Shown here in pieces: positions 1 through 64,000 of a DNA stretch of 64,000 nucleotides. The notes beneath the pieces are model-generated. The model was given only the letters and a program-made list of their open reading frames with translations, made no database searches and was not told where the DNA came from. This stretch comes from a virus. A program made the translations under genes and the position numbers. Numbering within the stretch: position 1 is the first letter of the stretch; each line of letters opens with the position of its first letter. Where the stretch lies: the IMG/VR virus record IMGVR_UViG_3300044946_000078, positions 1 through 64,000 of that record; one strand, written 5' to 3'.

Positions 1-5
1 ACTCA

Positions 6-497
6 TCAATATAATCTATCAACTCGCTCAAGCACACACTTGGGGATGTCTATATCTGGCTCTACATATTGGCGTTCAACGATTTCTATCCAACCAATTG
101 GAAAATCAACCCAATATTTACCGAGTTCTGAGAGATGCCCTATATGTTTATCCTGTATAAGAAGGCCATCCCCAAGAGCCTTTAGAAAATTATCCATGTC
201 GGGAGTAGAGTTATGAACCATCCCGTGCATAGCCTTCCTTTTCTTTTTTGACCAGCTTTTTGGCATTGGAATATAGAACTTAACCGAGGTCCCCTTGGTC
301 GGGAAATTAAATCCTTTAATGGCTGCCTCGGCTTTAATGGCGATCTTATAATTATTATATCGCTCTAATCTGCGTTTCCTTTTTAAACCAGGTGGCCGCA
401 AATCCGCCTCTGGGATACGGAAAAACACCTTATCCCCTTGTGTGGCTCGGACGTTTGTCTGGGGCGTCAGATTCAAAATTATTACCCTTTCTTCCAT
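6..497 (-). CDS. RusA-family Holliday junction resolvase
   Basis: Probable structure-specific endonuclease that resolves branched DNA during phage recombination or packaging. Seen: the RusA pattern PDMDN (residues 99-103), then GDG (~110), D116 and K127, giving the D-D-D/K spacing expected of the RusA active site, followed by a beta-rich end (VDFPIGWIEI). The start chosen is the ATG reading MEERVII, because the longer in-frame starts at 518 and 581 overlap the upstream ribbon-helix-helix gene even more. It lies in the early minus-strand block beside a YqaJ-type exonuclease, which supports a recombination role. The fold is secure from motifs; exact substrate is inferred. Confidence 0.8.
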   Translation of the reverse strand: MEERVIILNLTPQTNVRATQGDKVFFRIPEADLRPPGLKRKRRLERYNNYKIAIKAEAAIKGFNFPTKGTSVKFYIPMPKSWSKKKRKAMHGMVHNSTPDMDNFLKALGDGLLIQDKHIGHLSELGKYWVDFPIGWIEIVERQYVEPDIDIPKCVLERVDRLY

Positions 498-648
498 GCC
501 TATTTCGTTTTTTTTCATTGATTGCAATCTGCAAAAGTAGTCCAACGGCTTCCGAAATTGATCTATTCTCCTTTTCTGCAAATGCAGCTATTTCGGTGTA
601 TATTTCAGGAGAAACAGTCGAGCATACTTGTGGGTTTCTATTCGTCAT
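430..648 (-). CDS. Ribbon-helix-helix (CopG/Arc-like) small protein
   Basis: 72 aa. Seen: a beta-strand-like start followed by a two-helix segment (SPEIYTEIAAFAEKENRSISEAVGLLLQ), the usual look of Arc/CopG ribbon-helix-helix DNA-binding proteins, and a basic Lys/Arg-rich tail. It overlaps the downstream resolvase gene by 68 bases. Probably a small transcription repressor; target unknown. It could equally be a structural adaptor of the same fold. Confidence 0.6.
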   Translation of the reverse strand: MTNRNPQVCSTVSPEIYTEIAAFAEKENRSISEAVGLLLQIAINEKKRNRHGRKGNNFESDAPDKRPSHTRG

Positions 649-660
649 AAGTATAGTAAT

Positions 661-1569
661 TTAAGTAATTACTTTAATTCTTTCCATGTGTTCTTGATAG
701 AGGGCGGCCAAATACGTCCTCCCCAATTTTACTTTACTGTAGATCCGACTTATATCCTCATCATTTCGCTCGATAGGAAAGGGAAGCATCCTATGTTCTA
801 TTGGAATATCATCAAATCTGAGATTCTTCTCAAGTTCCTCTAATTTAGCCGAATGTCTATCAATATAAATATCAATCACCCCTAATTTCTTGGCTAACTT
901 GACCTTTTCATCGTTTATAATCTCTTCTGGAACGGAAAGAAGACATTGATCTACTTCCCCTTGCTTGGCCCCTGTTAGGGCAAAATACCCCTGCATTTGC
1001 CAGTAATAGGCTGTCTTCAATTCAGCATCCAGATTGCTAAAAAAAGTCGCTGTGTCATAAGAGTTTTTTATATCTCTGACGAAGTCGGCATTACATGGGT
1101 CGTCTCCCTGGATTATATCCGGCGTTCCGATAATAAATTCGTTTTCTAAGGCGAGTTCATTCTTTTCCAGCCAGATATTTTCAAGGACTGAAACCATATT
1201 AATGGCCTCCTCCTCAACTTCTTTGCCTTTGGCGGTGTATTTATTGAAGCTATCCTTTGAGATAGCCCATTTCCCATACATGATATGGGCATACAGTTCC
1301 TTCAGGTAAGATTTTGCCCCTGAACTGAGGGTATCGAAGTCTTTTTGCGGCTCTAATTCAGCTATTTCGGCCCTAACCTTTTCAATTTTCTCCCTTTTCT
1401 TTGAAATCCGGCCCAAATGAGTAGAGGGTATCGATTCCAATTTGGCTAATTCTTCATCGAGGAGCCGCATGGCGTCTTCATATTTCTCTCGGGGGGACTT
1501 TTCCGAGCCTTCTGACGCCATTACGCGGTATAATTGGCTACAATGTAGTTTTACGTTGCTAAAATCCAT
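661..1569 (-). CDS. YqaJ/Cas4-like PD-(D/E)XK exonuclease
   Basis: 302 aa. Seen: a coiled, charged N-terminal third (residues ~25-75), then the nuclease core: E142/E144, GTPD at 148-151, DIK at 166-168 and a conserved YYWQMQGY helix at 188-195, followed by a conserved CLLSVP strand. These are the acidic, D-x-K and Q motifs of YqaJ-type viral recombinases/exonucleases, which degrade one strand of dsDNA ends to feed single-strand annealing. The next upstream gene ends 1 base away. No annealing protein is recognisable in the window; one of the unknown neighbours could serve. Confidence 0.8.
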   Translation of the reverse strand: MDFSNVKLHCSQLYRVMASEGSEKSPREKYEDAMRLLDEELAKLESIPSTHLGRISKKREKIEKVRAEIAELEPQKDFDTLSSGAKSYLKELYAHIMYGKWAISKDSFNKYTAKGKEVEEEAINMVSVLENIWLEKNELALENEFIIGTPDIIQGDDPCNADFVRDIKNSYDTATFFSNLDAELKTAYYWQMQGYFALTGAKQGEVDQCLLSVPEEIINDEKVKLAKKLGVIDIYIDRHSAKLEELEKNLRFDDIPIEHRMLPFPIERNDEDISRIYSKVKLGRTYLAALYQEHMERIKVIT

Positions 1570-1570
1570 G

Positions 1571-1900
1571 TTAGTTGCTCTTTTCTAATTGAATAATCTG
1601 TTTTTGCCGCTCAAGATAATAGGATCTTAACTCGGAAGGGACATGATCCCTTAGACGCGCTAGGTCTTTTCTGGTTTTAGCATTTTCGATTCTCCCCCGG
1701 AATCCCTCTGGATCTATTTGAATAATCTGATTTGCGTCAATCTGAGCCTGTTGGATGACCTTTGCGCCTACCCTGGTGACAAGTTCATCATAACAGGCTT
1801 CGGGATCATCGCCGGGCTCTAGTTGGGCTTCCCAGGTTGCTTTTTCCCATTTACCAAGGAGTTCTATAGTTAGAGAGTATGATATGCGGTCAATTTTCAT
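1571..1900 (-). CDS. Hypothetical protein (early operon)
   Basis: 109 aa, unrecognised. Mixed alpha/beta beginning with a short strand segment (MKIDRISYSLTIEL), acidic in the middle and helical, basic at the end. It is packed between the exonuclease and a 68-aa gene with 1-2 base spacers, so it is cotranscribed with the recombination genes. Its first 11 codons are duplicated 255 bases upstream (2120-2155) as a truncated copy. Confidence 0.65.
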   Translation of the reverse strand: MKIDRISYSLTIELLGKWEKATWEAQLEPGDDPEACYDELVTRVGAKVIQQAQIDANQIIQIDPEGFRGRIENAKTRKDLARLRDHVPSELRSYYLERQKQIIQLEKSN

Positions 1901-1902
1901 GG

Positions 1903-2109
1903 CTATTCGGCTTCTATAAGTCCAAAATGTTTTTTTATCTCTTCGAGATCAATCGCATCATAAATTTCTTTCCCGAAATGTTTTAGGACTTCTTCCATCG
2001 TTATTCCAGCAAGGATTGAATCTATATCCGGATCATCAACTGTTACATTTACCCTATAAGTTCCAGATGGCTCTACGGTACAGTTCCTTGCATCAAATTC
2101 TAAGTTCAT
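1903..2109 (-). CDS. Hypothetical acidic protein
   Basis: 68 aa, unrecognised and strongly acidic. Seen: a beta-like first half (NVTVDDPDIDS) and helical second half with two FG-containing helices (LKHFGKEIYDA, IKKHFGLIEAE). Ends TAG-CC-ATG into the next gene. Function unknown. Confidence 0.6.
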   Translation of the reverse strand: MNLEFDARNCTVEPSGTYRVNVTVDDPDIDSILAGITMEEVLKHFGKEIYDAIDLEEIKKHFGLIEAE

Positions 2110-2119
2110 TAATTTAGTT

Positions 2120-2155
2120 TTAAGTTAGAGAATAAGATATGCGATCTATTTTCAT
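2120..2155 (-). pseudogene. Truncated duplicate of the 5' end of the 109-aa gene
   Basis: Reads MKIDRISYSLT then stop. The nucleotide sequence matches the first 33 bases of the gene starting at 1900, with three third-position changes (ATT/ATA, GAC/GAT, TAC/TAT) and one at TCA/TCT. The preceding TAG-CC-ATG junction is also shared. This is the residue of a tandem duplication, kept in frame up to a premature TAA. Confidence 0.6.
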
Positions 2156-2157
2156 GG

Positions 2158-2511
2158 CTACTGTCCAGTATTTACAACGCCTTCGGAATATTCAGAGGTA
2201 TCAAATATAGATCCATCCTGGGTTAACCATTGATATATTTTGTTGGCATCAGTAAGCATATCTTCTGTAGATACATTATTGGATCGACTATGCGCCATAC
2301 TAAGCGCCTTTGCTCTATAAGAAACTATATCATTGTTAAATAATTTCTTATAGTGATCTCGATCCTCTTTAAGCTTCTTAACAGCTTCTTCGTTTTGAGA
2401 TAATTCAGTTGGCTTTATTTTATCCCATAAAGCCATAAATTGCTTAATTTCTTCCTTAGAAACATTATCTACATTGAGTGCAAACCCGAATGGTCTAATT
2501 TCTTTTGACAT
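2158..2511 (-). CDS. Hypothetical helical protein
   Basis: 117 aa, unrecognised. Mostly alpha-helical with a charged central helix (EEAVKKLKEDRDHYKKLFNND) that could form a coiled coil. Member of the early minus-strand operon. Confidence 0.6.
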   Translation of the reverse strand: MSKEIRPFGFALNVDNVSKEEIKQFMALWDKIKPTELSQNEEAVKKLKEDRDHYKKLFNNDIVSYRAKALSMAHSRSNNVSTEDMLTDANKIYQWLTQDGSIFDTSEYSEGVVNTGQ

Positions 2512-2523
2512 TATGTTATAGTT

Positions 2524-2793
2524 TTAATTGGTTAAAATTCTGATCTTGGATAGCCATTCATTCGCTTTTTCAAGCTTGTTTTCCTCGTTAAATTCGACCC
2601 AATAGCCGCCATCTAAGTGTAAGACAAGGATTTCATCTACTCCGGCTGAACGAGTACGACCGCCGATATAAAATACTCGTTTAACAAGTGGATGTGAACA
2701 TGCTAACCTCTCTGACATATGATAAGATTCCCCTGTCTTGGCATCTTTAAAATCTAAATCACATTTTTCTATTTTAATGCATGGTTCTGTCAT
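2524..2793 (-). CDS. Hypothetical protein
   Basis: 89 aa, unrecognised. Alternating beta segments (FYIGG, EILVLHLDGGYWVEF) suggest a small beta-rich fold with two cysteines near the N-terminus. The start codon overlaps the stop of the upstream 74-aa gene by 4 bases, implying translational coupling. Confidence 0.6.
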   Translation of the reverse strand: MTEPCIKIEKCDLDFKDAKTGESYHMSERLACSHPLVKRVFYIGGRTRSAGVDEILVLHLDGGYWVEFNEENKLEKANEWLSKIRILTN

Positions 2794-3014
2794 TGTATTA
2801 TATATCTAATTAGTAATTGAGCGGGCATTTCTCGTAAAAATTCGCCATCCCCTATCTCGAATAAAGGAACCAAGAATACAACAAATTCGTTTTGGGGCCT
2901 AACTGTAGGGTGACGAAGATTAACTGAATAATATAAGCCATCTTTTACAGCATGAGTAAATATTGCTATTGGCTTCTCCTTATATAGGATCTTTTTAATT
3001 TCGTTTAGTTCCAT
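2790..3014 (-). CDS. Hypothetical protein
   Basis: 74 aa, unrecognised. Small alpha/beta protein with hydrophobic strands (PIAIFTHAV, FVVFLVPLFEI). Coupled by a 4-base overlap to the downstream 89-aa gene, so the two products may act together. Confidence 0.55.
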   Translation of the reverse strand: MELNEIKKILYKEKPIAIFTHAVKDGLYYSVNLRHPTVRPQNEFVVFLVPLFEIGDGEFLREMPAQLLIRYIIQ

Positions 3015-3020
3015 TGATTA

Positions 3021-3383
3021 TTATGATTTTGTAGAGCCTCGAAGCCCGGTATAAATGGTTTGTTCTGCTGGTTGCTGTTCTTTAGATTGTGATTTTCCAC
3101 CTTCCAGATTTTCTACCAATGTCTTCAATATAGGCCATTGGTCTGAGTTTTGGAACAACTCTTTCAATTGACTTTTGAATCGATTCCACTCGGCAGGACT
3201 TGTTATTAAAAACTGTAGCGTATGAAGTTCGCCAAGTTCATGTGGCTCTATAGAGTGATCCATTAAATCAAAACAATACGCTCCCAGTTCACGAGCAACA
3301 TCTTTTAGCCTATCGTCGAAGTAATAACTTTGTCGCTTAATAAGCTCTGGGTTGAATAATTGGGATTTTTTAACTCGGATCAT
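3021..3383 (-). CDS. Hypothetical helical protein
   Basis: 120 aa, unrecognised. Start chosen at the ATG reading MIRVKKSQ, which overlaps the upstream 136-aa gene by only 14 bases; the longer in-frame extension to 3554 lies entirely over that gene and is compositionally a shadow. Helical with aromatic-rich segments (RQSYYFDDRLKDVAREL) and a polar Gln/Ser/Glu-rich tail. Confidence 0.6.
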   Translation of the reverse strand: MIRVKKSQLFNPELIKRQSYYFDDRLKDVARELGAYCFDLMDHSIEPHELGELHTLQFLITSPAEWNRFKSQLKELFQNSDQWPILKTLVENLEGGKSQSKEQQPAEQTIYTGLRGSTKS

Positions 3384-3780
3384 CTTTAGATTGCTTGTAT
3401 TTAAGGAATAGTTCGCCTGTAGTAAGACGCCCTTCTGGATCATCTCCATATACCCATGAATGCCAATATCCATCCTCCCAATAAGAATAATGACAAGATT
3501 CACTATGAGTCCAATCGGAAAAATCAGTAGCTTCCTCTTGAGACTTGGCATCAATCAACTTATTGAGGGAATCGATATGTGGTTCTAAAATAGAGGGAAC
3601 ATATTCCGGCAATGACTTATTGTAACGTCTTACTACCTCTTCAAAGGATATTTCCTGGTCTCCTATAGCCTCCATGTCTTCTATCCAGGCATTGTTTTTA
3701 TCGGCAGCAATATATAATTCTTCCTTACCTACACATCGGCAGAACCAAGCTAAGAAAGCGGCCATCTTTCTATCTTCCAT
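3370..3780 (-). CDS. Hypothetical protein
   Basis: 136 aa, unrecognised. Acidic, Trp/Tyr/His-rich stretch near residues 90-115 (SHYSYWEDGYWHSW-type) and helical flanks. Starts 1 base from the upstream stop. Cotranscribed with the early genes. Confidence 0.6.
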   Translation of the reverse strand: MEDRKMAAFLAWFCRCVGKEELYIAADKNNAWIEDMEAIGDQEISFEEVVRRYNKSLPEYVPSILEPHIDSLNKLIDAKSQEEATDFSDWTHSESCHYSYWEDGYWHSWVYGDDPEGRLTTGELFLKYKQSKDDPS

Positions 3781-4328
3781 TATCTTTTATTTAAATATTT
3801 GAGATAATTCTCGGCATATCTTTGTAAAAAGTCGGGACCAACCCATGTTTCTATTTGACCGGCCTTGTAGGCATAAATAAAACACTTGATCATATCTTCT
3901 TCTGTGTATGGTTTCCCAGCGGCTTTATAGTTGGCAATAATCTGATTTACGACCCCAATATCTGGATCTTTATAAACATGGTACCCTTCACGCTCCAATA
4001 GTTCTTTTGCCGATTTAATCTTGAACTCTTTCGATACTGGCTCAAATTCAACCATGCTGAGAGAGACATAATACCCCATACCACGGAGTAGTTCTTTTGC
4101 TTTAGCTACTTCGTGGTCTTCTTCAGGAAGGAACCAATTGACGTCAAGTACGTCGGCCTCAGTAATACCATATACGATTCTATTCTCCCATATATATTTT
4201 CCATTTTTTTGATGAAAGCACCACTCAGGATAATATCGATTATCATAATCGGGATCTTTTAAAAATTTTGTCCCTGATTTATGCCCCGGGAAGTCCTTTT
4301 GAAGGATATATACCTTACTGTTGCTCAT
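3780..4328 (-). CDS. Hypothetical protein with two KELL-GY motifs
   Basis: 182 aa, unrecognised. Seen: two copies of a short motif, AKELLRGMGYYV (~residue 75) and AKELLEREGYHV (~106), separated by a strand, which suggests an internal duplication of a helix-strand unit. The first 60 residues are Tyr/Trp-rich and beta-like. Overlaps the upstream gene by 14 bases. Confidence 0.6.
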   Translation of the reverse strand: MSNSKVYILQKDFPGHKSGTKFLKDPDYDNRYYPEWCFHQKNGKYIWENRIVYGITEADVLDVNWFLPEEDHEVAKAKELLRGMGYYVSLSMVEFEPVSKEFKIKSAKELLEREGYHVYKDPDIGVVNQIIANYKAAGKPYTEEDMIKCFIYAYKAGQIETWVGPDFLQRYAENYLKYLNKR

Positions 4329-4566
4329 TGGTATTTGTTTTTAGTTCGCCCATCAATAGATCCTTTAACTCTTGGTATTGGATCTCTGTAAAGTCTTTTT
4401 CGTAAAATGCTTGGATTAATGACTCTTCCTCATATTCACTTGCCGGAATTACAAACACATAATAGTCCGGCATTTTATCTTCCAGATGCTTACGTAATTT
4501 ATCATCTATGACAGACTTACCATTAATCATTGGTATTCTAAATATTACTATTGGCTTACAGTTCAT
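4315..4566 (-). CDS. Hypothetical protein
   Basis: 83 aa, unrecognised. Starts with a beta strand (KPIVIFRIP), has a hydrophobic YYVFVIPA strand and helical C-terminus. The second gene of the early operon driven from the promoter at 4875-4906. Confidence 0.6.
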   Translation of the reverse strand: MNCKPIVIFRIPMINGKSVIDDKLRKHLEDKMPDYYVFVIPASEYEEESLIQAFYEKDFTEIQYQELKDLLMGELKTNTNEQQ

Positions 4567-4599
4567 TGATAAGTATTTTAAAGGTTTGTGCCGGGGTTG

Positions 4600-4869
4600 T
4601 CATTTCTTTGTTTTTTTGGATTGCGGGACCGGATCAAGAGAGGTAAGCCCATCAGTATGTAATACACTTATTCTATTGATTCCAACATAGTCATGAGGCA
4701 ATGGGATACATTCCGATGCATCAGCTGAGGCTGGCGGCTCTCCCCACCATGTAAGATAGGTTTCAATTACCTCAGAGATCGTCGTGCCAAGTTTTTTTGC
4801 TTTCCTTGCGGCTCTATTATAATATTTATCCGCTATCTTGTAAGAATGGACATTTCTTTTTGCCTTCAT
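4600..4869 (-). CDS. Ribbon-helix-helix-like regulator, first gene of early operon
   Basis: 89 aa. Seen: very basic N-terminus (KAKRNVHSYKI) then helix-turn-helix-like KYYNRAARKAKKLGTTISEVIETYLTWW, the pattern of ribbon-helix-helix DNA-binding proteins; C-terminal tail disordered and Lys-rich. Its ATG begins only 5 bases after a consensus -7 box, so the mRNA may be leaderless. Being first in the operon and DNA-binding, it may autoregulate; the promoter spacer carries AATACG direct repeats that could be its operator. That role is inferred. Confidence 0.65.
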   Translation of the reverse strand: MKAKRNVHSYKIADKYYNRAARKAKKLGTTISEVIETYLTWWGEPPASADASECIPLPHDYVGINRISVLHTDGLTSLDPVPQSKKTKK

Positions 4870-4874
4870 AAAAA

Positions 4875-4906
4875 CAAAAGTAAATTACGTATTGCGTATT
4901 ACCAAA
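4875..4906 (-). promoter_or_regulatory. Early promoter, minus strand (Bacteroidota type)
   Basis: On the minus strand TTTG (4906-4903), a 20-base spacer, then TACTTTTG (4882-4875): a perfect fit to the TTTG-N19-21-TAnnTTTG consensus. The spacer holds AATACG direct repeats, a possible operator. It drives the 4869-to-1 gene block. Confidence 0.75.
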
Positions 4907-4922
4907 TTAATTCTTACCTTTA
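4892..4922 (+). promoter_or_regulatory. Candidate divergent promoter, plus strand
   Basis: TTG (4892-4894), 20-base spacer, TACCTTTA (4915-4922). One mismatch from the -7 consensus. It overlaps the minus-strand promoter, so the two would interfere or be co-regulated. Confidence 0.4.
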
Positions 4923-4965
4923 TTTCACCAACGGTTAGCAGGTTTTATTTAGGGTACAGCAATAC

Positions 4966-4998
4966 AGCCCTGGGCATTTACTCGGGGCTCTCTTTTTT
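4966..4998 (+). terminator. Leader hairpin with U-tract (possible attenuator)
   Basis: AGCCC/GGGCT stem (4966-4970 with 4985-4989) around a 14-base loop, followed closely by a run of six T at 4993-4998, then the ATG at 5011. Placed between promoter and first gene, it could terminate or attenuate transcription. Stem is short, so confidence is low. Confidence 0.35.
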
Positions 4999-5010
4999 AA
5001 AATCACAACA

Positions 5011-5229
5011 ATGGCTTTTTCTAATAAACAGAGGGACGCACTCATTGCTGAACGAGGACAACCAAAATTACGTTTAGAGTTTGATGTGTTTGAGGATGAA
5101 CGAGTATCTATGTGGACACATTTCGATCATAGTGATGATTTCGGGGCAGTTAAAAACCGCCTTGAAGCAATAAGAGATCATTTAAACGAGTTCTTGCGTG
5201 ATGAAAATATGTGCCCGTTTCACAAATAA
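5011..5229 (+). CDS. Hypothetical protein
   Basis: 72 aa, unrecognised. Charged alpha/beta protein; C-terminal Cys/His-containing end (CPFHK). First gene of a two-gene plus-strand unit that faces away from the early operon. Confidence 0.55.
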   Translation: MAFSNKQRDALIAERGQPKLRLEFDVFEDERVSMWTHFDHSDDFGAVKNRLEAIRDHLNEFLRDENMCPFHK

Positions 5230-5250
5230 TTGTTGACTATAGATTTTATA

Positions 5251-5490
5251 ATGATGACAAGTAGAGAATATAGATATCGTATGGCCGCAAATTTAACTCG
5301 ATTATTGGATCAACAATGGAGAGAGAGATCGGATTTAATGATTAGAAAAATTTTTGAATCTTTCGCTCAATATAACGCGGCTGCAACAAAAGTGGAAATG
5401 ATCGACGGGCATATCCATGTATCTATCGTTTCGCCACTGGATGTTGATCCACATGATCCGACAATTATTTATCACAGTTGTTCCGAATAA
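5251..5490 (+). CDS. Hypothetical protein
   Basis: 79 aa, unrecognised. Start taken at ATG-ATG at 5251 rather than the upstream TTG. Basic helical N-terminus and a His/Asp-rich beta end (DGHIHVSIVSPLDVDPHDP). Follows the 72-aa gene with a short gap and is likely cotranscribed. Confidence 0.55.
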   Translation: MMTSREYRYRMAANLTRLLDQQWRERSDLMIRKIFESFAQYNAAATKVEMIDGHIHVSIVSPLDVDPHDPTIIYHSCSE

Positions 5491-5601
5491 ATTCATAAAT
5501 TCGTATCAAGGCCGTGAGCAATTCAGCCCGGCTAAAAACAAAGGCAACTATACCCATTTACACACAGGCATAATTAATTGAAAATGTGGTAGTTGTTGGA
5601 T

Positions 5602-5757
5602 TTAAGGCTTCTTTTCGTCCTTTTTGGTATCCGCGTGCTTTGCGGCGGCTTTCATTACATCAAAAAATGAACCAGTAACCCCTAGTTTGGAATCGTAGTT
5701 TTCCTTTCTGGGCTTCTTTGCTGGTTCTTTTTCTTTGGGGGCTTTAGCCTTCTTCAT
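5602..5757 (-). CDS. Small Lys-rich protein
   Basis: 51 aa. Seen: Lys/Pro/Ala-rich N-terminus (KKAKAPKEKEPAKKPRK), a conserved-looking core YDSKLGVTGSFFDVMKAAAKHA, and a Lys-rich tail. Small proteins with this core are familiar from Bacteroidota chromosomes as well as mobile DNA. Function unknown; the charge suggests nucleic-acid contact. Directly downstream of the helix-turn-helix gene on the same strand, so probably the same transcript. Confidence 0.6.
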   Translation of the reverse strand: MKKAKAPKEKEPAKKPRKENYDSKLGVTGSFFDVMKAAAKHADTKKDEKKP

Positions 5758-5787
5758 GCTATGAAGTTACAATTTTGGAGCGGGATT

Positions 5788-6066
5788 CTATCGCTTTTTC
5801 TTAGCCCTCTTATCAGCTTCGCATTGATTGTAAACAAGGTCAATTACTACCTTGTCATCTACTCCCAATAAGGCCGCGATCCTAAAGGCGTCTTTGAAGG
5901 TGAACCCTTCCGGATTGTCCAGGAGCTTGGATAATGTTTGATGGTGCATACCCAAGTCTTTCGCTAAGACGGTCTTTGGCAAAGTATCGGTAATCTCACG
6001 AAAAGTTTTGATAAACCCGGCTGAGATTAGATTTTTCACCGTTCCGTATCGCTTATCCTTTGACAT
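5788..6066 (-). CDS. Helix-turn-helix transcription regulator
   Basis: 92 aa. Seen: a clear helix-turn-helix at about residues 30-58 (KTVLAKDLGMHHQTLSKLLDNP), followed by FTFKDAFRIAALLGVDD and a basic Lys-rich tail. This short form is common in Bacteroidota genomes. It is transcribed divergently from the sigma-like gene at 6202, and the gap between them holds two palindromes (6116-6128, 6138-6158). The expected role is repressor of that divergent region; target binding is inferred. Confidence 0.75.
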   Translation of the reverse strand: MSKDKRYGTVKNLISAGFIKTFREITDTLPKTVLAKDLGMHHQTLSKLLDNPEGFTFKDAFRIAALLGVDDKVVIDLVYNQCEADKRAKKKR

Positions 6067-6115
6067 TCAGCAAAGAAAAGGGCAAAGTCTTATACAGACG
6101 TATATTAGGTCATAC

Positions 6116-6128
6116 AATTACGGTAATT
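6116..6128. promoter_or_regulatory. 13-bp palindrome, candidate operator
   Basis: AATTACGGTAATT, a perfect palindrome around a central G, 50 bases upstream of the regulator start. Size and symmetry fit a dimeric repressor site. Confidence 0.5.
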
Positions 6129-6137
6129 CCATCTAAT

Positions 6138-6158
6138 TCTGACGTTCATTACGTCAGA
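6138..6158. promoter_or_regulatory. Inverted repeat, candidate operator
   Basis: Eight-base arms TCTGACGT and ACGTCAGA around a 5-base spacer. Further GACGT/ACGT half-sites lie on both sides (near 6098 and 6163), as in cooperative operators. Sits just upstream of the candidate plus-strand promoter at 6161-6192. Confidence 0.55.
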
Positions 6159-6160
6159 TA

Positions 6161-6192
6161 TTGACGTATTCCGGGAAGTATTGCTATATTGG
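6161..6192 (+). promoter_or_regulatory. Candidate promoter of the sigma-like gene
   Basis: TTG (6161-6163), 21-base spacer, TATATTGG (6185-6192): one mismatch from TAnnTTTG. The ATG at 6202 lies 9 bases downstream, giving a very short leader. Confidence 0.4.
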
Positions 6193-6201
6193 GTGCCATA
6201 A

Positions 6202-6507
6202 ATGGGTGCTATCCCCCGCCGACGCCATATGACACCAATGCTAAGAACCAAAGTCGATATAGTCGATTGCTTTATCGCTGGTGACCCTATCGTTTATGAG
6301 CTTGTTATCTGGGATTACTACGACTATGTTCTATCCTACGTGAATGAATACGTAAAGGACAAGAAAGCGGCCTTTATTATTGTGGGGCTTGTATTCGCCC
6401 AATTGTGGGCACGGCGCAAGACCCTACACCGAGGTACATCTATGCTCGCCCATATCAACCAACAAATAGATAAAACACTAGGACCCAAGACCAACCTTTT
6501 TTATTAG
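6202..6507 (+). CDS. ECF-sigma region-2-like protein lacking region 4
   Basis: 101 aa. Seen: a GDP...YELVIWDYYDYVLSYVNEYV stretch followed by KDKKAAFIIVGLVFAQLW and RRKTLHRGTSMLAHINQQID, which lines up with sigma-70 region 2 of ECF factors (helix, -10 recognition helix with F..LW, then the S..A.L helix). The protein ends where a linker and the -35-binding region 4 would begin, so it is a region-2-only form. It could bind core polymerase as a partial sigma or antagonist. The start at 6229 (MTPMLRTK) is also possible. Divergent from an HTH regulator; terminator follows. Confidence 0.55.
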   Translation: MGAIPRRRHMTPMLRTKVDIVDCFIAGDPIVYELVIWDYYDYVLSYVNEYVKDKKAAFIIVGLVFAQLWARRKTLHRGTSMLAHINQQIDKTLGPKTNLFY

Positions 6508-6531
6508 AAGTCAAGGTTTATTCATTGATTC

Positions 6532-6559
6532 GGGGAGGGTTTCTACCTTCCCCTTTTTT
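6532..6559 (+). terminator. Intrinsic terminator
   Basis: GGGGAGGG/CCTTCCCC stem with a 6-base loop, followed by TTTTTT (6554-6559). Ends the sigma-like gene's transcript. Confidence 0.7.
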
Positions 6560-6568
6560 ATATGCGAA

Positions 6569-7087
6569 TCAAAAGATATCCTTCACCAATGAAGTCCCCT
6601 CAAGGCTTACTAAATATTCTATTGCTTTTTTAAGCCTTTGTGGTATATTATCACGTAGAACATCCACATCATAGAAATACATTGAATGAAATCCGGTATA
6701 AGAAAAGCCGTGTATTGTAGCTTTAGTAGCCCCATCTAAAACATATTCGCAAGAATCCGAATAATTGAAATAAAGTGTTATGGTCAAACACGGGAATATA
6801 TATCTAGTCTCGGCTGTATTATAATCAATTGAAAGATCAACCTTTTGGACTTTTGCCAGATTAAGGTGATGTTCTTTGTAATTTGTCATGGACTGTGTTG
6901 TTCCGTTATCCGTATGGACAAGATAACCGTCTTGGAAAAAATAGCTATCACTAATGTCTAAATAAGGATGATGGCTAAATTTATCTAAGTAGAATTCTAT
7001 CCATTTTTCGGTATCCGATTTTGTTTGTCCAAAAGAAGTAGAAATAAAGAAGAAAGACATAAGGAATGCCAAATTGAACGCTTTCAT
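6569..7087 (-). CDS. Secreted protein of unknown function
   Basis: 172 aa. Seen: N-terminal signal peptide (Lys, then LAFLMSFFFISTSFG, cleavage after FGQ region at ~21), no lipobox. The mature part is acidic and Tyr/Phe-rich beta (TITLYFNYSDSCEYVL). It does not resemble a virion protein; as a solitary exported product it may be a lysogeny-type accessory factor acting in the periplasm or at the surface. Unrecognised. Confidence 0.6.
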   Translation of the reverse strand: MKAFNLAFLMSFFFISTSFGQTKSDTEKWIEFYLDKFSHHPYLDISDSYFFQDGYLVHTDNGTTQSMTNYKEHHLNLAKVQKVDLSIDYNTAETRYIFPCLTITLYFNYSDSCEYVLDGATKATIHGFSYTGFHSMYFYDVDVLRDNIPQRLKKAIEYLVSLEGTSLVKDIF

Positions 7088-7103
7088 TTTAAAGAGCCTA
7101 AAT

Positions 7104-7122
7104 ACCTTAGTCCCCTTAAGGT
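7104..7122 (-). promoter_or_regulatory. Leader hairpin upstream of secreted-protein gene
   Basis: ACCTTA/TAAGGT arms around a 7-base C-rich loop, 17 bases before the start codon of the minus-strand gene. Could mask or regulate translation initiation. Confidence 0.3.
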
Positions 7123-7129
7123 GGTATGC

Positions 7130-7212
7130 AAAAAAATAGCGTGGGACATTATAGCTCTACCGTAACGAGGTACTGGCATACCCTTCAACCAATAGAACAA
7201 ATAAGCCCACGC
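7130..7212 (-). ncRNA. Candidate structured small RNA with U-tract
   Basis: On the minus strand a 7-bp closing stem (GCGTGGG/CCCACGC, 7212-7206 with 7145-7139) encloses about 60 bases that contain an inner hairpin (GGGTA/TACCT), and is followed two bases later by seven T (7136-7130). Length (~74) suggests a tRNA, but the D, anticodon and T arms do not fit. It may be the 3' end of a small RNA or a branched terminator. Confidence 0.35.
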
Positions 7213-7616
7213 CGTAGCGTGAGCGTCCTTTGCCCTCTATCTTGGTTGAATTGAAAAGTGCCAGTTTTCGTTACAAGATCGAAGCTAAAAACGCGCTAAA
7301 TATGTTATGTCGTGGCGAATGTAATTATCCGCTTACGAATCACCAAAGCCTTTTTTATTGTGCAACGCCCCTGGGAAAGAATGTTCTTTCTTTTTTTTGG
7401 ATATTAATTCTACATGCACTTATTTTGTAGCAGTAAAACGGAGGTAAAAAAGAAAGCTGGGTGTCCGCCCAGCTCCTAAATAGAAAAATAAAGTCGGTAA
7501 ACTTAGGGGGTCCACCTAGAAATTCTTTGACCAGCAAGTCATCGAAAAACACCGTAAAATCGGTGGGGGACTCTCTTTTTCCTAACACAAATATAGGGCG
7601 ATGCCCACTAATAACA
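7213..7616. other. Non-coding stretch, no supported gene
   Basis: About 400 bases without a convincing gene; a 66-codon frame at 7230-7430 has no protein-like composition. It contains a strong hairpin at 7455-7474 and a weaker one (CACCG/CGGTG near 7550-7565). Confidence 0.5.
7444..7474 (-). terminator. Terminator-like hairpin, minus strand
   Basis: AGCTGGG/CCCAGCT perfect 7-bp stem (7455-7461 with 7468-7474) with a 6-base loop, followed on the minus strand by TTTCTTTTTT. No minus-strand gene is seen just upstream, so its target is unclear. Confidence 0.5.
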
Positions 7617-8132
7617 ATGAGTTCCAAGGAAAAAATATTACGAAACATTATCGACCAAATCAGAGAGTGTGAATCTAAGCTCACCCAGCTTAGGAATGCG
7701 CATAGCGCAATGAAGGATCTTCCTGACTATATATTTGAAAGTCAAGGCTCTCAGGGTTCTTTATTTACTAACACGATAATAGATATACCGGTTGAACAAG
7801 AAAGTGTGGAAATTGATCAAAGCCATGGTAGAAATAAGAGGTTGATTTTTAATATTTTAGATGAAAGCAATAAGTCTATAACCCGGAATGAAATTGAAGA
7901 AAGATTCAGAGAAATGATTAAAAGCGATCGAGATGAAAAGAAAACGGTCAATAACGCTCTGTCTGCCTTGGTAAAAGATGGTGACGTAAAAGGCTACAGG
8001 CCCAAAGATATTCCAATTAGGGGCAAATTCTGGAGTCTTTCTCGTTGGTGGTCAGGAGAATATATAAAACAACAGCATAAACCAGACCCAAACGACTACT
8101 TAAATGTAGAAGACGACGAAGAAGACGATTAA
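7617..8132 (+). CDS. Coiled-coil/winged-helix-like protein with acidic tail
   Basis: 171 aa from the ATG reading MSSKEKIL; the longer in-frame start at 7461 would add 52 Ser/Lys-rich residues lying over a hairpin. Seen: N-terminal helix (residues 1-35) suited to a coiled coil, a winged-helix-like block at ~85-145 (NKRLIFNILDESNKSITRNEIEERF then VNNALSALVKDGDVKGY), and a final run of Asp/Glu. Resembles host-type restriction/regulatory accessory proteins rather than virion genes. Likely DNA-binding; unrecognised. Confidence 0.6.
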   Translation: MSSKEKILRNIIDQIRECESKLTQLRNAHSAMKDLPDYIFESQGSQGSLFTNTIIDIPVEQESVEIDQSHGRNKRLIFNILDESNKSITRNEIEERFREMIKSDRDEKKTVNNALSALVKDGDVKGYRPKDIPIRGKFWSLSRWWSGEYIKQQHKPDPNDYLNVEDDEEDD

Positions 8133-8140
8133 AAAAGCTA

Positions 8141-8162
8141 AAGGGCCAAATGTATGGCCCTT
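8141..8162. terminator. Hairpin after winged-helix-like gene
   Basis: AAGGGCC/GGCCCTT stem with an 8-base loop immediately after the stop at 8132. The T-rich flank is on the minus-strand side, so it would work better for minus-strand transcription. Confidence 0.4.
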
Positions 8163-8299
8163 GTTCCCAGCATGCTGATCTCATTAGTCGGCAAAAAAAG
8201 AAAGGATTAGCACTCGTCAATATATGCGGTGTGAGTCCAGGACTCAGGGAAAATCACCAGTCCCATTAGCTGGAAATGATAAAGCCCCTTCTTTCTTTC

Positions 8300-8336
8300 A
8301 AACCCTCGCTATTAACGGTAGCGGGGGTTTGTTTTA
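8300..8336 (+). terminator. Strong intrinsic terminator
   Basis: Twelve-base arms AAACCCTCGCTA and TAGCGGGGGTTT (one G-T pair) around a 7-base loop, followed by GTTTT. It separates the plus-strand gene from the convergent transposase gene. Confidence 0.65.
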
Positions 8337-8344
8337 TAAAGATA

Positions 8345-8366
8345 CGTCATTTTGTGACGTTTTTTG
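8345..8366 (+). terminator. Small hairpin with T-run at transposase 3' end
   Basis: ACGTCA/TGACGT arms around TTTTG, followed on the plus strand by six T. It overlaps the last codons of the transposase gene and could block read-through into it. Confidence 0.4.
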
Positions 8367-9306
8367 CGCCTGTCAGTTCCTTGTAAGTAAGGCGGCTATT
8401 AGCGCAACGTTCTACAGCCTTCTGGAATCTTTGGATATTAGAGTAGTCCCGCTTGTTGTACCTATCGGAAAACTCGTCCGCGTACCGTTGTAAATGCTGG
8501 GGCGAAACTGCGTGGTGTGTACCGGATAACCCCCTCTTAAATAGGCTCCAAAAGTTTTCTATCCCGTTGGTACTGAATGCTCCATTTACGTATTGGCCAT
8601 CCAGATGATTTACCGTTATATGGAAATAGTCATTTTTGAGCGAATTATAGGAGGCCCAGGTATCTGTTACCATAATACTGGACTTCTCGATCCACCCTTC
8701 GACAATAGGTATTAAGGTTTCGGCTTTAGCATCAGGGACAATCTTTGTCCTTACCTGTCCTCTCAATCCCTGAGCGCCAAATACCATAGTCTTTCCTTTA
8801 GCAGACCGACCGTGGGCATTTTTTATCCTTTTGTCCGCGTGCTTATTTTTCTCCTTTCCACCTATGATGGTTTCATCCAAAACGGCATAGTCTTTTAGCA
8901 AAGCGGGTTCAGTTTCTTTGAGCATATTCCTAAGACGGTGGTTAATAAACCATGCCGTTTTCTGGCTCGTCCCGATCCTGGATGCCAATTCTACGGAGCT
9001 AATACCGTTCTTACAGATGGATATTTCATACGCAGCCTGTAACCACTTCCGGAACTCTACTTTGCTACCTTCAAATATGCTACCAGTCCGCACTGTAAAG
9101 GGCAAGCCACATTCACGATTAGCGCAACGATAAGACGATATATCGGTGAACTTTCCACGGGCCTTTACCTTGTAGAACTTAGCTGATCCACAATGCGGAC
9201 ATACCGGAACACCGCCCCACCTTACTTGTTCAAAGAACTCATAGCAGGTCTTTTCGTCCTTAAAGTAGTCGTTAAATTCGTGGATAGTTTTGAAGGCAAA
9301 GTCCAT
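8347..9306 (-). CDS. IS1595-family transposase
   Basis: 319 aa, full length for the family. Seen: N-terminal zinc ribbon (CPHCGS at ~37 and CANREC at ~63), a helix-turn-helix region (ISSVELASRIGTSQKTAWFINHRLR), then the DDE-type catalytic residues: LDETIIGG, VTDTWASY and NGIENFWS, with the family's HLDGQYVNGAFSTNGIEN stretch. It moves IS1595-type elements by cut-and-paste. The frame is intact, but I found no convincing terminal inverted repeats or target duplications on either side, so it may be a stranded or domesticated copy. Confidence 0.9.
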   Translation of the reverse strand: MDFAFKTIHEFNDYFKDEKTCYEFFEQVRWGGVPVCPHCGSAKFYKVKARGKFTDISSYRCANRECGLPFTVRTGSIFEGSKVEFRKWLQAAYEISICKNGISSVELASRIGTSQKTAWFINHRLRNMLKETEPALLKDYAVLDETIIGGKEKNKHADKRIKNAHGRSAKGKTMVFGAQGLRGQVRTKIVPDAKAETLIPIVEGWIEKSSIMVTDTWASYNSLKNDYFHITVNHLDGQYVNGAFSTNGIENFWSLFKRGLSGTHHAVSPQHLQRYADEFSDRYNKRDYSNIQRFQKAVERCANSRLTYKELTGAKNVTK

Positions 9307-9435
9307 TTTGTTGTTATTGATACATCAAAGATAACAACTGCGTGTAACATCTCCTAATATTTTAGACTCTTTTTTTTACTTTTTACCCGGTTTTAATTTG
9401 CGTGTATTTGGGTATACTCGCCAAAACAAAATATC

Positions 9436-9675
9436 ATGAAAAGTTCAGTAAAAATCGATGTCGATTCCGCCAGTCAGCCAATCTTACACGTTCAGGTTTA
9501 CTACAGTGGAACGGATGATGTTCGCGACAAGCTCCTGCAATTATTTATTTCTGCCTCTGTGGACCATGGCCTCTTTCTTGAGGAGGGATTTAAGTCTGAA
9601 GACGGGCCTCAACAGTATATTATTCGCCCCAAAAACCAGGTGAATTTTGTTGAGCCAGACGCAGAAGCAGCCTAA
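9436..9675 (+). CDS. Hypothetical protein
   Basis: 79 aa, unrecognised. Small alpha/beta protein with a strand (ILHVQVYYSG), helix (DDVRDKLLQLFISASVDHG) and acidic C-terminus. Monocistronic: a strong terminator follows at 9706-9744. Confidence 0.6.
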   Translation: MKSSVKIDVDSASQPILHVQVYYSGTDDVRDKLLQLFISASVDHGLFLEEGFKSEDGPQQYIIRPKNQVNFVEPDAEAA

Positions 9676-9705
9676 TTTTACACTCACGTTTTACCCACAT
9701 CAAAG

Positions 9706-9744
9706 GCCCGGCAGATGATTTCTCCCATCTGAACGGGCTTTTTT
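9706..9744 (+). terminator. Intrinsic terminator
   Basis: GCCCG and CAGATG pair with CATCTG and CGGGC in an extended hairpin (9706-9738), then TTTTTT (9739-9744). Confidence 0.8.
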
Positions 9745-9824
9745 CATTATCTTAGCTCCAAGTCTCCCACAGTGAGCATTACTACAAACTGCACCAGTAT
9801 TCGGGCGGATAAATCATTTTTTTT

Positions 9825-10076
9825 ATGACAGTAAGACAACTCAAAGACTTCCTGGATCAATTATCAGACGATGCCCAAGTGCTTATCGAAACTGACAAAG
9901 AAGTCTTTATTACTGCTTGCCAAGCTCAATCCGAAATTATAGATTTATGCCTGGATGATATTCCTGACGACGAAGTAAGCGACAGCGATATTCAACCGGC
10001 CCTCGTTCTACGGCCATGCACTTGTCATACCGAAGGCGAAGTAATCCCGCAAATGGACGCCCTGATCATGAATTAA
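9825..10076 (+). CDS. Hypothetical acidic protein
   Basis: 83 aa, unrecognised, strongly acidic (IIDLCLDDIPDDEVSDSD). Opens with MTVRQLKDFLDQLSDDAQVLIETD, a short helix-strand pattern often seen in small phage proteins. Last gene before the skewed non-coding region. Confidence 0.6.
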   Translation: MTVRQLKDFLDQLSDDAQVLIETDKEVFITACQAQSEIIDLCLDDIPDDEVSDSDIQPALVLRPCTCHTEGEVIPQMDALIMN

Positions 10077-10084
10077 GCCGGTTC

Positions 10085-10108
10085 GGGGGCCGCAAAGTTG
10101 CGGCCCCC
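10085..10108 (+). terminator. GC-rich hairpin
   Basis: Ten-base arms GGGGGCCGCA/TGCGGCCCCC around AAGT, right after the 9825-10076 gene. There is no T-tract, so it may be a transcription block or a boundary of the origin-like region rather than a normal terminator. Confidence 0.5.
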
Positions 10109-10608
10109 GGTTCCCCACAACGCCCTTTAAATTCTCCATAAAAAGAGGGCACCCTTATTCCCATTGGCTTTCATAACCAAGCACCTTCCCCATAAACACC
10201 CCACCGTTCTTAAAAGAGGACCAATCCCAAACCGGGTATATCCTAAAATAACCCCCCGAAACCTTCACGTCTCGACCTCAGAGGCGCCCCCCCCTAGATA
10301 GCGAGCACCCCCGCCAATGGGGTTTTGGCCTTTAATGACCCCAGTGGCATCGATAAAGGCATTCCAATAGGCCAGTGATGGAATAGGAATGGAATTCAAT
10401 GGATTGGAGGGGCCGAACTGATTTTGAACACTGTTTTAGGCTGTTGGTAGAGACTATTTGGTTAATGGGCTGTTTGCCAGGTCTGTTGTGGGGATTATGG
10501 TGGAAACTATGGCGATAGGTGTTTTAGTTCGCTGCTGGGGCTGTTTGGTGGCTCTGTGTGGATTGAGAGGGCTGTAGTTGGATGAGGAGATTTATTTTGG
10601 TGGATTTA
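10109..10608. other. Candidate replication origin (skew-flip region)
   Basis: About 500 bases without a gene. By hand count, 10141-10320 has roughly 28 G and 67 C, while 10381-10620 has roughly 87 G and 21 C: an abrupt flip. At the flip lies an inverted repeat GCCTTTA/TAAAGGC (10328-10334 with 10354-10360), then tandem GGAAT-type units (10379-10397) and at least three GGCTGTT repeats (10440-10555). Non-coding, strand-asymmetric, repeat-bearing DNA between transcription blocks is what a phage origin looks like; function is inferred. Confidence 0.5.
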
Positions 10609-10640
10609 TTTGGAGGTTAGATGATAGTAATGTATATTTG
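10609..10640 (+). promoter_or_regulatory. Promoter of the plus-strand small-gene cluster
   Basis: TTTG (10609-10612), 20-base spacer, TATATTTG (10633-10640): perfect Bacteroidota consensus. The start codons ATGATG begin 4 bases after the -7 box, so the transcript would be leaderless or nearly so. Confidence 0.75.
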
Positions 10641-10647
10641 TTACATG

Positions 10648-11094
10648 ATGCGAAATAAAGGATATTTTGGAATTGGTTGCTATGCAATGAAAAATGTTAT
10701 TAATTACGGAACACTATTTAGAACTGCTCAGATATTCGGGGCCGATTTTATATTCGTTATTGGATGTAGATTTAAACGCCAACCTTCCGACACTATGAAA
10801 TCATGGAAACATCTTCCATCCTATGATTATACTGATTTTGATGACTTTAATTCTCATAGGCCTATTGATTGTCCTCTTATATGTATTGAATTGGATTCGC
10901 AAGCTGTTGATTTAAATACATTTGTACATCCGAAATCAGCCTGTTACCTATTAGGCGCTGAAGATCACGGTTTGCCAGCGACAATATTAAAAAAAGCTCA
11001 ATCTATTGTAAAGTTGCCAGGCGAACGTAGTTTAAATGTCTCAGTTGCTGGCTCCATTGTTCTTTATGACCGCATAACTAAATGCAACAAATAA
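10648..11094 (+). CDS. SpoU/TrmH-family RNA 2'-O-methyltransferase
   Basis: 148 aa. Transfers a methyl group from S-adenosylmethionine to a ribose 2'-hydroxyl, usually in tRNA or rRNA. Seen: opening GYFGIGCY, N-x-GTLFRTAQIFGADFIF (motif 1 with N and R), central YLLGAEDHGLP (motif 2) and SLNVSVAGSIVLYDR (motif 3, knot). The three motifs form the SPOUT knot SAM pocket. Start placed at the second ATG of ATGATG because family members begin just before GYFGIG; upstream in-frame ATGs lie inside the promoter. First gene of the plus-strand cluster; might modify host or phage RNA early in infection. Confidence 0.85.
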   Translation: MRNKGYFGIGCYAMKNVINYGTLFRTAQIFGADFIFVIGCRFKRQPSDTMKSWKHLPSYDYTDFDDFNSHRPIDCPLICIELDSQAVDLNTFVHPKSACYLLGAEDHGLPATILKKAQSIVKLPGERSLNVSVAGSIVLYDRITKCNK

Positions 11095-11232
11095 ATGATC
11101 ATTACTAGATCCGGACATATTATTAATCTAAAAAGGAACAGCCGGCGAAGGCTATTCTATCTTAGACGTAAATATGGTCTCTATTGGTGGACCTGGAATC
11201 ATTGGAAGTTTAAATTACCTTATAAACTGTAA
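11095..11232 (+). CDS. Small basic aromatic protein
   Basis: 45 aa, start ATG immediately follows the preceding TAA. Arg/Lys- and Trp/Tyr-rich (RRRLFYLRRKYGLYWWTW). Strongly basic, so nucleic-acid binding is possible. Unrecognised; kept because it fits exactly between neighbours. Confidence 0.45.
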   Translation: MIITRSGHIINLKRNSRRRLFYLRRKYGLYWWTWNHWKFKLPYKL

Positions 11233-11236
11233 TTAT

Positions 11237-11509
11237 ATGTCTAAAAACAACGATTCAACTCAATTTTATTCAATAATGGCCTTGTTACTGATGGCGACAT
11301 TTATAGTTGCTGTCTTCGTTGGGGCCTATAATGATCAACAACCTATTGTTTCCAAGAAAATAGTACATAAAGTAGAAGAGCGACGCGGCGGCGAAGAGTT
11401 TTATTATCTATATGCAGAAGATCACACCTATTTAATAGTGACACTCATTCAATACACATTTGCTAAAGAGGGCGAAGTCTGGCAAGCTCAATCTTTTGAA
11501 TGGCAATAA
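11237..11509 (+). CDS. Membrane-anchored protein
   Basis: 90 aa from ATG reading MSKNNDST (the upstream in-frame start at 11174 lies over the previous small gene). One transmembrane helix (residues ~13-31, IMALLLMATFIVAVFVGAY) then a charged soluble domain (VHKVEERRGGEEFYYLY). Probably inner membrane with a periplasmic domain. Unrecognised. Confidence 0.55.
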   Translation: MSKNNDSTQFYSIMALLLMATFIVAVFVGAYNDQQPIVSKKIVHKVEERRGGEEFYYLYAEDHTYLIVTLIQYTFAKEGEVWQAQSFEWQ

Positions 11510-11521
11510 ATATTATACCTA

Positions 11522-11872
11522 ATGGAACTAAGTAGACAATCAGATCTATCAGCAGCTTCGTTTCTTTATAAAGATGTTAATGTAACCGAAGGGCAGAGGG
11601 CCTTGTTACACCTATTGCATGATAGAATAAGCAATAAGATGCCTATTACTCAAGAAGACATCATTGATCTTTATTTCGATGTATGTAGCAAAAATGGCCG
11701 AACAATTAGAATCAGGAAAGGGATGAATTGGAATCAAGTTACGACAGCTATAGAGGCCGATAAAGATCACCCAGAGGTTCGATATAAGGCCAGGCAATGG
11801 TTTATGAACAATCTCGGCAATTGCATTATCAAAGGCAAATTATTAGTTATTCCAGTTATAGAAATAGATTAA
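11522..11872 (+). CDS. Hypothetical helical protein
   Basis: 116 aa, unrecognised. Helical with a basic segment (RTIRIRKGMNWNQV) and hydrophobic end strand (GKLLVIPVIEID). Sits between a membrane protein and an HTH-like gene. Confidence 0.55.
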   Translation: MELSRQSDLSAASFLYKDVNVTEGQRALLHLLHDRISNKMPITQEDIIDLYFDVCSKNGRTIRIRKGMNWNQVTTAIEADKDHPEVRYKARQWFMNNLGNCIIKGKLLVIPVIEID

Positions 11873-11880
11873 AATATATT

Positions 11881-12081
11881 ATGAGCAAGAAAAGTAGACA
11901 AAATAATTATCCAATTGTTGATGAATTGCCCGATGGCGCGATTAGAGTCAGTGAATTCGCCGAAGAATGGCCGTGCAACACTTCCTATATATATAAGTTA
12001 GTCAGCGAAGGCAAAAACGAAAGCCATAACTTCTACATTGTGGTATTTAAAGGCATCAATTTCGTCATTAAAATGAATTAA
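11881..12081 (+). CDS. MerR/excisionase-like helix-turn-helix protein
   Basis: 66 aa. Seen: VSEFAEEWPCNTSYIYKLVSEGK, the helix-turn-helix layout of small excisionase-type proteins, followed by a two-strand wing (YIVVFKGINFVI). Probably binds DNA as a regulator or replication/excision accessory factor. The next transcript begins from a strong promoter just downstream that carries an inverted repeat, a possible target. Confidence 0.6.
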   Translation: MSKKSRQNNYPIVDELPDGAIRVSEFAEEWPCNTSYIYKLVSEGKNESHNFYIVVFKGINFVIKMN

Positions 12082-12112
12082 CAATTTTTCTTTAAAAATA
12101 GTTGTAGAATTA

Positions 12113-12144
12113 TTTGATAGTTACAAGTTACTATCCTATCTTTG
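12113..12144 (+). promoter_or_regulatory. Strong promoter with inverted repeat in its spacer
   Basis: TTTG (12113-12116), 20-base spacer, TATCTTTG (12137-12144), a perfect consensus. The spacer contains GATAGT/ACTATC arms (12116-12121, 12130-12135), positioned where a bound repressor would exclude polymerase. Confidence 0.75.
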
Positions 12145-12175
12145 ATTCATCAAACAAACAATAACACTTTCCTTT

Positions 12176-12358
12176 ATGAAAAAGATTGAACTTATTTGCA
12201 AAGGGACCTCTTGGTACGCAAAGTTTTATGAACCCCGCGTAATTGCGCTTTTCGGAACCGATACCATTATGACCCCCTATATGAGCAATACGCCCGCAAG
12301 CGTTGTTCTCCGGGAAATATCTGCTAAGAATCCGGATTGTATCGTAATCGTTCTTTAA
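12176..12358 (+). CDS. Hypothetical protein
   Basis: 60 aa, unrecognised. Begins MKKIELICKGTSWYAKFYEP and ends in a hydrophobic strand (DCIVIVL). First gene behind the strong promoter at 12113-12144, with a 27-base A/C-rich leader lacking a Shine-Dalgarno. Confidence 0.55.
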   Translation: MKKIELICKGTSWYAKFYEPRVIALFGTDTIMTPYMSNTPASVVLREISAKNPDCIVIVL

Positions 12359-12398
12359 CAAGTTATCTAATCTCTTAACCTCTAAATAATAATTAGTT

Positions 12399-12515
12399 AT
12401 GAAAAAGATGCACACACACAAAGACTTTAAATCGATAATGCTCGTTCTAGTTATCAGCCTCTCTTTTTTTGCACTCTTAACGTACGTGTGGTTCACCCTT
12501 TTACCTATTGATTAA
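12399..12515 (+). CDS. Single-pass membrane mini-protein
   Basis: 38 aa. Polar His/Lys-rich N-terminus, then a transmembrane helix (IMLVLVISLSFFALLTYVWF). Start in the typical ...TTAGTTATG context of this cluster. Unrecognised. Confidence 0.5.
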   Translation: MKKMHTHKDFKSIMLVLVISLSFFALLTYVWFTLLPID

Positions 12516-12543
12516 ACTAGCTTGTATTCCTATATCCGCCAAA

Positions 12544-12566
12544 CCCGATACCGTAAATGGATCGGG
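12544..12566 (+). terminator. Leader hairpin (possible attenuator)
   Basis: CCCGAT/ATCGGG arms around 11 bases, followed by CTTT, 25 bases before the next ATG. Could partially terminate or protect the mRNA. Confidence 0.3.
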
Positions 12567-12591
12567 CTTTGGGGGCAAAACCTCTTACTAT

Positions 12592-12933
12592 ATGACTACC
12601 ATTACCTTATCAAGCAAGAAAATAACATTAGCCACTGTCAAATCATTCGTAAAGGCTAATCGTGATCGCCTCTTTATCAATGTCGAATCCTCTTTTGATG
12701 GAATGTATGATATGTGTATGTCCAAAGACGGAGGATTTAACCCTGTCGAGGCTGCTTCCTTTGAAGGCTCTCCTTTTTATATAAAAGATATGCAAGACAC
12801 AACGTTAGGCATTAAAGGCGCATGGTTTGTTCGCCAAAGTAGTGATTATTTCAGGCATTATGATGAAAATGGATTTGAAGGAATCGCCGTATCAAATTCA
12901 TGCGGGGCTTTTATCTTAGCCATTAAAAAATAG
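12592..12933 (+). CDS. Hypothetical protein
   Basis: 113 aa from ATG reading MTTITLSSKK; the longer frame starts with a TTG over the previous gene. Starts with helix TLATVKSFVKANRDRLFINV, then mixed beta with Gly/Ser. Unrecognised but composition and codon use are protein-like. Confidence 0.55.
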   Translation: MTTITLSSKKITLATVKSFVKANRDRLFINVESSFDGMYDMCMSKDGGFNPVEAASFEGSPFYIKDMQDTTLGIKGAWFVRQSSDYFRHYDENGFEGIAVSNSCGAFILAIKK

Positions 12934-12938
12934 TCTCC

Positions 12939-13163
12939 ATGGAACCGTCTATAATAAAAATAAGCGGATGTCAAAGTATGACCGGCGATGATTGCCCTTT
13001 TTATCGGATTTCTGAAAATCCAGATGAAGGAGTAGGAGATAAATGGTGTGAACATCCACATGCTCCACGTAATTCATTTTTGACTACCCTAAAGACTAAT
13101 CACCCCAAGTGGTGCCCCTTATTAACACAAAATATCCTAATCACTTTAAATACTTCTATATGA
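12939..13163 (+). CDS. Cys/His-containing small protein
   Basis: 74 aa. Cysteines and histidines at regular positions (GC..., DDCPFYR, WCEHPHAP, KWCPLL) suggest a metal-binding site. Its stop overlaps the next start (ATGA). Unrecognised. Confidence 0.55.
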   Translation: MEPSIIKISGCQSMTGDDCPFYRISENPDEGVGDKWCEHPHAPRNSFLTTLKTNHPKWCPLLTQNILITLNTSI

Positions 13164-13324
13164 AATACGAACTTATGTACTGGCACGCTTTCTTTGTTAG
13201 ACGTGGCTTATATTCCAGGGCAACCGTAGCAATGTTCCTTATGAAAGAAGGACGTTTTACCACCAATAAATCAGAAAGCTATTCTAAGCTGTGGCGCATG
13301 ACGTACGCAACTCCTATTAACTAA
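13160..13324 (+). CDS. Hypothetical basic protein
   Basis: 54 aa from ATG at 13160, coupled by a 4-base overlap to the preceding gene; an earlier in-frame start lies over that gene. Arg/Tyr/Phe-rich (WHAFFVRRGLYSRATVAMFL). Unrecognised. Confidence 0.5.
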   Translation: MKYELMYWHAFFVRRGLYSRATVAMFLMKEGRFTTNKSESYSKLWRMTYATPIN

Positions 13325-13350
13325 TATTAATCACCTTTTAATATGCTCTC

Positions 13351-13503
13351 ATGAAAAAAATATTGGTTCACGGTGTTGAAATGACTCCTCTCCAAGAAAT
13401 GCAGTTATCCAAATGGTTATCAAACAACCAAATAGCTCTCAATACCCTTTATCCGGCGCAAAGAACAGCGCTTATCCAAAAATGGCTCGTCGCTAACTCT
13501 TAA
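13351..13503 (+). CDS. Hypothetical small protein
   Basis: 50 aa, helical, with two KWL-type segments (LSKWLSNNQ, IQKWLVANS) that look like a repeated helix. Unrecognised. Confidence 0.5.
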   Translation: MKKILVHGVEMTPLQEMQLSKWLSNNQIALNTLYPAQRTALIQKWLVANS

Positions 13504-13531
13504 TTTATCACCTTTTAAATAGTAAGTAATT

Positions 13532-13723
13532 ATGAAATTAGAAGGAACGTCTAAAAAATCTCTTTTAATTGATTGCTTGGATATTCTAAAAGAAGCTGTT
13601 GAGCTAGAAGAGCGAACCTATCACATAGTCAATAGAAGTAACCAGCAAGAACCATACATGATGCCGCCTTGGTACATAAAAGCTAAAAGCATCCTCAAAA
13701 AAAGTAAATCCTTAAACTTATGA
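13532..13723 (+). CDS. Hypothetical small protein
   Basis: 63 aa, helical and charged N-terminus (LLIDCLDILKEAVELEER), basic C-terminus (KAKSILKKSKS). Stop overlaps the next start (ATGA). Unrecognised. Confidence 0.5.
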   Translation: MKLEGTSKKSLLIDCLDILKEAVELEERTYHIVNRSNQQEPYMMPPWYIKAKSILKKSKSLNL

Positions 13724-13818
13724 TACTCTACAAGTTATCTTTTAAGCAAACAGTTATAGACTTCTATGGGTCTAGGATTGTATTTGGATTGTCTCATTAC
13801 TCTTTCAGTAAAATTTAA
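13720..13818 (+). CDS. Hypothetical mini-protein
   Basis: 32 aa, translationally coupled (ATGA) to the previous gene. Beta-like and aromatic. Kept for its coupling and fit; function unknown. Confidence 0.35.
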   Translation: MILYKLSFKQTVIDFYGSRIVFGLSHYSFSKI

Positions 13819-13829
13819 ATCAATTATTT

Positions 13830-14009
13830 ATGTTCAAATATGTATTCATCTTTGAAACCGGCAAAATATACAAGGCTAACGAAATAACAGCGGCGGATCT
13901 TATAAAGGTAGGAGAAGGAATATTGGATATTGTACGAATAAGTGATATGAAACTGCTTAAGACAACCCATGTTGATGGGGCATGGATTAATATACCCGAA
14001 TATATATAA
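13830..14009 (+). CDS. Hypothetical small protein
   Basis: 59 aa in the plus-strand series, start in TTATTTATG context. Beta-rich start (FKYVFIFETGKIYKA) and helix ITAADLIKVGEG. A longer reading frame on the opposite strand over this stretch is a shadow. Unrecognised. Confidence 0.5.
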   Translation: MFKYVFIFETGKIYKANEITAADLIKVGEGILDIVRISDMKLLKTTHVDGAWINIPEYI

Positions 14010-14045
14010 TTTAAACGTTACCGGATAACGATACCGGATTTTAAA

Positions 14046-14246
14046 ATGGACCCACGAATAGATGAAACCCTCAAAGCCGTATGGGCTGGCATTCTGACTG
14101 ATCAGCAACTAAAAGATGCGATTACTCATTACCAACAATTAGTTGACTTGTTGTCACCTCATGGTGATATATACGCTCTTACATATAGAGATGCATGTCA
14201 AACTCTCGATACTCTTCGTCGAATGAAATATCTTAGAGAAGATTAA
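14046..14246 (+). CDS. Hypothetical helical protein
   Basis: 66 aa, helical (TDQQLKDAITHYQQLVDLL). The 36-base gap before it contains a repeated TACCGGAT pair ending in TTTT, possibly an attenuator. Unrecognised. Confidence 0.5.
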   Translation: MDPRIDETLKAVWAGILTDQQLKDAITHYQQLVDLLSPHGDIYALTYRDACQTLDTLRRMKYLRED

Positions 14247-14256
14247 TAATTACCTT

Positions 14257-14616
14257 ATGCGCCACAACATAAACATATCCAAATCTCAAAACGACTTCCT
14301 AGAACTTATTATCCACGAAGATGCCGCAAAAAACATCTCTGGGGCCGTTCAATGGTGTATAGATGCTTGCCAACGTATCGAAAAACTATATGGTACCGAT
14401 GCTTGTGATATTAGCTTCAACGATATAAGAATACCAGATTTACCAAGCGCCGAAGAAGTACTTAAAGCCGGAGAGGAATATGAAAAAGAACACCCAAATC
14501 GGTTCTTTTCTAGGAATGAAGTAATGGGTATCTTAGAACAATATGAAAATAGCGTTGATCATCTTGCCCCACCTTTTCCTACTGACTGGTTTCAAACAAA
14601 CTATCCAACTAAATAA
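14257..14616 (+). CDS. Hypothetical protein with C-terminal DWF-NYP motif
   Basis: 119 aa. Unrecognised body with a C-terminal motif FSRNEVMGILEQYENS...DWFQTNYP that is repeated, diverged, at the end of the 227-aa protein at 17317-18000. Such tails recur at the ends of otherwise unrelated Bacteroidota phage proteins and may be an interaction or localisation tag. Confidence 0.55.
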   Translation: MRHNINISKSQNDFLELIIHEDAAKNISGAVQWCIDACQRIEKLYGTDACDISFNDIRIPDLPSAEEVLKAGEEYEKEHPNRFFSRNEVMGILEQYENSVDHLAPPFPTDWFQTNYPTK

Positions 14617-14624
14617 CAAAACTT

Positions 14625-14804
14625 ATGACCAAAAATGAATTTCACGCTTTCTTGCGTAGCGAAGGATTAACAGGACACTACAAAGGAAATTTAAACGACG
14701 GTATCATGTATATACGTGGTAAAGTAATAGGCAAAACACTATGGGATTATATCCGTAGTAAAGCCTATAGTTGTCACTTCCAGGTTGAAATAGATAAAGC
14801 CTAA
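14625..14804 (+). CDS. Hypothetical small protein
   Basis: 59 aa, start in AACTTATG context. Basic, with helix KNEFHAFLRSEGL and strand GIMYIRGKVIGK. Unrecognised. Confidence 0.5.
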   Translation: MTKNEFHAFLRSEGLTGHYKGNLNDGIMYIRGKVIGKTLWDYIRSKAYSCHFQVEIDKA

Positions 14805-14807
14805 TTT

Positions 14808-15029
14808 ATGTACGCAATAGGATCAGCAATATACGATGGGCTTCTTTCTCACGTCAACGGAAACGCTTATGCCTTTCGCGAAAAGACCGAACAAATAGAA
14901 CAAGGTGCTACAGTGTGTTTTTTTGATACAAAAGAAGACACCATTAATTACATAAAAGATATGCAGAGCGAGACATCCTTTTTTATCGGCGATCTCCCTT
15001 ATCCAGTTTATTTAGGAGATAATCCATAA
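14808..15029 (+). CDS. Hypothetical protein
   Basis: 73 aa, unrecognised. Beta-like (TVCFFDTKEDTINYIKDM). Begins 3 bases after the previous stop. Confidence 0.5.
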   Translation: MYAIGSAIYDGLLSHVNGNAYAFREKTEQIEQGATVCFFDTKEDTINYIKDMQSETSFFIGDLPYPVYLGDNP

Positions 15030-15073
15030 CCAATACAACAACTTAGCATTTAATTACGTTTAAATAAGAAAAA

Positions 15074-15418
15074 ATGAACTTGCAAGAATTTCCATTCCCC
15101 AAAATGACAGCCATAGATATGGCATTCCCAACGGCCAGTACTGACCCACTTCTTTTAAAAGAAGCTAAAGAAAGGGGATTTTATAATGGCCATGAAAAGG
15201 GAAACGAAATGTTTAATCAACTATTTTATAGCGGTGGGCAAGTAGTATTTAAGAAGGGAATCTCTGAAGAATTTGCTAATGACGCATATAGTTATCTTCG
15301 GGGATTTATAGGATCGTGGGCTCCTAAACATCAAGAAAAGGAGGCTATATGTGCGCTTATTCTTTCAGAAATAGCTGAACGAGTTGATCCTGTAAAAGAA
15401 TCTAAAAAGAAACAATAA
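15074..15418 (+). CDS. Hypothetical protein
   Basis: 114 aa, unrecognised. Helical central part (KEAKERGFYNGHEKGNEMFN) and Lys-rich C-terminus. Member of the plus-strand cluster. Confidence 0.5.
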   Translation: MNLQEFPFPKMTAIDMAFPTASTDPLLLKEAKERGFYNGHEKGNEMFNQLFYSGGQVVFKKGISEEFANDAYSYLRGFIGSWAPKHQEKEAICALILSEIAERVDPVKESKKKQ

Positions 15419-15430
15419 ATACTATTAGTT

Positions 15431-15712
15431 ATGCCCCATACTCCTGCCTCCTGGTTTTCCCATACTAGTGACGATGGCTGGAAATCCGTTATAGATAGAA
15501 ACAATCACCTTATATGCTCACTTCCTCGTATAGCCACTAATTCCGATCAAGAAGCTAATTTAAGGCTATTGGAACGCGCCCCGGAATTGTTAGGCGCATT
15601 GGAAGAAATAACAGACTTGATCGCTACCTATCATTTGGATACACAACAAGATGTTTTTGATTCCAGTTACAAAGCCAAAGATCTAATCAAAAGAATAAAA
15701 GATAACCAATAA
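15431..15712 (+). CDS. Phage protein with LRLLERAPELL motif
   Basis: 93 aa. Contains ANLRLLERAPELLGALEEITDLI, a motif found in many small phage proteins of unknown function across bacteria (the NA-LIAAAPELL type). N-terminus is a small beta unit (DGWKSVIDRNNHLICSL). Recognisable as a phage family but without a known activity. Confidence 0.6.
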   Translation: MPHTPASWFSHTSDDGWKSVIDRNNHLICSLPRIATNSDQEANLRLLERAPELLGALEEITDLIATYHLDTQQDVFDSSYKAKDLIKRIKDNQ

Positions 15713-15721
15713 ACATTACTT

Positions 15722-16030
15722 ATGCGCCATGAAAAAATATTTATCCGGGAAGATAAAAGCAAAGTGAGTCTTACCGTTTCTATTGACATCTCAACTTATT
15801 CCAGAACTCCCATAGAATGGGATTTTTCAGTAGCCATTTGCGAGCCAAGAAAGCGTACATGGAAATATGTAACAAATAAGGATGATTATAGTTGGCGAAA
15901 ACTATCCATGGAAGATAGAGCTAAATATGATAGATCCATGTATCTTAAACACGTTACAACTGAAGAGGTTCTGGAAGTTCAGATGGAATTGTGGGAAATG
16001 ATCAAACCTAAACTTATTGATAACCAATAA
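15722..16030 (+). CDS. Hypothetical protein
   Basis: 102 aa, unrecognised. Beta-rich N-terminal half with a basic centre (EPRKRTWKYVTNKDDYSWRK), helical C-terminus (EEVLEVQMELWEMIKPKL). ATTACTTATG start context. Confidence 0.5.
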   Translation: MRHEKIFIREDKSKVSLTVSIDISTYSRTPIEWDFSVAICEPRKRTWKYVTNKDDYSWRKLSMEDRAKYDRSMYLKHVTTEEVLEVQMELWEMIKPKLIDNQ

Positions 16031-16041
16031 ATACATTACTT

Positions 16042-16296
16042 ATGCCTTTACTTAATATAGAAGTTCTCAAATATGGAGAGGAAAACCACGCTATCGAGCA
16101 AATGGTAGCTAATCATCGCCAAGGAAGAACTCAGCTCGTCTTAGAAACAATTGCTGGATACATGCTCGCTAAAAGGGCTCAATTTCCTATCGTCAATAAA
16201 GGCTATACAATTTGCTATTTGGACGCCTTTCAACGACTAAATATTTCAGAAGACGGAGGAGAGACCAATACACTTAGTATTTATTGGGAAGAATAA
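16042..16296 (+). CDS. Hypothetical protein
   Basis: 84 aa, unrecognised. Helical with a beta end (TLSIYWEE). ATTACTTATG start context identical to the preceding gene. Confidence 0.5.
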   Translation: MPLLNIEVLKYGEENHAIEQMVANHRQGRTQLVLETIAGYMLAKRAQFPIVNKGYTICYLDAFQRLNISEDGGETNTLSIYWEE

Positions 16297-16306
16297 AATA
16301 AAAATC

Positions 16307-16762
16307 ATGAAAAGAAAAATTGAATTTAGGGCCTTTGACACTGAACTTAAAGTAATGATGGACGACGGAGGTATCTGTGTATATTCAGATGGGACTATAG
16401 GCATGGATATTGGCGATTTTGATTCATACTATGGCCACATAGTAGATCATGATAGTCTCCCAGTACACATAGGCGCAGGAGACGACTGGCTGTTTATCCT
16501 AGATAAAATTGAATTAATGCAATTCACTGACCTATTCGACAAAAACAATACACCCATATACGAAGGAGATATTGTAAGAGACAGTGAGGTTATTTATTGG
16601 GTTGAATTTGGTTCTTTCACTCATGATGAATGTACTTTTCAAGGATGGCTCATTAAAAGCAATAGACTTGGATTTGGTGGGGGCCTATCTCCGGATGATA
16701 GTTCAGTTTTAGAAGTAATAGGGAACATCTATCAGCACGCTCATTTGCTAGAACAAAAATAA
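16307..16762 (+). CDS. YopX-like phage protein
   Basis: 151 aa. Seen: opening KIEFRAFDTELKVM, then TDLFDKNNTPIYEGDIVRD and VIGNIYQHAHLLEQ, the three conserved stretches of the YopX family. YopX-type proteins are common in phages and prophages of Firmicutes and Bacteroidota; their activity is unknown. Length is normal for the family. Confidence 0.75.
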   Translation: MKRKIEFRAFDTELKVMMDDGGICVYSDGTIGMDIGDFDSYYGHIVDHDSLPVHIGAGDDWLFILDKIELMQFTDLFDKNNTPIYEGDIVRDSEVIYWVEFGSFTHDECTFQGWLIKSNRLGFGGGLSPDDSSVLEVIGNIYQHAHLLEQK

Positions 16763-16773
16763 ATTCATATTAT

Positions 16774-16938
16774 ATGGGACTAAATACTTATGAACTTGTT
16801 GACGATTCCTACTCCTCCATACAGCATGTATTTGATACATGTGAGGCAGAATCAATTGAAAGTGCGAAAGATATTTTCCGTGAACGTGGATGGGGAATAA
16901 CCACCGAAAATGTAAGGCTTCAGCCAGATCAGGAATAA
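16774..16938 (+). CDS. Hypothetical small protein
   Basis: 54 aa, acidic. The layout YELVDDS...SIESAKDIFRERGWG resembles small phage proteins but I cannot name a family. Fits the gap between two genes. Confidence 0.5.
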   Translation: MGLNTYELVDDSYSSIQHVFDTCEAESIESAKDIFRERGWGITTENVRLQPDQE

Positions 16939-16956
16939 CCATTAAACTAACTACTT

Positions 16957-17244
16957 ATGGAACACGATAAAAAACTATTGGATGCCGCCGATCATTTCAT
17001 GGAAAATGATGAAACACTTGATAGATTGGACCAAGAGAATAGATCTTTCAGCGCTGGTAAATACGGTTTTATGAGTGGGGCTGAATGGCAAAAAGAACAA
17101 GATAGTGATCTTCTTAAAGCACTACAAGATTTATACGTGGTAGCTGCTCCTAAATTTACACATATTTTCGATGGTGTAAAAAGCGAACATCCAGTGCTTT
17201 TGCAAACAAGGGAATCCATTATAAAAGCAGGAGGTGCAATATGA
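16957..17244 (+). CDS. Hypothetical protein
   Basis: 95 aa, unrecognised, helical and acidic. Contains AEWQKEQDSDLLKALQDLY. Stop overlaps the next start. Confidence 0.5.
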   Translation: MEHDKKLLDAADHFMENDETLDRLDQENRSFSAGKYGFMSGAEWQKEQDSDLLKALQDLYVVAAPKFTHIFDGVKSEHPVLLQTRESIIKAGGAI

Positions 17245-17327
17245 TGATCTTATCCATACTCGAATTAACTGGACTAGTTGCTGCTTGTATTCATTACTTA
17301 ATTAAAAATATGAAGCATGGAAAATAA
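17241..17327 (+). CDS. Membrane mini-protein
   Basis: 28 aa, one hydrophobic helix (ILSILELTGLVAACIHYLI) and a basic end. Coupled by overlap to both neighbours, which argues for translation. Confidence 0.4.
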   Translation: MMILSILELTGLVAACIHYLIKNMKHGK

Positions 17328-18000
17328 ACTTGAATGTAGACCTGTATTGCTTCAATCTTATGATGGAACAAAAGGATTAATCAAGGTAAAAGATGGCATA
17401 TTATCACTTGTTCCTCCATTAATGAGGTTCTATACCTCTGAACATCTATACCTTGTTAGTGATAGAGAGATAGAAGAAGGTGATTATATATATGGGTATG
17501 GGGGGATTAGTAAATTCGGGGGAATGCTTCAAATGTATGAATATCTTCATAGATATAAGAAAGTAGAAGCATCTACAGACCCTTCATTAGGTCGTCCTGG
17601 CGTCCCTAAAGAATGGATCGAAAAAGAGTATATAGCAAAGCAGGGTAAGATTGATAAGGTTTGGCTTAAAATGTCAGAATATACAACAAGGTGGGACATG
17701 GGAGAAATTGGAGTACAGGCAGAAAATACAACCGCCCAAGCTCCTTCAACTAATCAACGAGGTGAAGTAATCATCCTATCTACAGTAGAGGAGAAAAAAG
17801 ATTATCTCATGCCTGGGGACGGCGATGGATTCGGCAACTTCTTAAAAGGCAACTTAAATCTACCTGGCAAAGTTATCGTAAATAAACCACCGACAAAAAC
17901 ATACACAAGAGAAGAAGTAATGAATATTATATTGAATTGGCATGATGACCAATCGACACTTTCTATCAAAGATTGGTTCGACTCAAATTATCCACTCTAA
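17317..18000 (+). CDS. Hypothetical protein with C-terminal DWF-NYP motif
   Basis: 227 aa, one of the largest products of the cluster. N-terminal ~75 residues are Tyr/Gly-rich beta (GDYIYGYGGISKFGG); the middle is mixed; the end carries TREEVMNIILNWHDD...DWFDSNYP, matching the tail of the 119-aa protein at 14257. Unrecognised. Overlaps the preceding mini-gene by 11 bases. Confidence 0.6.
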   Translation: MENKLECRPVLLQSYDGTKGLIKVKDGILSLVPPLMRFYTSEHLYLVSDREIEEGDYIYGYGGISKFGGMLQMYEYLHRYKKVEASTDPSLGRPGVPKEWIEKEYIAKQGKIDKVWLKMSEYTTRWDMGEIGVQAENTTAQAPSTNQRGEVIILSTVEEKKDYLMPGDGDGFGNFLKGNLNLPGKVIVNKPPTKTYTREEVMNIILNWHDDQSTLSIKDWFDSNYPL

Positions 18001-18012
18001 ATAACTTACTTT

Positions 18013-18270
18013 ATGCAAAAGATAACAGGTAATGAAACCGTATTGGGAATGCCATCATGGCAAGGAGAAAATCGCATATTTGAACCAGCTGAAGGAATGC
18101 CCCTACGGCTATATATAGCAACTATGATCCAATCTGGTCTTGTTTCTAACCCCACCTGCAACAAATTTGGCCCTAATTGGTATTCAGAAACGGCACTTAA
18201 ACATGTTGACGTATTAATAGACGCCTACAACAAAACACCTAATCCCAATGATGGCTCTCAAGACTATTAA
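18013..18270 (+). CDS. Hypothetical protein
   Basis: 85 aa, unrecognised. Aromatic/Pro-containing N-terminus and helix WYSETALKHVDVLIDAYN. TTACTTTATG start context. Confidence 0.5.
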   Translation: MQKITGNETVLGMPSWQGENRIFEPAEGMPLRLYIATMIQSGLVSNPTCNKFGPNWYSETALKHVDVLIDAYNKTPNPNDGSQDY

Positions 18271-18281
18271 ATATAAATTGT

Positions 18282-18464
18282 ATGTCATTCACAATTGTAT
18301 TAAATAATCACCTATTCTTTATCTGCGTAGCTGTACTTTGGGTAGCTGCTATAGTATGGATAGTGATTGAAATAAGGAATGCTCCGCTTGATCCTTCCGA
18401 TCTTAATGAAGAACCTAGGCGATACTACAACGAAGGTATAATGGACGAGATCCACAAAAACTAA
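18282..18464 (+). CDS. Single-pass membrane protein
   Basis: 60 aa, one transmembrane helix (LFFICVAVLWVAAIVWIVIEI) and an acidic soluble tail. First of a run of membrane mini-proteins to 19840. Confidence 0.5.
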   Translation: MSFTIVLNNHLFFICVAVLWVAAIVWIVIEIRNAPLDPSDLNEEPRRYYNEGIMDEIHKN

Positions 18465-18469
18465 TTAAA

Positions 18470-18640
18470 ATGAGCAATAAAACTTTTGGTACTATTGGGA
18501 TTTGCATAATATTCATTGGGTCCGCATCGTTTTTTTTTGGTATAAATGATGTTGGAATTATGTGCGTTCCAACGGGGACTATCATGTCAGTTGGTGGTCT
18601 TATTTTACGTGAAATAGATAACTTAAAAAACAAACCATGA
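18470..18640 (+). CDS. Two-helix membrane mini-protein
   Basis: 56 aa with two hydrophobic segments (TIGICIIFIGSASFFFG; MCVPTGTIMSVGGLIL). Stop overlaps the next start (ATGA). Unrecognised. Confidence 0.5.
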   Translation: MSNKTFGTIGICIIFIGSASFFFGINDVGIMCVPTGTIMSVGGLILREIDNLKNKP

Positions 18641-18831
18641 ATTGCCACGAATATCAAAACCTAAACATCAAAGAGAAGCGAGAATTCATTGGCAGCTTAG
18701 TTCACGCTGCTACATGCGATTCAATTGGATTTACGGACGCAGAAAAGCTCATCGCCAAAGCTCATATAAGAGGTGTCTTTGAAGATGTAATTATTAATCC
18801 CTCGCAGGAAGAACCAGAAACCGAAAAATAG
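18637..18831 (+). CDS. Hypothetical small protein
   Basis: 64 aa, helical and soluble (KREFIGSLVHAATCDSIGF). Translationally coupled to the preceding membrane protein. Unrecognised. Confidence 0.5.
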   Translation: MNCHEYQNLNIKEKREFIGSLVHAATCDSIGFTDAEKLIAKAHIRGVFEDVIINPSQEEPETEK

Positions 18832-18836
18832 ATTAT

Positions 18837-19187
18837 ATGAATATAAAATTATTTCAGTATGGATGTACGCTCGTGTTAGGACTAACATTAGGTTGGATAG
18901 CTGCTTGGAATGATAAGCCAGTTCAGGTAATTACACATACTATAATAGATTCAATTTGTTATATAGGCCCATGTCCTTCCCCGAAATTAGATTCAGGCTA
19001 TACCGCACTTTCTGTTTATAGCATAACGCTAAATCCATACTGGCATAGATATCATCAAGGGAAGTTTTTATATGTGATAAAATATAAAAACATGGGACCT
19101 GGATTTACTTATCTATCAATTAATAGCAACGAAAAATGGCAAGTTGGAGATTACATTTACGTCAGCAATAAAATTCCATTAAAATGA
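18837..19187 (+). CDS. Exported or membrane-anchored protein
   Basis: 116 aa. N-terminal hydrophobic helix (LVLGLTLGWIAAW) acting as anchor or uncleaved signal, then a Tyr-rich beta domain (HQGKFLYVIKYKNMGPGFTYLS). Probably periplasmic. Overlaps the next start by 4 bases. Confidence 0.5.
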   Translation: MNIKLFQYGCTLVLGLTLGWIAAWNDKPVQVITHTIIDSICYIGPCPSPKLDSGYTALSVYSITLNPYWHRYHQGKFLYVIKYKNMGPGFTYLSINSNEKWQVGDYIYVSNKIPLK

Positions 19188-19474
19188 AACCACACACATT
19201 ATTTGAGATAGAAGACTTCCAAAGGGATGATCTTACTATCCAAGTCCAAATCGAAGGAAGAGGAGCTATAGACATCCCTCGCCCAGCGTACGAAAAGTTC
19301 CTTAAAGATTCGGGAAGACTTAATATCTATGACCCCGAAAATCCTATAAAATTTTGGGGACAAATGAATGCCGAACTATATTGGGATTGTAAGTCTGAAT
19401 TTTTCATTGCCAACGATTTGTATGAGTACATCATACGAAATCACGATTTAGTACATGAAATACTGATGGCATGA
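19184..19474 (+). CDS. Hypothetical protein
   Basis: 96 aa, unrecognised, acidic, mixed alpha/beta. Coupled to both neighbours by 4-base overlaps. Confidence 0.5.
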   Translation: MKPHTLFEIEDFQRDDLTIQVQIEGRGAIDIPRPAYEKFLKDSGRLNIYDPENPIKFWGQMNAELYWDCKSEFFIANDLYEYIIRNHDLVHEILMA

Positions 19475-19629
19475 ACGACAGCCGCGATAACTCAGATTTT
19501 TCAGGATGCTTCGATTACTTAATAATCGGAATCTTAGTCCTGATTATTGTACTCGGTTGCTTTGCTCTTATTACACCTCTTTTGCCAGATCATTTTTTAA
19601 CAACTTTAATTAATAAAATCACACAATGA
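19471..19629 (+). CDS. Membrane mini-protein
   Basis: 52 aa; one long hydrophobic segment (LIIGILVLIIVLGCFALITPLL). Coupled by ATGA overlaps on both sides. Unrecognised. Confidence 0.5.
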   Translation: MNDSRDNSDFSGCFDYLIIGILVLIIVLGCFALITPLLPDHFLTTLINKITQ

Positions 19630-19772
19630 AACGTTCAATTCTTATTTTAACTCTATTAACAGGTATTCTTGGTGGATTACTTGGAGGATGCGCAAAGTAT
19701 CCGTATGGCGTAAACTACTACCGGAACAATCCCCACTGTGGCTCTATCAATGGTCATTATCATCATCTATGA
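19626..19772 (+). CDS. Small lipoprotein
   Basis: 48 aa. N-terminal Lys-Arg, hydrophobic stretch and a lipobox GLLGGC (Cys at residue 22), so the mature ~27-residue peptide would be lipid-anchored. The mature part is His/Tyr/Asn-rich (YYRNNPHCGS, GHYHHL). In phages such small lipoproteins can be superinfection-exclusion or lysis factors; no specific family recognised. Confidence 0.55.
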   Translation: MKRSILILTLLTGILGGLLGGCAKYPYGVNYYRNNPHCGSINGHYHHL

Positions 19773-19840
19773 AGGCGATACCATACATAGCTACGGCGGT
19801 TCTTATTGCATTGGCTATTAGAATCATATTCATCATTTAA
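19769..19840 (+). CDS. Hydrophobic mini-peptide
   Basis: 23 aa, almost entirely a transmembrane segment, coupled by ATGA overlap to the lipoprotein gene. Kept at low confidence because of size. Confidence 0.3.
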   Translation: MKAIPYIATAVLIALAIRIIFII

Positions 19841-19851
19841 AATCAAAAAAT

Positions 19852-20274
19852 ATGTCTCTTTTATTTTGGAAAAGAAAAGGAACAAATAAGGTGATCCATC
19901 CTGATTGCTACCAAAAACTTCCTATTAGTAAGAAGGTTCTGTACGAACAGACAAAAAACCAACCTACTCATTACTATAGGGGTGATTCCTATGACGATGG
20001 GCTTGCTCTCATAGAAGGTGCAATCATCGGAGCCGAAGTAGCTAATTTAATGGATGACGGTAGCTCTAATTCTGGCTCATCAGATACTTCTTTTGGCGGT
20101 TTTGGTGGGGGAGATTTCGGGGGCGCAGGGGCTGGCGGAGATTGGGGCAATTCTGGATCTTCTGACCTTGGTAGTTCCTCATCCGATTCCGGATCTTCCT
20201 ATGATTCTGGCAGCAGTTCGGATAGCTCAAGCACCTATGATAGCGGATCCTTGGATTCTGGTGGAGGATGGTAA
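19852..20274 (+). CDS. Protein with Gly/Ser/Asp low-complexity tail
   Basis: 140 aa. The first ~65 residues are a normal charged domain (KRKGTNKVIHPDCYQKLPISKKVLY); residues ~70-140 are almost only Gly, Ser, Asp, Phe and Tyr in irregular repeats. Last gene of the plus-strand cluster, before the terminator. The tail looks intrinsically disordered and could drive self-association; unrecognised. Confidence 0.55.
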   Translation: MSLLFWKRKGTNKVIHPDCYQKLPISKKVLYEQTKNQPTHYYRGDSYDDGLALIEGAIIGAEVANLMDDGSSNSGSSDTSFGGFGGGDFGGAGAGGDWGNSGSSDLGSSSSDSGSSYDSGSSSDSSSTYDSGSLDSGGGW

Positions 20275-20319
20275 TTACGCAGCAGGTATTTTTTCATATA
20301 GGATAAGGTTTGAAAAAAC

Positions 20320-20353
20320 GGGGGTTGTATTCTTACATGCCCCCTATTTTTTT
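20320..20353 (+). terminator. Terminator of plus-strand cluster
   Basis: GGGGG..TGTA/TACA..CCCCC stem (20320-20344) followed by seven T (20347-20353). Converges with the next terminator. Confidence 0.7.
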
Positions 20354-20360
20354 ATCCAAA

Positions 20361-20390
20361 GAAAAGGCCCGTGTGTAGATACACCGGGCC
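20361..20390 (-). terminator. Terminator of late minus-strand block
   Basis: GGCCCG/CGGGCC stem around 13 bases with inner TGT/ACA pairing; on the minus strand followed by TTTTC. Lies 30 bases past the endolysin stop. Confidence 0.7.
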
Positions 20391-20418
20391 TAACGATTGC
20401 TTGCCATATAAAATGTCT

Positions 20419-21072
20419 TTATGCTGGGGCTAACCAGATAACTGAATCTAGTAAGTTGTCATTTTGTGTTGTAGATGGATCATATTCGATCCCATCTAGG
20501 GTCTTTTGATCATGCTGGATTAGCTGATATCCCCTTACAGCCACAGAACCGCCGTTATAGGCTCGCCAGTAGTGCGTAAAGCTTAAATTGGCATATAGCT
20601 GCTCCGGAGATAAGCCAGTCTGAAATCCAACATATAGCCCTGGTAGATAGCCGCCCTCGGTAACGGCAGATGCCCAATTATTACAATACCCAATGATGTC
20701 TTCGGAAGTTGCCTCTTTTGACACCATTTCTAAATCGAGCCACAATACCATCCCGCTAGGCAATCCAACTGTATTTTTAGCATACGATGCCGCAAAACCA
20801 CCATATTGGCTCCCTAGTTCCGGCGTAGGTAACCAGTCGGGCAATGGAACGTGTTGTACTGCGCTAAGACACAGTCCAGATGCCAATATCAAAGTAGCTT
20901 CTTCATAAGTCAGATTCCCCGACATTAAGGCCGACGTACGTGGTAGATATCGAATGGCTCCCACAAATCCAGCCTCCTTAAACTCTTTTGCTTGTAAGGC
21001 TGTAAGAGGAGCGTTGACATCAAATACTTGAAGTCCCTGAGAGGCCTTTTGTACTGTTCCTTGTAGTGGCAT
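20419..21072 (-). CDS. DUF1906 (Rv2525c-like) glycoside-hydrolase-fold endolysin candidate
   Basis: 217 aa. Seen: opening DVNAPLTALQAKEFKEAGFVGAIRYL, then LTYEEATLILASGLCLSAVQH, SYAKNTVGLPSGMVLWLDLE, YLPGLYVGF and GYQLIQHDQ, the ordered strands of the Rv2525c/DUF1906 TIM-barrel family related to GH25 lysozymes. The acidic WLDLE is the expected catalytic-site strand. Most likely the peptidoglycan-degrading endolysin. It is last in the late block, starts at the exact end of the preceding gene and follows a set of membrane proteins, as in lysis cassettes. No signal peptide, so release needs a holin-like partner. Confidence 0.75.
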   Translation of the reverse strand: MPLQGTVQKASQGLQVFDVNAPLTALQAKEFKEAGFVGAIRYLPRTSALMSGNLTYEEATLILASGLCLSAVQHVPLPDWLPTPELGSQYGGFAASYAKNTVGLPSGMVLWLDLEMVSKEATSEDIIGYCNNWASAVTEGGYLPGLYVGFQTGLSPEQLYANLSFTHYWRAYNGGSVAVRGYQLIQHDQKTLDGIEYDPSTTQNDNLLDSVIWLAPA

Positions 21073-21578
21073 TATGATGCGCTTGAATTAGAAACTTTAT
21101 AAGCTACACGGGCCGTATTGGCGGTCGCTACTGTTATATTAGATCCAGCAGGAGCGAGTTTCGACATTACCAAATTACCGTAACTGTTCAGTAATACTTG
21201 CTGCTGTGCGGGACTTGCGGTAGCTACTTTTGTTAAAGCGGCTTTAGCTACGGCATCAGGATTAGCCAAGGTTTCATTTTCTGCGCCGGTAGCGGGTGCG
21301 CCAGTGGCTGTAACTAACCCATCCAAATAGGTAAGACCAGCAAGAATACCCGCCAAAATGGTATTAGCAATGGATGCTGCCGTAGTCCCGATATTATCCG
21401 GGATAAGCGATTCTATTGTAACTGCTTCAGGATTGTTTAATTCACTTTGAAGTTTTTCGATGAAGGCTTCGGCAGTAGGCACCAATTCCTGTTCTTCCTT
21501 GGAAAGAGAAGAGAAAAATGATTTTATGGCATCCCATGCGCCTACTAAAATGGATTCAATGTCTTGTAAAAGATTCAT
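21072..21578 (-). CDS. Hypothetical Ala-rich protein in lysis region
   Basis: 168 aa. Helical N-terminus (ESILVGAWDAIKSFFSSLSKEEQEL), hydrophobic Ala/Gly-rich middle (ASIANTILAGILAGLTYLDGLV) that could insert in membranes, Ala/Thr/Ser-rich end. Proteins with this look sit in virion/lysis regions of Bacteroidota phages; unrecognised. Stop overlaps the endolysin start by a base. Confidence 0.5.
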   Translation of the reverse strand: MNLLQDIESILVGAWDAIKSFFSSLSKEEQELVPTAEAFIEKLQSELNNPEAVTIESLIPDNIGTTAASIANTILAGILAGLTYLDGLVTATGAPATGAENETLANPDAVAKAALTKVATASPAQQQVLLNSYGNLVMSKLAPAGSNITVATANTARVAYKVSNSSAS

Positions 21579-21595
21579 GATTTTATGATTTATAG

Positions 21596-21982
21596 TTAAA
21601 TTTCGATGTCGATTGAAAGCTCTCGTTTATCCAGCGCCACTTTTTTCTTAAACTCGTACTCCTCTTTTTTTAGAGCAAATTTCCTTTCCTTTCGTTTGTC
21701 ATGCCAGTTTATTAAGCGAGTTACCAAAATAGTAATTAGCGACACCAATGCTATGATCGATTTAACATCGGCTATCCCATTCTCCCATACTATGCCGCCG
21801 GTTAAAGCTATCATAATTATTTCCGCTATTACCCATTTTGATATAACTATTTCCACTTTTTTAATTTTAGCAATTGCGGAATGGAAATCATCAACATGAT
21901 TACGATATCTATCGAAAAAAACACCAATATTATGTTGGGTTTGCTCGCTTTGACGTAATTGTTTTGTGCGGAAATCTGCCAT
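21596..21982 (-). CDS. Two-helix membrane protein with coiled C-terminus
   Basis: 128 aa. N-terminal amphipathic part, two transmembrane helices (residues ~46-65 and ~73-90), then a charged helix rich in Lys/Glu (KRKERKFALKKEEYEFKKKVALDK). The topology fits a holin or spanin-like lysis protein. Its first 136 bases overlap the preceding membrane gene in another frame. Confidence 0.5.
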   Translation of the reverse strand: MADFRTKQLRQSEQTQHNIGVFFDRYRNHVDDFHSAIAKIKKVEIVISKWVIAEIIMIALTGGIVWENGIADVKSIIALVSLITILVTRLINWHDKRKERKFALKKEEYEFKKKVALDKRELSIDIEI

Positions 21983-22155
21983 AAAAGTAAAAAAGTTGCG
22001 AATAATGTAATAAGAAGGGCAATCCTTCTATATTCTTTATTCGTTCTAAGATACAAATATAATACCCAAAATCCTAAGCAGTCTTTTATCTTGTCCCAAA
22101 GATAGAATTTGGCATTCCATGCCGCTAAGACATTCAAATCAAATCTAGCGAACAT
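21847..22155 (-). CDS. Membrane protein, overlapping lysis gene
   Basis: 102 aa, hydrophobic with two transmembrane helices (IALLITLFATFLLLWQIS; ILVFFSIDIVIMLMISIPQL) and a basic end. Its last 136 bases are shared with the 128-aa membrane gene in a different frame of the same strand. Possibly a holin/antiholin pair. Unrecognised by sequence. Confidence 0.45.
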   Translation of the reverse strand: MFARFDLNVLAAWNAKFYLWDKIKDCLGFWVLYLYLRTNKEYRRIALLITLFATFLLLWQISAQNNYVKASKPNIILVFFSIDIVIMLMISIPQLLKLKKWK

Positions 22156-22225
22156 AAAAAACCCCCATCAATCCGACAAGATAAAAGACCACTAAGAGCC
22201 TGAAGACATACTCCTTATGGAACAT
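22145..22225 (-). CDS. Membrane mini-peptide
   Basis: 26 aa, one transmembrane helix (LLVVFYLVGLMGVFYV). Overlaps both neighbours by 11 bases. Found by reading the gap; low confidence. Confidence 0.35.
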   Translation of the reverse strand: MFHKEYVFRLLVVFYLVGLMGVFYVR

Positions 22226-22388
22226 CTGGCGGAGTAGGAGGTGTGATCCCGCCAGGAGGATCTTGAGCACTTTGTTGTTCGATAGAGATGAGCGCATCTA
22301 AGTGGGCCAACTTTTGCTGTACCTTGGCATCTAAGGTAGATAAAAGATTCGATTTTTCAGTCATTAAAGACTCCAAAAATGTAGACAT
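22215..22388 (-). CDS. Small protein with Pro-rich tail
   Basis: 57 aa: a helix suited to a coiled coil (LLSTLDAKVQQKLAHLDALISIEQQ) then a Pro/Gly-rich tail (PPGGITPPTPPD). Fits exactly between membrane genes. Unrecognised. Confidence 0.5.
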   Translation of the reverse strand: MSTFLESLMTEKSNLLSTLDAKVQQKLAHLDALISIEQQSAQDPPGGITPPTPPDVP

Positions 22389-22409
22389 AGTTTTACTTTT
22401 TATTGTTAG

Positions 22410-22673
22410 TCAAACGGGATCTGATTTCGGTGCTGGCTCGGGATCGGGCGTTAAAGAAATTCCGAACATTTCCCCAATCAATACAAACACAGGAGCAAAG
22501 GCGGCAGCAATGACGGCAATCTTGGCTATCATTGGCTGTGGAATACCAAGTGCAGCCAACATCCCTGTTCCAGATGCAGCAAAGAGAATATAAAATTTAG
22601 GTATCCAATGGGCAAAGGCGGGGGTTTGAGCGCCTAATATTTGTCCAAATCCAAATTTCGTCGTAGTTGCCAT
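22410..22673 (-). CDS. Small membrane protein, holin candidate
   Basis: 87 aa with two to three hydrophobic helices (FYILFAASGTGMLAALGI; IAKIAVIAAAFAPVFVLIGEMF) and a Pro/acidic tail. Size, topology and place between the lipase and endolysin suggest a holin, but there is no family-specific motif. Confidence 0.5.
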   Translation of the reverse strand: MATTTKFGFGQILGAQTPAFAHWIPKFYILFAASGTGMLAALGIPQPMIAKIAVIAAAFAPVFVLIGEMFGISLTPDPEPAPKSDPV

Positions 22674-22676
22674 TAT

Positions 22677-23540
22677 TTAAGATTTTTGAAGATTATTTAA
22701 ATAAGCCTGGGCGCTATTAACGCCAGATTGAAATAGAGCTTCTTTTTGCGCATCCGTAATGCCAAAGTCTGTTGCACTGATTCCCAAGTCGTCTATTACA
22801 ATAGTTCTTTTCATGATTTCAGGATTGGTTATAATATATTCATCTTGTGCGGAAAGAACGCAATCCAATACAGCGGCAGTGAATTTTGGTAAATTGCCGG
22901 TTTCTATTGGATAGTCACTTTTACCGTTAACATCATAAAGAAAAAGTCCCAAGGTTTCAGATGGGTCACAAAAGTAGTCAAAAACGGTAATTGGATAATT
23001 ATACATAGTCCCTCCATCTACATCTAATGTTTGCGGTTGGTCATAGGGATAAGATACGGGTTCAAAAAAGAAAGGAATACCCATTGAACTACGAACCCCC
23101 AGCGGAACTGAAACATTCGGGAAATTACCGGCATCTAGTATCCTTGGTGCTCTTTTCCTTAAATTGGTGGAAACTACCGTAAGACCTAAAAATCCTTTAT
23201 TCTGAAGATGCCCAAATGTTATATCGCCCCCTGTTTTATCACTTACCACTTTTTGTAGCCATTCCAAAGCAAATTCACCCTTATAAAGGGAATCTTTTGT
23301 AAGTTCTCGCAAAGGATTAAAACCATCCTCGAAGCTCTTAAAATCCAATGTATTTACAATATCATATATTTCAGCAGCCGTATATTTTAAGGCAACTAAC
23401 ATAGCTACAATTGATCCGGCAGAGGTTCCAGCCGTTCTTTGGAGCCCTTTTACGATACCTGCTTCTTCCAAAACTTTCAAAGCTCCTGCGTATGCTATTC
23501 CGAGGACTCCGCCTCCTTTCATTACTAAATTCTTAATCAC
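22677..23540 (-). CDS. Patatin-like phospholipase
   Basis: 287 aa, complete patatin domain. Seen: oxyanion loop GGGVLGIAYAG (residues 9-19), nucleophile elbow GTSAG with Ser40, and the partner DGG with Asp175: the Ser-Asp dyad of patatins, which hydrolyse acyl esters of phospholipids. No signal peptide. It starts 1 base after the giant fibre gene ends and precedes the lysis genes. It could help break membranes at lysis, be carried in the tail, or act on lipids at entry. Activity is well supported; timing and place are inferred. Confidence 0.85.
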   Translation of the reverse strand: MIKNLVMKGGGVLGIAYAGALKVLEEAGIVKGLQRTAGTSAGSIVAMLVALKYTAAEIYDIVNTLDFKSFEDGFNPLRELTKDSLYKGEFALEWLQKVVSDKTGGDITFGHLQNKGFLGLTVVSTNLRKRAPRILDAGNFPNVSVPLGVRSSMGIPFFFEPVSYPYDQPQTLDVDGGTMYNYPITVFDYFCDPSETLGLFLYDVNGKSDYPIETGNLPKFTAAVLDCVLSAQDEYIITNPEIMKRTIVIDDLGISATDFGITDAQKEALFQSGVNSAQAYLNNLQKS

Positions 23541-23541
23541 A

Positions 23542-26500
23542 TTAATTTATTTGAGTAAATCTACAATAACTACCTGCCGAATATACCGTTGTAGTCCCGT
23601 TCCCATTTGCGGCAAATCCAACGGTGGCGCTCCCTGATCCTGTACAGGTAATAGTTCCTTGAATATTAACCATTCCTATTCCCAATAAGGCAATAAAGGA
23701 TGCGCTTGTCGGTGACCCTATAGCTGCTTGAATATTTGTGAAAGTAGAAGAAGTTGTAGTCTCTCCAAAAGCCGTCACCTGCCCCGTAGCTGATCCTGAA
23801 GCTGCTATTACATTGACCGACGCAGCTCCTAATGCAGAAGAATTCCCTACCACTAAACGACAATCTACTGCGTAAGTGTGCCCACTTACCATATTAAAGC
23901 TAAAGATAGGCGACGAAGAAGTTGTTGCATTAGTCGCATTGGATGTTAATGCCTCTAAAGTGTCCAATTGAACCAATTTTGTTTTAACAACACCGGCTTC
24001 CACAACTAGCGCGCTATCTGAAGAAGGAGTGGTGGCTGATGGAAGCCCCCACAAAGTAGCCCCTGTTCTTATTAAAGCTGATCCATTAACATCTAATGTC
24101 TTTGATGGTGAATTAGTGTTTATCCCGATGCGGCCCGTGGTGCTTTGGGTGCTATCCCCTGTTAAATCGATTCCTGTACCATACAATACATTCCCAATTG
24201 TCAATGTATTTGAGCTATTATAAGTAGGCGGTTGAATGCTGTTCCCTATGATGATGTTTCCGTTGCCTGTATTCCAGGTATATCCTGCTCGATAACCTAA
24301 AGCAATATTTGTATTGCCATACATTGAACTTCCTGATTGAGTACCGAACAGAGTTAGATTTGATCCTATCGAATTCAATCCACTTTGTTTCCCAAATTCA
24401 GCATTATTAACGCCACTTACTCCAAGTTCACCGGCCGCCTCACCAAAGTATGAATTTGAATTCCCTCCTACATTATTTAATCCAGTAGCCCACCCAAACA
24501 TACTATTAGCTGTTGCTGAATTATTGGATTGATAACCTGCATCATAACCAAACAAAAGGCTTGTAGATGAATTAGATCCTCGAATGGAAGCGGTAATAGA
24601 TCCTGTCGTATCATATACCGTGAATGCAGGTGTCCACTGATTGTAATTTGGATATGGATAAATGTTAACCATATTTGCCTGGAACTGACCATTTACATTT
24701 TCATCTCCACCATGCCTTACGCCCATAAGCGCTAATGCTCCTTCTGCCCACACACGATGCCCTTGGTCGTTAGGGTGTACATTATATGTTGACGGAGAAA
24801 ATAAATCATTTGCGGCTCCGTTCCAAAGCATATTTTGATAATTGTTGACGAATATGCAATTATTGGCTAAAGCTGTGGCTTGCAAAGCTGCGGCAAATAA
24901 GGGCTGCTCTGTTGTATTATAACTAGACGTATCAACCCAATACCCAACGGACATCAATACAATCCTATTAGTTGGCCATCCGTGCGCTATAGCGGTATCA
25001 ATTCCGGCAACAATTGCGGACTGATACTGCGCTGTGGTAATAGTCTTAGAAACAAGATCATTAGTGCCATATTCCAATATTAACCATTGGGTTGAACTTG
25101 TATGCCCTGGAATTATATAAGTTGAATTATTCAAAAGCCTATCGACTAAAGACGAATCACCGACAGACTGACGATATGCTGTTGTTCCTCCAATTCCCCT
25201 ATTGACAACTGAACAGTTTAGGGCAGCACCCAATCTATTGGCATATCTAAACCACGTTTGTGATGCCCCAGTGCCGGCTGTAATACTATTCCCAACCACA
25301 TAGATGGTATTGCTACCGGCTAATTGAGCGCTTGTGTCGCCCGATTGAATAAATGTATTACTTCTTAATGTTCCCCTTACATCAGCCTTAAATCCAGAAT
25401 CTGCCGATGCAGAAGTAAAGCCATTTCCAAAAACTTCATTTCCTGTTAAACTGAATAATTGATTATAAGGCGTAAAGGTGGTCCCAATAAAAGACCCCTC
25501 GACCAATGAATTGGCAATAGAAGAAATAGAGCCTAAAAATCCACTCCCCGTACCGCCCAAGGAAGAATTAGACGCGCTCAAAACATCGGTAGCTAAATAA
25601 TTGGCACCATTATTTGTAATGGTAATAGAAGACACATCTGTCCCGGAAACTACGATTGTTGCCTGTGCGCCTGTCCCACTTCCTCCTGTCAAAGGAACGC
25701 TTGTATATGTCCCATTTACATATCCAGATCCGGCTGCGGAAATTGCTACCTTATTTATTGATCCGTATACATTATTATAAAGCCCGCTCACTTTTATATT
25801 TCCTGTGCTAATTTGTGCAGCTCCGAAAATGGTACCATTGATAACAGCCCGTGTCGATACTGTCAAAGTATCTGAAGTTATTTGTCCTTTAACTGCCAAT
25901 GGAACAAATCCTGGCAATTTACCTATGCCAATATTGTTACTTGTCGTATCTCCATTTAAAACAACATTCCCTAATGTTAAAGATTTGGCAGAATTCGCTA
26001 GATTATGTAAATAAAGTGTATCATTATTTAAAATAAAAACGCCGCTTTCATTGGGAAAGGTATCTACCTGGGGAGCTGCTGCTGAAATAAGCGCCTTACT
26101 CAATCTAATAATTGATCCGTTGCTTCCTTTAATATTTATTCCTGAGCTATCGTACATTTCATTACCAGAAGCCGGTATTGGTGTTAAAGTAGATTGTGGC
26201 AAGAACATATACGCCCCTCTGGTAAGCACATTACCATTTACGTCTAGTATCTGCTGTGGGTTGTATGTTCCTATGCCATTATTAATTCCGGGTTGCGTTA
26301 TCAATCCAATGGCACTATCTCCTCCAAAAGATCGTAGTAATAAAGATGCATTTACCAATTTACCAGACCCAGACACCCTTGATGCACCTGCCACAAATTG
26401 GGCTTCAGTGACTATAAAATCTTGATTAGTCCCGACATTATAGGTTGCCCCACTGTCGCTGGCGTATATCCCTGCATTATTTGCATTGGTTATGTTTGCA

Positions 26501-29343
26501 TTGGTGTTCCCAATTTGTAAAGGGCCATTGGGAGCAGCGCCAGTACCAATAGCCAAACCATTTCCATTTGTCCCATTTACTGCTGTAAATCTACCAACTT
26601 CAGAAGTAAAATGAACTTGTGTCCCAGCTGATATTTCATGCCCAGCATTTATAATCACACTTCCAGAAGTTCCAGAACCTGTCGCTAATCCAGGATTGAT
26701 GATTAAGTTTGATCCTGAAATATTAGACCCCAGCGCTATACTCGGGCTTACAGTAAAAGAGTGTGGCTGTGTGGCCTCAAATCCAGAACCACCATACAGG
26801 TTGGCAACATAATTTGTACTATCGCCTCCGACAACCATCGCGTGACCCAACGTTATTGTCGCATTATCGGATTGATCTCCACTTTGAGCGCCTAGAAAAA
26901 TATTGTTTGTTGAAGTATTATTTAATCCCGCCAACGGACCTATAGCAATAGATTTTGTAAAATTTGCATTTTCAGCGGCGGTTGATCCTATTATCACATC
27001 ATAATTGCCGGATACAAGTTCATATCCTGCAAAAGCTCCTACAACAGTATTGTTGCCGCCACTGGTTATATTTGCCAAAGAATTTGGACCCAACGTCACA
27101 TCATAATCAGCAGTGGTATTTACAGAACCAGAACCTCCGCCAACAAAAAGATTAAATGAAGGCCCCGATCCTCTAATTTGCAACACGGAAGTTGATGACG
27201 TGTCATTAATATTAAGATAGGACGGATTACCTCCGTATACATTTCGGTTTCCCCATAATGTCAATGTATTTCCTTCCAGGCCGGCTCTAGCTGTCAAAAA
27301 GCCACCATGTTTATCCGGCAGCGTAACTAAAAATGCCTCTGATTGAATCGTTTGCCCCCATGCGTTCTTATGAATATTATCATAAAATAGATCATTGTAC
27401 CCATTGGCCAGTTCCGCCGAATCGATATTTATGTAATAGCACCCTTTGGCTAATGCAATTGTCTGGATAGCAGCTGACCAAATAGGTGGATTTGCCGATG
27501 ATGCGTCCCGTCTTATTGGAACACCAGCGCATATTATTTTATTATACGGATATCCTCTATCTAAATGAAGAGAATCCATATAGGAAGAATAAGTAGCCTG
27601 AAACGTACTTAAACTCACTCCTGCACCCGGATCATTTTGGCCATAAAATATAACGATGTATCTATAATTCGTACTGTAATTGGGGACTTCATAAAACCTA
27701 TTGACGAAAGATGAATCTCCCGCACTGACCATGCAAAAGGTAGTACCAGGAATCCCCCTATTTACCTCGCGGGAATTTATGGCATTGGCTGTTTTAGAAG
27801 AGACGCCATCCGTGCGTGACGTAACGCCTACCCATGCCACCTGACTATCTCCCCACCACCACATTGAGTCGCTACCTAGTTGTGGAATTGTATCTCCCAC
27901 CATTGTCCAATTTAAAGGATAATCACTTTGATCAAATATCGGCAACGAGGAAGTATTTCCCCTAGTGAGAACACCTTGCAAATTACCAGCCGCACTGCTT
28001 GTATCAAATTGATATTGCGTTACATAGTCAATAGGTTTGGACGGAAGGCTATCTCCGTGCAGCATTAATGAATCACCGCCGCCAGGCACTTTTAATTCTG
28101 GTAAATAAATTATTCCATTAGCCAAAGATGTAGCAGCGGGATTTGCTTCTAAATAAAAGTTATATCCTAATTGATTTGATAATTGAATGCTTCCTGAATT
28201 TATGACTGAATATGAAAAATTTGAATTGCCCCCCTCGACAGAAATTCCCGATGGAATAACTTGTACATATGGATTCTGATTTGATTCAGAACCAATTGTT
28301 AGAGTGGGATGTCTTACGCCAGTATGTATTAAGTCAGTAAATATGAAATTGGTATCATTTGCTAAATATTTCCCAGCGCTATCATAAGGAACTCCATTTG
28401 GGTATAGAAGGTCATTGCCAAGGAAATTTGATCTTAGGGTATAGGATGAAGTCCCGTCGTAATTTAATAGTTGTACAAGCGACGCCGTATCGTTCCTATA
28501 CGGATTTCTTATCTGAATGGTATCGAAAATGGATCGCCCACCAGCAACTTGAAATAAAGCCTGTGGAGATGGCGTTCCTATTCCTACGCTATCATTTCCT
28601 CCTGTAACTGGATTGGAAGTTGGGGGGGTATATTGGGGGGAAAGATAGTTTGCATTCGCTCCCGATCCTCTAACAAATGAAACTGCCCCTGTAGAAGCAA
28701 AAGTGATATTAGGGTATGTCCCCGATAATGAAATATTTGCTCCGGCAATAGGATTGAATTGTGCCGGTATTGTTGGTTGATTGGTTAGATTGTTATAGTT
28801 GAGATAATCGGCCGGTGTCAGTCCATTGAATTTATTTACTGTTACGTTATTGATAGGTCCTGAAATATCACCACCTAAAGTAAGCGCCAATGAAAGATTG
28901 GGCGTAGTTGTGGGACTTGTTATTGTCCAAACTTGACCGGCATTATTTGTCGCTGTGATGTTGCTTACTGTACCGGTAGAAGTTACTGGGTCTATATTTA
29001 TTAAAACAAGATTCGAGTCAGCTACACCATTACGGAACATGTATTCAAAGGCTTGGCCGCCTATAAAAAATCCATTTGATTGGAGGGAGCCAGTATTGAC
29101 CCAATACGGAACATTACCAACCCTTGTTTGCGCAACGGGAAAATAGGTTAGAAGTTCAGTAGTAGATTGAAATTGACGGTATACTCCTCGACTTGCATCC
29201 CACATATAAGTCCTCATATCAGAAGGGAATGCTCCTTGGGGGGCCATTGGCTTGTTGAAAGTTTGGCCGATAGTGGGGTTGTATTGGGCCTTAGATTCTC
29301 CAACAATAAAAACAAGAAATATGAATATTATAATTTTCTTCAT
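23542..29343 (-). CDS. Giant fibre/adhesin with signal peptide and two SGNH hydrolase domains
   Basis: 1,933 aa. Seen in order: a Sec-type signal peptide (residues 1-19, ending ESKAQ); an N-terminal beta region; a first SGNH hydrolase domain (~495-660: GDSQ, NRGIPGTT, GQND, DNIH); GxxAG-type repeats and LDVNG; a second SGNH domain (~1345-1530: GNS, NRGIGGTT, GTND, NVHP); more such repeats and LDVNG; a beta-rich end. The two halves are a clear module duplication. SGNH enzymes remove acyl groups, so this is probably a receptor-binding fibre that deacylates surface polysaccharide. Signal peptides are unusual on virion proteins; export to the cell surface is an alternative. Confidence 0.75.
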   Translation of the reverse strand: MKKIIIFIFLVFIVGESKAQYNPTIGQTFNKPMAPQGAFPSDMRTYMWDASRGVYRQFQSTTELLTYFPVAQTRVGNVPYWVNTGSLQSNGFFIGGQAFEYMFRNGVADSNLVLINIDPVTSTGTVSNITATNNAGQVWTITSPTTTPNLSLALTLGGDISGPINNVTVNKFNGLTPADYLNYNNLTNQPTIPAQFNPIAGANISLSGTYPNITFASTGAVSFVRGSGANANYLSPQYTPPTSNPVTGGNDSVGIGTPSPQALFQVAGGRSIFDTIQIRNPYRNDTASLVQLLNYDGTSSYTLRSNFLGNDLLYPNGVPYDSAGKYLANDTNFIFTDLIHTGVRHPTLTIGSESNQNPYVQVIPSGISVEGGNSNFSYSVINSGSIQLSNQLGYNFYLEANPAATSLANGIIYLPELKVPGGGDSLMLHGDSLPSKPIDYVTQYQFDTSSAAGNLQGVLTRGNTSSLPIFDQSDYPLNWTMVGDTIPQLGSDSMWWWGDSQVAWVGVTSRTDGVSSKTANAINSREVNRGIPGTTFCMVSAGDSSFVNRFYEVPNYSTNYRYIVIFYGQNDPGAGVSLSTFQATYSSYMDSLHLDRGYPYNKIICAGVPIRRDASSANPPIWSAAIQTIALAKGCYYINIDSAELANGYNDLFYDNIHKNAWGQTIQSEAFLVTLPDKHGGFLTARAGLEGNTLTLWGNRNVYGGNPSYLNINDTSSTSVLQIRGSGPSFNLFVGGGSGSVNTTADYDVTLGPNSLANITSGGNNTVVGAFAGYELVSGNYDVIIGSTAAENANFTKSIAIGPLAGLNNTSTNNIFLGAQSGDQSDNATITLGHAMVVGGDSTNYVANLYGGSGFEATQPHSFTVSPSIALGSNISGSNLIINPGLATGSGTSGSVIINAGHEISAGTQVHFTSEVGRFTAVNGTNGNGLAIGTGAAPNGPLQIGNTNANITNANNAGIYASDSGATYNVGTNQDFIVTEAQFVAGASRVSGSGKLVNASLLLRSFGGDSAIGLITQPGINNGIGTYNPQQILDVNGNVLTRGAYMFLPQSTLTPIPASGNEMYDSSGINIKGSNGSIIRLSKALISAAAPQVDTFPNESGVFILNNDTLYLHNLANSAKSLTLGNVVLNGDTTSNNIGIGKLPGFVPLAVKGQITSDTLTVSTRAVINGTIFGAAQISTGNIKVSGLYNNVYGSINKVAISAAGSGYVNGTYTSVPLTGGSGTGAQATIVVSGTDVSSITITNNGANYLATDVLSASNSSLGGTGSGFLGSISSIANSLVEGSFIGTTFTPYNQLFSLTGNEVFGNGFTSASADSGFKADVRGTLRSNTFIQSGDTSAQLAGSNTIYVVGNSITAGTGASQTWFRYANRLGAALNCSVVNRGIGGTTAYRQSVGDSSLVDRLLNNSTYIIPGHTSSTQWLILEYGTNDLVSKTITTAQYQSAIVAGIDTAIAHGWPTNRIVLMSVGYWVDTSSYNTTEQPLFAAALQATALANNCIFVNNYQNMLWNGAANDLFSPSTYNVHPNDQGHRVWAEGALALMGVRHGGDENVNGQFQANMVNIYPYPNYNQWTPAFTVYDTTGSITASIRGSNSSTSLLFGYDAGYQSNNSATANSMFGWATGLNNVGGNSNSYFGEAAGELGVSGVNNAEFGKQSGLNSIGSNLTLFGTQSGSSMYGNTNIALGYRAGYTWNTGNGNIIIGNSIQPPTYNSSNTLTIGNVLYGTGIDLTGDSTQSTTGRIGINTNSPSKTLDVNGSALIRTGATLWGLPSATTPSSDSALVVEAGVVKTKLVQLDTLEALTSNATNATTSSSPIFSFNMVSGHTYAVDCRLVVGNSSALGAASVNVIAASGSATGQVTAFGETTTSSTFTNIQAAIGSPTSASFIALLGIGMVNIQGTITCTGSGSATVGFAANGNGTTTVYSAGSYCRFTQIN

Positions 29344-30210
29344 CTATGATAGAGTTAAATCTGAAGAGGTATCAAAGGATTGTAAATTTCTGGTATAATA
29401 GTAGGTATTGCCCCCAAACTGCACATAAGGAGCAAATACGGTGTCACCAATCGTACCTGAATTGAACTGATCATTTACCCATGTTGTCTTTATTGATTCC
29501 GTTGATGGTACCCTTATAATGGAATATTGGAATGGACTAGATCCTGACGGAAGGGGGACTACAAGTGGCTGATTATGGGTTATATTGAATTCTTCTTCGT
29601 AGGTAAACGTATCTTGGTTAGTCGTTAATAACGGCCCCGGATTGGTAGTTGTATAACAATAATTCCCGGTTATTGTTTGGGTAACCGTCAATGTAGCCGA
29701 AGAAGACCCTACCGAACCAGCCGAATTATTAGCAGTTACAGAGAAAACCGATCCGCTGTCTGTTAATTGAGCATTTGAAAGCGTATATGAAATCCCGGTC
29801 GCTCCTGGTATAGCTACTCCATTTCTATACCACTGATAAGTTATGGGAGTTGTCCCTCCTGTTATTGAAATCGAGAATGTAGCAGCACTTCCTACCGTAA
29901 CTGACTGATTATTGGGTCCAGTAAATACTGGTAAGGTTGCGGATAAGCTATTCTGTATATTTTGTGCCTTTAATTGAAAAAATCCAATTAGCGACAAAAG
30001 AAATTGTCCAGTAGTTATCAAATTAGGATCATTGGGGTTCACCGAATATTGATATGCAACCGAATTGGTTACGATATATAGTCGCCTAGCGTATTTTGCG
30101 TTTAAAGAACCATTGATAAATGCCCCGTCCAATTCCTGCTGATCTTGCCGAAGGAATTGGGCTATTTGACCCCATTGGATCCAAAGTGGTATAGGAAGAA
30201 ATATACTCAC
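29344..30210 (-). CDS. Virion-associated protein with Ig-like domain
   Basis: 288 aa. The first ~90 residues are helical (PLWIQWGQIAQFLRQDQQELDG), then an Ig-like domain (~95-175: ITYQWYRNGVAIPGA, DSGSVFSVTANNSAGS), then a beta-rich end with little homology. Ig-like domains on phage virions often mediate weak glycan binding. Starts 4 bases inside the end of the preceding gene and ends against the fibre gene, so it may link the fibre to the tail. Confidence 0.6.
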   Translation of the reverse strand: MSIFLPIPLWIQWGQIAQFLRQDQQELDGAFINGSLNAKYARRLYIVTNSVAYQYSVNPNDPNLITTGQFLLSLIGFFQLKAQNIQNSLSATLPVFTGPNNQSVTVGSAATFSISITGGTTPITYQWYRNGVAIPGATGISYTLSNAQLTDSGSVFSVTANNSAGSVGSSSATLTVTQTITGNYCYTTTNPGPLLTTNQDTFTYEEEFNITHNQPLVVPLPSGSSPFQYSIIRVPSTESIKTTWVNDQFNSGTIGDTVFAPYVQFGGNTYYYTRNLQSFDTSSDLTLS

Positions 30211-30743
30211 GCAAAGAAAAGTTGCTGATTAATTATGTAAAATTGAATCCTATTAAGGGCATTTTGAGCCGACGTCTGTTGATTGAATGTTTGGGCATTT
30301 TCGGCGCTATCTAAATTCGTTTGTACATTTCCAAGGCTTCCCATAAAATTATAACTATCCAAATATGCTGGATTGGCAGCAAGTTCTTGCACCATTTGAT
30401 TGATGAAAGAATTTGAATTGCCCGTGAAAGTATACAATTGATATTTAGTATATGTGCTCCCGCTAATGGGGTCACTAGAAATCCAAGAAACTAAAATATC
30501 GAGGCTGTAATCTTGCGTGAGAAGTCCTGTAATTTGCAGGACATCACCTATTCCTTCTGAGATAGGCCAATTTATGTAAGGCGTCGTAGCATCGGGATAA
30601 TTGAGTGTCGCAGATGTAGAGGTATACAGAAATACTTGACGTCCCGTCAAATTAGTGTCTGCTCCAACACTAGTATCGGTTATGCTAAAAGAGGTTGGAT
30701 CGGTGAGATCCGGCGTCACTGAGAAATTTCCAGAAAAAGACAT
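30207..30743 (-). CDS. Hypothetical virion protein
   Basis: 178 aa, beta-rich first two thirds (Ser/Thr/Asp-rich), helical end with Asn/Gln. Coupled by 4-base overlap to the Ig-like gene. Probably a tail component; unrecognised. Confidence 0.5.
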   Translation of the reverse strand: MSFSGNFSVTPDLTDPTSFSITDTSVGADTNLTGRQVFLYTSTSATLNYPDATTPYINWPISEGIGDVLQITGLLTQDYSLDILVSWISSDPISGSTYTKYQLYTFTGNSNSFINQMVQELAANPAYLDSYNFMGSLGNVQTNLDSAENAQTFNQQTSAQNALNRIQFYIINQQLFFA

Positions 30744-30803
30744 AATTTAATGGGTTACACTAAAGTACACAAATTTTGTTAATCGGTAGTTATTTCTATT
30801 GAT

Positions 30804-32015
30804 TTAAGCTAAATTTTGATCAGTGTTATTTTCTCGATAGGCTATTTTATTCATTATATCCAAAAGGCCCTTATCATCGAAGTTTGAAAAAACACGCTTG
30901 CCAGTAAAAGAATTCTTTATATCCGGGTCAGCTTTTATCTTTTGCAATAATTCTGGCGTTAAATCTTGGGTTCTTGCATCGTAGATCCCCTTTTTATGAG
31001 CCATATATCTTAACGCTTGTATGTCGCTCATGTTTTCGCTAGGGGCTATGTCATGCGTCGCGGCATTATGAGCTAGTTCGTCAGAAATAGATTGTCCTTG
31101 TTTTTCTGCGTATTGGGGCCAATATTTTTTGTCATCGCTCGTTGGCTGCGTTTCGCGTTGGAAAATATAGTCTTGCTCTACTGGGTTAAGCTGTGTTGAT
31201 TTGTATTCACCTGAATTTTGACCATGGGCTAGTTCGTGAACATCCGACTCCCCTCGTCCAGCCTTCAGCTCTTTGAGTTGATCTGGATTGACATTCATGC
31301 TATTGTCGGCGGAATCATAAACCGTTGCGCCATTTCTGACCACTTGGCCGTCTACGAGTTTCGTCCCCGATGTTTCGGAGAACTTGACATCTTTCAGTTG
31401 ATTATCCCTAGTTTGTTGTACATACGCTGGATCTTTCCAGAAGTTATTGAGTCTTTCCTTATATTTTGGCGATTCTATGTACGACTGTAGCCATTCTTGG
31501 GCATCTTTGTCCGTTGGATTAATTGCCGCTCCCGGTTTCTCTACCGGTTCTGCTGTGGGCTTATCGGGAGGGGTCAGATAATTTTTGGCATAGCTTTCAA
31601 TATCTGTTCCATGGTCTTGTATTTGTCTTCCTTTTGAATCTATTATCTTAGCTGTAGGGTAGAACAGGCTTGCCGTTTTTGAGTCAATCACCCCATTAAC
31701 TTCAGGTAATGGCTGCTTCATGAAAGCCGGATTCAATTTATTTCTAAGCGCCGACAATTGATCAGATGATAGGTCGCCAATTAAATCCCCATTTCTTATA
31801 TTATCATGGTCTTGTTGAACGGACGCAACATGATCAGGCGTTAGTTTAAAATCTGGATTTTGATTGGCATAATGAGCCATATAAGCATGGCCTAGTTCTG
31901 GATCAGCATCCAGATTGGCCTTTTGACTCCCCAAATAGGAAAGAAACCCATTCCATTGGCCTCTCTCATCTGGCGTAAGTGGCTTATAGTATCCTATTTT
32001 ATTATCAGTCGGCAT
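30804..32015 (-). CDS. Internal/virion protein with HEXXH metallopeptidase motif
   Basis: 403 aa. N-terminal half is helical and polar. Around residue 257 it has SDVHELAHGQN, an HEXXH zinc-peptidase signature, and ~50 residues later SDELAHNAA, which could supply the third ligand. This is the pattern of zinc metallopeptidase domains found in large phage and mobile-element proteins. It overlaps the giant internal-protein gene by one base. Likely injected with the DNA or needed for maturation proteolysis; a single motif, so activity is tentative. Confidence 0.6.
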   Translation of the reverse strand: MPTDNKIGYYKPLTPDERGQWNGFLSYLGSQKANLDADPELGHAYMAHYANQNPDFKLTPDHVASVQQDHDNIRNGDLIGDLSSDQLSALRNKLNPAFMKQPLPEVNGVIDSKTASLFYPTAKIIDSKGRQIQDHGTDIESYAKNYLTPPDKPTAEPVEKPGAAINPTDKDAQEWLQSYIESPKYKERLNNFWKDPAYVQQTRDNQLKDVKFSETSGTKLVDGQVVRNGATVYDSADNSMNVNPDQLKELKAGRGESDVHELAHGQNSGEYKSTQLNPVEQDYIFQRETQPTSDDKKYWPQYAEKQGQSISDELAHNAATHDIAPSENMSDIQALRYMAHKKGIYDARTQDLTPELLQKIKADPDIKNSFTGKRVFSNFDDKGLLDIMNKIAYRENNTDQNLA

Positions 32016-35000
32016 TACCTTTCTTCTTTTTCAGGAACGTTTTTATTGAGCCATGGCAAGCCAGATTCTATTGGCTGACCCATGTTTTCAGGAGCATATT
32101 TTGTACCACCACTTTGCCATTGTGATATTTGTTGGAGCAACACAGGGTCAACTGTATTTTTAGCCAAATCGTTGAAATATTGGCCACGTCCTTTTTCGGT
32201 AGAAAGATTGCCAATGTTTGACGGGAATAGCGGCGCTTCTTCAGCGAGTCCCATCATAGAGGCTATGATGGCATTCGTCATATGTGGATCATCGTCTGTA
32301 TCCACCGATTTATCCATTAACTTCCTCGCAGTAGCGCCCAATTGCATAGTCTGAAATACCGGCGATTCTAAAAGCCAGCGAGGCACATTTACGCCCATTA
32401 CATTGGCCTCTCCCCAATTTGGTTCACCATCTTCCTTCTTTTCGCCCTTTTGATAAAAGCCACCGAAATGTTCGGGATTTAACGCTCCAATAGTCAATAA
32501 TGCTGCCCCAAATGACCCTTTCTTTAAGTTTCTCATTATCCTATTGGCCATTTCGGGCTCCATATTGTCAAACGATTTTTTCATTAATTGGCTAGTAATA
32601 TCCCATCCAGCCCTAAGAAGACCGCCGCCGGCCAATGTCCCCGTTTCTCCAATAATATTAGTAGGCACTTTAACAAAAGGAATAAACCATTTCAAGCCAG
32701 TTGCTACGGCCTTGCCTCCGGGCTTATCACTTTTTTCTAGGCTCCTGATAGTTGCCTTATAGGCATCTGTTACTAAGTTATCGCTCATGAATATAGCCCT
32801 ATCTGCATCTTTAACTGCTTGAATAGCCATTTTTTCTATTAGAACAGGATCTTTTACATTGACCCCATTTTTCATGTTATTAAATGTCTGATTCATAAAA
32901 GACTTCTCAAATATTGCTCTTCTAATGGGCGTTTTTATTGTTTTATGAATCCGACCAAAAAAGTTAATTCCTTCATCAGGCATAGGTGATTTGCCTCCTA
33001 AAACATCTATTTCTGTTTGATGGCCCGTCTTTTTATCCCAAACATCACCAATATCTTTTATACCCTTTATAATGCCGTCAGTAAATATTTTAGCTTCAGC
33101 AGCAATATGTAAATTACCTTCGGAGGTTGCTTGCTTTGCTATTTTTGAAATGCCGGGGATTTTAGAGAGAAGCCCTCCAATAGCATCTTCCACTGGCGTC
33201 TGGACAAGTCTAGTCACGCCAGCCGCTCCCAACTTAGCCAATGTAGTTATTCCAGATAATTTTGCCTCTCTTTCATAATTCAAGAAAATGTCTCCTGCTT
33301 TTTCGGCCCATGCTTTATTGACTGGCGCGGCAATCTGTGACACCTTTTGATTAAAATTATTTTGAGCCTTCCTTAAATTGGTTAAGGCCGTTCTGATTGC
33401 CCCAGCTTGATTTGATTTTTGAGAAGTAAATCCAGCCGTAGCCATTTTTTGCAATTTATCTTCCTGGTCATTTATTTCATTAAATGAATTTTTTACATCA
33501 TTCATTTCTTCTATAGTCAATTTAGCCCCATCTCCTTTAGCTGCTCTCATTCTATTGACCATGTTTTCCAAAGAATATTGATTTCTGGCGATTATTTGTC
33601 GAGTAGCTAACCCACGGGCATTTTCTGTACCAGCTTTTTTACCAGCATCATATACATCTTGAAGCTGTGCTAAAAGCGCTTGCTGACGCACATGGAGATC
33701 ATCAATAGAATTTTGATCTTTAGCTTCTTGTGCCTTAATTAGTCCTTCTTGGGTTTGCCCTAGTTGAGATTCAAGGCCAATTTGATGTTTAAGGACCACT
33801 GCATTTTCAACATCTGACCAAGGACGCGGTTTCTTTAAAGTAGATGATATGATGGTTGTGGCACTCATTTTATTATTATCAATAGCATCTTGGGCTTCTT
33901 GCCATATTTCTCCAAATTCTTTTCTGGCTGTTTTTTCTGCCTCCGGTAATCCAAATTGGGCCCGCTTAACTCCTGTTACCTTATTCATCAAGGATGTTAA
34001 TTGAGGATCTATTTTTTCTCCTGATCCTTCTTTTTTTTCATTGCTACTGTTTTCGGTAAATTCTTGGGGTCCTTCGTTTTGTCCGCCCACTCCTGGGCGA
34101 AGGGCTTCTTCGTTGCGAACGCCCATTTCATTTGTTGTTTGCTCTGGAATGGCATTGGGATTTTGTTTTAAGAGTTTTGGTTCATTATCCTCGATAAATA
34201 ACTTTGCTCCATCCTCATCATTAATCGCATGAGCCTTATTTTTTAACTCTTCGATAGTCTGTTTCATTCGTACCATATCGGGATCATTCGGATCTGCTCC
34301 GCCTTCGATAAGACGGTCGTAGCTCCCCTGTACCGCGTCGGCAGCCCAATTAGGATGCTCGTTGTCATTTATTTCTATTGCGCTAGGGGGCGCTTTTTCA
34401 CCAGATACTACCTCGTGAATTAAATTAGAGGTGTGAATTGTTCGAGGCAAGTCAGATGAGATTATTTTTGGTATTTGCCTGCCATTCAATTTATTTAAAA
34501 GTTCCTCACCGGCGGCTTTTGCTTCGTTGATCCCATTTTCGGTAAGTTGGGCATCGTTGCTTCTGAAGAATCCTGCGGCGTTGTCGTCCGTTTCCCCGTG
34601 CCTGACGACATGAATTTGTTCATCAGGGCTAGTTGATTGTTCTTGGGCAGCTTTAGAAAGTCCGCCATTTTGAACTGCGTCCGAATTTTCGGGATCATTG
34701 AGGAACTCTTCAAAAAGGGATTTAGTCTCATTGTTGGCTGTTATATGTTGTAAAGTAAGTTGATACGCTAGGTCATCAGCGGCATCCCCTTTAAATGTTC
34801 TTTTTTGTCCATCCGGGGTTTCCAGATTAACCGAAACGATATTGCCGTCTTTGTCTCTATTGATAGCCTGTATGGGATCATCAAAAGTGTTTACATATTT
34901 TTGACCCCTCACTATTATATTGCCATCATTATCAATTTTAGCCGTAGGCTCTTGTGTTTGTATATTAAAGCTGGTTACCGGTTGATCGGATAGCTTGTCT

Positions 35001-37762
35001 ACATTGCCTAATTCATATTCCCTATTTGTTCCGTCAATTTTAGCAATAATCGTTTGACCATCTTGTTCAATGGTTGCTTTCTGCCCCTTGTACATTACCG
35101 GTTTGCCAATTACATCGCTCATTTTAGCAATATCTGAAGATGATGCCTTTTTATTAAAGGACTCAACAGCTCCCGGTTCGATTGATTGATCGTTATATTT
35201 ATCTGCAAATTCTTTTTCCTGCTCTGGCGTTAAATTATCTATATCAGGTCGCCCCATATCGTCCCATACTTTATAGGCCTTTAGGACGCTGCTATGGGTA
35301 ACTACCGTTGTGTTGTTGGGGTCTTCATCCAATGACTTTTTGAATGCCGGGATAACCCTTCCTAAAAAATCTCTAAACGTTTCACCAGTTTCACCAATCG
35401 GCTTATCCCAAGATGATATATCCTTTGCTATTTGATCTTTTGCTATTGGTGTTTCTGGGGTCTTCCCATCTGCATAATCTCCGTAATCAATAGTTCTAAG
35501 GGATTTATCCGGCTGGATAGTATTAGAAATAGGTTCGTGGGTATTTGATTCATTTTCATCTCCTGGTTCAATATGATTAATTCTTGCTGTATATTCTGGC
35601 ATCGATTCGATAGGATGCATCTCTTGAGCAATATCAATAAGTCCTTTCCCAAAGATATTTTCAGCCCCTTTCGAACGATTTGGATCGTAGGACTGTTCCG
35701 CAACCTCTCTTAACAATTGGGGCAGTTGTTCGGGTGTTGCATTTTCAAATATTGACTTACTATATCCTTTTATTTCTCCTTTGGCTATTTCGGCTTGCGC
35801 TTTCCCTACAAGATCATCGGACGATGGTTTTGAACTGAGCGATTTGATCTGCTCGTTAAGACCACTTAAATGTTCTTCCATTTGTGGCCTATAAGCATCA
35901 TCTGCATTTTCCAACGCGGCCTTTATATCATTTCTTTGTTTAAGGAGGTCTAATACTTTGGGTACATTTTGTGACGGTATATCGGTAGGCAACTTTCCCA
36001 ATGTTTCTTTTAAGTCTAAAAAGTCTTTAGCGTGTGCTTCGGCTTCATTGGGCAATAAGATACCATCCTTAACTAGGGTTGCCAGTGATTTATTTATTTC
36101 ATCTTGTGGGGCGGTAGCTATCAGGGCTTTTATATTGTTTGCCGATTTTTTACTGAACATTTCGGGAGACTTCAACAATGTTCCCAATATTCCAGTGAAA
36201 GCGGCTGCCCCCTCTCCGGCTTCTGGAACATCTTCAAATATTGGCCTGTTATTGGATAAGTTCGTTAGAACTTGAGTCCCTGATCCAATAAGCCCTTGCA
36301 TTCCTGCCTCTTTACCTATCTTACCAAGGCTTTGAACTACTGAATTTTTAGCAGCGGGAGTTAATTGAAGACCGCCCTTAATCAGGGGGTTTTCAAATGA
36401 GGGCGCACCTTCTGCACCAAATTTAGCTCCGGCATAGGTCATTAGCGCACCCTGCGCACCCTGAAGGGCACTTTCCCTTGTTCCCCTATTCTGAGCTATT
36501 TCCAAAGCTTCCTGCGGATCTTTCCCTTCATCTCTTAATTGACGATAATTATTTGTTACAGATTGGGCATATGCTCTTTGCATTATTTCTGGTGTAGTAA
36601 CTGCCGTTGCTGCGACTGGTCCTAACTCAGGACTACCGAAGAGTGAGCCACCAATACCACCAACAATACCAGTCGTTAATCCTTCAGCGGTTAATATGCC
36701 TTGCCCCCCCACAAAAGCGCCAGGAACACCACCAAAGCCTTTTGGAACCGGGATAGGTTCATCTGGATCATGCCTATGATAATCAGTTTCGAGCTTATTT
36801 ATGATGTCATTATCATTAGAATTAGCCAGAAAGTCGTAGTCATCAAGGTCCTTATTTCTTTTAGCGAAGGCCGTTCCCATTGCTTCAAAGAAGTTGGTTT
36901 GCGGCCGCGTTACTTGTCCGGTGGACGCATCGTATCCAAGATCACCAGTCCCTATCTTTTCGGCGTTTGAAAGTATTTTTGATGCGTTATATGACCGATT
37001 CCCAGAGGATGCTAAATAGGCGCTTCTGTTTACCTGATTTGCTATCTCTGGGTGATCATTAGCTATCTGTTTAATGAATTGTCCTGTAGTATTCCCCGTT
37101 GCGTCATTAGCTAAGTTTATTTTAGCCGCCGCCGCGTATCCGGTTTCTGGATCTAGCGCTTGATCATGGATATTTTTTATTTGCTCCTTTAGTTTCTGGA
37201 ACTTTTCGCTATTAGATGAAATATCAATGGGGTTAAGATTTGCACCTTTAATGGCGGCTTCTACTTGTTTTTGAACAAAATCAGATGCCATTTTTGTGGC
37301 TGCCGATTTAGAATACTTATCAATATTAGCCGCCGTATTCTTTTGTTCTTGATCGACTATTGCGGCATGTGCCTCGGGAGCAGATCTACCTATATTTGGT
37401 GATGGTATTGGAGCCCCGGGTATTTGTGGTTGCTGGGGTTCTGGTTGATACTGTAACGATTGTCCCGTTGCTGGCTGAAAGTTTGCGGGATTTACTTGGT
37501 TGGTAGCCTGTTTACTTGCTGCTTTTTGATAAAAATCGTCAAATCCTATTGTAAAATTCCCCTTTATGTATTTGCCATTTTCTCCATATGCTTGATCCAT
37601 TCCATTATAGACCTTTTGGGCATAGGAACTATCACTCATTTTTTGAGCGAATTGATCATACGGCAAATTAAAATTGCCTTTAGCATAAGCCCCATTATCT
37701 CCGTATGCTTGTTGCATACCTTGATAAACCTTTTGCAAATATGGATTATCTCCCTGCGGCAT
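32015..37762 (-). CDS. Giant internal (cargo) protein with permuted histidine-phosphatase segments
   Basis: 1,915 aa, the largest gene but one. Seen: two N-terminal tandem units of about 40 residues (KVYQGMQQAYG / KVYNGMDQAYG, each ending KGNF-x5-6-F); a helical and membrane-interacting-looking region; at ~750-830 a block with IDYGDY, GETFRDFLGRV and VVTHSSV, which are the C-terminal half of a histidine phosphatase; at ~1050-1110 RHGETDDN...LPRTIHTS, the N-terminal half; then long coiled coils and a C-terminal part with GLKWFIPFVKVPTNIIGE, a motif of large phage polyvalent/internal proteins. Probably packaged in the capsid and ejected. I saw no virion-RNA-polymerase signature. Confidence 0.7.
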   Translation of the reverse strand: MPQGDNPYLQKVYQGMQQAYGDNGAYAKGNFNLPYDQFAQKMSDSSYAQKVYNGMDQAYGENGKYIKGNFTIGFDDFYQKAASKQATNQVNPANFQPATGQSLQYQPEPQQPQIPGAPIPSPNIGRSAPEAHAAIVDQEQKNTAANIDKYSKSAATKMASDFVQKQVEAAIKGANLNPIDISSNSEKFQKLKEQIKNIHDQALDPETGYAAAAKINLANDATGNTTGQFIKQIANDHPEIANQVNRSAYLASSGNRSYNASKILSNAEKIGTGDLGYDASTGQVTRPQTNFFEAMGTAFAKRNKDLDDYDFLANSNDNDIINKLETDYHRHDPDEPIPVPKGFGGVPGAFVGGQGILTAEGLTTGIVGGIGGSLFGSPELGPVAATAVTTPEIMQRAYAQSVTNNYRQLRDEGKDPQEALEIAQNRGTRESALQGAQGALMTYAGAKFGAEGAPSFENPLIKGGLQLTPAAKNSVVQSLGKIGKEAGMQGLIGSGTQVLTNLSNNRPIFEDVPEAGEGAAAFTGILGTLLKSPEMFSKKSANNIKALIATAPQDEINKSLATLVKDGILLPNEAEAHAKDFLDLKETLGKLPTDIPSQNVPKVLDLLKQRNDIKAALENADDAYRPQMEEHLSGLNEQIKSLSSKPSSDDLVGKAQAEIAKGEIKGYSKSIFENATPEQLPQLLREVAEQSYDPNRSKGAENIFGKGLIDIAQEMHPIESMPEYTARINHIEPGDENESNTHEPISNTIQPDKSLRTIDYGDYADGKTPETPIAKDQIAKDISSWDKPIGETGETFRDFLGRVIPAFKKSLDEDPNNTTVVTHSSVLKAYKVWDDMGRPDIDNLTPEQEKEFADKYNDQSIEPGAVESFNKKASSSDIAKMSDVIGKPVMYKGQKATIEQDGQTIIAKIDGTNREYELGNVDKLSDQPVTSFNIQTQEPTAKIDNDGNIIVRGQKYVNTFDDPIQAINRDKDGNIVSVNLETPDGQKRTFKGDAADDLAYQLTLQHITANNETKSLFEEFLNDPENSDAVQNGGLSKAAQEQSTSPDEQIHVVRHGETDDNAAGFFRSNDAQLTENGINEAKAAGEELLNKLNGRQIPKIISSDLPRTIHTSNLIHEVVSGEKAPPSAIEINDNEHPNWAADAVQGSYDRLIEGGADPNDPDMVRMKQTIEELKNKAHAINDEDGAKLFIEDNEPKLLKQNPNAIPEQTTNEMGVRNEEALRPGVGGQNEGPQEFTENSSNEKKEGSGEKIDPQLTSLMNKVTGVKRAQFGLPEAEKTARKEFGEIWQEAQDAIDNNKMSATTIISSTLKKPRPWSDVENAVVLKHQIGLESQLGQTQEGLIKAQEAKDQNSIDDLHVRQQALLAQLQDVYDAGKKAGTENARGLATRQIIARNQYSLENMVNRMRAAKGDGAKLTIEEMNDVKNSFNEINDQEDKLQKMATAGFTSQKSNQAGAIRTALTNLRKAQNNFNQKVSQIAAPVNKAWAEKAGDIFLNYEREAKLSGITTLAKLGAAGVTRLVQTPVEDAIGGLLSKIPGISKIAKQATSEGNLHIAAEAKIFTDGIIKGIKDIGDVWDKKTGHQTEIDVLGGKSPMPDEGINFFGRIHKTIKTPIRRAIFEKSFMNQTFNNMKNGVNVKDPVLIEKMAIQAVKDADRAIFMSDNLVTDAYKATIRSLEKSDKPGGKAVATGLKWFIPFVKVPTNIIGETGTLAGGGLLRAGWDITSQLMKKSFDNMEPEMANRIMRNLKKGSFGAALLTIGALNPEHFGGFYQKGEKKEDGEPNWGEANVMGVNVPRWLLESPVFQTMQLGATARKLMDKSVDTDDDPHMTNAIIASMMGLAEEAPLFPSNIGNLSTEKGRGQYFNDLAKNTVDPVLLQQISQWQSGGTKYAPENMGQPIESGLPWLNKNVPEKEER

Positions 37763-37765
37763 ATA

Positions 37766-39196
37766 TTAATTGAATGCTCCTGCGTTTTCTTTTACGTTAG
37801 CTGTTTTTGTTGTTGGTGGCGTTACTTGTGGATTAACTCCGGTACCCGCCAACGATGCTGGTAACCCCTTTATGGTTTTACCTATTTCTGTTTTCAATGA
37901 ATTGGCATCGTACCATTCATTGTTATTGTAGTATGGATCAAGCATTGGCGTTCCGTCATCATTCATTATTGGCTGTCCGGTATGCTTATTCTTTTTATAG
38001 AATATCCCCCTTACTGCTGAGCCATCTGAATTGAATGTGTAGGTGTCTGGGAGCACTTTATGCGAATATGTCCCTTGACCTAGGGATCGAAGGATTATAT
38101 AATCTTTATTTTTAGGTTCAAATTCTTGCGTTCCATCTGGATGAACAATGGGATTGGCTTGAGCATCTTTCCATGAATTATCTACGTGGCTACTATTGGC
38201 TGCTGCTTGGGTCGATGCGTCCTGCATCTTATACCAATGATTATAATCAACTAATTCTTTTCTGTCCCCTTGTCTAACTCCTTCCATTTGTAGCCTATTT
38301 CTTTGCAATATATTTTGATGAGCAGCAAAATTGGGCTTAATCAAGGGCGCTCCTTCCGTATTTAATGCAGCGTTCGATGCTATATGAAATCCAGCAAATA
38401 GTTCTGCCGAATTTTGAGGAGGTCTTCCATATGCGTCCACGAATGCCTTATAAGATTGCGTATACAGAGCCGGATCATTTACTATTCGATCCGCCTGTGC
38501 TTGGATGCGTCTATCTGTGCCGTATAATGTCATAGCCGCATTTCCATAGGCCTGTTTTTGGGTTTTATCATACCCCATAGGAATGTATAGATTCCCATCC
38601 GATTTTGTTTGTGCAGGTCCTATTGGAACCATTTTAATATTCTTCATGAGTCCTGCCTGTTGCGCTTGTAATGTTTTGGCGTCCAGTGGCTGCGTATTCA
38701 TATGAAGCTCATTAATATCTAGGGGCTTACTTCCTGGCGAATTTATTGGCAAATTATTGGCATGGAGGGAGGGGATAATTTGATCATTATCGAATAAGTA
38801 GCTCCTAGTTGGATCTGACCTTAATTTTAATACCTGATCACTTATATTCTGACGATCTTTACTGCTTTGAATAAAGGCCATAGCATCATTGTAGCGAGCA
38901 TTATTTTCATTAAGCGCAACTCCTTTATCATTACCTGGATGTAAAATATTTTCTTTATTTTCGGCATAATGATCCTGCCACGCGTTGACTTTACTTAAAT
39001 AATCTGGCATATCCGCCGGTCGTACCCCGTCTGGATTTAATTCCTTGTGCTGGTTCTGATAGTATTCATTTAAAGAATCATCCCTAGCTTGTTTCCTTGC
39101 TAGAAGATTGGCAGCAAAAGAAACTGCTGGTGATGTATCTATTGGTACCGCACCTGCCGTATATAATCCCCCTGGTAAATTAATTCCGTCAGCCAT
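37766..39196 (-). CDS. Cargo-like internal virion protein
   Basis: 476 aa, unrecognised. Asn/Gln/Tyr-rich, helical with repeated NKE/YNN-type segments, no cysteine. Position between the 224-aa and 1,915-aa proteins is that of the ejected internal proteins in podovirus-like Bacteroidota phages. Gap to the next gene is 3 bases. Confidence 0.55.
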   Translation of the reverse strand: MADGINLPGGLYTAGAVPIDTSPAVSFAANLLARKQARDDSLNEYYQNQHKELNPDGVRPADMPDYLSKVNAWQDHYAENKENILHPGNDKGVALNENNARYNDAMAFIQSSKDRQNISDQVLKLRSDPTRSYLFDNDQIIPSLHANNLPINSPGSKPLDINELHMNTQPLDAKTLQAQQAGLMKNIKMVPIGPAQTKSDGNLYIPMGYDKTQKQAYGNAAMTLYGTDRRIQAQADRIVNDPALYTQSYKAFVDAYGRPPQNSAELFAGFHIASNAALNTEGAPLIKPNFAAHQNILQRNRLQMEGVRQGDRKELVDYNHWYKMQDASTQAAANSSHVDNSWKDAQANPIVHPDGTQEFEPKNKDYIILRSLGQGTYSHKVLPDTYTFNSDGSAVRGIFYKKNKHTGQPIMNDDGTPMLDPYYNNNEWYDANSLKTEIGKTIKGLPASLAGTGVNPQVTPPTTKTANVKENAGAFN

Positions 39197-39205
39197 TCTT
39201 AAAGT

Positions 39206-39880
39206 TTAATAAGGTAACCCCATTGGAATATCGGTATTAGGTTGTCGTGAGTAAACAGAAGATGCTGTCCCAGATAAATTATATGGTGCCGGAGAGGAGC
39301 TACCATTATTTGTCCCGTACATTTTATTAAGCATCATTTGATTGCTCAAACTATTTAATCCGCTATTAAATGTCTGTAGCCCGGCATTAGCCACCTGATT
39401 TTGCCCCGCCGCCTTCATCGCCAATAGATTATAATTTCTCGTAAATGGTTGAACCTGATTTATATCAAAAGCTTGTTCCTGTTGTTGGGTTTGCGCACCA
39501 GCAGCTTGCCCCAATTGCGCTAGGGCCGAAGACTGTTGTTGTTGAACTGCTGCCGTATTTGCTAACTGAGCGCCTTGCGAGCCAGCTACAACTGCCCCAA
39601 CACCACCTATTGCCGACCGGCGATCTTGTAGCCCCTGTATCCCGGCAGCTTGAGCACTTTGTATATTTTGTAACTGCTGCTGATATGCTGCATTTTGGTA
39701 TGGGTTAAGGCTATATCTGGCTAATGCCTTTTGATAGTAATCGGCAATAGATTGACTAGGGGTATAGACCAGACTTTGCTTGCGCTCTAATTCCTCTTGC
39801 GTTTTATGTGCCTGAATGCCTTTATATATTGTTTCTCCGGCCCCTATGGCTAATGATGCTATTGGTATTGCTACTGGCAT
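39206..39880 (-). CDS. Gln/Ala-rich internal virion protein
   Basis: 224 aa. Starts with a short hydrophobic helix (VAIPIASLAIGAG), then long helices extremely rich in Gln, Ala and Asn (QQQLQNIQSAQAAGIQ; VQQQQSSALAQLGQAAGAQ). This matches the small ejection proteins (T7 gp14 type) that form a trans-envelope channel. Assignment by composition and place. Confidence 0.6.
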   Translation of the reverse strand: MPVAIPIASLAIGAGETIYKGIQAHKTQEELERKQSLVYTPSQSIADYYQKALARYSLNPYQNAAYQQQLQNIQSAQAAGIQGLQDRRSAIGGVGAVVAGSQGAQLANTAAVQQQQSSALAQLGQAAGAQTQQQEQAFDINQVQPFTRNYNLLAMKAAGQNQVANAGLQTFNSGLNSLSNQMMLNKMYGTNNGSSSPAPYNLSGTASSVYSRQPNTDIPMGLPY

Positions 39881-39881
39881 A

Positions 39882-40322
39882 TCAAAGATTTGCTAATATT
39901 ACACAATTATTTTCCTTATCCTCCTTAATGATACTCATTCCGCATTTCAAGAGCCAATTTATACCTCGCGTATTATTCATATATAATGAGGCAACAAAAT
40001 CAGCCCCCATAATGTGTTTAATTTTACTCCACCATTCTTTAAGTACCTTCTTTTCCCTCCATTTTATCCCTATGCAAAAGCTAAACAGTAGAATATCTGC
40101 CGTAACAACATATCCTATTGCCTTTTTATCAAGAAGTACTTTATAATATTTCAATTCATACTGATCTGCCATTTCTAATATTAATTTCATCGTATGATCC
40201 ACACAAGATTCAAAATCCTGTTTAATTATATGGTATTTGTCAAAAAGATCCTGATCTCCCTGGTATGATATTGCTATCAATTCAGGAAGTTCATTAATGG
40301 ATGTTTTTTTCAATGAAACCAT
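39882..40322 (-). CDS. GNAT-like acetyltransferase fold protein
   Basis: 146 aa. Strand-helix order with YYKVLLDKKAIGYVVTADILLFSFCIG and MNNTRGINWLLKCGMSI resembles GNAT acetyltransferases: the strand before the acyl-CoA helix and the N-x-x-x-x-x-L-x-K-x-GF motif, here KCGM. The pyrophosphate-binding loop is weak, so it may be a non-catalytic derivative. Such GNAT-like proteins often sit between tail-hub and internal-protein genes. Confidence 0.55.
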   Translation of the reverse strand: MVSLKKTSINELPELIAISYQGDQDLFDKYHIIKQDFESCVDHTMKLILEMADQYELKYYKVLLDKKAIGYVVTADILLFSFCIGIKWREKKVLKEWWSKIKHIMGADFVASLYMNNTRGINWLLKCGMSIIKEDKENNCVILANL

Positions 40323-43300
40323 TTATGAAGCATTTAATGGCGAAGTGATGTATTTAAGCTTTACCTCCGAAATCCACACAAGGCCTGTCGGATTGGTCAC
40401 TTGTAATTGAATTCCCAAATAAGATCCTTTCATAGTATATCCATTTATCCACCCTCCCGGAGAATTAATATCCCTCATAAAACTGGTTTCAAATAGCCCT
40501 TCTAAGGTAGCAAAATTAGCTGGTATTAGCTTACTTTGTTGCCGAGTAGTTCCGTATGTATATTGATTCGTATAAATGAGCGGCGCTTCCCAAATCTGAG
40601 ACGCCAATTCGGCAATAGAAATGAAAGTTTTCTTTTCTATTAAATTCTGGTTGAATACTGTTTTTACATAACAGGGATATTGCACGCCAAAATAATTACA
40701 ATAAGGTGCTGTATTAGTATTCGGATTATTATCGTGAAAGTATAATTGCCCATTGAGGAATGTATAAAAATCTTCTTCAGCCGAAATTATCCATTCGGCT
40801 TCATTAAAGCTATATTTTGATCCATAAGCGTTGTTCTTTTCATTAAAGGCAATAGCGTAGTTTTGTATCGTTTGTGCCCCATTGGTACCAGCCTGTAAAA
40901 TTCCTATCCATTCTTCCTCAAAGAAATTATAGCATCCAATAATCCTAGCATTAGATCCGTCAGCTTTTGTCCAATTGCTAAGATATGGCGTAATGAGAGA
41001 CCGGATATAATATTGTCCTTTATACAATTCACTGACCGGAATTAGTCCATCTTGACTAAGACGAACCATATAGCCTCTAACCGGATCAAAAAAGTAATCC
41101 TGAATTTTGCCGGATACAAGGCTTTCGGGATGGTTACCTAGTCCAAATTCGCCTTCATAATATGGGGTATTCCCTATGGTAATGATGGCATTCGTCGTGG
41201 TAAGGACATTTTCTCCTGATGCTTGATTTATGAAGCTATTATAAACGCCTTTCTCAAAGCATCCTCTTGCTTGGAATCCACGTAATATCCTATCTCTTGA
41301 TTTTAAGCGTAATAGTGGCCCCTTTGCTCGATCTACTTCATCTTGGTTCTGATCATAGAACCTATTTAATTGGTTTATTTCAGTCCCAAATTGATCCGAC
41401 AGGCTCCATCTTAAAAGTGTTTCAAATGTATTTTGTTGAGCATTATCATCATAGGGCAATGGACGTAGATTGGCATTGTAGACTATGTTATAGGCGTCGT
41501 CAAAACTAGAATCCATAACGGGAATAGTTATGTAATTAAGGACATCCAGCCTTAAAGTAAAACCGCCTACTTGGCCAGTAAAGTTAGTGTCAATCCCTGG
41601 CAAAAATCCATAGAATAACCAAGCTTGCGTATTAGCAGGAATAGTTATAATTACATCTACCACTACTTCATATCCCTGAACGGTTGCCTCTTCTGTAAGA
41701 TTGAAATTTTGGAATAAATATTGGAATTGAGTAGGCGGTATATTAGCAGCATTCATAAAATATAGTGCCCCAAAAACAGTACAGCTTGTTGTGGCATTTA
41801 GGGGAATAGTTCCTCTAAGACGTATATTTTGCGGGCTACTTGTTTCATTCCAGTAAAGTGCCCTATCTGCATTTGTAGGAGAATATTGGGGATAATTGCC
41901 AGGCCCAAACCCTACTCCATTTTGTAATTGCTGATTTATTTGGTATGGTGCTGATCCAGCAGTAGGATTAACGACTCCTTGTGGATTCTCTGTTGCCTGA
42001 GTCGTAAATGTTTGAGAATGCTGGGAAAAGGCACATTGTTGTGCATTTATATAATAGCTTAACCCTGTAGGCACTTGTCTTTCTCTATAGAAAAAATCCC
42101 CATCCGACATTCTTATTATTGCCGGTGTTGTATAATCGATTGATTGAGATTGATCTGATCCTATATGAAATGCCGTATTGGTTCCTGGATTGCCTATCGC
42201 ATATTGTCTCCCAAAATCATAAAAAACTTCCTGATCTTCTGTGACTCGCTTTGCGTAATTATATATTAATATTTTATATCGCTGAAAATTGTCCGATTGA
42301 AGAGGCGTCAATCCACTTGCAAATCCAAAATTGAATGATGCACTAATATCAGTAGTTGGGTATATTATCTTGATAAAAGACCCCTCTTGAATAATCCCAT
42401 TTAATACCGGATCTGTTTCAACTGAAACTATTTGATAATCATTCGCAGGACTCATCTGAACAGAGCTGCCATTCAAGGGATAGTTTATTAAAAATCTGAT
42501 TCTATCGCCTTGTGAAAATGTATATCCGACAACTGGTGTGCCTCCTGGATTTGCAGTCGTTACATTTTCATTGTATAATTCCATATTTGAATATCCAATG
42601 TAAGCATATTGGTAACCAGTTGCTAGGTCAGTATTGACAAAAGTCTGGTTACATATCCACATTAAATATTTATCATAGGTTAGATTTAACGATCTTACAA
42701 TTGAATAGTAATAGGCATAAAGAGGTGGCTGATTATTGATAGTAGCTATTATCTGTGGTGTAAGATTACCAGATAAATCATTTAAAGTGGTGATCCCATT
42801 ATTGGAAGGGAATTGAGCCCCTATTGTTCTACCTTTTTGATCATAATAGCATACAGCCAATTGATATGCGCATCTGTCTACAAAAGAATATACGGATTCG
42901 GTATATGGAGAACTTCCTCCCGTTGTTGAGTTAGTTGTTTGGGCATAGTACAATGATACATTAGTCAATGATACGGTGAATGAATTTGCCCCAACTGAAC
43001 CAACTAATGTAAATCCTTTAACCTCGGCGGCCGCTAAAATACCATCAAGAATTGTGGCAATCGAGGTATTTGATCCGCTTGAATATTGGAATGAATTATT
43101 TGTTCCAGCAACACCATAGGTCACTGTATAGTTTAGCCCGTTGCCGGGGATATTTCCCGCTCCGTCATTTGTCCCAAATAAATATATTGTTATGTTATCG
43201 CCAACATTACCATAGGAATCAAGTCCAGATTGAGACGCAAAAAACAAAAGGCCATTTATATCATTAACAGGAGGTATATAATTAAGATTGGATGTTAAGG

Positions 43301-44342
43301 TCATATTTATCGGAGTCTGATTGTATCCCTCCGTAATATTCCCCATTATAATGGTATTACCATTTAACAATTCTAGGCATTGGGCCGCAATGGGACAGAA
43401 ATCAAAAAGTTGAACGATTTGGGCCGGATCGGCAGATACATATACGCCATCATTATAAAAGTCAAATTGATAAATGCTATTATCTGGTATAGCCAACATT
43501 GCTTTATCGAACGACTCAACCAAAAGCCAATTGCTATTCTCAACATTATCTGTTGCTTGCTGCACCCATAATTCAATTTTTATTACATCTTCATCTCCTG
43601 TTGAAAAAAAAGTGTAAATAAAATTATTGCTTGTCTGATCGCTATATATATCTTGGTTGAATGTTTCATTTGGTAGTGACACTCTACTACCGACACTATA
43701 TACAGGTTTCATGTAATCTCTGTATACGTATCTGGTCCTAAACTTGAACAAGGCATTTTGCAGATTATTCAAATTAGTAGATGGATCGTTGCCATAACAA
43801 CATCTGACGGGACACCTGGGCGGCGCTTTTGCCAAATCGATGAATGACCGCTTAGTTACTGCATAAGGAGTATTTAAGAAGAAAAGTATATTGATGCAAG
43901 TTGGTCTCCCTTGACTATCCAGGTAAACGAGTAAATCCCCTTGAATATCTTCTTGGTATACGATAACTATAGAAAGAATTGGATTATTAAGTGTAAACCC
44001 AAGTATATCCCCTTGGGTAGCCGAACCATTTATTAAAAGGGTTTGAATTGTTTTAGGAACGGTATTGTATATGAATATGGCATGATTGCCGTTACTATTC
44101 CAGTTGAACCAAATTATCCTTTGGCTTACTTGGTCATAAAATGCACCTATACATTCATTATTCCCAGCCGGAAGTGCAGAATTGGATATTAATGAATTCC
44201 CTATTATATTTTGAACTCGCCTATTATTAGCTTCACCCCTATACACTACATTTAAAGCGTCCAATACTGAAAAAAAGTCTACTTCCGTCTCGGATAAGTC
44301 GGTATCTAAAATAGCATTGAATCTTTTTATCTGTACTGGCAT
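40323..44342 (-). CDS. Large tail-hub (muzzle-like) protein
   Basis: 1,339 aa, mainly beta (Tyr/Asn/Thr-rich), starting MPVQIKRFNAILDTDLSETEV, without coiled coils or transmembrane parts. Length, beta content and place directly downstream of connector genes and upstream of the cargo genes match the tail muzzle/stabilisation protein of crAss-like phages, which closes the tail barrel. A C-terminal RYMVRLSQ-type beta domain and SEAEWIISAEED segment are seen. Identity by position; no short motif is decisive. Confidence 0.6.
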   Translation of the reverse strand: MPVQIKRFNAILDTDLSETEVDFFSVLDALNVVYRGEANNRRVQNIIGNSLISNSALPAGNNECIGAFYDQVSQRIIWFNWNSNGNHAIFIYNTVPKTIQTLLINGSATQGDILGFTLNNPILSIVIVYQEDIQGDLLVYLDSQGRPTCINILFFLNTPYAVTKRSFIDLAKAPPRCPVRCCYGNDPSTNLNNLQNALFKFRTRYVYRDYMKPVYSVGSRVSLPNETFNQDIYSDQTSNNFIYTFFSTGDEDVIKIELWVQQATDNVENSNWLLVESFDKAMLAIPDNSIYQFDFYNDGVYVSADPAQIVQLFDFCPIAAQCLELLNGNTIIMGNITEGYNQTPINMTLTSNLNYIPPVNDINGLLFFASQSGLDSYGNVGDNITIYLFGTNDGAGNIPGNGLNYTVTYGVAGTNNSFQYSSGSNTSIATILDGILAAAEVKGFTLVGSVGANSFTVSLTNVSLYYAQTTNSTTGGSSPYTESVYSFVDRCAYQLAVCYYDQKGRTIGAQFPSNNGITTLNDLSGNLTPQIIATINNQPPLYAYYYSIVRSLNLTYDKYLMWICNQTFVNTDLATGYQYAYIGYSNMELYNENVTTANPGGTPVVGYTFSQGDRIRFLINYPLNGSSVQMSPANDYQIVSVETDPVLNGIIQEGSFIKIIYPTTDISASFNFGFASGLTPLQSDNFQRYKILIYNYAKRVTEDQEVFYDFGRQYAIGNPGTNTAFHIGSDQSQSIDYTTPAIIRMSDGDFFYRERQVPTGLSYYINAQQCAFSQHSQTFTTQATENPQGVVNPTAGSAPYQINQQLQNGVGFGPGNYPQYSPTNADRALYWNETSSPQNIRLRGTIPLNATTSCTVFGALYFMNAANIPPTQFQYLFQNFNLTEEATVQGYEVVVDVIITIPANTQAWLFYGFLPGIDTNFTGQVGGFTLRLDVLNYITIPVMDSSFDDAYNIVYNANLRPLPYDDNAQQNTFETLLRWSLSDQFGTEINQLNRFYDQNQDEVDRAKGPLLRLKSRDRILRGFQARGCFEKGVYNSFINQASGENVLTTTNAIITIGNTPYYEGEFGLGNHPESLVSGKIQDYFFDPVRGYMVRLSQDGLIPVSELYKGQYYIRSLITPYLSNWTKADGSNARIIGCYNFFEEEWIGILQAGTNGAQTIQNYAIAFNEKNNAYGSKYSFNEAEWIISAEEDFYTFLNGQLYFHDNNPNTNTAPYCNYFGVQYPCYVKTVFNQNLIEKKTFISIAELASQIWEAPLIYTNQYTYGTTRQQSKLIPANFATLEGLFETSFMRDINSPGGWINGYTMKGSYLGIQLQVTNPTGLVWISEVKLKYITSPLNAS

Positions 44343-44345
44343 AAG

Positions 44346-45113
44346 TTATACCTTAACTGTAAATCTTTGATTGCGCAAATTCCATTCGTATGCGTCTTCA
44401 AATTCAAATGGTTCATATTTGCTCCATGCGAGACGACGATCATTGTAATATTTTTTAGATCGCATCATTATCATATTATTATTTACATGGGTAGAACTAG
44501 GCATAGATACAATGTCCATCCAACGAAGGAAGGAAATCATAGCCTCCCTAAATTGAATTGGTATTCGATAAGTGACCGACGGATCTGGGATAGACGTGTA
44601 TTCTACAATTAAATAATTATAATAAAAATGTTCATTGAGAATTATTATCCCAGCTTGATTATCTACTTTGTAATCCCCTACAAAGGGCCCTCCACTTGGA
44701 ACGCCAAATAGATTAAAAAAGGAGTCCCCATTCCAATAATTGAAAAACATGAACGAGTTATTCTGATAATAGTTAACTAAGGTATTATCTGTTACTTTTT
44801 GTTCTCGTTCGGGGCTTAATTCGGCGTAGAAAGTAAGTTTATCATTATACATTAATGGTATCACTTCTCCTTTCTGATTTAATACACCGATTTTAGACCA
44901 TTGCATACATCGGGATGGTAGGTACGCGGTAAAGTTTGAATTTATTGGGATTTTTTCAGATTGTATTCGGTAAAAAAAATCAAGCCCCATATCGTCCATG
45001 CCACGTACTGCTATATCCCACATCTTTACATATTTGTAGTCTCCTTGTTCGGATTCACTCAAATAGCTATTGACACAAGAATCAAGTGTTATATATTGGG
45101 CTGTTCCTGGCAT
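44346..45113 (-). CDS. Tail ring/connector protein
   Basis: 255 aa, mixed: helical start (YITLDSCVNSYLSESEQGDYKYVKMWDIAVRGM), central beta, then C-terminal helix (FREAMISFLRWMDIVSMPSS) and a Tyr/Arg-rich end. Lies between GroES and the muzzle-like gene with a 3-base gap. This order suggests one of the tail-barrel rings. Unrecognised beyond that. Confidence 0.55.
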   Translation of the reverse strand: MPGTAQYITLDSCVNSYLSESEQGDYKYVKMWDIAVRGMDDMGLDFFYRIQSEKIPINSNFTAYLPSRCMQWSKIGVLNQKGEVIPLMYNDKLTFYAELSPEREQKVTDNTLVNYYQNNSFMFFNYWNGDSFFNLFGVPSGGPFVGDYKVDNQAGIIILNEHFYYNYLIVEYTSIPDPSVTYRIPIQFREAMISFLRWMDIVSMPSSTHVNNNMIMMRSKKYYNDRRLAWSKYEPFEFEDAYEWNLRNQRFTVKV

Positions 45114-45122
45114 TTTTTATAT

Positions 45123-45392
45123 TTAATAAGCGGCTAAAATATCTATCGATTCCATCAAATATAGGGTTTCGCCATTTTCAATAAATGGCTGCCCGGCATC
45201 TAACACATGATGCACTTTCATTCCTGGCTTAACATTCATTGGCCTTTTTTTAAGACCATTACCGCACGCAACTACTGTCCCCTTCATTGGTCTTTTTTTG
45301 ACCGAATCGGGCACATAGATACCTCCTAAGCTGATCTCATCAGGAGGATCGGGCCTTACTAATACTTTTGTTCTAATGGGTTGTATTGACAT
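45123..45392 (-). CDS. groES: GroES-like co-chaperonin
   Basis: 89 aa from the ATG reading MSIQPIRTKV, 7 bases past the preceding stop. Seen: IRTKVLVRPD, the mobile-loop motif SLGGIYVPDS, KGTVVACGNG, VKPGMKVHHV, YLMESIDILAAY, aligning along the whole of bacterial GroES/Cpn10. It would cap host GroEL and help fold a virion protein, as T4 gp31 does for the capsid protein. The GGI-hydrophobic mobile loop for GroEL contact is intact. Embedded between two connector genes in the late block. Confidence 0.9.
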   Translation of the reverse strand: MSIQPIRTKVLVRPDPPDEISLGGIYVPDSVKKRPMKGTVVACGNGLKKRPMNVKPGMKVHHVLDAGQPFIENGETLYLMESIDILAAY

Positions 45393-45399
45393 AATTTTA

Positions 45400-46047
45400 T
45401 TATTGTTCTGGTTGTGTTGGAATATCCTCTCCATCATTACCTGTATTACGTGGCTGGGAACGCTCCCAGGCTAATTCTTTAACGCAATAATCAATCACTA
45501 TAGGCATGTAATCATCGGGGATATTTAAGATACTATTCAAGTCTGTAGAGTCCCCTGCACTTACCATTGTAACAGTCGAAGTCCATAATGATAGGGGGAA
45601 TGTAGCTTTACACCTTACATATACCCCTTCTGGTAGGTACACTACTTTATTTTGAATAGGCGGCATTCTGTCAAAATAGGACGCTTGATTTTGACTTATA
45701 GGTACTCCATCAAAAGACGTAAATCCATTTCTGTAAAATCTTAACCTGGAAATACCTTGTGTTTTATCAAATGCCAAAGGAATTTGGGGTAGTTGAAACA
45801 TCCAACCTAAATTATTGGTTGGATCTTGAACTATGGGTATCCCAGAATAAGTACAATAAAATGAGTTATTGATATATCCAGTTCCTTCAATAGCTATATT
45901 ATCAGTATAATTTTTTTGAGCGGCAATGGCACACCCGTCATTTAAAAACCTATTTACAAGTTCGTAGGTAATACTTGAATCTTCTGTTGGTTGACCAGCA
46001 TATACCATTCTTAAAATACGTTCTATTATGGAATTTCTAATTTCCAT
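45400..46047 (-). CDS. Head-tail connector-type protein
   Basis: 215 aa. Helical start (RNSIIERILRMVYAGQPTEDSS), central beta and a C-terminal helix (DDYMPIVIDYCVKELAWERSQP) as in P22 gp4/adaptor-like proteins. Stop is one base from the next gene's neighbour, so part of the connector pair with the 233-aa protein. Identity by order and shape. Confidence 0.55.
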   Translation of the reverse strand: MEIRNSIIERILRMVYAGQPTEDSSITYELVNRFLNDGCAIAAQKNYTDNIAIEGTGYINNSFYCTYSGIPIVQDPTNNLGWMFQLPQIPLAFDKTQGISRLRFYRNGFTSFDGVPISQNQASYFDRMPPIQNKVVYLPEGVYVRCKATFPLSLWTSTVTMVSAGDSTDLNSILNIPDDYMPIVIDYCVKELAWERSQPRNTGNDGEDIPTQPEQ

Positions 46048-46048
46048 A

Positions 46049-46750
46049 TTATTGGCCCCCCTTTGTTATCATTCCAGCATATTGAGATACTTCTTGAGAT
46101 TGTAGATTTATTCCGATCATTGCAAGAGCCCTTGAAATAACTTCCATCATATCTACGTCATACCACTTTGGATCTACGCTAGTCGAAGGATTATAAACTG
46201 GTAATCCGGTTATTGAATCTGGGGTGTATCTCCATACAATAGCTGGTGGTGTGCTTACATAGCTTAATTGAAATTGAGAATTTGGAATAGATGTACCAGT
46301 ATCAGTAGGATTAGGATAGACTCTGAATCCTTTATCTTCAATTGTTACAACCGGATTAGTGGCTATAGGATCGATAAAACTTTTTATGAAAGAATATAGT
46401 TTATTTTGTTGTACAGGTCTAAGGCGATGAATGAGATTAATTTGGAAAAAGGCATCCCATTGTTGATAATCTGCTGGATATGAAACAAATCCAGTATCAT
46501 CAACGGTCAATAAGACTCGGGGGCCTATAAAAGGAGCAAGCCGTTGCCTGACAACCATATTAACTCCAAATTCCACCCTTGCTCCTGGACGTCCTACGCT
46601 ATAATCTTGAAATTGGCCTAACAAATAATTAAATAACCCAAGTTGTGCTTGCGTGATGACTGCATTGAACTCATCGGGGGATATATTGCCTCCATTCTGA
46701 TTTTTATTGCAGATAAACTGAGTGATACTATACGCAAAATCGACCGTCAA
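46049..46750 (-). CDS. Head-tail connector or ring protein
   Basis: 233 aa. Helix-rich N-terminus (ITQAQLGLFNYLLGQFQDY), beta centre, C-terminal helix (DVDMMEVISRALAMIGINLQ). Same general build as proteins following the capsid genes of crAss-like phages. No named motif. Confidence 0.55.
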   Translation of the reverse strand: MTVDFAYSITQFICNKNQNGGNISPDEFNAVITQAQLGLFNYLLGQFQDYSVGRPGARVEFGVNMVVRQRLAPFIGPRVLLTVDDTGFVSYPADYQQWDAFFQINLIHRLRPVQQNKLYSFIKSFIDPIATNPVVTIEDKGFRVYPNPTDTGTSIPNSQFQLSYVSTPPAIVWRYTPDSITGLPVYNPSTSVDPKWYDVDMMEVISRALAMIGINLQSQEVSQYAGMITKGGQ

Positions 46751-46768
46751 CTTGGGTTATTTTTTTTA

Positions 46769-47695
46769 TTAGTGAACTCTTTCTTCTAGGTTTTCACAGA
46801 AATTACGCCCTTCTGGACTATTGGTCAAGACAAGTTCAAACAGATACTTGAAAGAATTATGCTTTGCTACTGCCGGAAGGGTACAAATCTTACCTCCATT
46901 TGACCAATGCGCTTCGCCTCTATTCCTTTGCAAATCGATCATCCCTTCCGTAAGGGCCTTTCTGAGTAAGCAGAATATTTCGACATCTTTACTGTCCATA
47001 ATCTTTTTAAAGCGCTCTGGATTTTCTTCTACTTTGGCCAAAAATTCAGTCCTAACGCCATTATCTGTTCTAGGCTGGCCCATCACATCCACGAATTTAA
47101 CGCCTAGAAAAAGAGCATGTTTACGAACCTTATCGATTGGCATTTGCATCGCCAATTCGAGTTGTTCCATTTTAAAGATTCTCTTTTCGTATGCCTCACG
47201 CTCCATCCGTTCCGGGTCCCATTTGTAGTACCCATATTTACCACCACCATACGGCGACTTATCATTGTTATCGAAGTAATCATTTCCTAGTTCAAGGAAC
47301 TGAATAGCGGTTTTGTCTTGAACCGGGATACGGCATACTCTATTTTTAAAAACTATCGATCGGCGATGGCTTTTGATATAATCTGCACTAATGTCTTTTT
47401 GCTCCTTAGCCCATATAGTCCCTACTCCACTTAGTAGCCGGGCCAGTTCAATTTCTCCCGTTGATGGGTTAATGATATTAGCTTCTCCATGTATATTAAC
47501 TGCTCCGTGTTTTTTGTTGTCTCTAAGCCTAAAGATCACAAATTGTTGGCCTTGTGGCTTTTTGTCTTCAAACTCAAAGGAAGTATCATATAATACTTCG
47601 CTCGGGGCAGTTACCGATCCATTTTCTAATTCTTGGCGTATATCTACACCAGTTGAGTGAGCCATTGTAGAGGCTCCTGTACGCTGTTTTGCCAT
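46769..47695 (-). CDS. Capsid-proximal virion protein
   Basis: 308 aa. Opens with a mixed beta domain (FVIFRLRDNKKHGAVNIHG...), a middle helix (RMEREAYEKRIFKMEQLELAM) and a helical end. Comes right after the capsid gene, a usual place for an auxiliary capsid or minor head protein. Unrecognised; two terminators separate it from the capsid gene, so it is expressed at a lower level. Confidence 0.5.
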   Translation of the reverse strand: MAKQRTGASTMAHSTGVDIRQELENGSVTAPSEVLYDTSFEFEDKKPQGQQFVIFRLRDNKKHGAVNIHGEANIINPSTGEIELARLLSGVGTIWAKEQKDISADYIKSHRRSIVFKNRVCRIPVQDKTAIQFLELGNDYFDNNDKSPYGGGKYGYYKWDPERMEREAYEKRIFKMEQLELAMQMPIDKVRKHALFLGVKFVDVMGQPRTDNGVRTEFLAKVEENPERFKKIMDSKDVEIFCLLRKALTEGMIDLQRNRGEAHWSNGGKICTLPAVAKHNSFKYLFELVLTNSPEGRNFCENLEERVH

Positions 47696-47737
47696 AAAAT
47701 TTATTTAATTTTTGAAATATTAAGGCCTGTTTCCGGC

Positions 47738-47756
47738 CCCCTCCGATCCGGAGGGT
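47738..47756 (-). terminator. GC-rich hairpin below capsid gene
   Basis: CCCTCCG/CGGAGGG arms around GAT, second of two hairpins between the major capsid gene and the next gene. No T-tract of its own. Confidence 0.45.
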
Positions 47757-47763
47757 TAATTAT

Positions 47764-47792
47764 AAAAAGGAGAGCGGCATTACCGCCCTCCT
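47764..47792 (-). terminator. Terminator after major capsid gene
   Basis: AGGAG and CGG pair with CCG and CTCCT (hairpin 47768-47792); on the minus strand followed by TTTTT. It would cut transcription past the capsid gene, giving capsid mRNA in excess. Confidence 0.65.
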
Positions 47793-47800
47793 ATATTTGA

Positions 47801-49228
47801 TTAGTTGCCTGTTACCTCTACGAACTGGTTGGCTGCGGCCAAACGCATACCTCTGTACGTCACCATTTCGATCAGATCGGTCAATTGACCATCGGTCGGG
47901 TTCCTGGAACCACCACCATGTTGCCATACACGGATACCATTACCCACTGTGCCGCCACCTACTGGCTGCTGATACATAACGGTCATGTTTTTGTAGGTCT
48001 TGGTAGAGTCGCGGGAATCACGACTTGTCCCCATCGGGCAGATATAACCAGTATAACGGTATTTATCTACCAACGGAGTATGGCCCGTGATTATTTCCGT
48101 ATTAAAGTTGATATAGACCTTCTTACGGAAATTAAAGCCATCGATAGCCAACGTGTCAAACCCATAAGACATTGCAGCCTCTTGGGACTTTTCGCCATTA
48201 CCCCATACGAACGCTCCGGCAGGAAGTTCATTGAAGATGCCATCGGAGAATGCCTGAGCTTGGAAGGTATCCTGAAGCCAGATATTATCCTTTGCGCATC
48301 CGTTTGCCCTCATGATGCGCGTAATTTCGTGCATCTTGGCAAAATCAATGCTATTGGGATCAGTCCCTACAGTTTCACCAAATTGGCCGATGAAAGGGAA
48401 CATACCTTGTGTACCAAGAGAGTTATTGATGGCGGTATTGTTTTGGGCATTACCAAACATCAATTTGCTTTCTACTTGGTTCTTGAAGCGCATATTGGTT
48501 TTAACCATTCCCTTATAGGTGAAGAAGGAAGTACCGGCTTGCTCTACCGGCATATCACCAGTAACGCCATTTTCATAGAAAACCTGGCTCATTTCAGCCC
48601 AATCCGTTGCCTGCCAAGTATCACGCATTGTCGTGATAGTGTTGGTCAGCTTATTATCCAAATGGATCAGCGCCTCGATAGAGTTAGAGGCTTCAGCCGC
48701 ATCCACATACCCCCCAAAGATCAGAACTTCGCCAGCATTCAGGTTGGCGGAGTTTGCTGAGGTAAAGGGAACGCTGATATTCTTTGGCGCTACAGTAAAT
48801 TCAAAAGCAAACGGCGTATCATCGTTGATGTCGATAATTACACCTTCCAGGAAGGAAGACGCGATACGGACAGTTTCGTTAATACGAAGGGGGCTTTCGG
48901 TACCATTGTTAAAGTGGTCTCCTGCGTCGAGCGTAAGGACAACATTTGCCCCGGCTGCAACGTTATTAACTGCATTGACACTGATGATGGATGGCATCAA
49001 TTTGCCGTAGTTCTCGAACCAAAAGAATTCTTGGTTAAAGACCTGTTCCATGCCTCCATAAGTGGCTAACCACCATGTAAAATCCTCATTCCCGTACTTT
49101 TCTACATAGGTACGGTAGTACTGAGGGGTAAGCAATTGCAGCATCGAGATAAGCGCCTCATTAGCGCCGCCTTGGATACTTATGGCACCTGGCTGCAATA
49201 TATTTGATGTAGGAATACCTGCGGGCAT
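47801..49228 (-). CDS. Major capsid protein
   Basis: 475 aa, size and layout of HK97-fold capsid proteins: N-terminal arm, a central beta/helix scaffold (residues ~150-330) and a C-terminal P-domain-like strand ending VEVTGN. It is followed by the strongest terminator in the block, and preceded by a scaffold-like gene. No classical HK97 signature is visible, so the identification rests on size, order and composition (abundant Asn, Gly, Thr; no transmembrane or coiled coil). Confidence 0.7.
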   Translation of the reverse strand: MPAGIPTSNILQPGAISIQGGANEALISMLQLLTPQYYRTYVEKYGNEDFTWWLATYGGMEQVFNQEFFWFENYGKLMPSIISVNAVNNVAAGANVVLTLDAGDHFNNGTESPLRINETVRIASSFLEGVIIDINDDTPFAFEFTVAPKNISVPFTSANSANLNAGEVLIFGGYVDAAEASNSIEALIHLDNKLTNTITTMRDTWQATDWAEMSQVFYENGVTGDMPVEQAGTSFFTYKGMVKTNMRFKNQVESKLMFGNAQNNTAINNSLGTQGMFPFIGQFGETVGTDPNSIDFAKMHEITRIMRANGCAKDNIWLQDTFQAQAFSDGIFNELPAGAFVWGNGEKSQEAAMSYGFDTLAIDGFNFRKKVYINFNTEIITGHTPLVDKYRYTGYICPMGTSRDSRDSTKTYKNMTVMYQQPVGGGTVGNGIRVWQHGGGSRNPTDGQLTDLIEMVTYRGMRLAAANQFVEVTGN

Positions 49229-49260
49229 CTTAAATCATTTTTGATGTTAAAAAATAGGCA

Positions 49261-50415
49261 TTATGCCTCGTCCCACATTTTCTGGATTGCCTTTTGACGG
49301 GCAGCGTCCTTTGCGTCGGCAGTAAAAGCATCGCCTGGATTACTTCCTGGTTGTTCTACCTGGATATTGCCCCTTATTTTCAAATGATTATCAACGGCTT
49401 TTGATGCCGCTTCATTAGCGATTTTTTGATGGATTTTATCCCTATTTTCAAGCTCATAAAGATCTTGCTTCATGAGGGGAATATTGGGTTTCCCATCTTT
49501 GAACCACCGTTTGTCGAAATAATCAGTTAAATCAAAGTCAAACATTTTTGATTTTAGGGCCGTATCTTCTTCCGGAGATATTCCATAGCTGATAGGCAAT
49601 TTCGCTTCCCCGCTAATTGCTTCAACATTGAATCCGTTGAATGCCCCAAAGTCTTTATTAAATGCTTCTTCATAGGAAGATCTCATTGCCGCCTGCTGTT
49701 GCGCGATCCCTTGCGCCCTAGCTGCTGCATCTGAATCTCCCTTTTGTATATCAGGTAGAACTAACTCAGTTTTTAATTTAGCAAGTGCCTCTTTAGCGGA
49801 GAATGAATCCCGACCAATACTACGATTGATCTTGTCTACTTGCTTTTGCCATTTATCCAAATTAGCTAGATAAACGGGGTCGGTTTCATCACCACCAGAA
49901 TCTGGCTTTTCCGGCAAAGAATATTTATCCTCAAACACATCCTGGATATCCTCTGGTGTATAATGCGGATTAGCCTCTTGAATATGCATTTTTATGATCT
50001 CGTCCGGCTTGAGTGCATCCAAAGAGGATAGTCGCTCTTCTCGATCTAGGTATTTTTTTATTTCTGCCTTATTGCCGCTTTTTATGTGGTTATATATGCG
50101 TTCGCTCTCTTCATTATCAAATTTGAGCGGCTTATTACGAAGTTCTCTTAGTTCGGCCAGCTCACTCTTGCCAATATCCGGATCATCCCAACCATAAGTT
50201 TCTTTTACGAAAGCCTTAACATCGAATGGCTTATTTTCTTCGTTTTTAGTCGCATCTGGTTGTACAACAACACTTTCCTTAACTGTTCCACGTGGAACAT
50301 CTGCTTGTTTTTGGGGCCTTGTTTCGGTCCAACTATCATCAGCAAAAGGATCTTTCCTTGTAGGTGCCACCTCGGTTGCGACTGCTGGCTGTTCAATTAC
50401 ATCTGTATCGGGCAT
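49261..50415 (-). CDS. Scaffold-like protein
   Basis: 384 aa, strongly charged, acidic and helical (DREERLSSLDALKPDEIIKM; EALAKLKTELVL), low in hydrophobic and Cys residues, with disordered Pro/Glu/Lys start and a helical end. Directly before the capsid gene, the normal place for a scaffolding protein, which forms the core of the procapsid. Assignment by position and composition. Confidence 0.6.
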   Translation of the reverse strand: MPDTDVIEQPAVATEVAPTRKDPFADDSWTETRPQKQADVPRGTVKESVVVQPDATKNEENKPFDVKAFVKETYGWDDPDIGKSELAELRELRNKPLKFDNEESERIYNHIKSGNKAEIKKYLDREERLSSLDALKPDEIIKMHIQEANPHYTPEDIQDVFEDKYSLPEKPDSGGDETDPVYLANLDKWQKQVDKINRSIGRDSFSAKEALAKLKTELVLPDIQKGDSDAAARAQGIAQQQAAMRSSYEEAFNKDFGAFNGFNVEAISGEAKLPISYGISPEEDTALKSKMFDFDLTDYFDKRWFKDGKPNIPLMKQDLYELENRDKIHQKIANEAASKAVDNHLKIRGNIQVEQPGSNPGDAFTADAKDAARQKAIQKMWDEA

Positions 50416-50418
50416 ATA

Positions 50419-50781
50419 CTAACAAATTTTTGATAACGTTACTAATAGTTTGGTTACAGTATTAGGGGTACCGGCATTGTTGGTTATCTGCAAGTATTGC
50501 CCTATGTATTGAAACCGATAAAGTCCTATGGTTGCTGTTGACACGGATTGGGATCCTGTCGCCAAATTAGTCCCTTGGACGGGCTCAAAATTTATTGCGG
50601 TTTGTGGTGAATTATCCGGCAACTCCCCCTGAATGGCTCCCCCATCATTGGAATGATTGAAATAAAATGTACCGGTCATCCCTATAATATGGACAATTAT
50701 AGTTTCATACCCAGCCGTATCTAGGTTGACATATCCCTTTTCGTTGAATTGGACGGTATAGTCAAATGGACGCGTTATCAT
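50419..50781 (-). CDS. Small beta virion protein
   Basis: 120 aa, nearly all beta, Asn/Thr/Gly-rich (TAGYETIIVHIIGMTGTFYF; LYRFQYIGQYLQIT). Between portal and scaffold, coupled to the portal by a 4-base overlap. Possibly capsid decoration or fibre; unrecognised. Confidence 0.5.
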   Translation of the reverse strand: MITRPFDYTVQFNEKGYVNLDTAGYETIIVHIIGMTGTFYFNHSNDGGAIQGELPDNSPQTAINFEPVQGTNLATGSQSVSTATIGLYRFQYIGQYLQITNNAGTPNTVTKLLVTLSKIC

Positions 50782-53252
50782 GCTGCTTGGGGTTGAGGGG
50801 TGTTTATACCCGGCGACGGCGCAGGTGATTGCGCGGGCGATTGACCCTGATCCGGCGTCGGTTGATTATTATTTTGAGGTTGAAGTCCACTTTGTTGATC
50901 TTGTCCTTGCATGTTTTGTAGCGCACCCGAAAGGGCAATCTTATTCCCTATATTTTGACCAAAAACCGGGATAGCTACATTTGCTATCATCTCTTTTTCA
51001 ATGGCTTTTAATTCTTCTGGCAATGGAAGCCCTTTCGCATAAATCCCGGCGAACATTGCCAAAATTTCCTTTTCCTTTTCCTGTTGCCACTCAAGTTGTT
51101 TGAGCGCCATTTGGTTGCTATGCTTCAGATTTTCCAAGTCCATTTCGCTTTGGCTCTTAGCCTGGGCGCTTTGTATTTGAACTTGGGCCGTCATTTGGCT
51201 ATTTTGCTGGGCCTGTTGCTGCTTCTCTAAGACATACTTCTTTTGGGCTAATTGAAACATTGTTTCGGCCAACTTAACATCTTCTTTGGCTATTCGTTCT
51301 AATTTCCATGGATCACAATAAGTAAAGAGGTCGGGAGAGGCAGCAATCAATTGATTCATATAGGCCGAGAATTGAGCCACCTCAGCATCGGTTGGGACCA
51401 TTTTTATTTTCGTATCGAAGATGCGCCCCTTAACGTCTTCTTCTCCTAATAATTCTCGGTAAGCCTTCCCGGCGTATAAAACAGATGGTTTAAGAAGACA
51501 GGCCACTTTTCTGGATACGTCTTCCAATATATGTATATAGGCGTTATACATATGGTCTGTAGCTGCGTCTCCTGTATTTTGCGATGTTTCAACGTTCTCG
51601 GCAGCAACTCTGGGTTTTGTGGCGGCCGTAATTAGGTTTGGATCTTCTCCGAGATTATCCTTCAGTCGTTGATAATGGAAGTTATACCCTTCAACAAGGG
51701 CATTATATTGGGCAATAAATCCAGAGTTTTGAAGTTCTGTGATAGGGACTGGAATTATATTCCCTTCGGCATCACGCCCCCTATAATAGAGATCGCCAGT
51801 TTGATCATAGTATTGGCGCGGCTTTATCTTAGTCCCACCAGCCGTTCCTAGTGTTATGGCCTCCAATGCGTCCATATTAATTGCCGCTCCGGCTGGGCGC
51901 ATCTTCATCATTAGTTGCTGAATCCGAAGCGTGCATAATACCATTCCCTGGACAGGTTCTTCGATCTTTTCCGGAACGGCAATGTTCCTCATGTTTATAT
52001 TATGGTACATGAAGAACGAGTAGGAAAAGTCGCAATCCCCATATTTAGAGGGATCATTAGGGCGGATCATATTGGGCTTTAGTTCCCACTCTAATAGCAC
52101 TCCGGCTGTACGGCAATAAACACCACGATATATATTCCATACATCCTCTTCTCTCAAAGATGTATCGCCAGATAATTTAAAACTGGAATCTGCCTTTTTG
52201 ATTAGGGTGCTTTTTGTACTCCCCGTTTCCTTTACTACGTATGTATATTTATCAAGAGATTTAATCTCGCACTCGATCACATCAAAGTTCCAGTCATCGT
52301 ACGGCCGCATCAAGGATACATTCCATTCCCCTACCCATCTAAGTTTATCTGAAAGTTGATAATCTTTGCAGGTAGCGACAATATCCATGATTTGCTCGGG
52401 GGTAAGATTGCGTTTTGTCCCCGGTCCGTATTTGGATACTAGTTCGCATATTTTCATTCCCCATACTTCGCCGCGCCAAGAGGTATCTTTTAGATCTGGA
52501 AGTTTTGAATAGGAATAAATGGAGTTTTCTGGTTCAACCCATTTCAATATAATGTTTCCCTTCGCATCCATGGTTACCTTCATTCCCAATAGACCAACTT
52601 CGGCACTATCGTAGAGAAGGTGTTCCTTCATTACATCAAAGAATCCTTCTTTATCTAAAATATCATTGATGGCTTTTTCGTAAGAAATTTCTTCGGGAAT
52701 ATGTTGGCCGTCTTGCACCCATAAGTCCAAATCCGACTGAGTTTCCGGAACGAAGTCATTCGGGCCATTAAGCTTTACTTTAGATGCCTGTTCCAGTTTG
52801 GCTAGACGCTCCTTTTGATGAAGGGCAAATTCAGCAGCTTGGTATTGTTTTTGTTTTTCTTTTATAGAAAGGGGGTCAATGGCGCTTACAGTTATTCGCT
52901 CATCTCGTCCCATCCATCGCCCAACAAGGCCAGAAACGATCCTATTAACGATCATGATGCAAGACCACTTCAGATTTAGGAAGTTGATCTTCCCATTCAT
53001 TTGCATCCGGTCGGCGAACATGGCTTGCATATCTTGCTTGCCAGCGCTCCAATCCCGGTTTAACCTAAATCGGTTGTTTCTGGGCCAATAATAGCCGTTC
53101 CCTATACCAGCATTAATTGTGGTTTCGATATAAGCCATGAGGCCCCGGCCAACTTCAGGGGTTAGCTTCTTGGAAGAATCCCGCTCAAGTTGAAAGTTGC
53201 GCAAGGCTGCGCCCGTCCCCGATTGGGGATTAGATGATACATCTTGGACCAA
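50778..53252 (-). CDS. Portal protein
   Basis: 824 aa. Seen: N-terminal Ser/Asn-rich arm, helix-strand core with wing/crown order, and a long C-terminal coiled coil (residues ~680-740, Gln/Ala-rich: QQQAQQNSQMTAQVQIQSAQAK) ending in a Gln/Pro-rich tail. Length and place right after the terminase, and the barrel-like coiled coil, fit the portal of podovirus-like Bacteroidota phages. Forms the dodecamer at the vertex where DNA enters. Preceded by its own promoter-like site and hairpin. Confidence 0.7.
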   Translation of the reverse strand: MVQDVSSNPQSGTGAALRNFQLERDSSKKLTPEVGRGLMAYIETTINAGIGNGYYWPRNNRFRLNRDWSAGKQDMQAMFADRMQMNGKINFLNLKWSCIMIVNRIVSGLVGRWMGRDERITVSAIDPLSIKEKQKQYQAAEFALHQKERLAKLEQASKVKLNGPNDFVPETQSDLDLWVQDGQHIPEEISYEKAINDILDKEGFFDVMKEHLLYDSAEVGLLGMKVTMDAKGNIILKWVEPENSIYSYSKLPDLKDTSWRGEVWGMKICELVSKYGPGTKRNLTPEQIMDIVATCKDYQLSDKLRWVGEWNVSLMRPYDDWNFDVIECEIKSLDKYTYVVKETGSTKSTLIKKADSSFKLSGDTSLREEDVWNIYRGVYCRTAGVLLEWELKPNMIRPNDPSKYGDCDFSYSFFMYHNINMRNIAVPEKIEEPVQGMVLCTLRIQQLMMKMRPAGAAINMDALEAITLGTAGGTKIKPRQYYDQTGDLYYRGRDAEGNIIPVPITELQNSGFIAQYNALVEGYNFHYQRLKDNLGEDPNLITAATKPRVAAENVETSQNTGDAATDHMYNAYIHILEDVSRKVACLLKPSVLYAGKAYRELLGEEDVKGRIFDTKIKMVPTDAEVAQFSAYMNQLIAASPDLFTYCDPWKLERIAKEDVKLAETMFQLAQKKYVLEKQQQAQQNSQMTAQVQIQSAQAKSQSEMDLENLKHSNQMALKQLEWQQEKEKEILAMFAGIYAKGLPLPEELKAIEKEMIANVAIPVFGQNIGNKIALSGALQNMQGQDQQSGLQPQNNNQPTPDQGQSPAQSPAPSPGINTPQPQAA

Positions 53253-53260
53253 AAAACAAT

Positions 53261-53283
53261 GGGTTAATAAGTACTATTAACCC
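53261..53283. promoter_or_regulatory. Perfect 9-bp-arm inverted repeat before portal gene
   Basis: Arms GGGTTAATA and TATTAACCC around 5 bases, abutting a consensus -7 box (53283-53290). On the minus strand it is followed by ATTGTTTTTT, so it may also act as the terminator of the terminase gene. Either an operator or a terminator-antiterminator. Confidence 0.5.
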
Positions 53284-53290
53284 AAATGTA
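53283..53290 (-). promoter_or_regulatory. Candidate -7 element for portal and capsid genes
   Basis: TACATTTG on the minus strand matches TAnnTTTG exactly. A TTTG lies 17 bases further upstream (shorter than the usual 19-21), so the -33 side is imperfect. Confidence 0.4.
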
Positions 53291-53331
53291 CAAAAAAACA
53301 GGAACAACAAATATTTTTTGTTATTCACCGG

Positions 53332-55410
53332 TTAAAAGTCTAATTGATCCTTTGCTCCTTGATAATTCTCATTAACGTAAAAATTGACAAATGGCTCATC
53401 CAATTCTATTTCAATGGGTACTGGCTCGATTAAGCATACCAGCAGCATAAGGAAGGAAACAGTCATATCAAAGGCAGTACGTTTAGCTGGATCAAACTTT
53501 TTGGCATCTGCAAGTAGCTCTTCAAAGTCGATAAGATGGCAGAAATGATTGAAAAAGGCTATTCCCACATCAAGTTGGCGCGTAAGGCTTACGGGAGTAG
53601 TTGGAAAGCCCCTATGCCGTTCCGCTTTTTGGCGCTTATTGGGATCAATTGTGCTTAATGGGTATACCCCAAGGTAGCCCTGTTTACCTCGTTCTCGGTA
53701 ATAACTATCATAGTCGTCTGCATTGTGTTCATACCACACCTTATATCCAAAATATTCGGCAGCAAGCATTACTTGCTCATGAAGTTTCCCTTTTTCAGTA
53801 GGTCTCCCATAAAGAAGCGCGACTGGTTTTCCGGTATTTTGTGGGTCAAGGATGCTATATCGCCTCCCTATCCATGCCGATGCCTTAGACCCATATTTTT
53901 TACCCCCTTGGCTATTGCTGTACCCATCCACTGTAATGGCTCCGTCATGAATTCGGCCAGGAACACGAATACCATATTTATACTCAAACTTGTTTGACTC
54001 TTTGGGATCTAATAAATATGTGGTCTTCCAATGAAATTCTTCTTCACCTTTCCTAATATTGCGCCACCCAACTAGGCCGTCTTCACCCCTCTCAAAAATA
54101 ACCTTCCTTTTATATATAGGCCCCTTTTTTAGCTCGGCCTCACGATCAACTATCTTTTCAAGATTGAAAACACAGTCATCGTTAGAATAATTAAAAGCCT
54201 CTTCTATTGTCAGCGGTTCCTTTCTCTTACGCGCTGATAGAGATTTCTGATTATGTTCTACGGTTGCTCTATCTGCTAATATTTCCCTTAGCGTCTTTTC
54301 TTCATCTGGGAAACCATATTTATCAAAATTACGCGCCCTCTTGGCCGACATGAAAAAACGGTATAGTCCACTTGCTGTTCTTCCATTTTCTCCACGGCTT
54401 GCCTGATCGCTATCGTCCCATAGTTTTTTAGCGCCTTCTTGAACTCCGTCCTTATCAGTATCTAACTTTTCAACTGTACTAGAATACAGGGCCTTTCCTA
54501 TGACATTGTTTTCATCGTCTACAAGGCAATACCGTATAACTTCATGGCGATCATATATATCACATTCAATCGTTTTGGCCCATTCGTCCTCAAATACACG
54601 GTGCAACTTTTGCCCGTCATAGGCTAGTGGATCAGCGCTTTGATGATCTATCCTGGATTCAAGTTCATCTTTATCTAAAAGATCTTCAGCTTTTCTTCCC
54701 TTAACATTTGTTTGCTGAAAAAGTATTTCTGTTTTTGGAGTAACGCCACCTGCTGTATCATACTCGGGCCTGAAAAATGGGGGCAATTTTTTAAACGGCG
54801 ATATGATAGCCTTCGCAAATACTTTTTTAGCATCCAATCCTGTCTTAGATTGGATACCACCGTTTGCCATTTTTGTTCTAGTAACATAATCAGTAACGAA
54901 AAGCCCACCACGGAATGTTTTACCGAATCGGCGCTTTGTGATTTCGAGCATCCCAAGACACAATGGGTCTTCGATGCAATATTCAAGGAAGTAAAAGTAT
55001 TCTTGATCAGGGACACGAAATTTAGGATAACCTATATCTATATGCCACCATTGAAGGTACATATAATGGGCTCCGGTAATATAGGTGGCAACTCCATTGT
55101 TCATGAACCAAAAGCCATTCAGCCTTCGATCCCATTCCTGAGCCTTAAATATTTCATAAAGAGCATCGTAAAAAGGCGGATCTTCATCCTTCTTTTTCTT
55201 ATTATAAGCCTTTTCCTCCTTGATTCTTTGATTATACCAAGAAGGGAGCCATAGACGCTCCCAATATTGTTCGCTCTCAATTTCAGAGCGTTTGTATATG
55301 TCAACTTGCTTTAGCTGTCCATTTCTGTCAACTACCCATCCGGGTTCTGCTATCCAGCAATCAAGGTCCTGAATATTATGTACGCTGCCCCGCTGTATTT
55401 CCGTAATCAT
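53332..55410 (-). CDS. Terminase large subunit (TerL)
   Basis: 692 aa, motor and headful nuclease. Seen: ATPase Walker A-like loop KRRFGKTFRG (~157), Walker B FEDEWAKT (~271), coupling and hinge region, and the nuclease acidic site ITVDGYS (~491) with a following GR-rich strand. The Walker A starts R-R-F-G-K-T instead of the more common G-x-x-G-K-S/T. It pumps DNA into the procapsid through the portal. Its 5' end overlaps the preceding gene by 35 bases. Confidence 0.85.
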   Translation of the reverse strand: MITEIQRGSVHNIQDLDCWIAEPGWVVDRNGQLKQVDIYKRSEIESEQYWERLWLPSWYNQRIKEEKAYNKKKKDEDPPFYDALYEIFKAQEWDRRLNGFWFMNNGVATYITGAHYMYLQWWHIDIGYPKFRVPDQEYFYFLEYCIEDPLCLGMLEITKRRFGKTFRGGLFVTDYVTRTKMANGGIQSKTGLDAKKVFAKAIISPFKKLPPFFRPEYDTAGGVTPKTEILFQQTNVKGRKAEDLLDKDELESRIDHQSADPLAYDGQKLHRVFEDEWAKTIECDIYDRHEVIRYCLVDDENNVIGKALYSSTVEKLDTDKDGVQEGAKKLWDDSDQASRGENGRTASGLYRFFMSAKRARNFDKYGFPDEEKTLREILADRATVEHNQKSLSARKRKEPLTIEEAFNYSNDDCVFNLEKIVDREAELKKGPIYKRKVIFERGEDGLVGWRNIRKGEEEFHWKTTYLLDPKESNKFEYKYGIRVPGRIHDGAITVDGYSNSQGGKKYGSKASAWIGRRYSILDPQNTGKPVALLYGRPTEKGKLHEQVMLAAEYFGYKVWYEHNADDYDSYYRERGKQGYLGVYPLSTIDPNKRQKAERHRGFPTTPVSLTRQLDVGIAFFNHFCHLIDFEELLADAKKFDPAKRTAFDMTVSFLMLLVCLIEPVPIEIELDEPFVNFYVNENYQGAKDQLDF

Positions 55411-55786
55411 TGGCCATTGTTTCAGGGGTTATTGCGCGCCTTACGCCTTTCGTGTCTCGCTCCTCGTCACCTGTTATTCCAGCAACGGCACCCAAGGATT
55501 GAACCGAGGCGGCTACATCAGTGCTATTTTTTATTATAACCATGATCCTTTCAAATCCCTTCGACTTTCCGTCGTCAATGTCTATATCTGTTAGTTTTTG
55601 AGAATTTAAAAGATCGGCCATTTCTATGCTTTTCCTAGAAAGCGCATAGTATAATTTTGCTGGGCCGCCTTGTTCATAGAACGCAACCAGCCCAGTTAGT
55701 TTTTTATTTTCAGCCGTCAACGACTTTACTTGTCGCTCCAACTCTTCAATTTTTTCTATTTCTGAGTCCATTATTAATTTTTTCAT
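55376..55786 (-). CDS. Putative small terminase subunit
   Basis: 136 aa. Begins with a helix (EIEKIEELERQVKSLTAENKKLTG), leucine-zipper-like coiled coil, then helices and an acidic end (GDEERDTKGVRRAI). Right before TerL and overlapping it, which is where TerS sits; coiled coil oligomerisation suits the TerS ring. No HTH is obvious, so DNA recognition is unproven. It might instead be a coiled-coil scaffold. Confidence 0.45.
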   Translation of the reverse strand: MKKLIMDSEIEKIEELERQVKSLTAENKKLTGLVAFYEQGGPAKLYYALSRKSIEMADLLNSQKLTDIDIDDGKSKGFERIMVIIKNSTDVAASVQSLGAVAGITGDEERDTKGVRRAITPETMANDYGNTAGQRT

Positions 55787-56496
55787 CCAATAACATAATC
55801 AATTAATGGTTTAGCCTCCCATGATTCATGCCCAACTAATAATTCTCCTGAATTTACTTTTTCTGTATATTCATGATGAACAGCAATTATTTCATCGAGC
55901 CATCTTGAGTATGGCTTATCATCTTCCTCCCCGTTTTCAAAGTGTTTGATTCTGATAATTCGCCTTTCTCTACCATCGCTTCCTTGGTATATAACTTCGT
56001 AGTCAGAAGCCTTTTTTGTCATAACTACTTGGCCCGAATATTCGCCACAAGTTACATATACAAAATTGGTAATTTTCTTTGGTTCTATGTTTTTTAACGG
56101 GCCTACATATGGCTTGAATATACGTAGACAGGTAACCCAACCAAGGATAGGTTTATAATTTTCAACCTCTGGATCTGTCCATAAATAACAATCTTCCTCG
56201 CGTAGAGAAAAGTACCTGAAATTAGAGGCTATATCTTTACCAGAAAGAGGATTATAGTTGAATATTTCATTTTGTGGATGTGTACCATTGTGTTCAAATA
56301 AAATAATGGAACCAGGAGAAACAATAGTTGAGTCTATTACTTCGCCTTGCACAGGCCACGTGTATCGCTTGTCCAAATTTTCCACGTCTCTTTCCAATAT
56401 GATCTTAGTTCCATCACCGAAAGTATGGAAATTTTTACCCTCTCTATCAACACGGACGACAACTCTACCTGAAACACACTTTAAATCGCTATTCAT
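55783..56496 (-). CDS. Hypothetical protein with GroES-like N-terminal domain
   Basis: 237 aa from ATG reading MNSDLKC (longer start at 56538 would overlap the GT gene). Residues ~1-95 (VSGRVVVRVD, DGTKIILE, GEVID, PGSIILFEHN) show the same order of strands as a Cpn10/GroES barrel; the loop is longer and lacks GGI. The rest is beta with VYVTCGEYSGQVVM. May be a diverged co-chaperonin that aids folding, or a virion beta protein. Sits between the glycan cassette and packaging genes. Confidence 0.45.
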   Translation of the reverse strand: MNSDLKCVSGRVVVRVDREGKNFHTFGDGTKIILERDVENLDKRYTWPVQGEVIDSTIVSPGSIILFEHNGTHPQNEIFNYNPLSGKDIASNFRYFSLREEDCYLWTDPEVENYKPILGWVTCLRIFKPYVGPLKNIEPKKITNFVYVTCGEYSGQVVMTKKASDYEVIYQGSDGRERRIIRIKHFENGEEDDKPYSRWLDEIIAVHHEYTEKVNSGELLVGHESWEAKPLIDYVIG

Positions 56497-56516
56497 ATAA
56501 CTAAATTTATACACTT

Positions 56517-57275
56517 TTAGGGACGCGTCAAAATCCAATCTTTCATGATCTTGGGATGATCTTCTGGTATTGGCTTTAGGTCATTAGGTCCAAACCATCG
56601 TTGTGGGATGAATATATCAGAGCCATCCAACTTCTTATCATGATCAACCAGAAACACCTTTTCCTGCATGTGAATGACCTTATCTTTCATTATTCGCCTG
56701 TCTCGTATGAATCCATAATGCCAGATATTTATTTTGTCTATGTACTCTACATTTGCGGCAGGAACGGCGAGGCTTTCACCATCTCCATAGGATATATATT
56801 CGCTTTTTGCTAGTCGAACAATGATCCTAGAGCATGGATTTCGCTCTCCTTCAACATCAATATACAGGTATGGAGATTCCCAAAGATTCAATCGGGTGCA
56901 AAAGAAGGCTTCATTATCAGTCTCAATAGCTTTGCGCACCCATTTTATTGAATTATCATGTAAAATTTCATCCCCCTGAACAAGTAGATTCCAATCTGTA
57001 TCTAATGCTTCAATAGCTATATTTTGAAAGTACGCAAGTTTTTGCCATCCTGATTGGGCTTCCCAATCCGAATAGGGAAGATAGATTACCTTTAAATTAT
57101 GATGAATTGATTCCAGCCACTTTAATACGCTTGTAGTTGTATCAGTAGACCCAGCATCTACTACCGAGACTTTATCGCAGAATTGACATAAAGATTCTAT
57201 CGTTTCTTTATAGCAATAATCAAACGTCTCTCCATTATGGACAAATAATGTCCCTCCAAGTGATTTCGCCATCAA
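56517..57275 (-). CDS. GT2-family glycosyltransferase
   Basis: 252 aa. Seen: GGTLFVHNGETFDYCYKETI at the start, VVDAGSTDTT (nucleotide-sugar-binding D-x-GStD) at ~39, and LLVQGDEILH at ~97, the metal-binding acidic motif of GT-A fold GT2 enzymes; further conserved RIIVRL and WHYG. Transfers sugar from a nucleotide-sugar. No transmembrane segment. One of four carbohydrate/methyl genes here (56517-60387); overlaps the methyltransferase gene by 4 bases. Confidence 0.8.
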   Translation of the reverse strand: MMAKSLGGTLFVHNGETFDYCYKETIESLCQFCDKVSVVDAGSTDTTTSVLKWLESIHHNLKVIYLPYSDWEAQSGWQKLAYFQNIAIEALDTDWNLLVQGDEILHDNSIKWVRKAIETDNEAFFCTRLNLWESPYLYIDVEGERNPCSRIIVRLAKSEYISYGDGESLAVPAANVEYIDKINIWHYGFIRDRRIMKDKVIHMQEKVFLVDHDKKLDGSDIFIPQRWFGPNDLKPIPEDHPKIMKDWILTRP

Positions 57276-57901
57276 TTACGTTTTAAAAGTAAAACACGGA
57301 ATCCATTCCACCATTCATTTGAATCACTTTCCTTGCCATTCCACAGCAGGTTATCGTATAGCACTTCTAGTCCGGCGTCTTTAATACCGTCGTCTGTTCC
57401 TATTTTAACTGAATCCCAAGAGGCATCATCTACTAGCATTACAAATTCCTCATACATCATGGGGGCAAAATGAGTTACGGCTTTTTTCTGACTTTCATAA
57501 TCATGTCCTCCGTCATATAGGTAAAGATCAACCGTAGGAATATCGTGGATCTTCTGTATATCCCAACAATTCTTTTCCCATAATTGATGCCGGCCCAAAT
57601 ATCGTTCACAGTTTTCAATGAATTGATCTTTTGTACGGCCGTTGTTATTGAATTCACAAAAAGAATCACAAGCGAACGCCCCTCCGACTAATCCAAGTTC
57701 ATTTTTATAGCAGGTGCTTATATATGTAGATCCTATGTGAGACCCTACTTCAAAATAGGCCGTCGCTAAGAAGCCAAGATTATTGAGTAAATGACGGATT
57801 TTAATGCTCGTAAACCCACCAACTGATAATGGTCCATCATCTAATTGAGATATATGGTTATTAGCGTTTTCTATTGCTTGTTCTATTAATTGAATTTCCA
57901 T
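57272..57901 (-). CDS. Class I SAM methyltransferase (TylF/Methyltransf_24-like)
   Basis: 209 aa. Seen: YFEVGSHIGSTYIS (SAM-binding motif I), FACDSFCEF (acidic strand 2), VDLYLYDGGHDYESQKKAV and EFVMLVDDASWDSVK, the layout of macrocin-O-methyltransferase-type (TylF) enzymes that methylate sugar hydroxyls. Overlaps the next methyltransferase gene by 16 bases. Possible role: methylating the sugar attached by neighbouring glycosyltransferases. Confidence 0.7.
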   Translation of the reverse strand: MEIQLIEQAIENANNHISQLDDGPLSVGGFTSIKIRHLLNNLGFLATAYFEVGSHIGSTYISTCYKNELGLVGGAFACDSFCEFNNNGRTKDQFIENCERYLGRHQLWEKNCWDIQKIHDIPTVDLYLYDGGHDYESQKKAVTHFAPMMYEEFVMLVDDASWDSVKIGTDDGIKDAGLEVLYDNLLWNGKESDSNEWWNGFRVLLLKRN

Positions 57902-58494
57902 ATTTCGGTTTTTATTTTTTCAAAAATATCTTCTATTTCATGCTTATGTTCTTTCCCACTAAATCGCTTGTCCTTCCAAGCAAAGAAGGCCCCTATATTT
58001 AATTTTTCGTGAAAATTTGGGAATACAATAGTTGAATATCCTTTTTTATGAAAGTCTTCTGGTAGCCATCCTGAATGATGATGATCTGGATTAGCATCAT
58101 CTTCTAACAGGTATTCGCCTAAAGGAGTAAAGAATATTTGCGTTACAGACAAATCCTCCATTTCTTTCATTAATCGGAATCCATTCTCTTTTGTTAGATG
58201 TTCTATGCCGTCTAAGCACACCATTACATCGGCTCCCCATCTACCAAAATTAATGGCTGATAAAAAATCAAACACATCTGATTTTATGAATAGATCATTT
58301 TTTCCAATGTTTACTATTGGCCGCTCTTGAATATCAACATATATTTTACTCCTAAAATCCAATCTGCTTGTTTGACTCCCTTCACAACACATTAAATCAA
58401 TAAAAGTATCCGTTGGTTCGCTCCAAGAAAGCAACATCTTCATGACGCATAAATGTATTTCTGAATTCCCAGGACTACCTATAATTATTTGCAT
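57886..58494 (-). CDS. SAM-dependent methyltransferase-like protein
   Basis: 202 aa. Motif I is diverged (DTFIDLMCCEGSQTSRLDF), then IYVDIQERP (acidic strand end), DVMVCLDGIEHLTKENGFRLMKEM (the D-x-x-EH helix of methyltransferases) and IFFTPLGEYL. Rossmann-fold methyltransferase; target unknown. The EH motif is frequent in ubiquinone/menaquinone- and sugar-modifying types. Confidence 0.6.
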   Translation of the reverse strand: MQIIIGSPGNSEIHLCVMKMLLSWSEPTDTFIDLMCCEGSQTSRLDFRSKIYVDIQERPIVNIGKNDLFIKSDVFDFLSAINFGRWGADVMVCLDGIEHLTKENGFRLMKEMEDLSVTQIFFTPLGEYLLEDDANPDHHHSGWLPEDFHKKGYSTIVFPNFHEKLNIGAFFAWKDKRFSGKEHKHEIEDIFEKIKTEIWKFN

Positions 58495-58733
58495 TTAGAA
58501 AAAGTTACATTAACATTAAGATGAGGAACATATAATACTTTCCCTGTGTCTACAGCCGACAATATTCGTTCATTAAATAGTAATACTGCTTTTTCATGGA
58601 TCATCATAGATACGTCACTTTCTGAAGTAAGCCAATCAAAATAATCATTAGCCCGTTCAATGACATTTTGGTCGCTTATTTTTACAGCACATTCAAGTGC
58701 GATACCTCTAAGATTTTTTAATTCGTTTGTCAT
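58485..58733 (-). CDS. Hypothetical protein
   Basis: 82 aa, unrecognised, helical then a beta end (VLYVPHLNVNVTF). Tied by overlaps to the methyltransferase and the 69-aa gene, so part of the glycan cassette transcript. Confidence 0.5.
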   Translation of the reverse strand: MTNELKNLRGIALECAVKISDQNVIERANDYFDWLTSESDVSMMIHEKAVLLFNERILSAVDTGKVLYVPHLNVNVTFSKCK

Positions 58734-58939
58734 TTTCTGGCATTTATAAAAGCGGTTACTAATTCTTTTCTAGCGGGAGGCATATTTTCAAATTCTGGAC
58801 TATTGTACATGCATTCCATCATGTCAACAAATGGCTTAGGGGCATGTTTGGCATTTTTTAGAAATTGCTTTTTTTGTTTCTTCCAATGAGATAGGAATAT
58901 ATTAGCCTGTTCAGCCGTTAAGGTATACTCTTTTTTCAT
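58730..58939 (-). CDS. Hypothetical small basic protein
   Basis: 69 aa, helical, Lys-rich N-terminal half (QANIFLSHWKKQKKQFLKN). Coupled by 4-base overlaps on both sides. Unrecognised. Confidence 0.5.
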   Translation of the reverse strand: MKKEYTLTAEQANIFLSHWKKQKKQFLKNAKHAPKPFVDMMECMYNSPEFENMPPARKELVTAFINARK

Positions 58940-60387
58940 GGCAGTTTTGTTTGAGGCGAAGAGACCATTTTATAAAGAACCTTTATCACATCCCCGGTTG
59001 TAAATTGAACACAAGGAGGATTTTTTTTATCTATATAACAATCTAATCCTTCGGTCCCTCCTGCTATTCTGTGCCAACATTTTGGAGTATCACACTTATC
59101 TTGTAGTTCTATTGGGTAAACATTCTCCAATGTTGGATATACTTTACGCGGATCTACTGAACCAAAGAAAATTGCGCAAGGAACACCAAAGGCGTTTGCT
59201 ATGTGTGCTGGCCCACTATCTATCCCAATGAAGTAATCAGCCCCACCTACAACCCATTTCATTAGTGCCTCATTTGGGGTTTTCATTGAAATTGCTCCCT
59301 CAATGGATTTATGCTCATTTAACCCTATCTGAATGACCGTGTATCCTGATACACTTATCCAATGGACTATTTTCTGCCAATCAATATTCCCCTGAATATT
59401 TCGCCCCTCTTGAGGTCTATCTGCTAGATGAAGGACTATATATCGATCAAACATCTTTTGAGCGCCAGCAGGGTCAAAGGTAAGGCTTAATTTAGGGGCT
59501 TTCAATTCCATTTCATCTTCGGGGACTTCGCAGTATTGAAAATAAGATTTTAGGTAGTTTTGATGCGGACTCGTTTCATAGGAAAGATCAAGATTATATA
59601 TTTTTGCAGTCTCTAAAACGCGCCCATCCATTTCTTCTAATCGATGTACTTTAAAATAATGTGGGACGAATAAGTTATAGAATTGTGGGAGGGTATCTAA
59701 GACAACCTGATAACCATTTTTATGAAAGTAGTTTAAGACTGGCTCTGTCAGAATAACATCCCCCATCGCTGCTGTTCTTTTGATAATTACGACTGGCTTG
59801 TATCGTTCATGGAAATATCCGTGATGTCCAAATGTCGGCTTTGTGGGGGCCCGCAATTCAAAAGAAAATCCCTCGGCAAGTTCAACCGAAGCCCATTTTA
59901 AACCATATTCTTCTTGTAAATAGGGCCTGTAGACTGTACAAATGGCCCGATCTTCCGGATGCGTGATCTTTATATTGTCATCAGTTCCTATTGCTTTACA
60001 CAATTTATGGGATCGCCAAGATAGTCCGCCATTCCCCACCTCCATTCCGTCGGATTCTAGCCAAGGAGCCCCGCAATAGTCCACATCAAAAAGCCGATCA
60101 TCGAACGCATCCCCATCAATAATAAGCCCATCATGTTGAACCGTAATGCAAAAGTCTGTATCAAAGTATTTCCATAATTCTTTGACCATGAACCTACTAT
60201 ATTCTTGGATACTCTTTATGGAAGGGATTTGAACTACTTCAACATCTGGATGCGAAATGGCTATATCTGTAAGTAAAATGGCCCTTTGTGGTTTTATATG
60301 TTTTAATCCCAATAACAATGCCCCTAACCCTCTCCCAGGCGAATAACAGTCAACAGCGATAAGCGTTACATTTTTTAACTCCCGCAT
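58936..60387 (-). CDS. DUF5672-GT9 (heptosyltransferase-like) fusion glycosyltransferase
   Basis: 483 aa, two glycosyltransferase domains in one chain. N-terminal ~1-185 is DUF5672 (VTLIAVDCYSPGR, QHDGLIIDGDAF, YCGAPW, VGNGGLSWRS), a GT-A-like family. C-terminal ~195-475 is GT9-like (VVIIKRTAAMGDVILTEPVL; GNIDWQKIVHW; ADYFIGIDSGPAHIANAFGVPCAIFFGS), the ADP-heptose LPS heptosyltransferase fold. Probably builds or decorates a sugar chain. First gene of the late minus-strand block. No signal peptide or anchor. Confidence 0.75.
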   Translation of the reverse strand: MRELKNVTLIAVDCYSPGRGLGALLLGLKHIKPQRAILLTDIAISHPDVEVVQIPSIKSIQEYSRFMVKELWKYFDTDFCITVQHDGLIIDGDAFDDRLFDVDYCGAPWLESDGMEVGNGGLSWRSHKLCKAIGTDDNIKITHPEDRAICTVYRPYLQEEYGLKWASVELAEGFSFELRAPTKPTFGHHGYFHERYKPVVIIKRTAAMGDVILTEPVLNYFHKNGYQVVLDTLPQFYNLFVPHYFKVHRLEEMDGRVLETAKIYNLDLSYETSPHQNYLKSYFQYCEVPEDEMELKAPKLSLTFDPAGAQKMFDRYIVLHLADRPQEGRNIQGNIDWQKIVHWISVSGYTVIQIGLNEHKSIEGAISMKTPNEALMKWVVGGADYFIGIDSGPAHIANAFGVPCAIFFGSVDPRKVYPTLENVYPIELQDKCDTPKCWHRIAGGTEGLDCYIDKKNPPCVQFTTGDVIKVLYKMVSSPQTKLP

Positions 60388-60405
60388 TCAGAATTATTTT
60401 GTTAT

Positions 60406-60435
60406 TTTGATGTTAATGGCGTTAGCCTATTTTAT
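60406..60435 (+). promoter_or_regulatory. Candidate promoter of the solitary plus-strand gene
   Basis: TTTG (60406-60409), 18-base spacer, TATTTTAT (60428-60435): weaker than the other promoters. The ATG at 60457 lies 21 bases downstream. Confidence 0.4.
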
Positions 60436-60456
60436 TAACACAATAAATTTTTTATT

Positions 60457-60741
60457 ATGGCATCCGGTTTTCACTTTTTCGCGTACGGAACAGTCCAAAC
60501 GTATGATTCTTATAATGGGGGTTACCAAATGACCCTGTATAGGAATGCCCCCGTCTACAAAGTAGAGCCAACGGGATCGGTTGTCGGAGTTACCGATGTT
60601 AGCCCAGCAGAGCCACTTGGCAACTGGATGATTAATTCGATCGTTGAGATTCAACCGACAGGTCTCAATGTCAAGTCACAAAAATTTGCATGTGATGCGC
60701 TTGCTTCTGCACTATTGGCAGAAATCAATGGTGGCGGCTAG
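60457..60741 (+). CDS. Small beta-rich protein, solitary plus-strand gene
   Basis: 94 aa, unrecognised. N-terminal half is beta and Tyr/Gly-rich (FHFFAYGTVQTYDSYNGGYQMTLY), C-terminal helix (QKFACDALASALLAEING). Only gene on this strand in the 40-kb late region, with its own promoter-like site and terminator. Could be a virion decoration or an accessory (moron-type) gene. Confidence 0.65.
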   Translation: MASGFHFFAYGTVQTYDSYNGGYQMTLYRNAPVYKVEPTGSVVGVTDVSPAEPLGNWMINSIVEIQPTGLNVKSQKFACDALASALLAEINGGG

Positions 60742-60760
60742 TATTTAAATGGTTAGTTAA

Positions 60761-60795
60761 AAAGCGCCTTGTATCTACGGGGCGCTTTTCTTTTT
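60761..60795. terminator. Bidirectional terminator
   Basis: AAAGCGCC/GGCGCTTT perfect 8-bp arms (60761-60768, 60781-60788), TCTTTTT after it on the plus strand and TTTTT on the minus strand. Ends the 94-aa gene and the convergent 34-aa gene. Confidence 0.8.
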
Positions 60796-60898
60796 ACTTT
60801 TTGGGCTTTCCCCCTGGCTTAGGCTTAGGAAAACTTGGTGCCGGTGGCATACCTTTGGGTTTGGTCATCGGCGGCTGTTTAGATCCACATTCTTTCAT
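60794..60898 (-). CDS. Pro/Lys-rich mini-protein
   Basis: 34 aa (PPMTKPKGMPPAPSFPKPKP core). Disordered and basic; stops exactly at the terminator. Found by reading the gap; possibly a nucleic-acid-associated tail peptide. Confidence 0.4.
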   Translation of the reverse strand: MKECGSKQPPMTKPKGMPPAPSFPKPKPGGKPKK

Positions 60899-60931
60899 GA
60901 TTACATAGTTTTATGCTAGTAAATATAGCTA

Positions 60932-61174
60932 TTATTCAGCAGATTCAAAAGCTACCGCTATCCAAGATTTAGTTATACCATCAGCTTGGTAAAGGTAGGT
61001 TATTGTTGTTTTGTATTCCTCTCCGGTAGGATGTTCGTCTTCTCCGGCTACTTCCTGGAAGATCAAAGGATCTCCTATTTTAAGGGGCTTATTGGCCTTA
61101 ATTAGCTTAAAGGGGACTTTACCTTCTTTGATGGAATTAAATTCGCTTTTAGATACTTCGATTAAATGAGTCAT
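60932..61174 (-). CDS. Hypothetical protein
   Basis: 80 aa, beta-rich, with FKLIKANKPLKIGDPLIFQEV and GEEYKTTITYLYQADGITKSW. The pattern resembles an RNA-binding ASCH/PUA-like or small DUF3850-type phage domain (KIGDpliFqEv...YltqadG), a resemblance I cannot confirm. Coupled to the upstream 119-aa gene by a 4-base overlap. Confidence 0.5.
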   Translation of the reverse strand: MTHLIEVSKSEFNSIKEGKVPFKLIKANKPLKIGDPLIFQEVAGEDEHPTGEEYKTTITYLYQADGITKSWIAVAFESAE

Positions 61175-61530
61175 TGTATTTTATTGTTTTTAATTGATGG
61201 ATATTCGTCTATTTGCTTTACATAGAAATTATAGCAACTGTAAGGGAACCTAAATCCTCTTGGCCTTACTATTCTATTATCATATTCAAATTTGTCGAAC
61301 TCTTGCACTCCTTCAAAATCCAAAGTTTTTACATGGGCTAAAAGTTCATCGTAATCTTCTTTTATCAAATGCAATTGAGACATAAAAGAGGATGGGCAAC
61401 CATAATAATCCATAAGTTTAGAGTAGTCAAAAAGAATCGTATATACATTGGCTTCGCTATCTGGCCTAAATGATTCTCCTAAGAAATAACAAAGTCGATC
61501 TATGTTATATTCATATCCTTCTTTAGTCAT
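61171..61530 (-). CDS. Hypothetical protein
   Basis: 119 aa, unrecognised; Tyr/Phe/Asp-rich alpha/beta with SYCNFYV-like C-terminal strand and helices in the middle. Early minus-strand cluster. Confidence 0.5.
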   Translation of the reverse strand: MTKEGYEYNIDRLCYFLGESFRPDSEANVYTILFDYSKLMDYYGCPSSFMSQLHLIKEDYDELLAHVKTLDFEGVQEFDKFEYDNRIVRPRGFRFPYSCYNFYVKQIDEYPSIKNNKIQ

Positions 61531-61534
61531 TGGA

Positions 61535-61852
61535 TTAGGGTATTAAATGGTTATTATTAAGAAACGCACTACAATCTTCTATAGCATGTAAAAGACTTTC
61601 TTCGTCAGATATGTTTTCGGCCAAGTAAAGAAAACTACAGCTATACGACTCATTTTCTTTTATAAACGGATTATCCCAGCAGTTGAAGTTATCGTGACGA
61701 TTCCTATGTGGTGAATCTAATTCTACTGAATCAATATCATATACAAGCCTAATTTCATAGGAATGATTCTTGAATAGCAGTAACCTAAAACTTATCCCTT
61801 CAAAATCTATATATTCAGGAAGAGACAAAAGTTCCTTTACCAAGTCCGTCAT
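61535..61852 (-). CDS. Hypothetical protein
   Basis: 105 aa, unrecognised. Beta-rich (ISFRLLLFKNHSYEIRLVYDIDSV) with His/Asn/Ser-rich middle. Overlaps the upstream signal-peptide gene by 4 bases. Confidence 0.5.
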   Translation of the reverse strand: MTDLVKELLSLPEYIDFEGISFRLLLFKNHSYEIRLVYDIDSVELDSPHRNRHDNFNCWDNPFIKENESYSCSFLYLAENISDEESLLHAIEDCSAFLNNNHLIP

Positions 61853-62169
61853 GGCTTCTTTGTTTTAACGGTATCCGCAATAATCTGTGGCCTTAGCTTA
61901 GCAATTAACCTTTGTTGCCATACTTGTAGACTGTCTTCTGTAGCTTTTACCTGAAGGTGAGGCGCATTACTTTGTTCGACTAGTTGCTGGGCGGCTGCTA
62001 ATATTCCAATTAGGTTTTGCCAATCCTGAACAGTTCCTTTGAAGGAGTATGTATGTTGAGGTAATACCGGATCAGCGGTCTTTTGGGCAATAGTCACATT
62101 AAAACTCAAGATACTTACGACTAGTAGGCCGCATAATACTTTCATACTTTTTCTTTTTTGCTCTTTCAT
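61849..62169 (-). CDS. Secreted/periplasmic protein
   Basis: 106 aa. Basic n-region then hydrophobic VLCGLLVVSILSFNVTIAQ, a cleavable signal peptide ending AQ. The mature ~75 residues form a Gln-rich helix (WQNLIGILAAAQQLVEQSNA) with a Lys-rich tail. Possibly a periplasmic spanin-like or inhibitor protein; start at 62145 also possible. Confidence 0.5.
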   Translation of the reverse strand: MKEQKRKSMKVLCGLLVVSILSFNVTIAQKTADPVLPQHTYSFKGTVQDWQNLIGILAAAQQLVEQSNAPHLQVKATEDSLQVWQQRLIAKLRPQIIADTVKTKKP

Positions 62170-62398
62170 ATTTTAAACGTTTTTCTAGTTTAATTCTTTT
62201 TTGTTCTTCTCGATGTTTCATGAATGCAAAAGCCTTGGCATAATCTTCTTGAGTCATTCTTTTGGCTTTTACATTTAGCATACTTTCCCATACTTGATAT
62301 ATCCTATAAGGGAAGACCATCTTTTCAGCAAACTCCTTTAGATCGTTGTAGTTTTTACTTTTGAATACCTGTCCCTCTATGTGTAGTTCAAATCTCAC
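62099..62398 (-). CDS. Hypothetical basic protein
   Basis: 99 aa, helical and strongly Lys/Arg-rich C-terminal half (REEQKRIKLEKRLKYERAKKKK). Likely nucleic-acid associated. Overlaps the secreted gene by 71 bases in a different frame. Confidence 0.5.
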   Translation of the reverse strand: MRFELHIEGQVFKSKNYNDLKEFAEKMVFPYRIYQVWESMLNVKAKRMTQEDYAKAFAFMKHREEQKRIKLEKRLKYERAKKKKYESIMRPTSRKYLEF

Positions 62399-62694
62399 AG
62401 GCTAAGGAGATATTCCATTAAGTAAAGAACATGGGCCATTTGTATCATGCCTTCGTTATTTAATCTATCTTTTGAAAAATCCTTTGCTGTAAGCCATAAT
62501 TCCTTTTTTTGATCAATGGGCAGATCCTCGATGGCAGTAAACCGGTTGGCCCTTACAAATGATCCGTATATGTTATTCATTAATACCCGAACAGAATCAC
62601 AACCTACGAGCCCATTTAAGTAGCCTATTTGATCTTTTTGGAAAGTCTCCAACTGCTTAATGGCCAATTTATATTCAATCGACTGAGGGATCAT
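62395..62694 (-). CDS. Hypothetical helical protein
   Basis: 99 aa from ATG reading MIPQSIEYKL; a longer in-frame start (62742) overlaps the upstream gene more. Helical. Overlaps the upstream gene by 20 bases. Unrecognised. Confidence 0.5.
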   Translation of the reverse strand: MIPQSIEYKLAIKQLETFQKDQIGYLNGLVGCDSVRVLMNNIYGSFVRANRFTAIEDLPIDQKKELWLTAKDFSKDRLNNEGMIQMAHVLYLMEYLLSL

Positions 62695-63241
62695 CTTCTG
62701 CACCACGGAAATCTTTATAAAGTTCCATAAAAGTTTGAGCATCTACATCATGCGTCATGCGCGGACCGTCACCCCTACCCATAATTTTATTTTGGGCATG
62801 TTGTTCATATCGAATGTTTTGAAGTGATTCCCATCGCTCTTGCCTATAGGTTTCAAAGAGTTTAAAGAACGTTGACATATCCATCTTATAGCCTATCTCT
62901 CCTATTTTCCCCCGTACCAAATCCCTTAAAAAAAGTAAAATGTCCTCTAAGGCTAATCGGTCTTCATGGGAGGTGTCTATAATCGCTTCTGCAAGTTCAA
63001 AGGTCTGATCATCGTCCATTCCGTACTTTACATTCATATTGTTGAATGCGCTTACTAAAGAGGCTGATATGGCTGCTGAAACCCGCATACGCCCGTCTTT
63101 TTGTAAAAGCAATTCAGGGATACGATCAAATGGGGCTATTGCAAGCGTTTTGGAATGATCAATAGCTCCGAACTGGTTTCTAAACTCAGACAGCCTTGAG
63201 GAAATCGCCTTGTTGTCCTTCGCCTCCATAATGCTTAGCAT
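62675..63241 (-). CDS. Replication-associated protein candidate
   Basis: 188 aa from ATG reading MLSIMEAKDN; a longer start at 63298 overlaps the next gene by over 100 bases. Helical, with ALVSAFNNMNVKYGMDDDQTFELAEAIIDTS, DILLFLRDLVRGKIGEI and MDMSTFFKLFETYRQERWESLQ. The last (F-x-x-Y-x-x-E-R) is frequent in Bacteroidota phage proteins next to replication initiators and loaders. Helicase-loader-like role is a hypothesis. Confidence 0.45.
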   Translation of the reverse strand: MLSIMEAKDNKAISSRLSEFRNQFGAIDHSKTLAIAPFDRIPELLLQKDGRMRVSAAISASLVSAFNNMNVKYGMDDDQTFELAEAIIDTSHEDRLALEDILLFLRDLVRGKIGEIGYKMDMSTFFKLFETYRQERWESLQNIRYEQHAQNKIMGRGDGPRMTHDVDAQTFMELYKDFRGAEDDPSVD

Positions 63242-63548
63242 GGGCGCTTTGCGTTCCGGTAACTGTTGGTCCGGTTGTCCTGTGTTGTTGTTGTCCATAT
63301 CCTATTCCATTGTCTGTTTTAAGCTCAAACAAGCCTTTCCAGCCGTTTGCAATACTTTGATCTATTATTTTCATGGCAACTTCCTCGCGCCCTTGGCTAA
63401 TGTCTACCAAGGCCTTTAATGCTCCCTGTTCGCCTATTGTCTTATATTTAAAACCAAACTGCTCTACCTTGAAATCTTTCCACAGTTCCCATTTGTCTTT
63501 GAATGCTTCCCCAAAGGGTAAGACAACTATTCTTTCTTTCCGTTCCAT
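63186..63548 (-). CDS. DnaD-like C-terminal/replication-initiator fragment protein
   Basis: 120 aa from ATG reading MERKERIVVL. WELWKDFKVEQFGFKYKTIGEQGALKALVDISQG then AMKIIDQSIANGWKGLFELK is a pattern I know from the ends of phage replication initiators in Bacteroidota (I-x-x-SxxxxW-x-GLF-x-L). The C-terminal tail is Gly/Gln/His-rich. No DNA-binding domain seen, so it is a partial relative. Confidence 0.5.
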   Translation of the reverse strand: MERKERIVVLPFGEAFKDKWELWKDFKVEQFGFKYKTIGEQGALKALVDISQGREEVAMKIIDQSIANGWKGLFELKTDNGIGYGQQQHRTTGPTVTGTQSAHAKHYGGEGQQGDFLKAV

Positions 63549-63726
63549 TATTAACTTTTTAAAAAATAAATAATAAAAAAAATAAACGTCGCCCCCCCCT
63601 CCGACACCCCCCAAAGGGGCTCAAACATAGTGTCAGAGAGGGTTCCATCGATTTTTTCGAGGAAAAGCACCTTTTTCTCGGTTCCGTGAGAGGCCAATTT
63701 CAATCAGCTTCATCTTGTGGTGTATT

Positions 63727-64000
63727 TTAAACTGGGAAATGCTTATCAAAAAAATCACAAACTTTATTTCCTACTTTATCAATATCAGTATACTTGATTC
63801 TAAGTAGTTTGATGCCTTTTTTTAAACAAAATGCAGTCTTTAAAAAATCACTTCTTTCGCAATCTATTTTCATTCCCTTCCATTTCCTGGTATAATGCTG
63901 TTTCCCATCAAATTCAATACAGACATTATATTTGGGAATATAAAAGTCATAGAAAAACAAAGCCGGACGACCCCTGATTGAAAATTCTTTGAAATAAAAC
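63727..64000 (-). CDS. PD-(D/E)XK/VSR-like nuclease domain, truncated by window edge
   Basis: At least 91 codons; the frame is open to the last base, so the gene begins beyond the window. Seen: FYDFYIPKYNVCIEFDGKQHY (acidic E-x-D, G-x-Q-H), DFLKTAFCLKKGIKLLRIKYTD, which fit VSR/DUF559-type restriction-endonuclease fold nucleases often encoded by phages as mobile (homing-like) enzymes. The N-terminal DNA-binding fingers would lie off the edge. Confidence 0.6.
   Translation of the reverse strand, partial: FYFKEFSIRGRPALFFYDFYIPKYNVCIEFDGKQHYTRKWKGMKIDCERSDFLKTAFCLKKGIKLLRIKYTDIDKVGNKVCDFFDKHFPV

Follow-up and report, generated by a model that had tools for sequence, protein, structure and literature searches.

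Can the two halves of a histidine phosphatase, encoded in reversed order within one giant viral protein, form a single domain, and what would such a domain do for a phage? The question is raised by a 64,000-nucleotide stretch of the virus record IMGVR_UViG_3300044946_000078, referred to here as the window. A first-pass annotation, made from the letters alone, had noticed motifs of the C-terminal half of the family ahead of those of the N-terminal half in a protein of 1915 amino acids, and had offered two explanations: circular permutation, or complementary pieces that pair in trans between copies. The parts of this protein are as follows.

32015..37762, minus strand: giant open reading frame, putative crassvirus-type internal or cargo (ejection) protein with a permuted domain
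35147..35554, minus strand: C-terminal half of the phosphatase, which comes first, residues 737-872 (PF00300 positions 69-153, TIGR03162 67-151, permuted-family profile 3-130)
34622..35146, minus strand: insert between the halves, residues 873-1047, an SH3/Tudor-like plus PH-like module by fold comparison, with matches in the giants of L276 and L245
34394..34645, minus strand: N-terminal half of the phosphatase, which comes second, residues 1040-1123 (PF00300 positions 1-66, permuted-family profile 124-203)

The giant contains no cysteine and no 19-residue stretch of strong hydrophobicity. The motifs lie within a few residues of where they had been placed, with IDYGDY (758-763), GETFRDFLGRV (793-803) and VVTHSSV (820-826) preceding RHGETDDN (1054-1061) and LPRTIHTS (1105-1112). 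In Pfam profile searches, His_Phos_1 (PF00300) was the sole domain above cut-off, and it matched in two complementary pieces of reversed order, at residues ~747-829 (34.4 bits) and, for the first 66 of its 194 positions, at residues 1050-1118 (48.9 bits), with a total E of 3.8e-21. Each half alone exceeds the curated cut-off of 21.7 bits, which bears out the proposed two-half family match. The alpha-ribazole phosphatase profile TIGR03162 (176 positions) is split alike, into 1-64 and 67-151. Because the pieces of both profiles are complementary at the same point, the cut is clean: the profile core is neither lost nor repeated, and its order alone is reversed. The N-half match begins a few residues within the insert. 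The permuted-family profile scored 202.6 bits on the giant protein, compared with 8.3 bits for the best of 500 shuffles. Neither half has its usual partner beside it, as had been remarked; profile searches found no further histidine-phosphatase piece elsewhere in the 75.6-kb virus record, and residues 1123-1200 gave no profile match to a remnant second C-half.

The same C-half-then-N-half order was found in 19 more uncultured phage contigs, making 20 copies including the window. A first scan of viral contigs by N-half alignment returned 20 loci, and 16 of these have the C-half directly ahead of the N-half within one open reading frame; L205, L208 and the complete form of L216 came from a second scan, bringing the set to 19 contigs and the window. 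When aligned, the relatives run from the C-half and its last strand through a turn of ~6 residues (typically KGDNGD) into the strand leading to RHGET, at the point where the window has its insert of ~170 residues. The permuted domain of L208 is a free-standing protein of 313 amino acids. In L216 (9803-10880, on the same contig as L108) the frame of the domain stays open only if TGA encodes Trp, which makes a TGA=Trp code probable for this phage. The window comes from one metagenomic record of a virus, and misassembly or a chimeric contig might have swapped the halves; however, the 19 other contigs share the order while their flanking domains and in-protein positions differ, and this explanation, already refuted, retains a negligible probability. 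The reversed order is a real circular permutation, neither chance nor an assembly effect, and the window domain is described here as a circularly permuted variant by descent that lacks the half order of ordinary members.

Structure prediction addresses how the halves are arranged. An AlphaFold model of the window domain, made with its natural alignment, reached pLDDT 90-97 over most of both halves, with low values in parts of the insert. For the insert-free domain of the relative L101, mean pLDDT was 92.3 and pTM 0.88; because of this pTM, the relative placement of the two halves in the model is confident, and they are predicted to form one compact fold. In this model, strands 127-132 and 135-141 make up the joining hairpin and lead into RHG. 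A comparison with VIA-align returned histidine phosphatases in each of its 38 best rows, the nearest structures being alpha-ribazole phosphatase and phosphoglycerate mutases. Model residues 2-136 aligned to the C-terminal region of the chains, with a best Z of 5.8 for alpha-ribazole phosphatase; on the Trichomonas vaginalis phosphoglycerate mutase 9zax_A, model residues 2-135 were matched to chain residues 71-228. One row, the sister entry 9nv5_C, matched the N-half instead, with model residues 133-207 on its residues 8-82 (rmsd 1.7, 32% identity). The modest Z reflects the sequential aligner, which uses one half at a time, as a circular permutation predicts. Foldseek gave no histidine-phosphatase match for either model in the PDB and only a half-match in BFVD, an expected failure since it also aligns in sequence order. 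With the halves aligned separately, the predicted fold is the alpha/beta/alpha fold of histidine phosphatases.

The annotation had named as outcomes against its proposal halves that lie far apart or form separate domains, or a half without a significant profile match, and neither was seen. Its trans-pairing alternative, a domain swap in which neither copy folds alone, draws on the ~170 residues between the halves in the window. Against this, the halves are directly joined in the 19 short-turn relatives, L208 is a single-domain protein, structure prediction gives a compact monomer at high confidence, and the intervening residues are a recognizable module at the hairpin tip; we consider trans pairing very unlikely. 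The same relatives and fold support the circular-permutation alternative, with a branch 1 histidine-phosphatase domain that would fold in cis. In such a domain, the old last strand and old first strand would be joined via a short beta-hairpin, the new termini would fall in the loop that runs from the helix following LPRTIHTS to the strand LRTIDYGD, and the phage of the window would have acquired its SH3/PH-like module at the hairpin tip.

That module occupies the tip of what in relatives is the joining hairpin and, by fold, consists of an SH3/Tudor-like barrel and a PH-like domain (weak Z). It matches residues 735-901 of the L276 giant (E 3e-52) and residues 1158-1318 of the L245 giant (E 1e-41), both of which carry it without a detected phosphatase, and for this reason it looks like a module moving between cargo proteins. 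Separately, a GNAT-acetyltransferase-like stretch was observed in L008 (11815-19263; Gundel_1) and in one of 25 giants scanned, which suggests that the enzymatic cargo modules of such giants are a wider set.

The phage itself is distantly related, by its TerL (22-28% identity), to Pachyviridae, Pervagoviridae and elemoviruses. The genes upstream of the giant link it to crassvirus virion proteins.

40323..44342, minus strand: homologue of the muzzle (tail-tip) protein, 1339 amino acids (PF25729 crAss_MUZ_C; iterative search from crAss001 gp44)
37766..39880, minus strand: two open reading frames between muzzle and giant, of 476 amino acids (37766-39196) and 224 amino acids (39206-39880), in the place of crAss001 gp45/gp46

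The muzzle homologue matched PF25729 just under the cut-off (E 2e-5) and reached E 8e-134 in the iterative search; the muzzle C-terminal domain was present in 13 of 24 records checked. The window order of muzzle (40323-44342), small, medium and giant proteins is that of crAss001 gp44-gp47, so that the giant lies downstream of the muzzle gene and smaller cargo-type genes, the arrangement that marks crassvirus cargo (crAss001 gp45, gp46, gp47, gp49, gp50). The 476-aa and 224-aa proteins share position with crAss001 cargo and gave no sequence match to it; likewise, the giant gave none to gp47, gp49 or gp50. Among permuted-domain proteins, five (L207, L212, L213, L214, L218) carry the domain fused at the N-terminus of a gp49 homologue, and in three others (L206, L210, L215) it lies at the giant's C-terminus, just before the gp49 homologue. 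In crAss001, gp46, gp47, gp49 and gp50 are virion cargo by mass spectrometry and are presumed to enter the host by extrusion in a partly unfolded state (PMC10172136). The five fusions are the strongest link to virion cargo; the window giant is linked to it by gene position only, and a virion-carried effector role for its domain is plausible. In contrast to these likenesses, the crAss001 annotation and paper name no histidine-phosphatase domain. The podophage ejection proteins of T7 (gp14/gp15/gp16) and P22 likewise comprise small, medium and giant internal proteins in a row (general knowledge and PMC10172136), a likeness to the window genes in order and role only.

The domain might instead act in the producing cell or in virion assembly rather than following delivery to a new host. 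That the protein is packed and ejected is deduced from gene position and homology, and in L208 the domain is a separate small protein, both of which leave room for such a role; yet the domain is fused to giants that occupy the positions of crassvirus cargo, and five of these giants are homologous to gp49, a virion cargo protein (PMC10172136); we regard action in the producing cell or in assembly as unlikely.

Other proteins near the giant were noted in passing. The adjacent 403-aa protein (30804-32015) has HELAHGQ (HExxH) and a phage tail family match and is metallopeptidase-like; in L211, one open reading frame of 929 amino acids combines a homologue of this protein with a homologue of the 476-aa one. 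Further along the window (23542-29343), a tail-type protein of 1933 amino acids has a domain of the GDSL lipase/esterase type (E 5e-30) and may deacetylate surface glycans.

A scan with the muzzle protein recovered 80 related phage loci, 12 of which have a histidine phosphatase in the downstream giant open reading frame, five of them permuted (L233-L236, L238) and seven in normal order (L240, L243, L271, L283, L294, L300, L301). The window giant aligns with the L271 giant over residues 94 to 720, up to the domain, and past the domain similarity resumes between the window (NAIPEQTTNEMGVRN) and L294 (NAIPEQATGEMGVRN). Because the giants align on both sides of the domain, one and the same slot in these orthologues holds the permuted form, the normal form or, in L276, the SH3/PH module alone. 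In a phylogenetic tree, all phage forms make up one clade apart from cellular forms (98/91), and the permuted state needs one change with moderate support (79/83; 78% of bootstrap trees). Read most simply, this means a single permutation in a phage lineage, followed by spread between proteins, with the domain now found within the giant in the window group, free in L208, and at the gp49-associated sites described above. The duplication intermediate expected for a permutation was not found; L301 was considered as a C-N-C intermediate and rejected, its first 'C-half' being a low-quality alignment to shared upstream helices.

Catalytic residues were compared in a virtually re-ordered alignment of 20 permuted, eight normal-order phage and 28 cellular sequences. 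Eight residues are invariant in all 20 permuted copies, namely Arg1054, His1055, Gly1056, Asp1060, Asn1061, Arg1107, Glu794 and His823 (window numbers). The positions of most interest are these.

34598..34603, minus strand: Arg1054-His1055 of RHGET, phosphate-binding Arg and nucleophilic His
34442..34444, minus strand: Arg1107 of LPRTIHTS, second phosphate-binding Arg
35294..35296, minus strand: His823 of VVTHSSV, second catalytic His
35492..35494, minus strand: Thr757, in the position normally held by the Glu proton donor (Glu83 of PhoE)

The domain thus shares with branch 1 of the histidine phosphatases (PF00300; CobC/TIGR03162, PhoE, phosphoglycerate mutase) the RHG nucleophile, two arginines and second histidine. 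It differs in the order of its halves, which in the window and 19 relatives do not run N-half before C-half, in THS/THN for THG, and in its setting within giant phage proteins and a phage-only clade. The acidic proton donor is also missing: its place is occupied by Glu in 28 of 28 cellular relatives but by Thr in 15 permuted copies and Ala in four, with a gap in one. Asp1060, invariant in the permuted set and present in only 4 of the 28 cellular forms, may be a candidate acid. Purifying selection on the permuted domain was shown by dN/dS of 0.10-0.18 in three unsaturated pairs.

The missing proton donor raises the prospect of a pseudo-phosphatase, in which fold and phosphate pocket are kept for binding a ligand or partner without turnover, or as a structural module of the cargo protein. 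The replacement of Glu by Thr/Ala in permuted copies favours it, as do the normal-order versions in the same slot: among L240, L271, L283, L294, L300 and L301, five have a degenerate RHG (SEHGED or RHADT), while L240 keeps RHG and Glu, and these decayed sites indicate that the slot tolerates loss of activity. However, proton donors vary across the histidine phosphatase superfamily (PMC12051542) and the branch-2 enzyme MINPP has alanine at this place (PMC11836120), so the lost Glu does not prove inactivity; moreover, His1055, His823, both arginines, Asp1060 and Asn1061 are invariant in 20 diverged copies and not obviously needed for binding alone. We therefore rate a pseudo-phosphatase as rather unlikely, if less so than a role in the producing cell.

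The explanation that we consider probable is a cis-folding permuted branch 1 domain in a cargo/ejection-type virion giant of a crassvirus-related podophage, with His1055 as phospho-acceptor acting early in infection. The giant would be packed in the virion, ejected into the host and refolded there. His1055, with His823, Arg1054 and Arg1107, would dephosphorylate or bind a phosphorylated host molecule at this early stage; phosphotransfer to His1055 would be followed by release by water, aided by His823 and an acid other than the usual Glu. Our guess from chemistry is a phosphoramidate or acyl phosphate substrate, whose leaving group needs little protonation and would suit the domain because the usual acid is missing.

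The permuted form was not encountered outside these uncultured phages. No match to the giant was returned by tblastn against 50,697 phage records, and three permuted domains searched likewise against deposited phage records gave weak N-half matches or none. A single-sequence scan returned no close homologues of the permuted region or the portal, and the domain was not found in plasmids. Among 395 genomes of Bacteroidota, the likely hosts, none had a permuted copy at E 1e-22; known positives score 1e-76 or better and clear this threshold by 50 orders of magnitude. Histidine phosphatases were lacking in cultured TerL kin (Maribacter phage Panino, Cellulophaga phi19:3 and phi38:1, Calle_1, an elemovirus, Gundel_1) and in 38 TerL-related contigs. 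PADLOC gave no defence-system match, and no evidence was found for a defence or counter-defence role of the permuted domain.

Polyvalent proteins of phages and conjugative elements (Iyer et al., 2017, PMC5512222) resemble the giant in being very large, multi-module and encoded beside late virion genes, with swappable modules. They have at least two known domains of unrelated activity; the window giant has one recognizable enzymatic domain, His_Phos_1 by Pfam, and the SH3/PH-like insert by fold only; the text of that paper contains neither 'phosphatase' nor permutation. In the open-access literature, a coverage that leaves most subscription journals outside, we found no report of a circularly permuted histidine phosphatase and no link of histidine phosphatases to crAss-like phages or virions.

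The permuted domain is genuine and conserved, and it adds a new variant to a known superfamily. Since normal and permuted forms occupy one slot in orthologous proteins, they offer a natural case for studying protein-fold rearrangement. More tentatively, and at somewhat less than even odds in our judgement, the domain was born once in crassvirus-related phages, spread among giant cargo proteins and is injected with the genome to alter a phosphorylated molecule of the host (a metabolite, a signal or phosphohistidine) at the onset of infection; if true, virion-delivered effectors would gain a new class. The L208 protein is of a size suited to expression and assay, and with a concrete enzyme-like module named in the cargo that crAss-like phages may deliver, the question of cargo function becomes testable.
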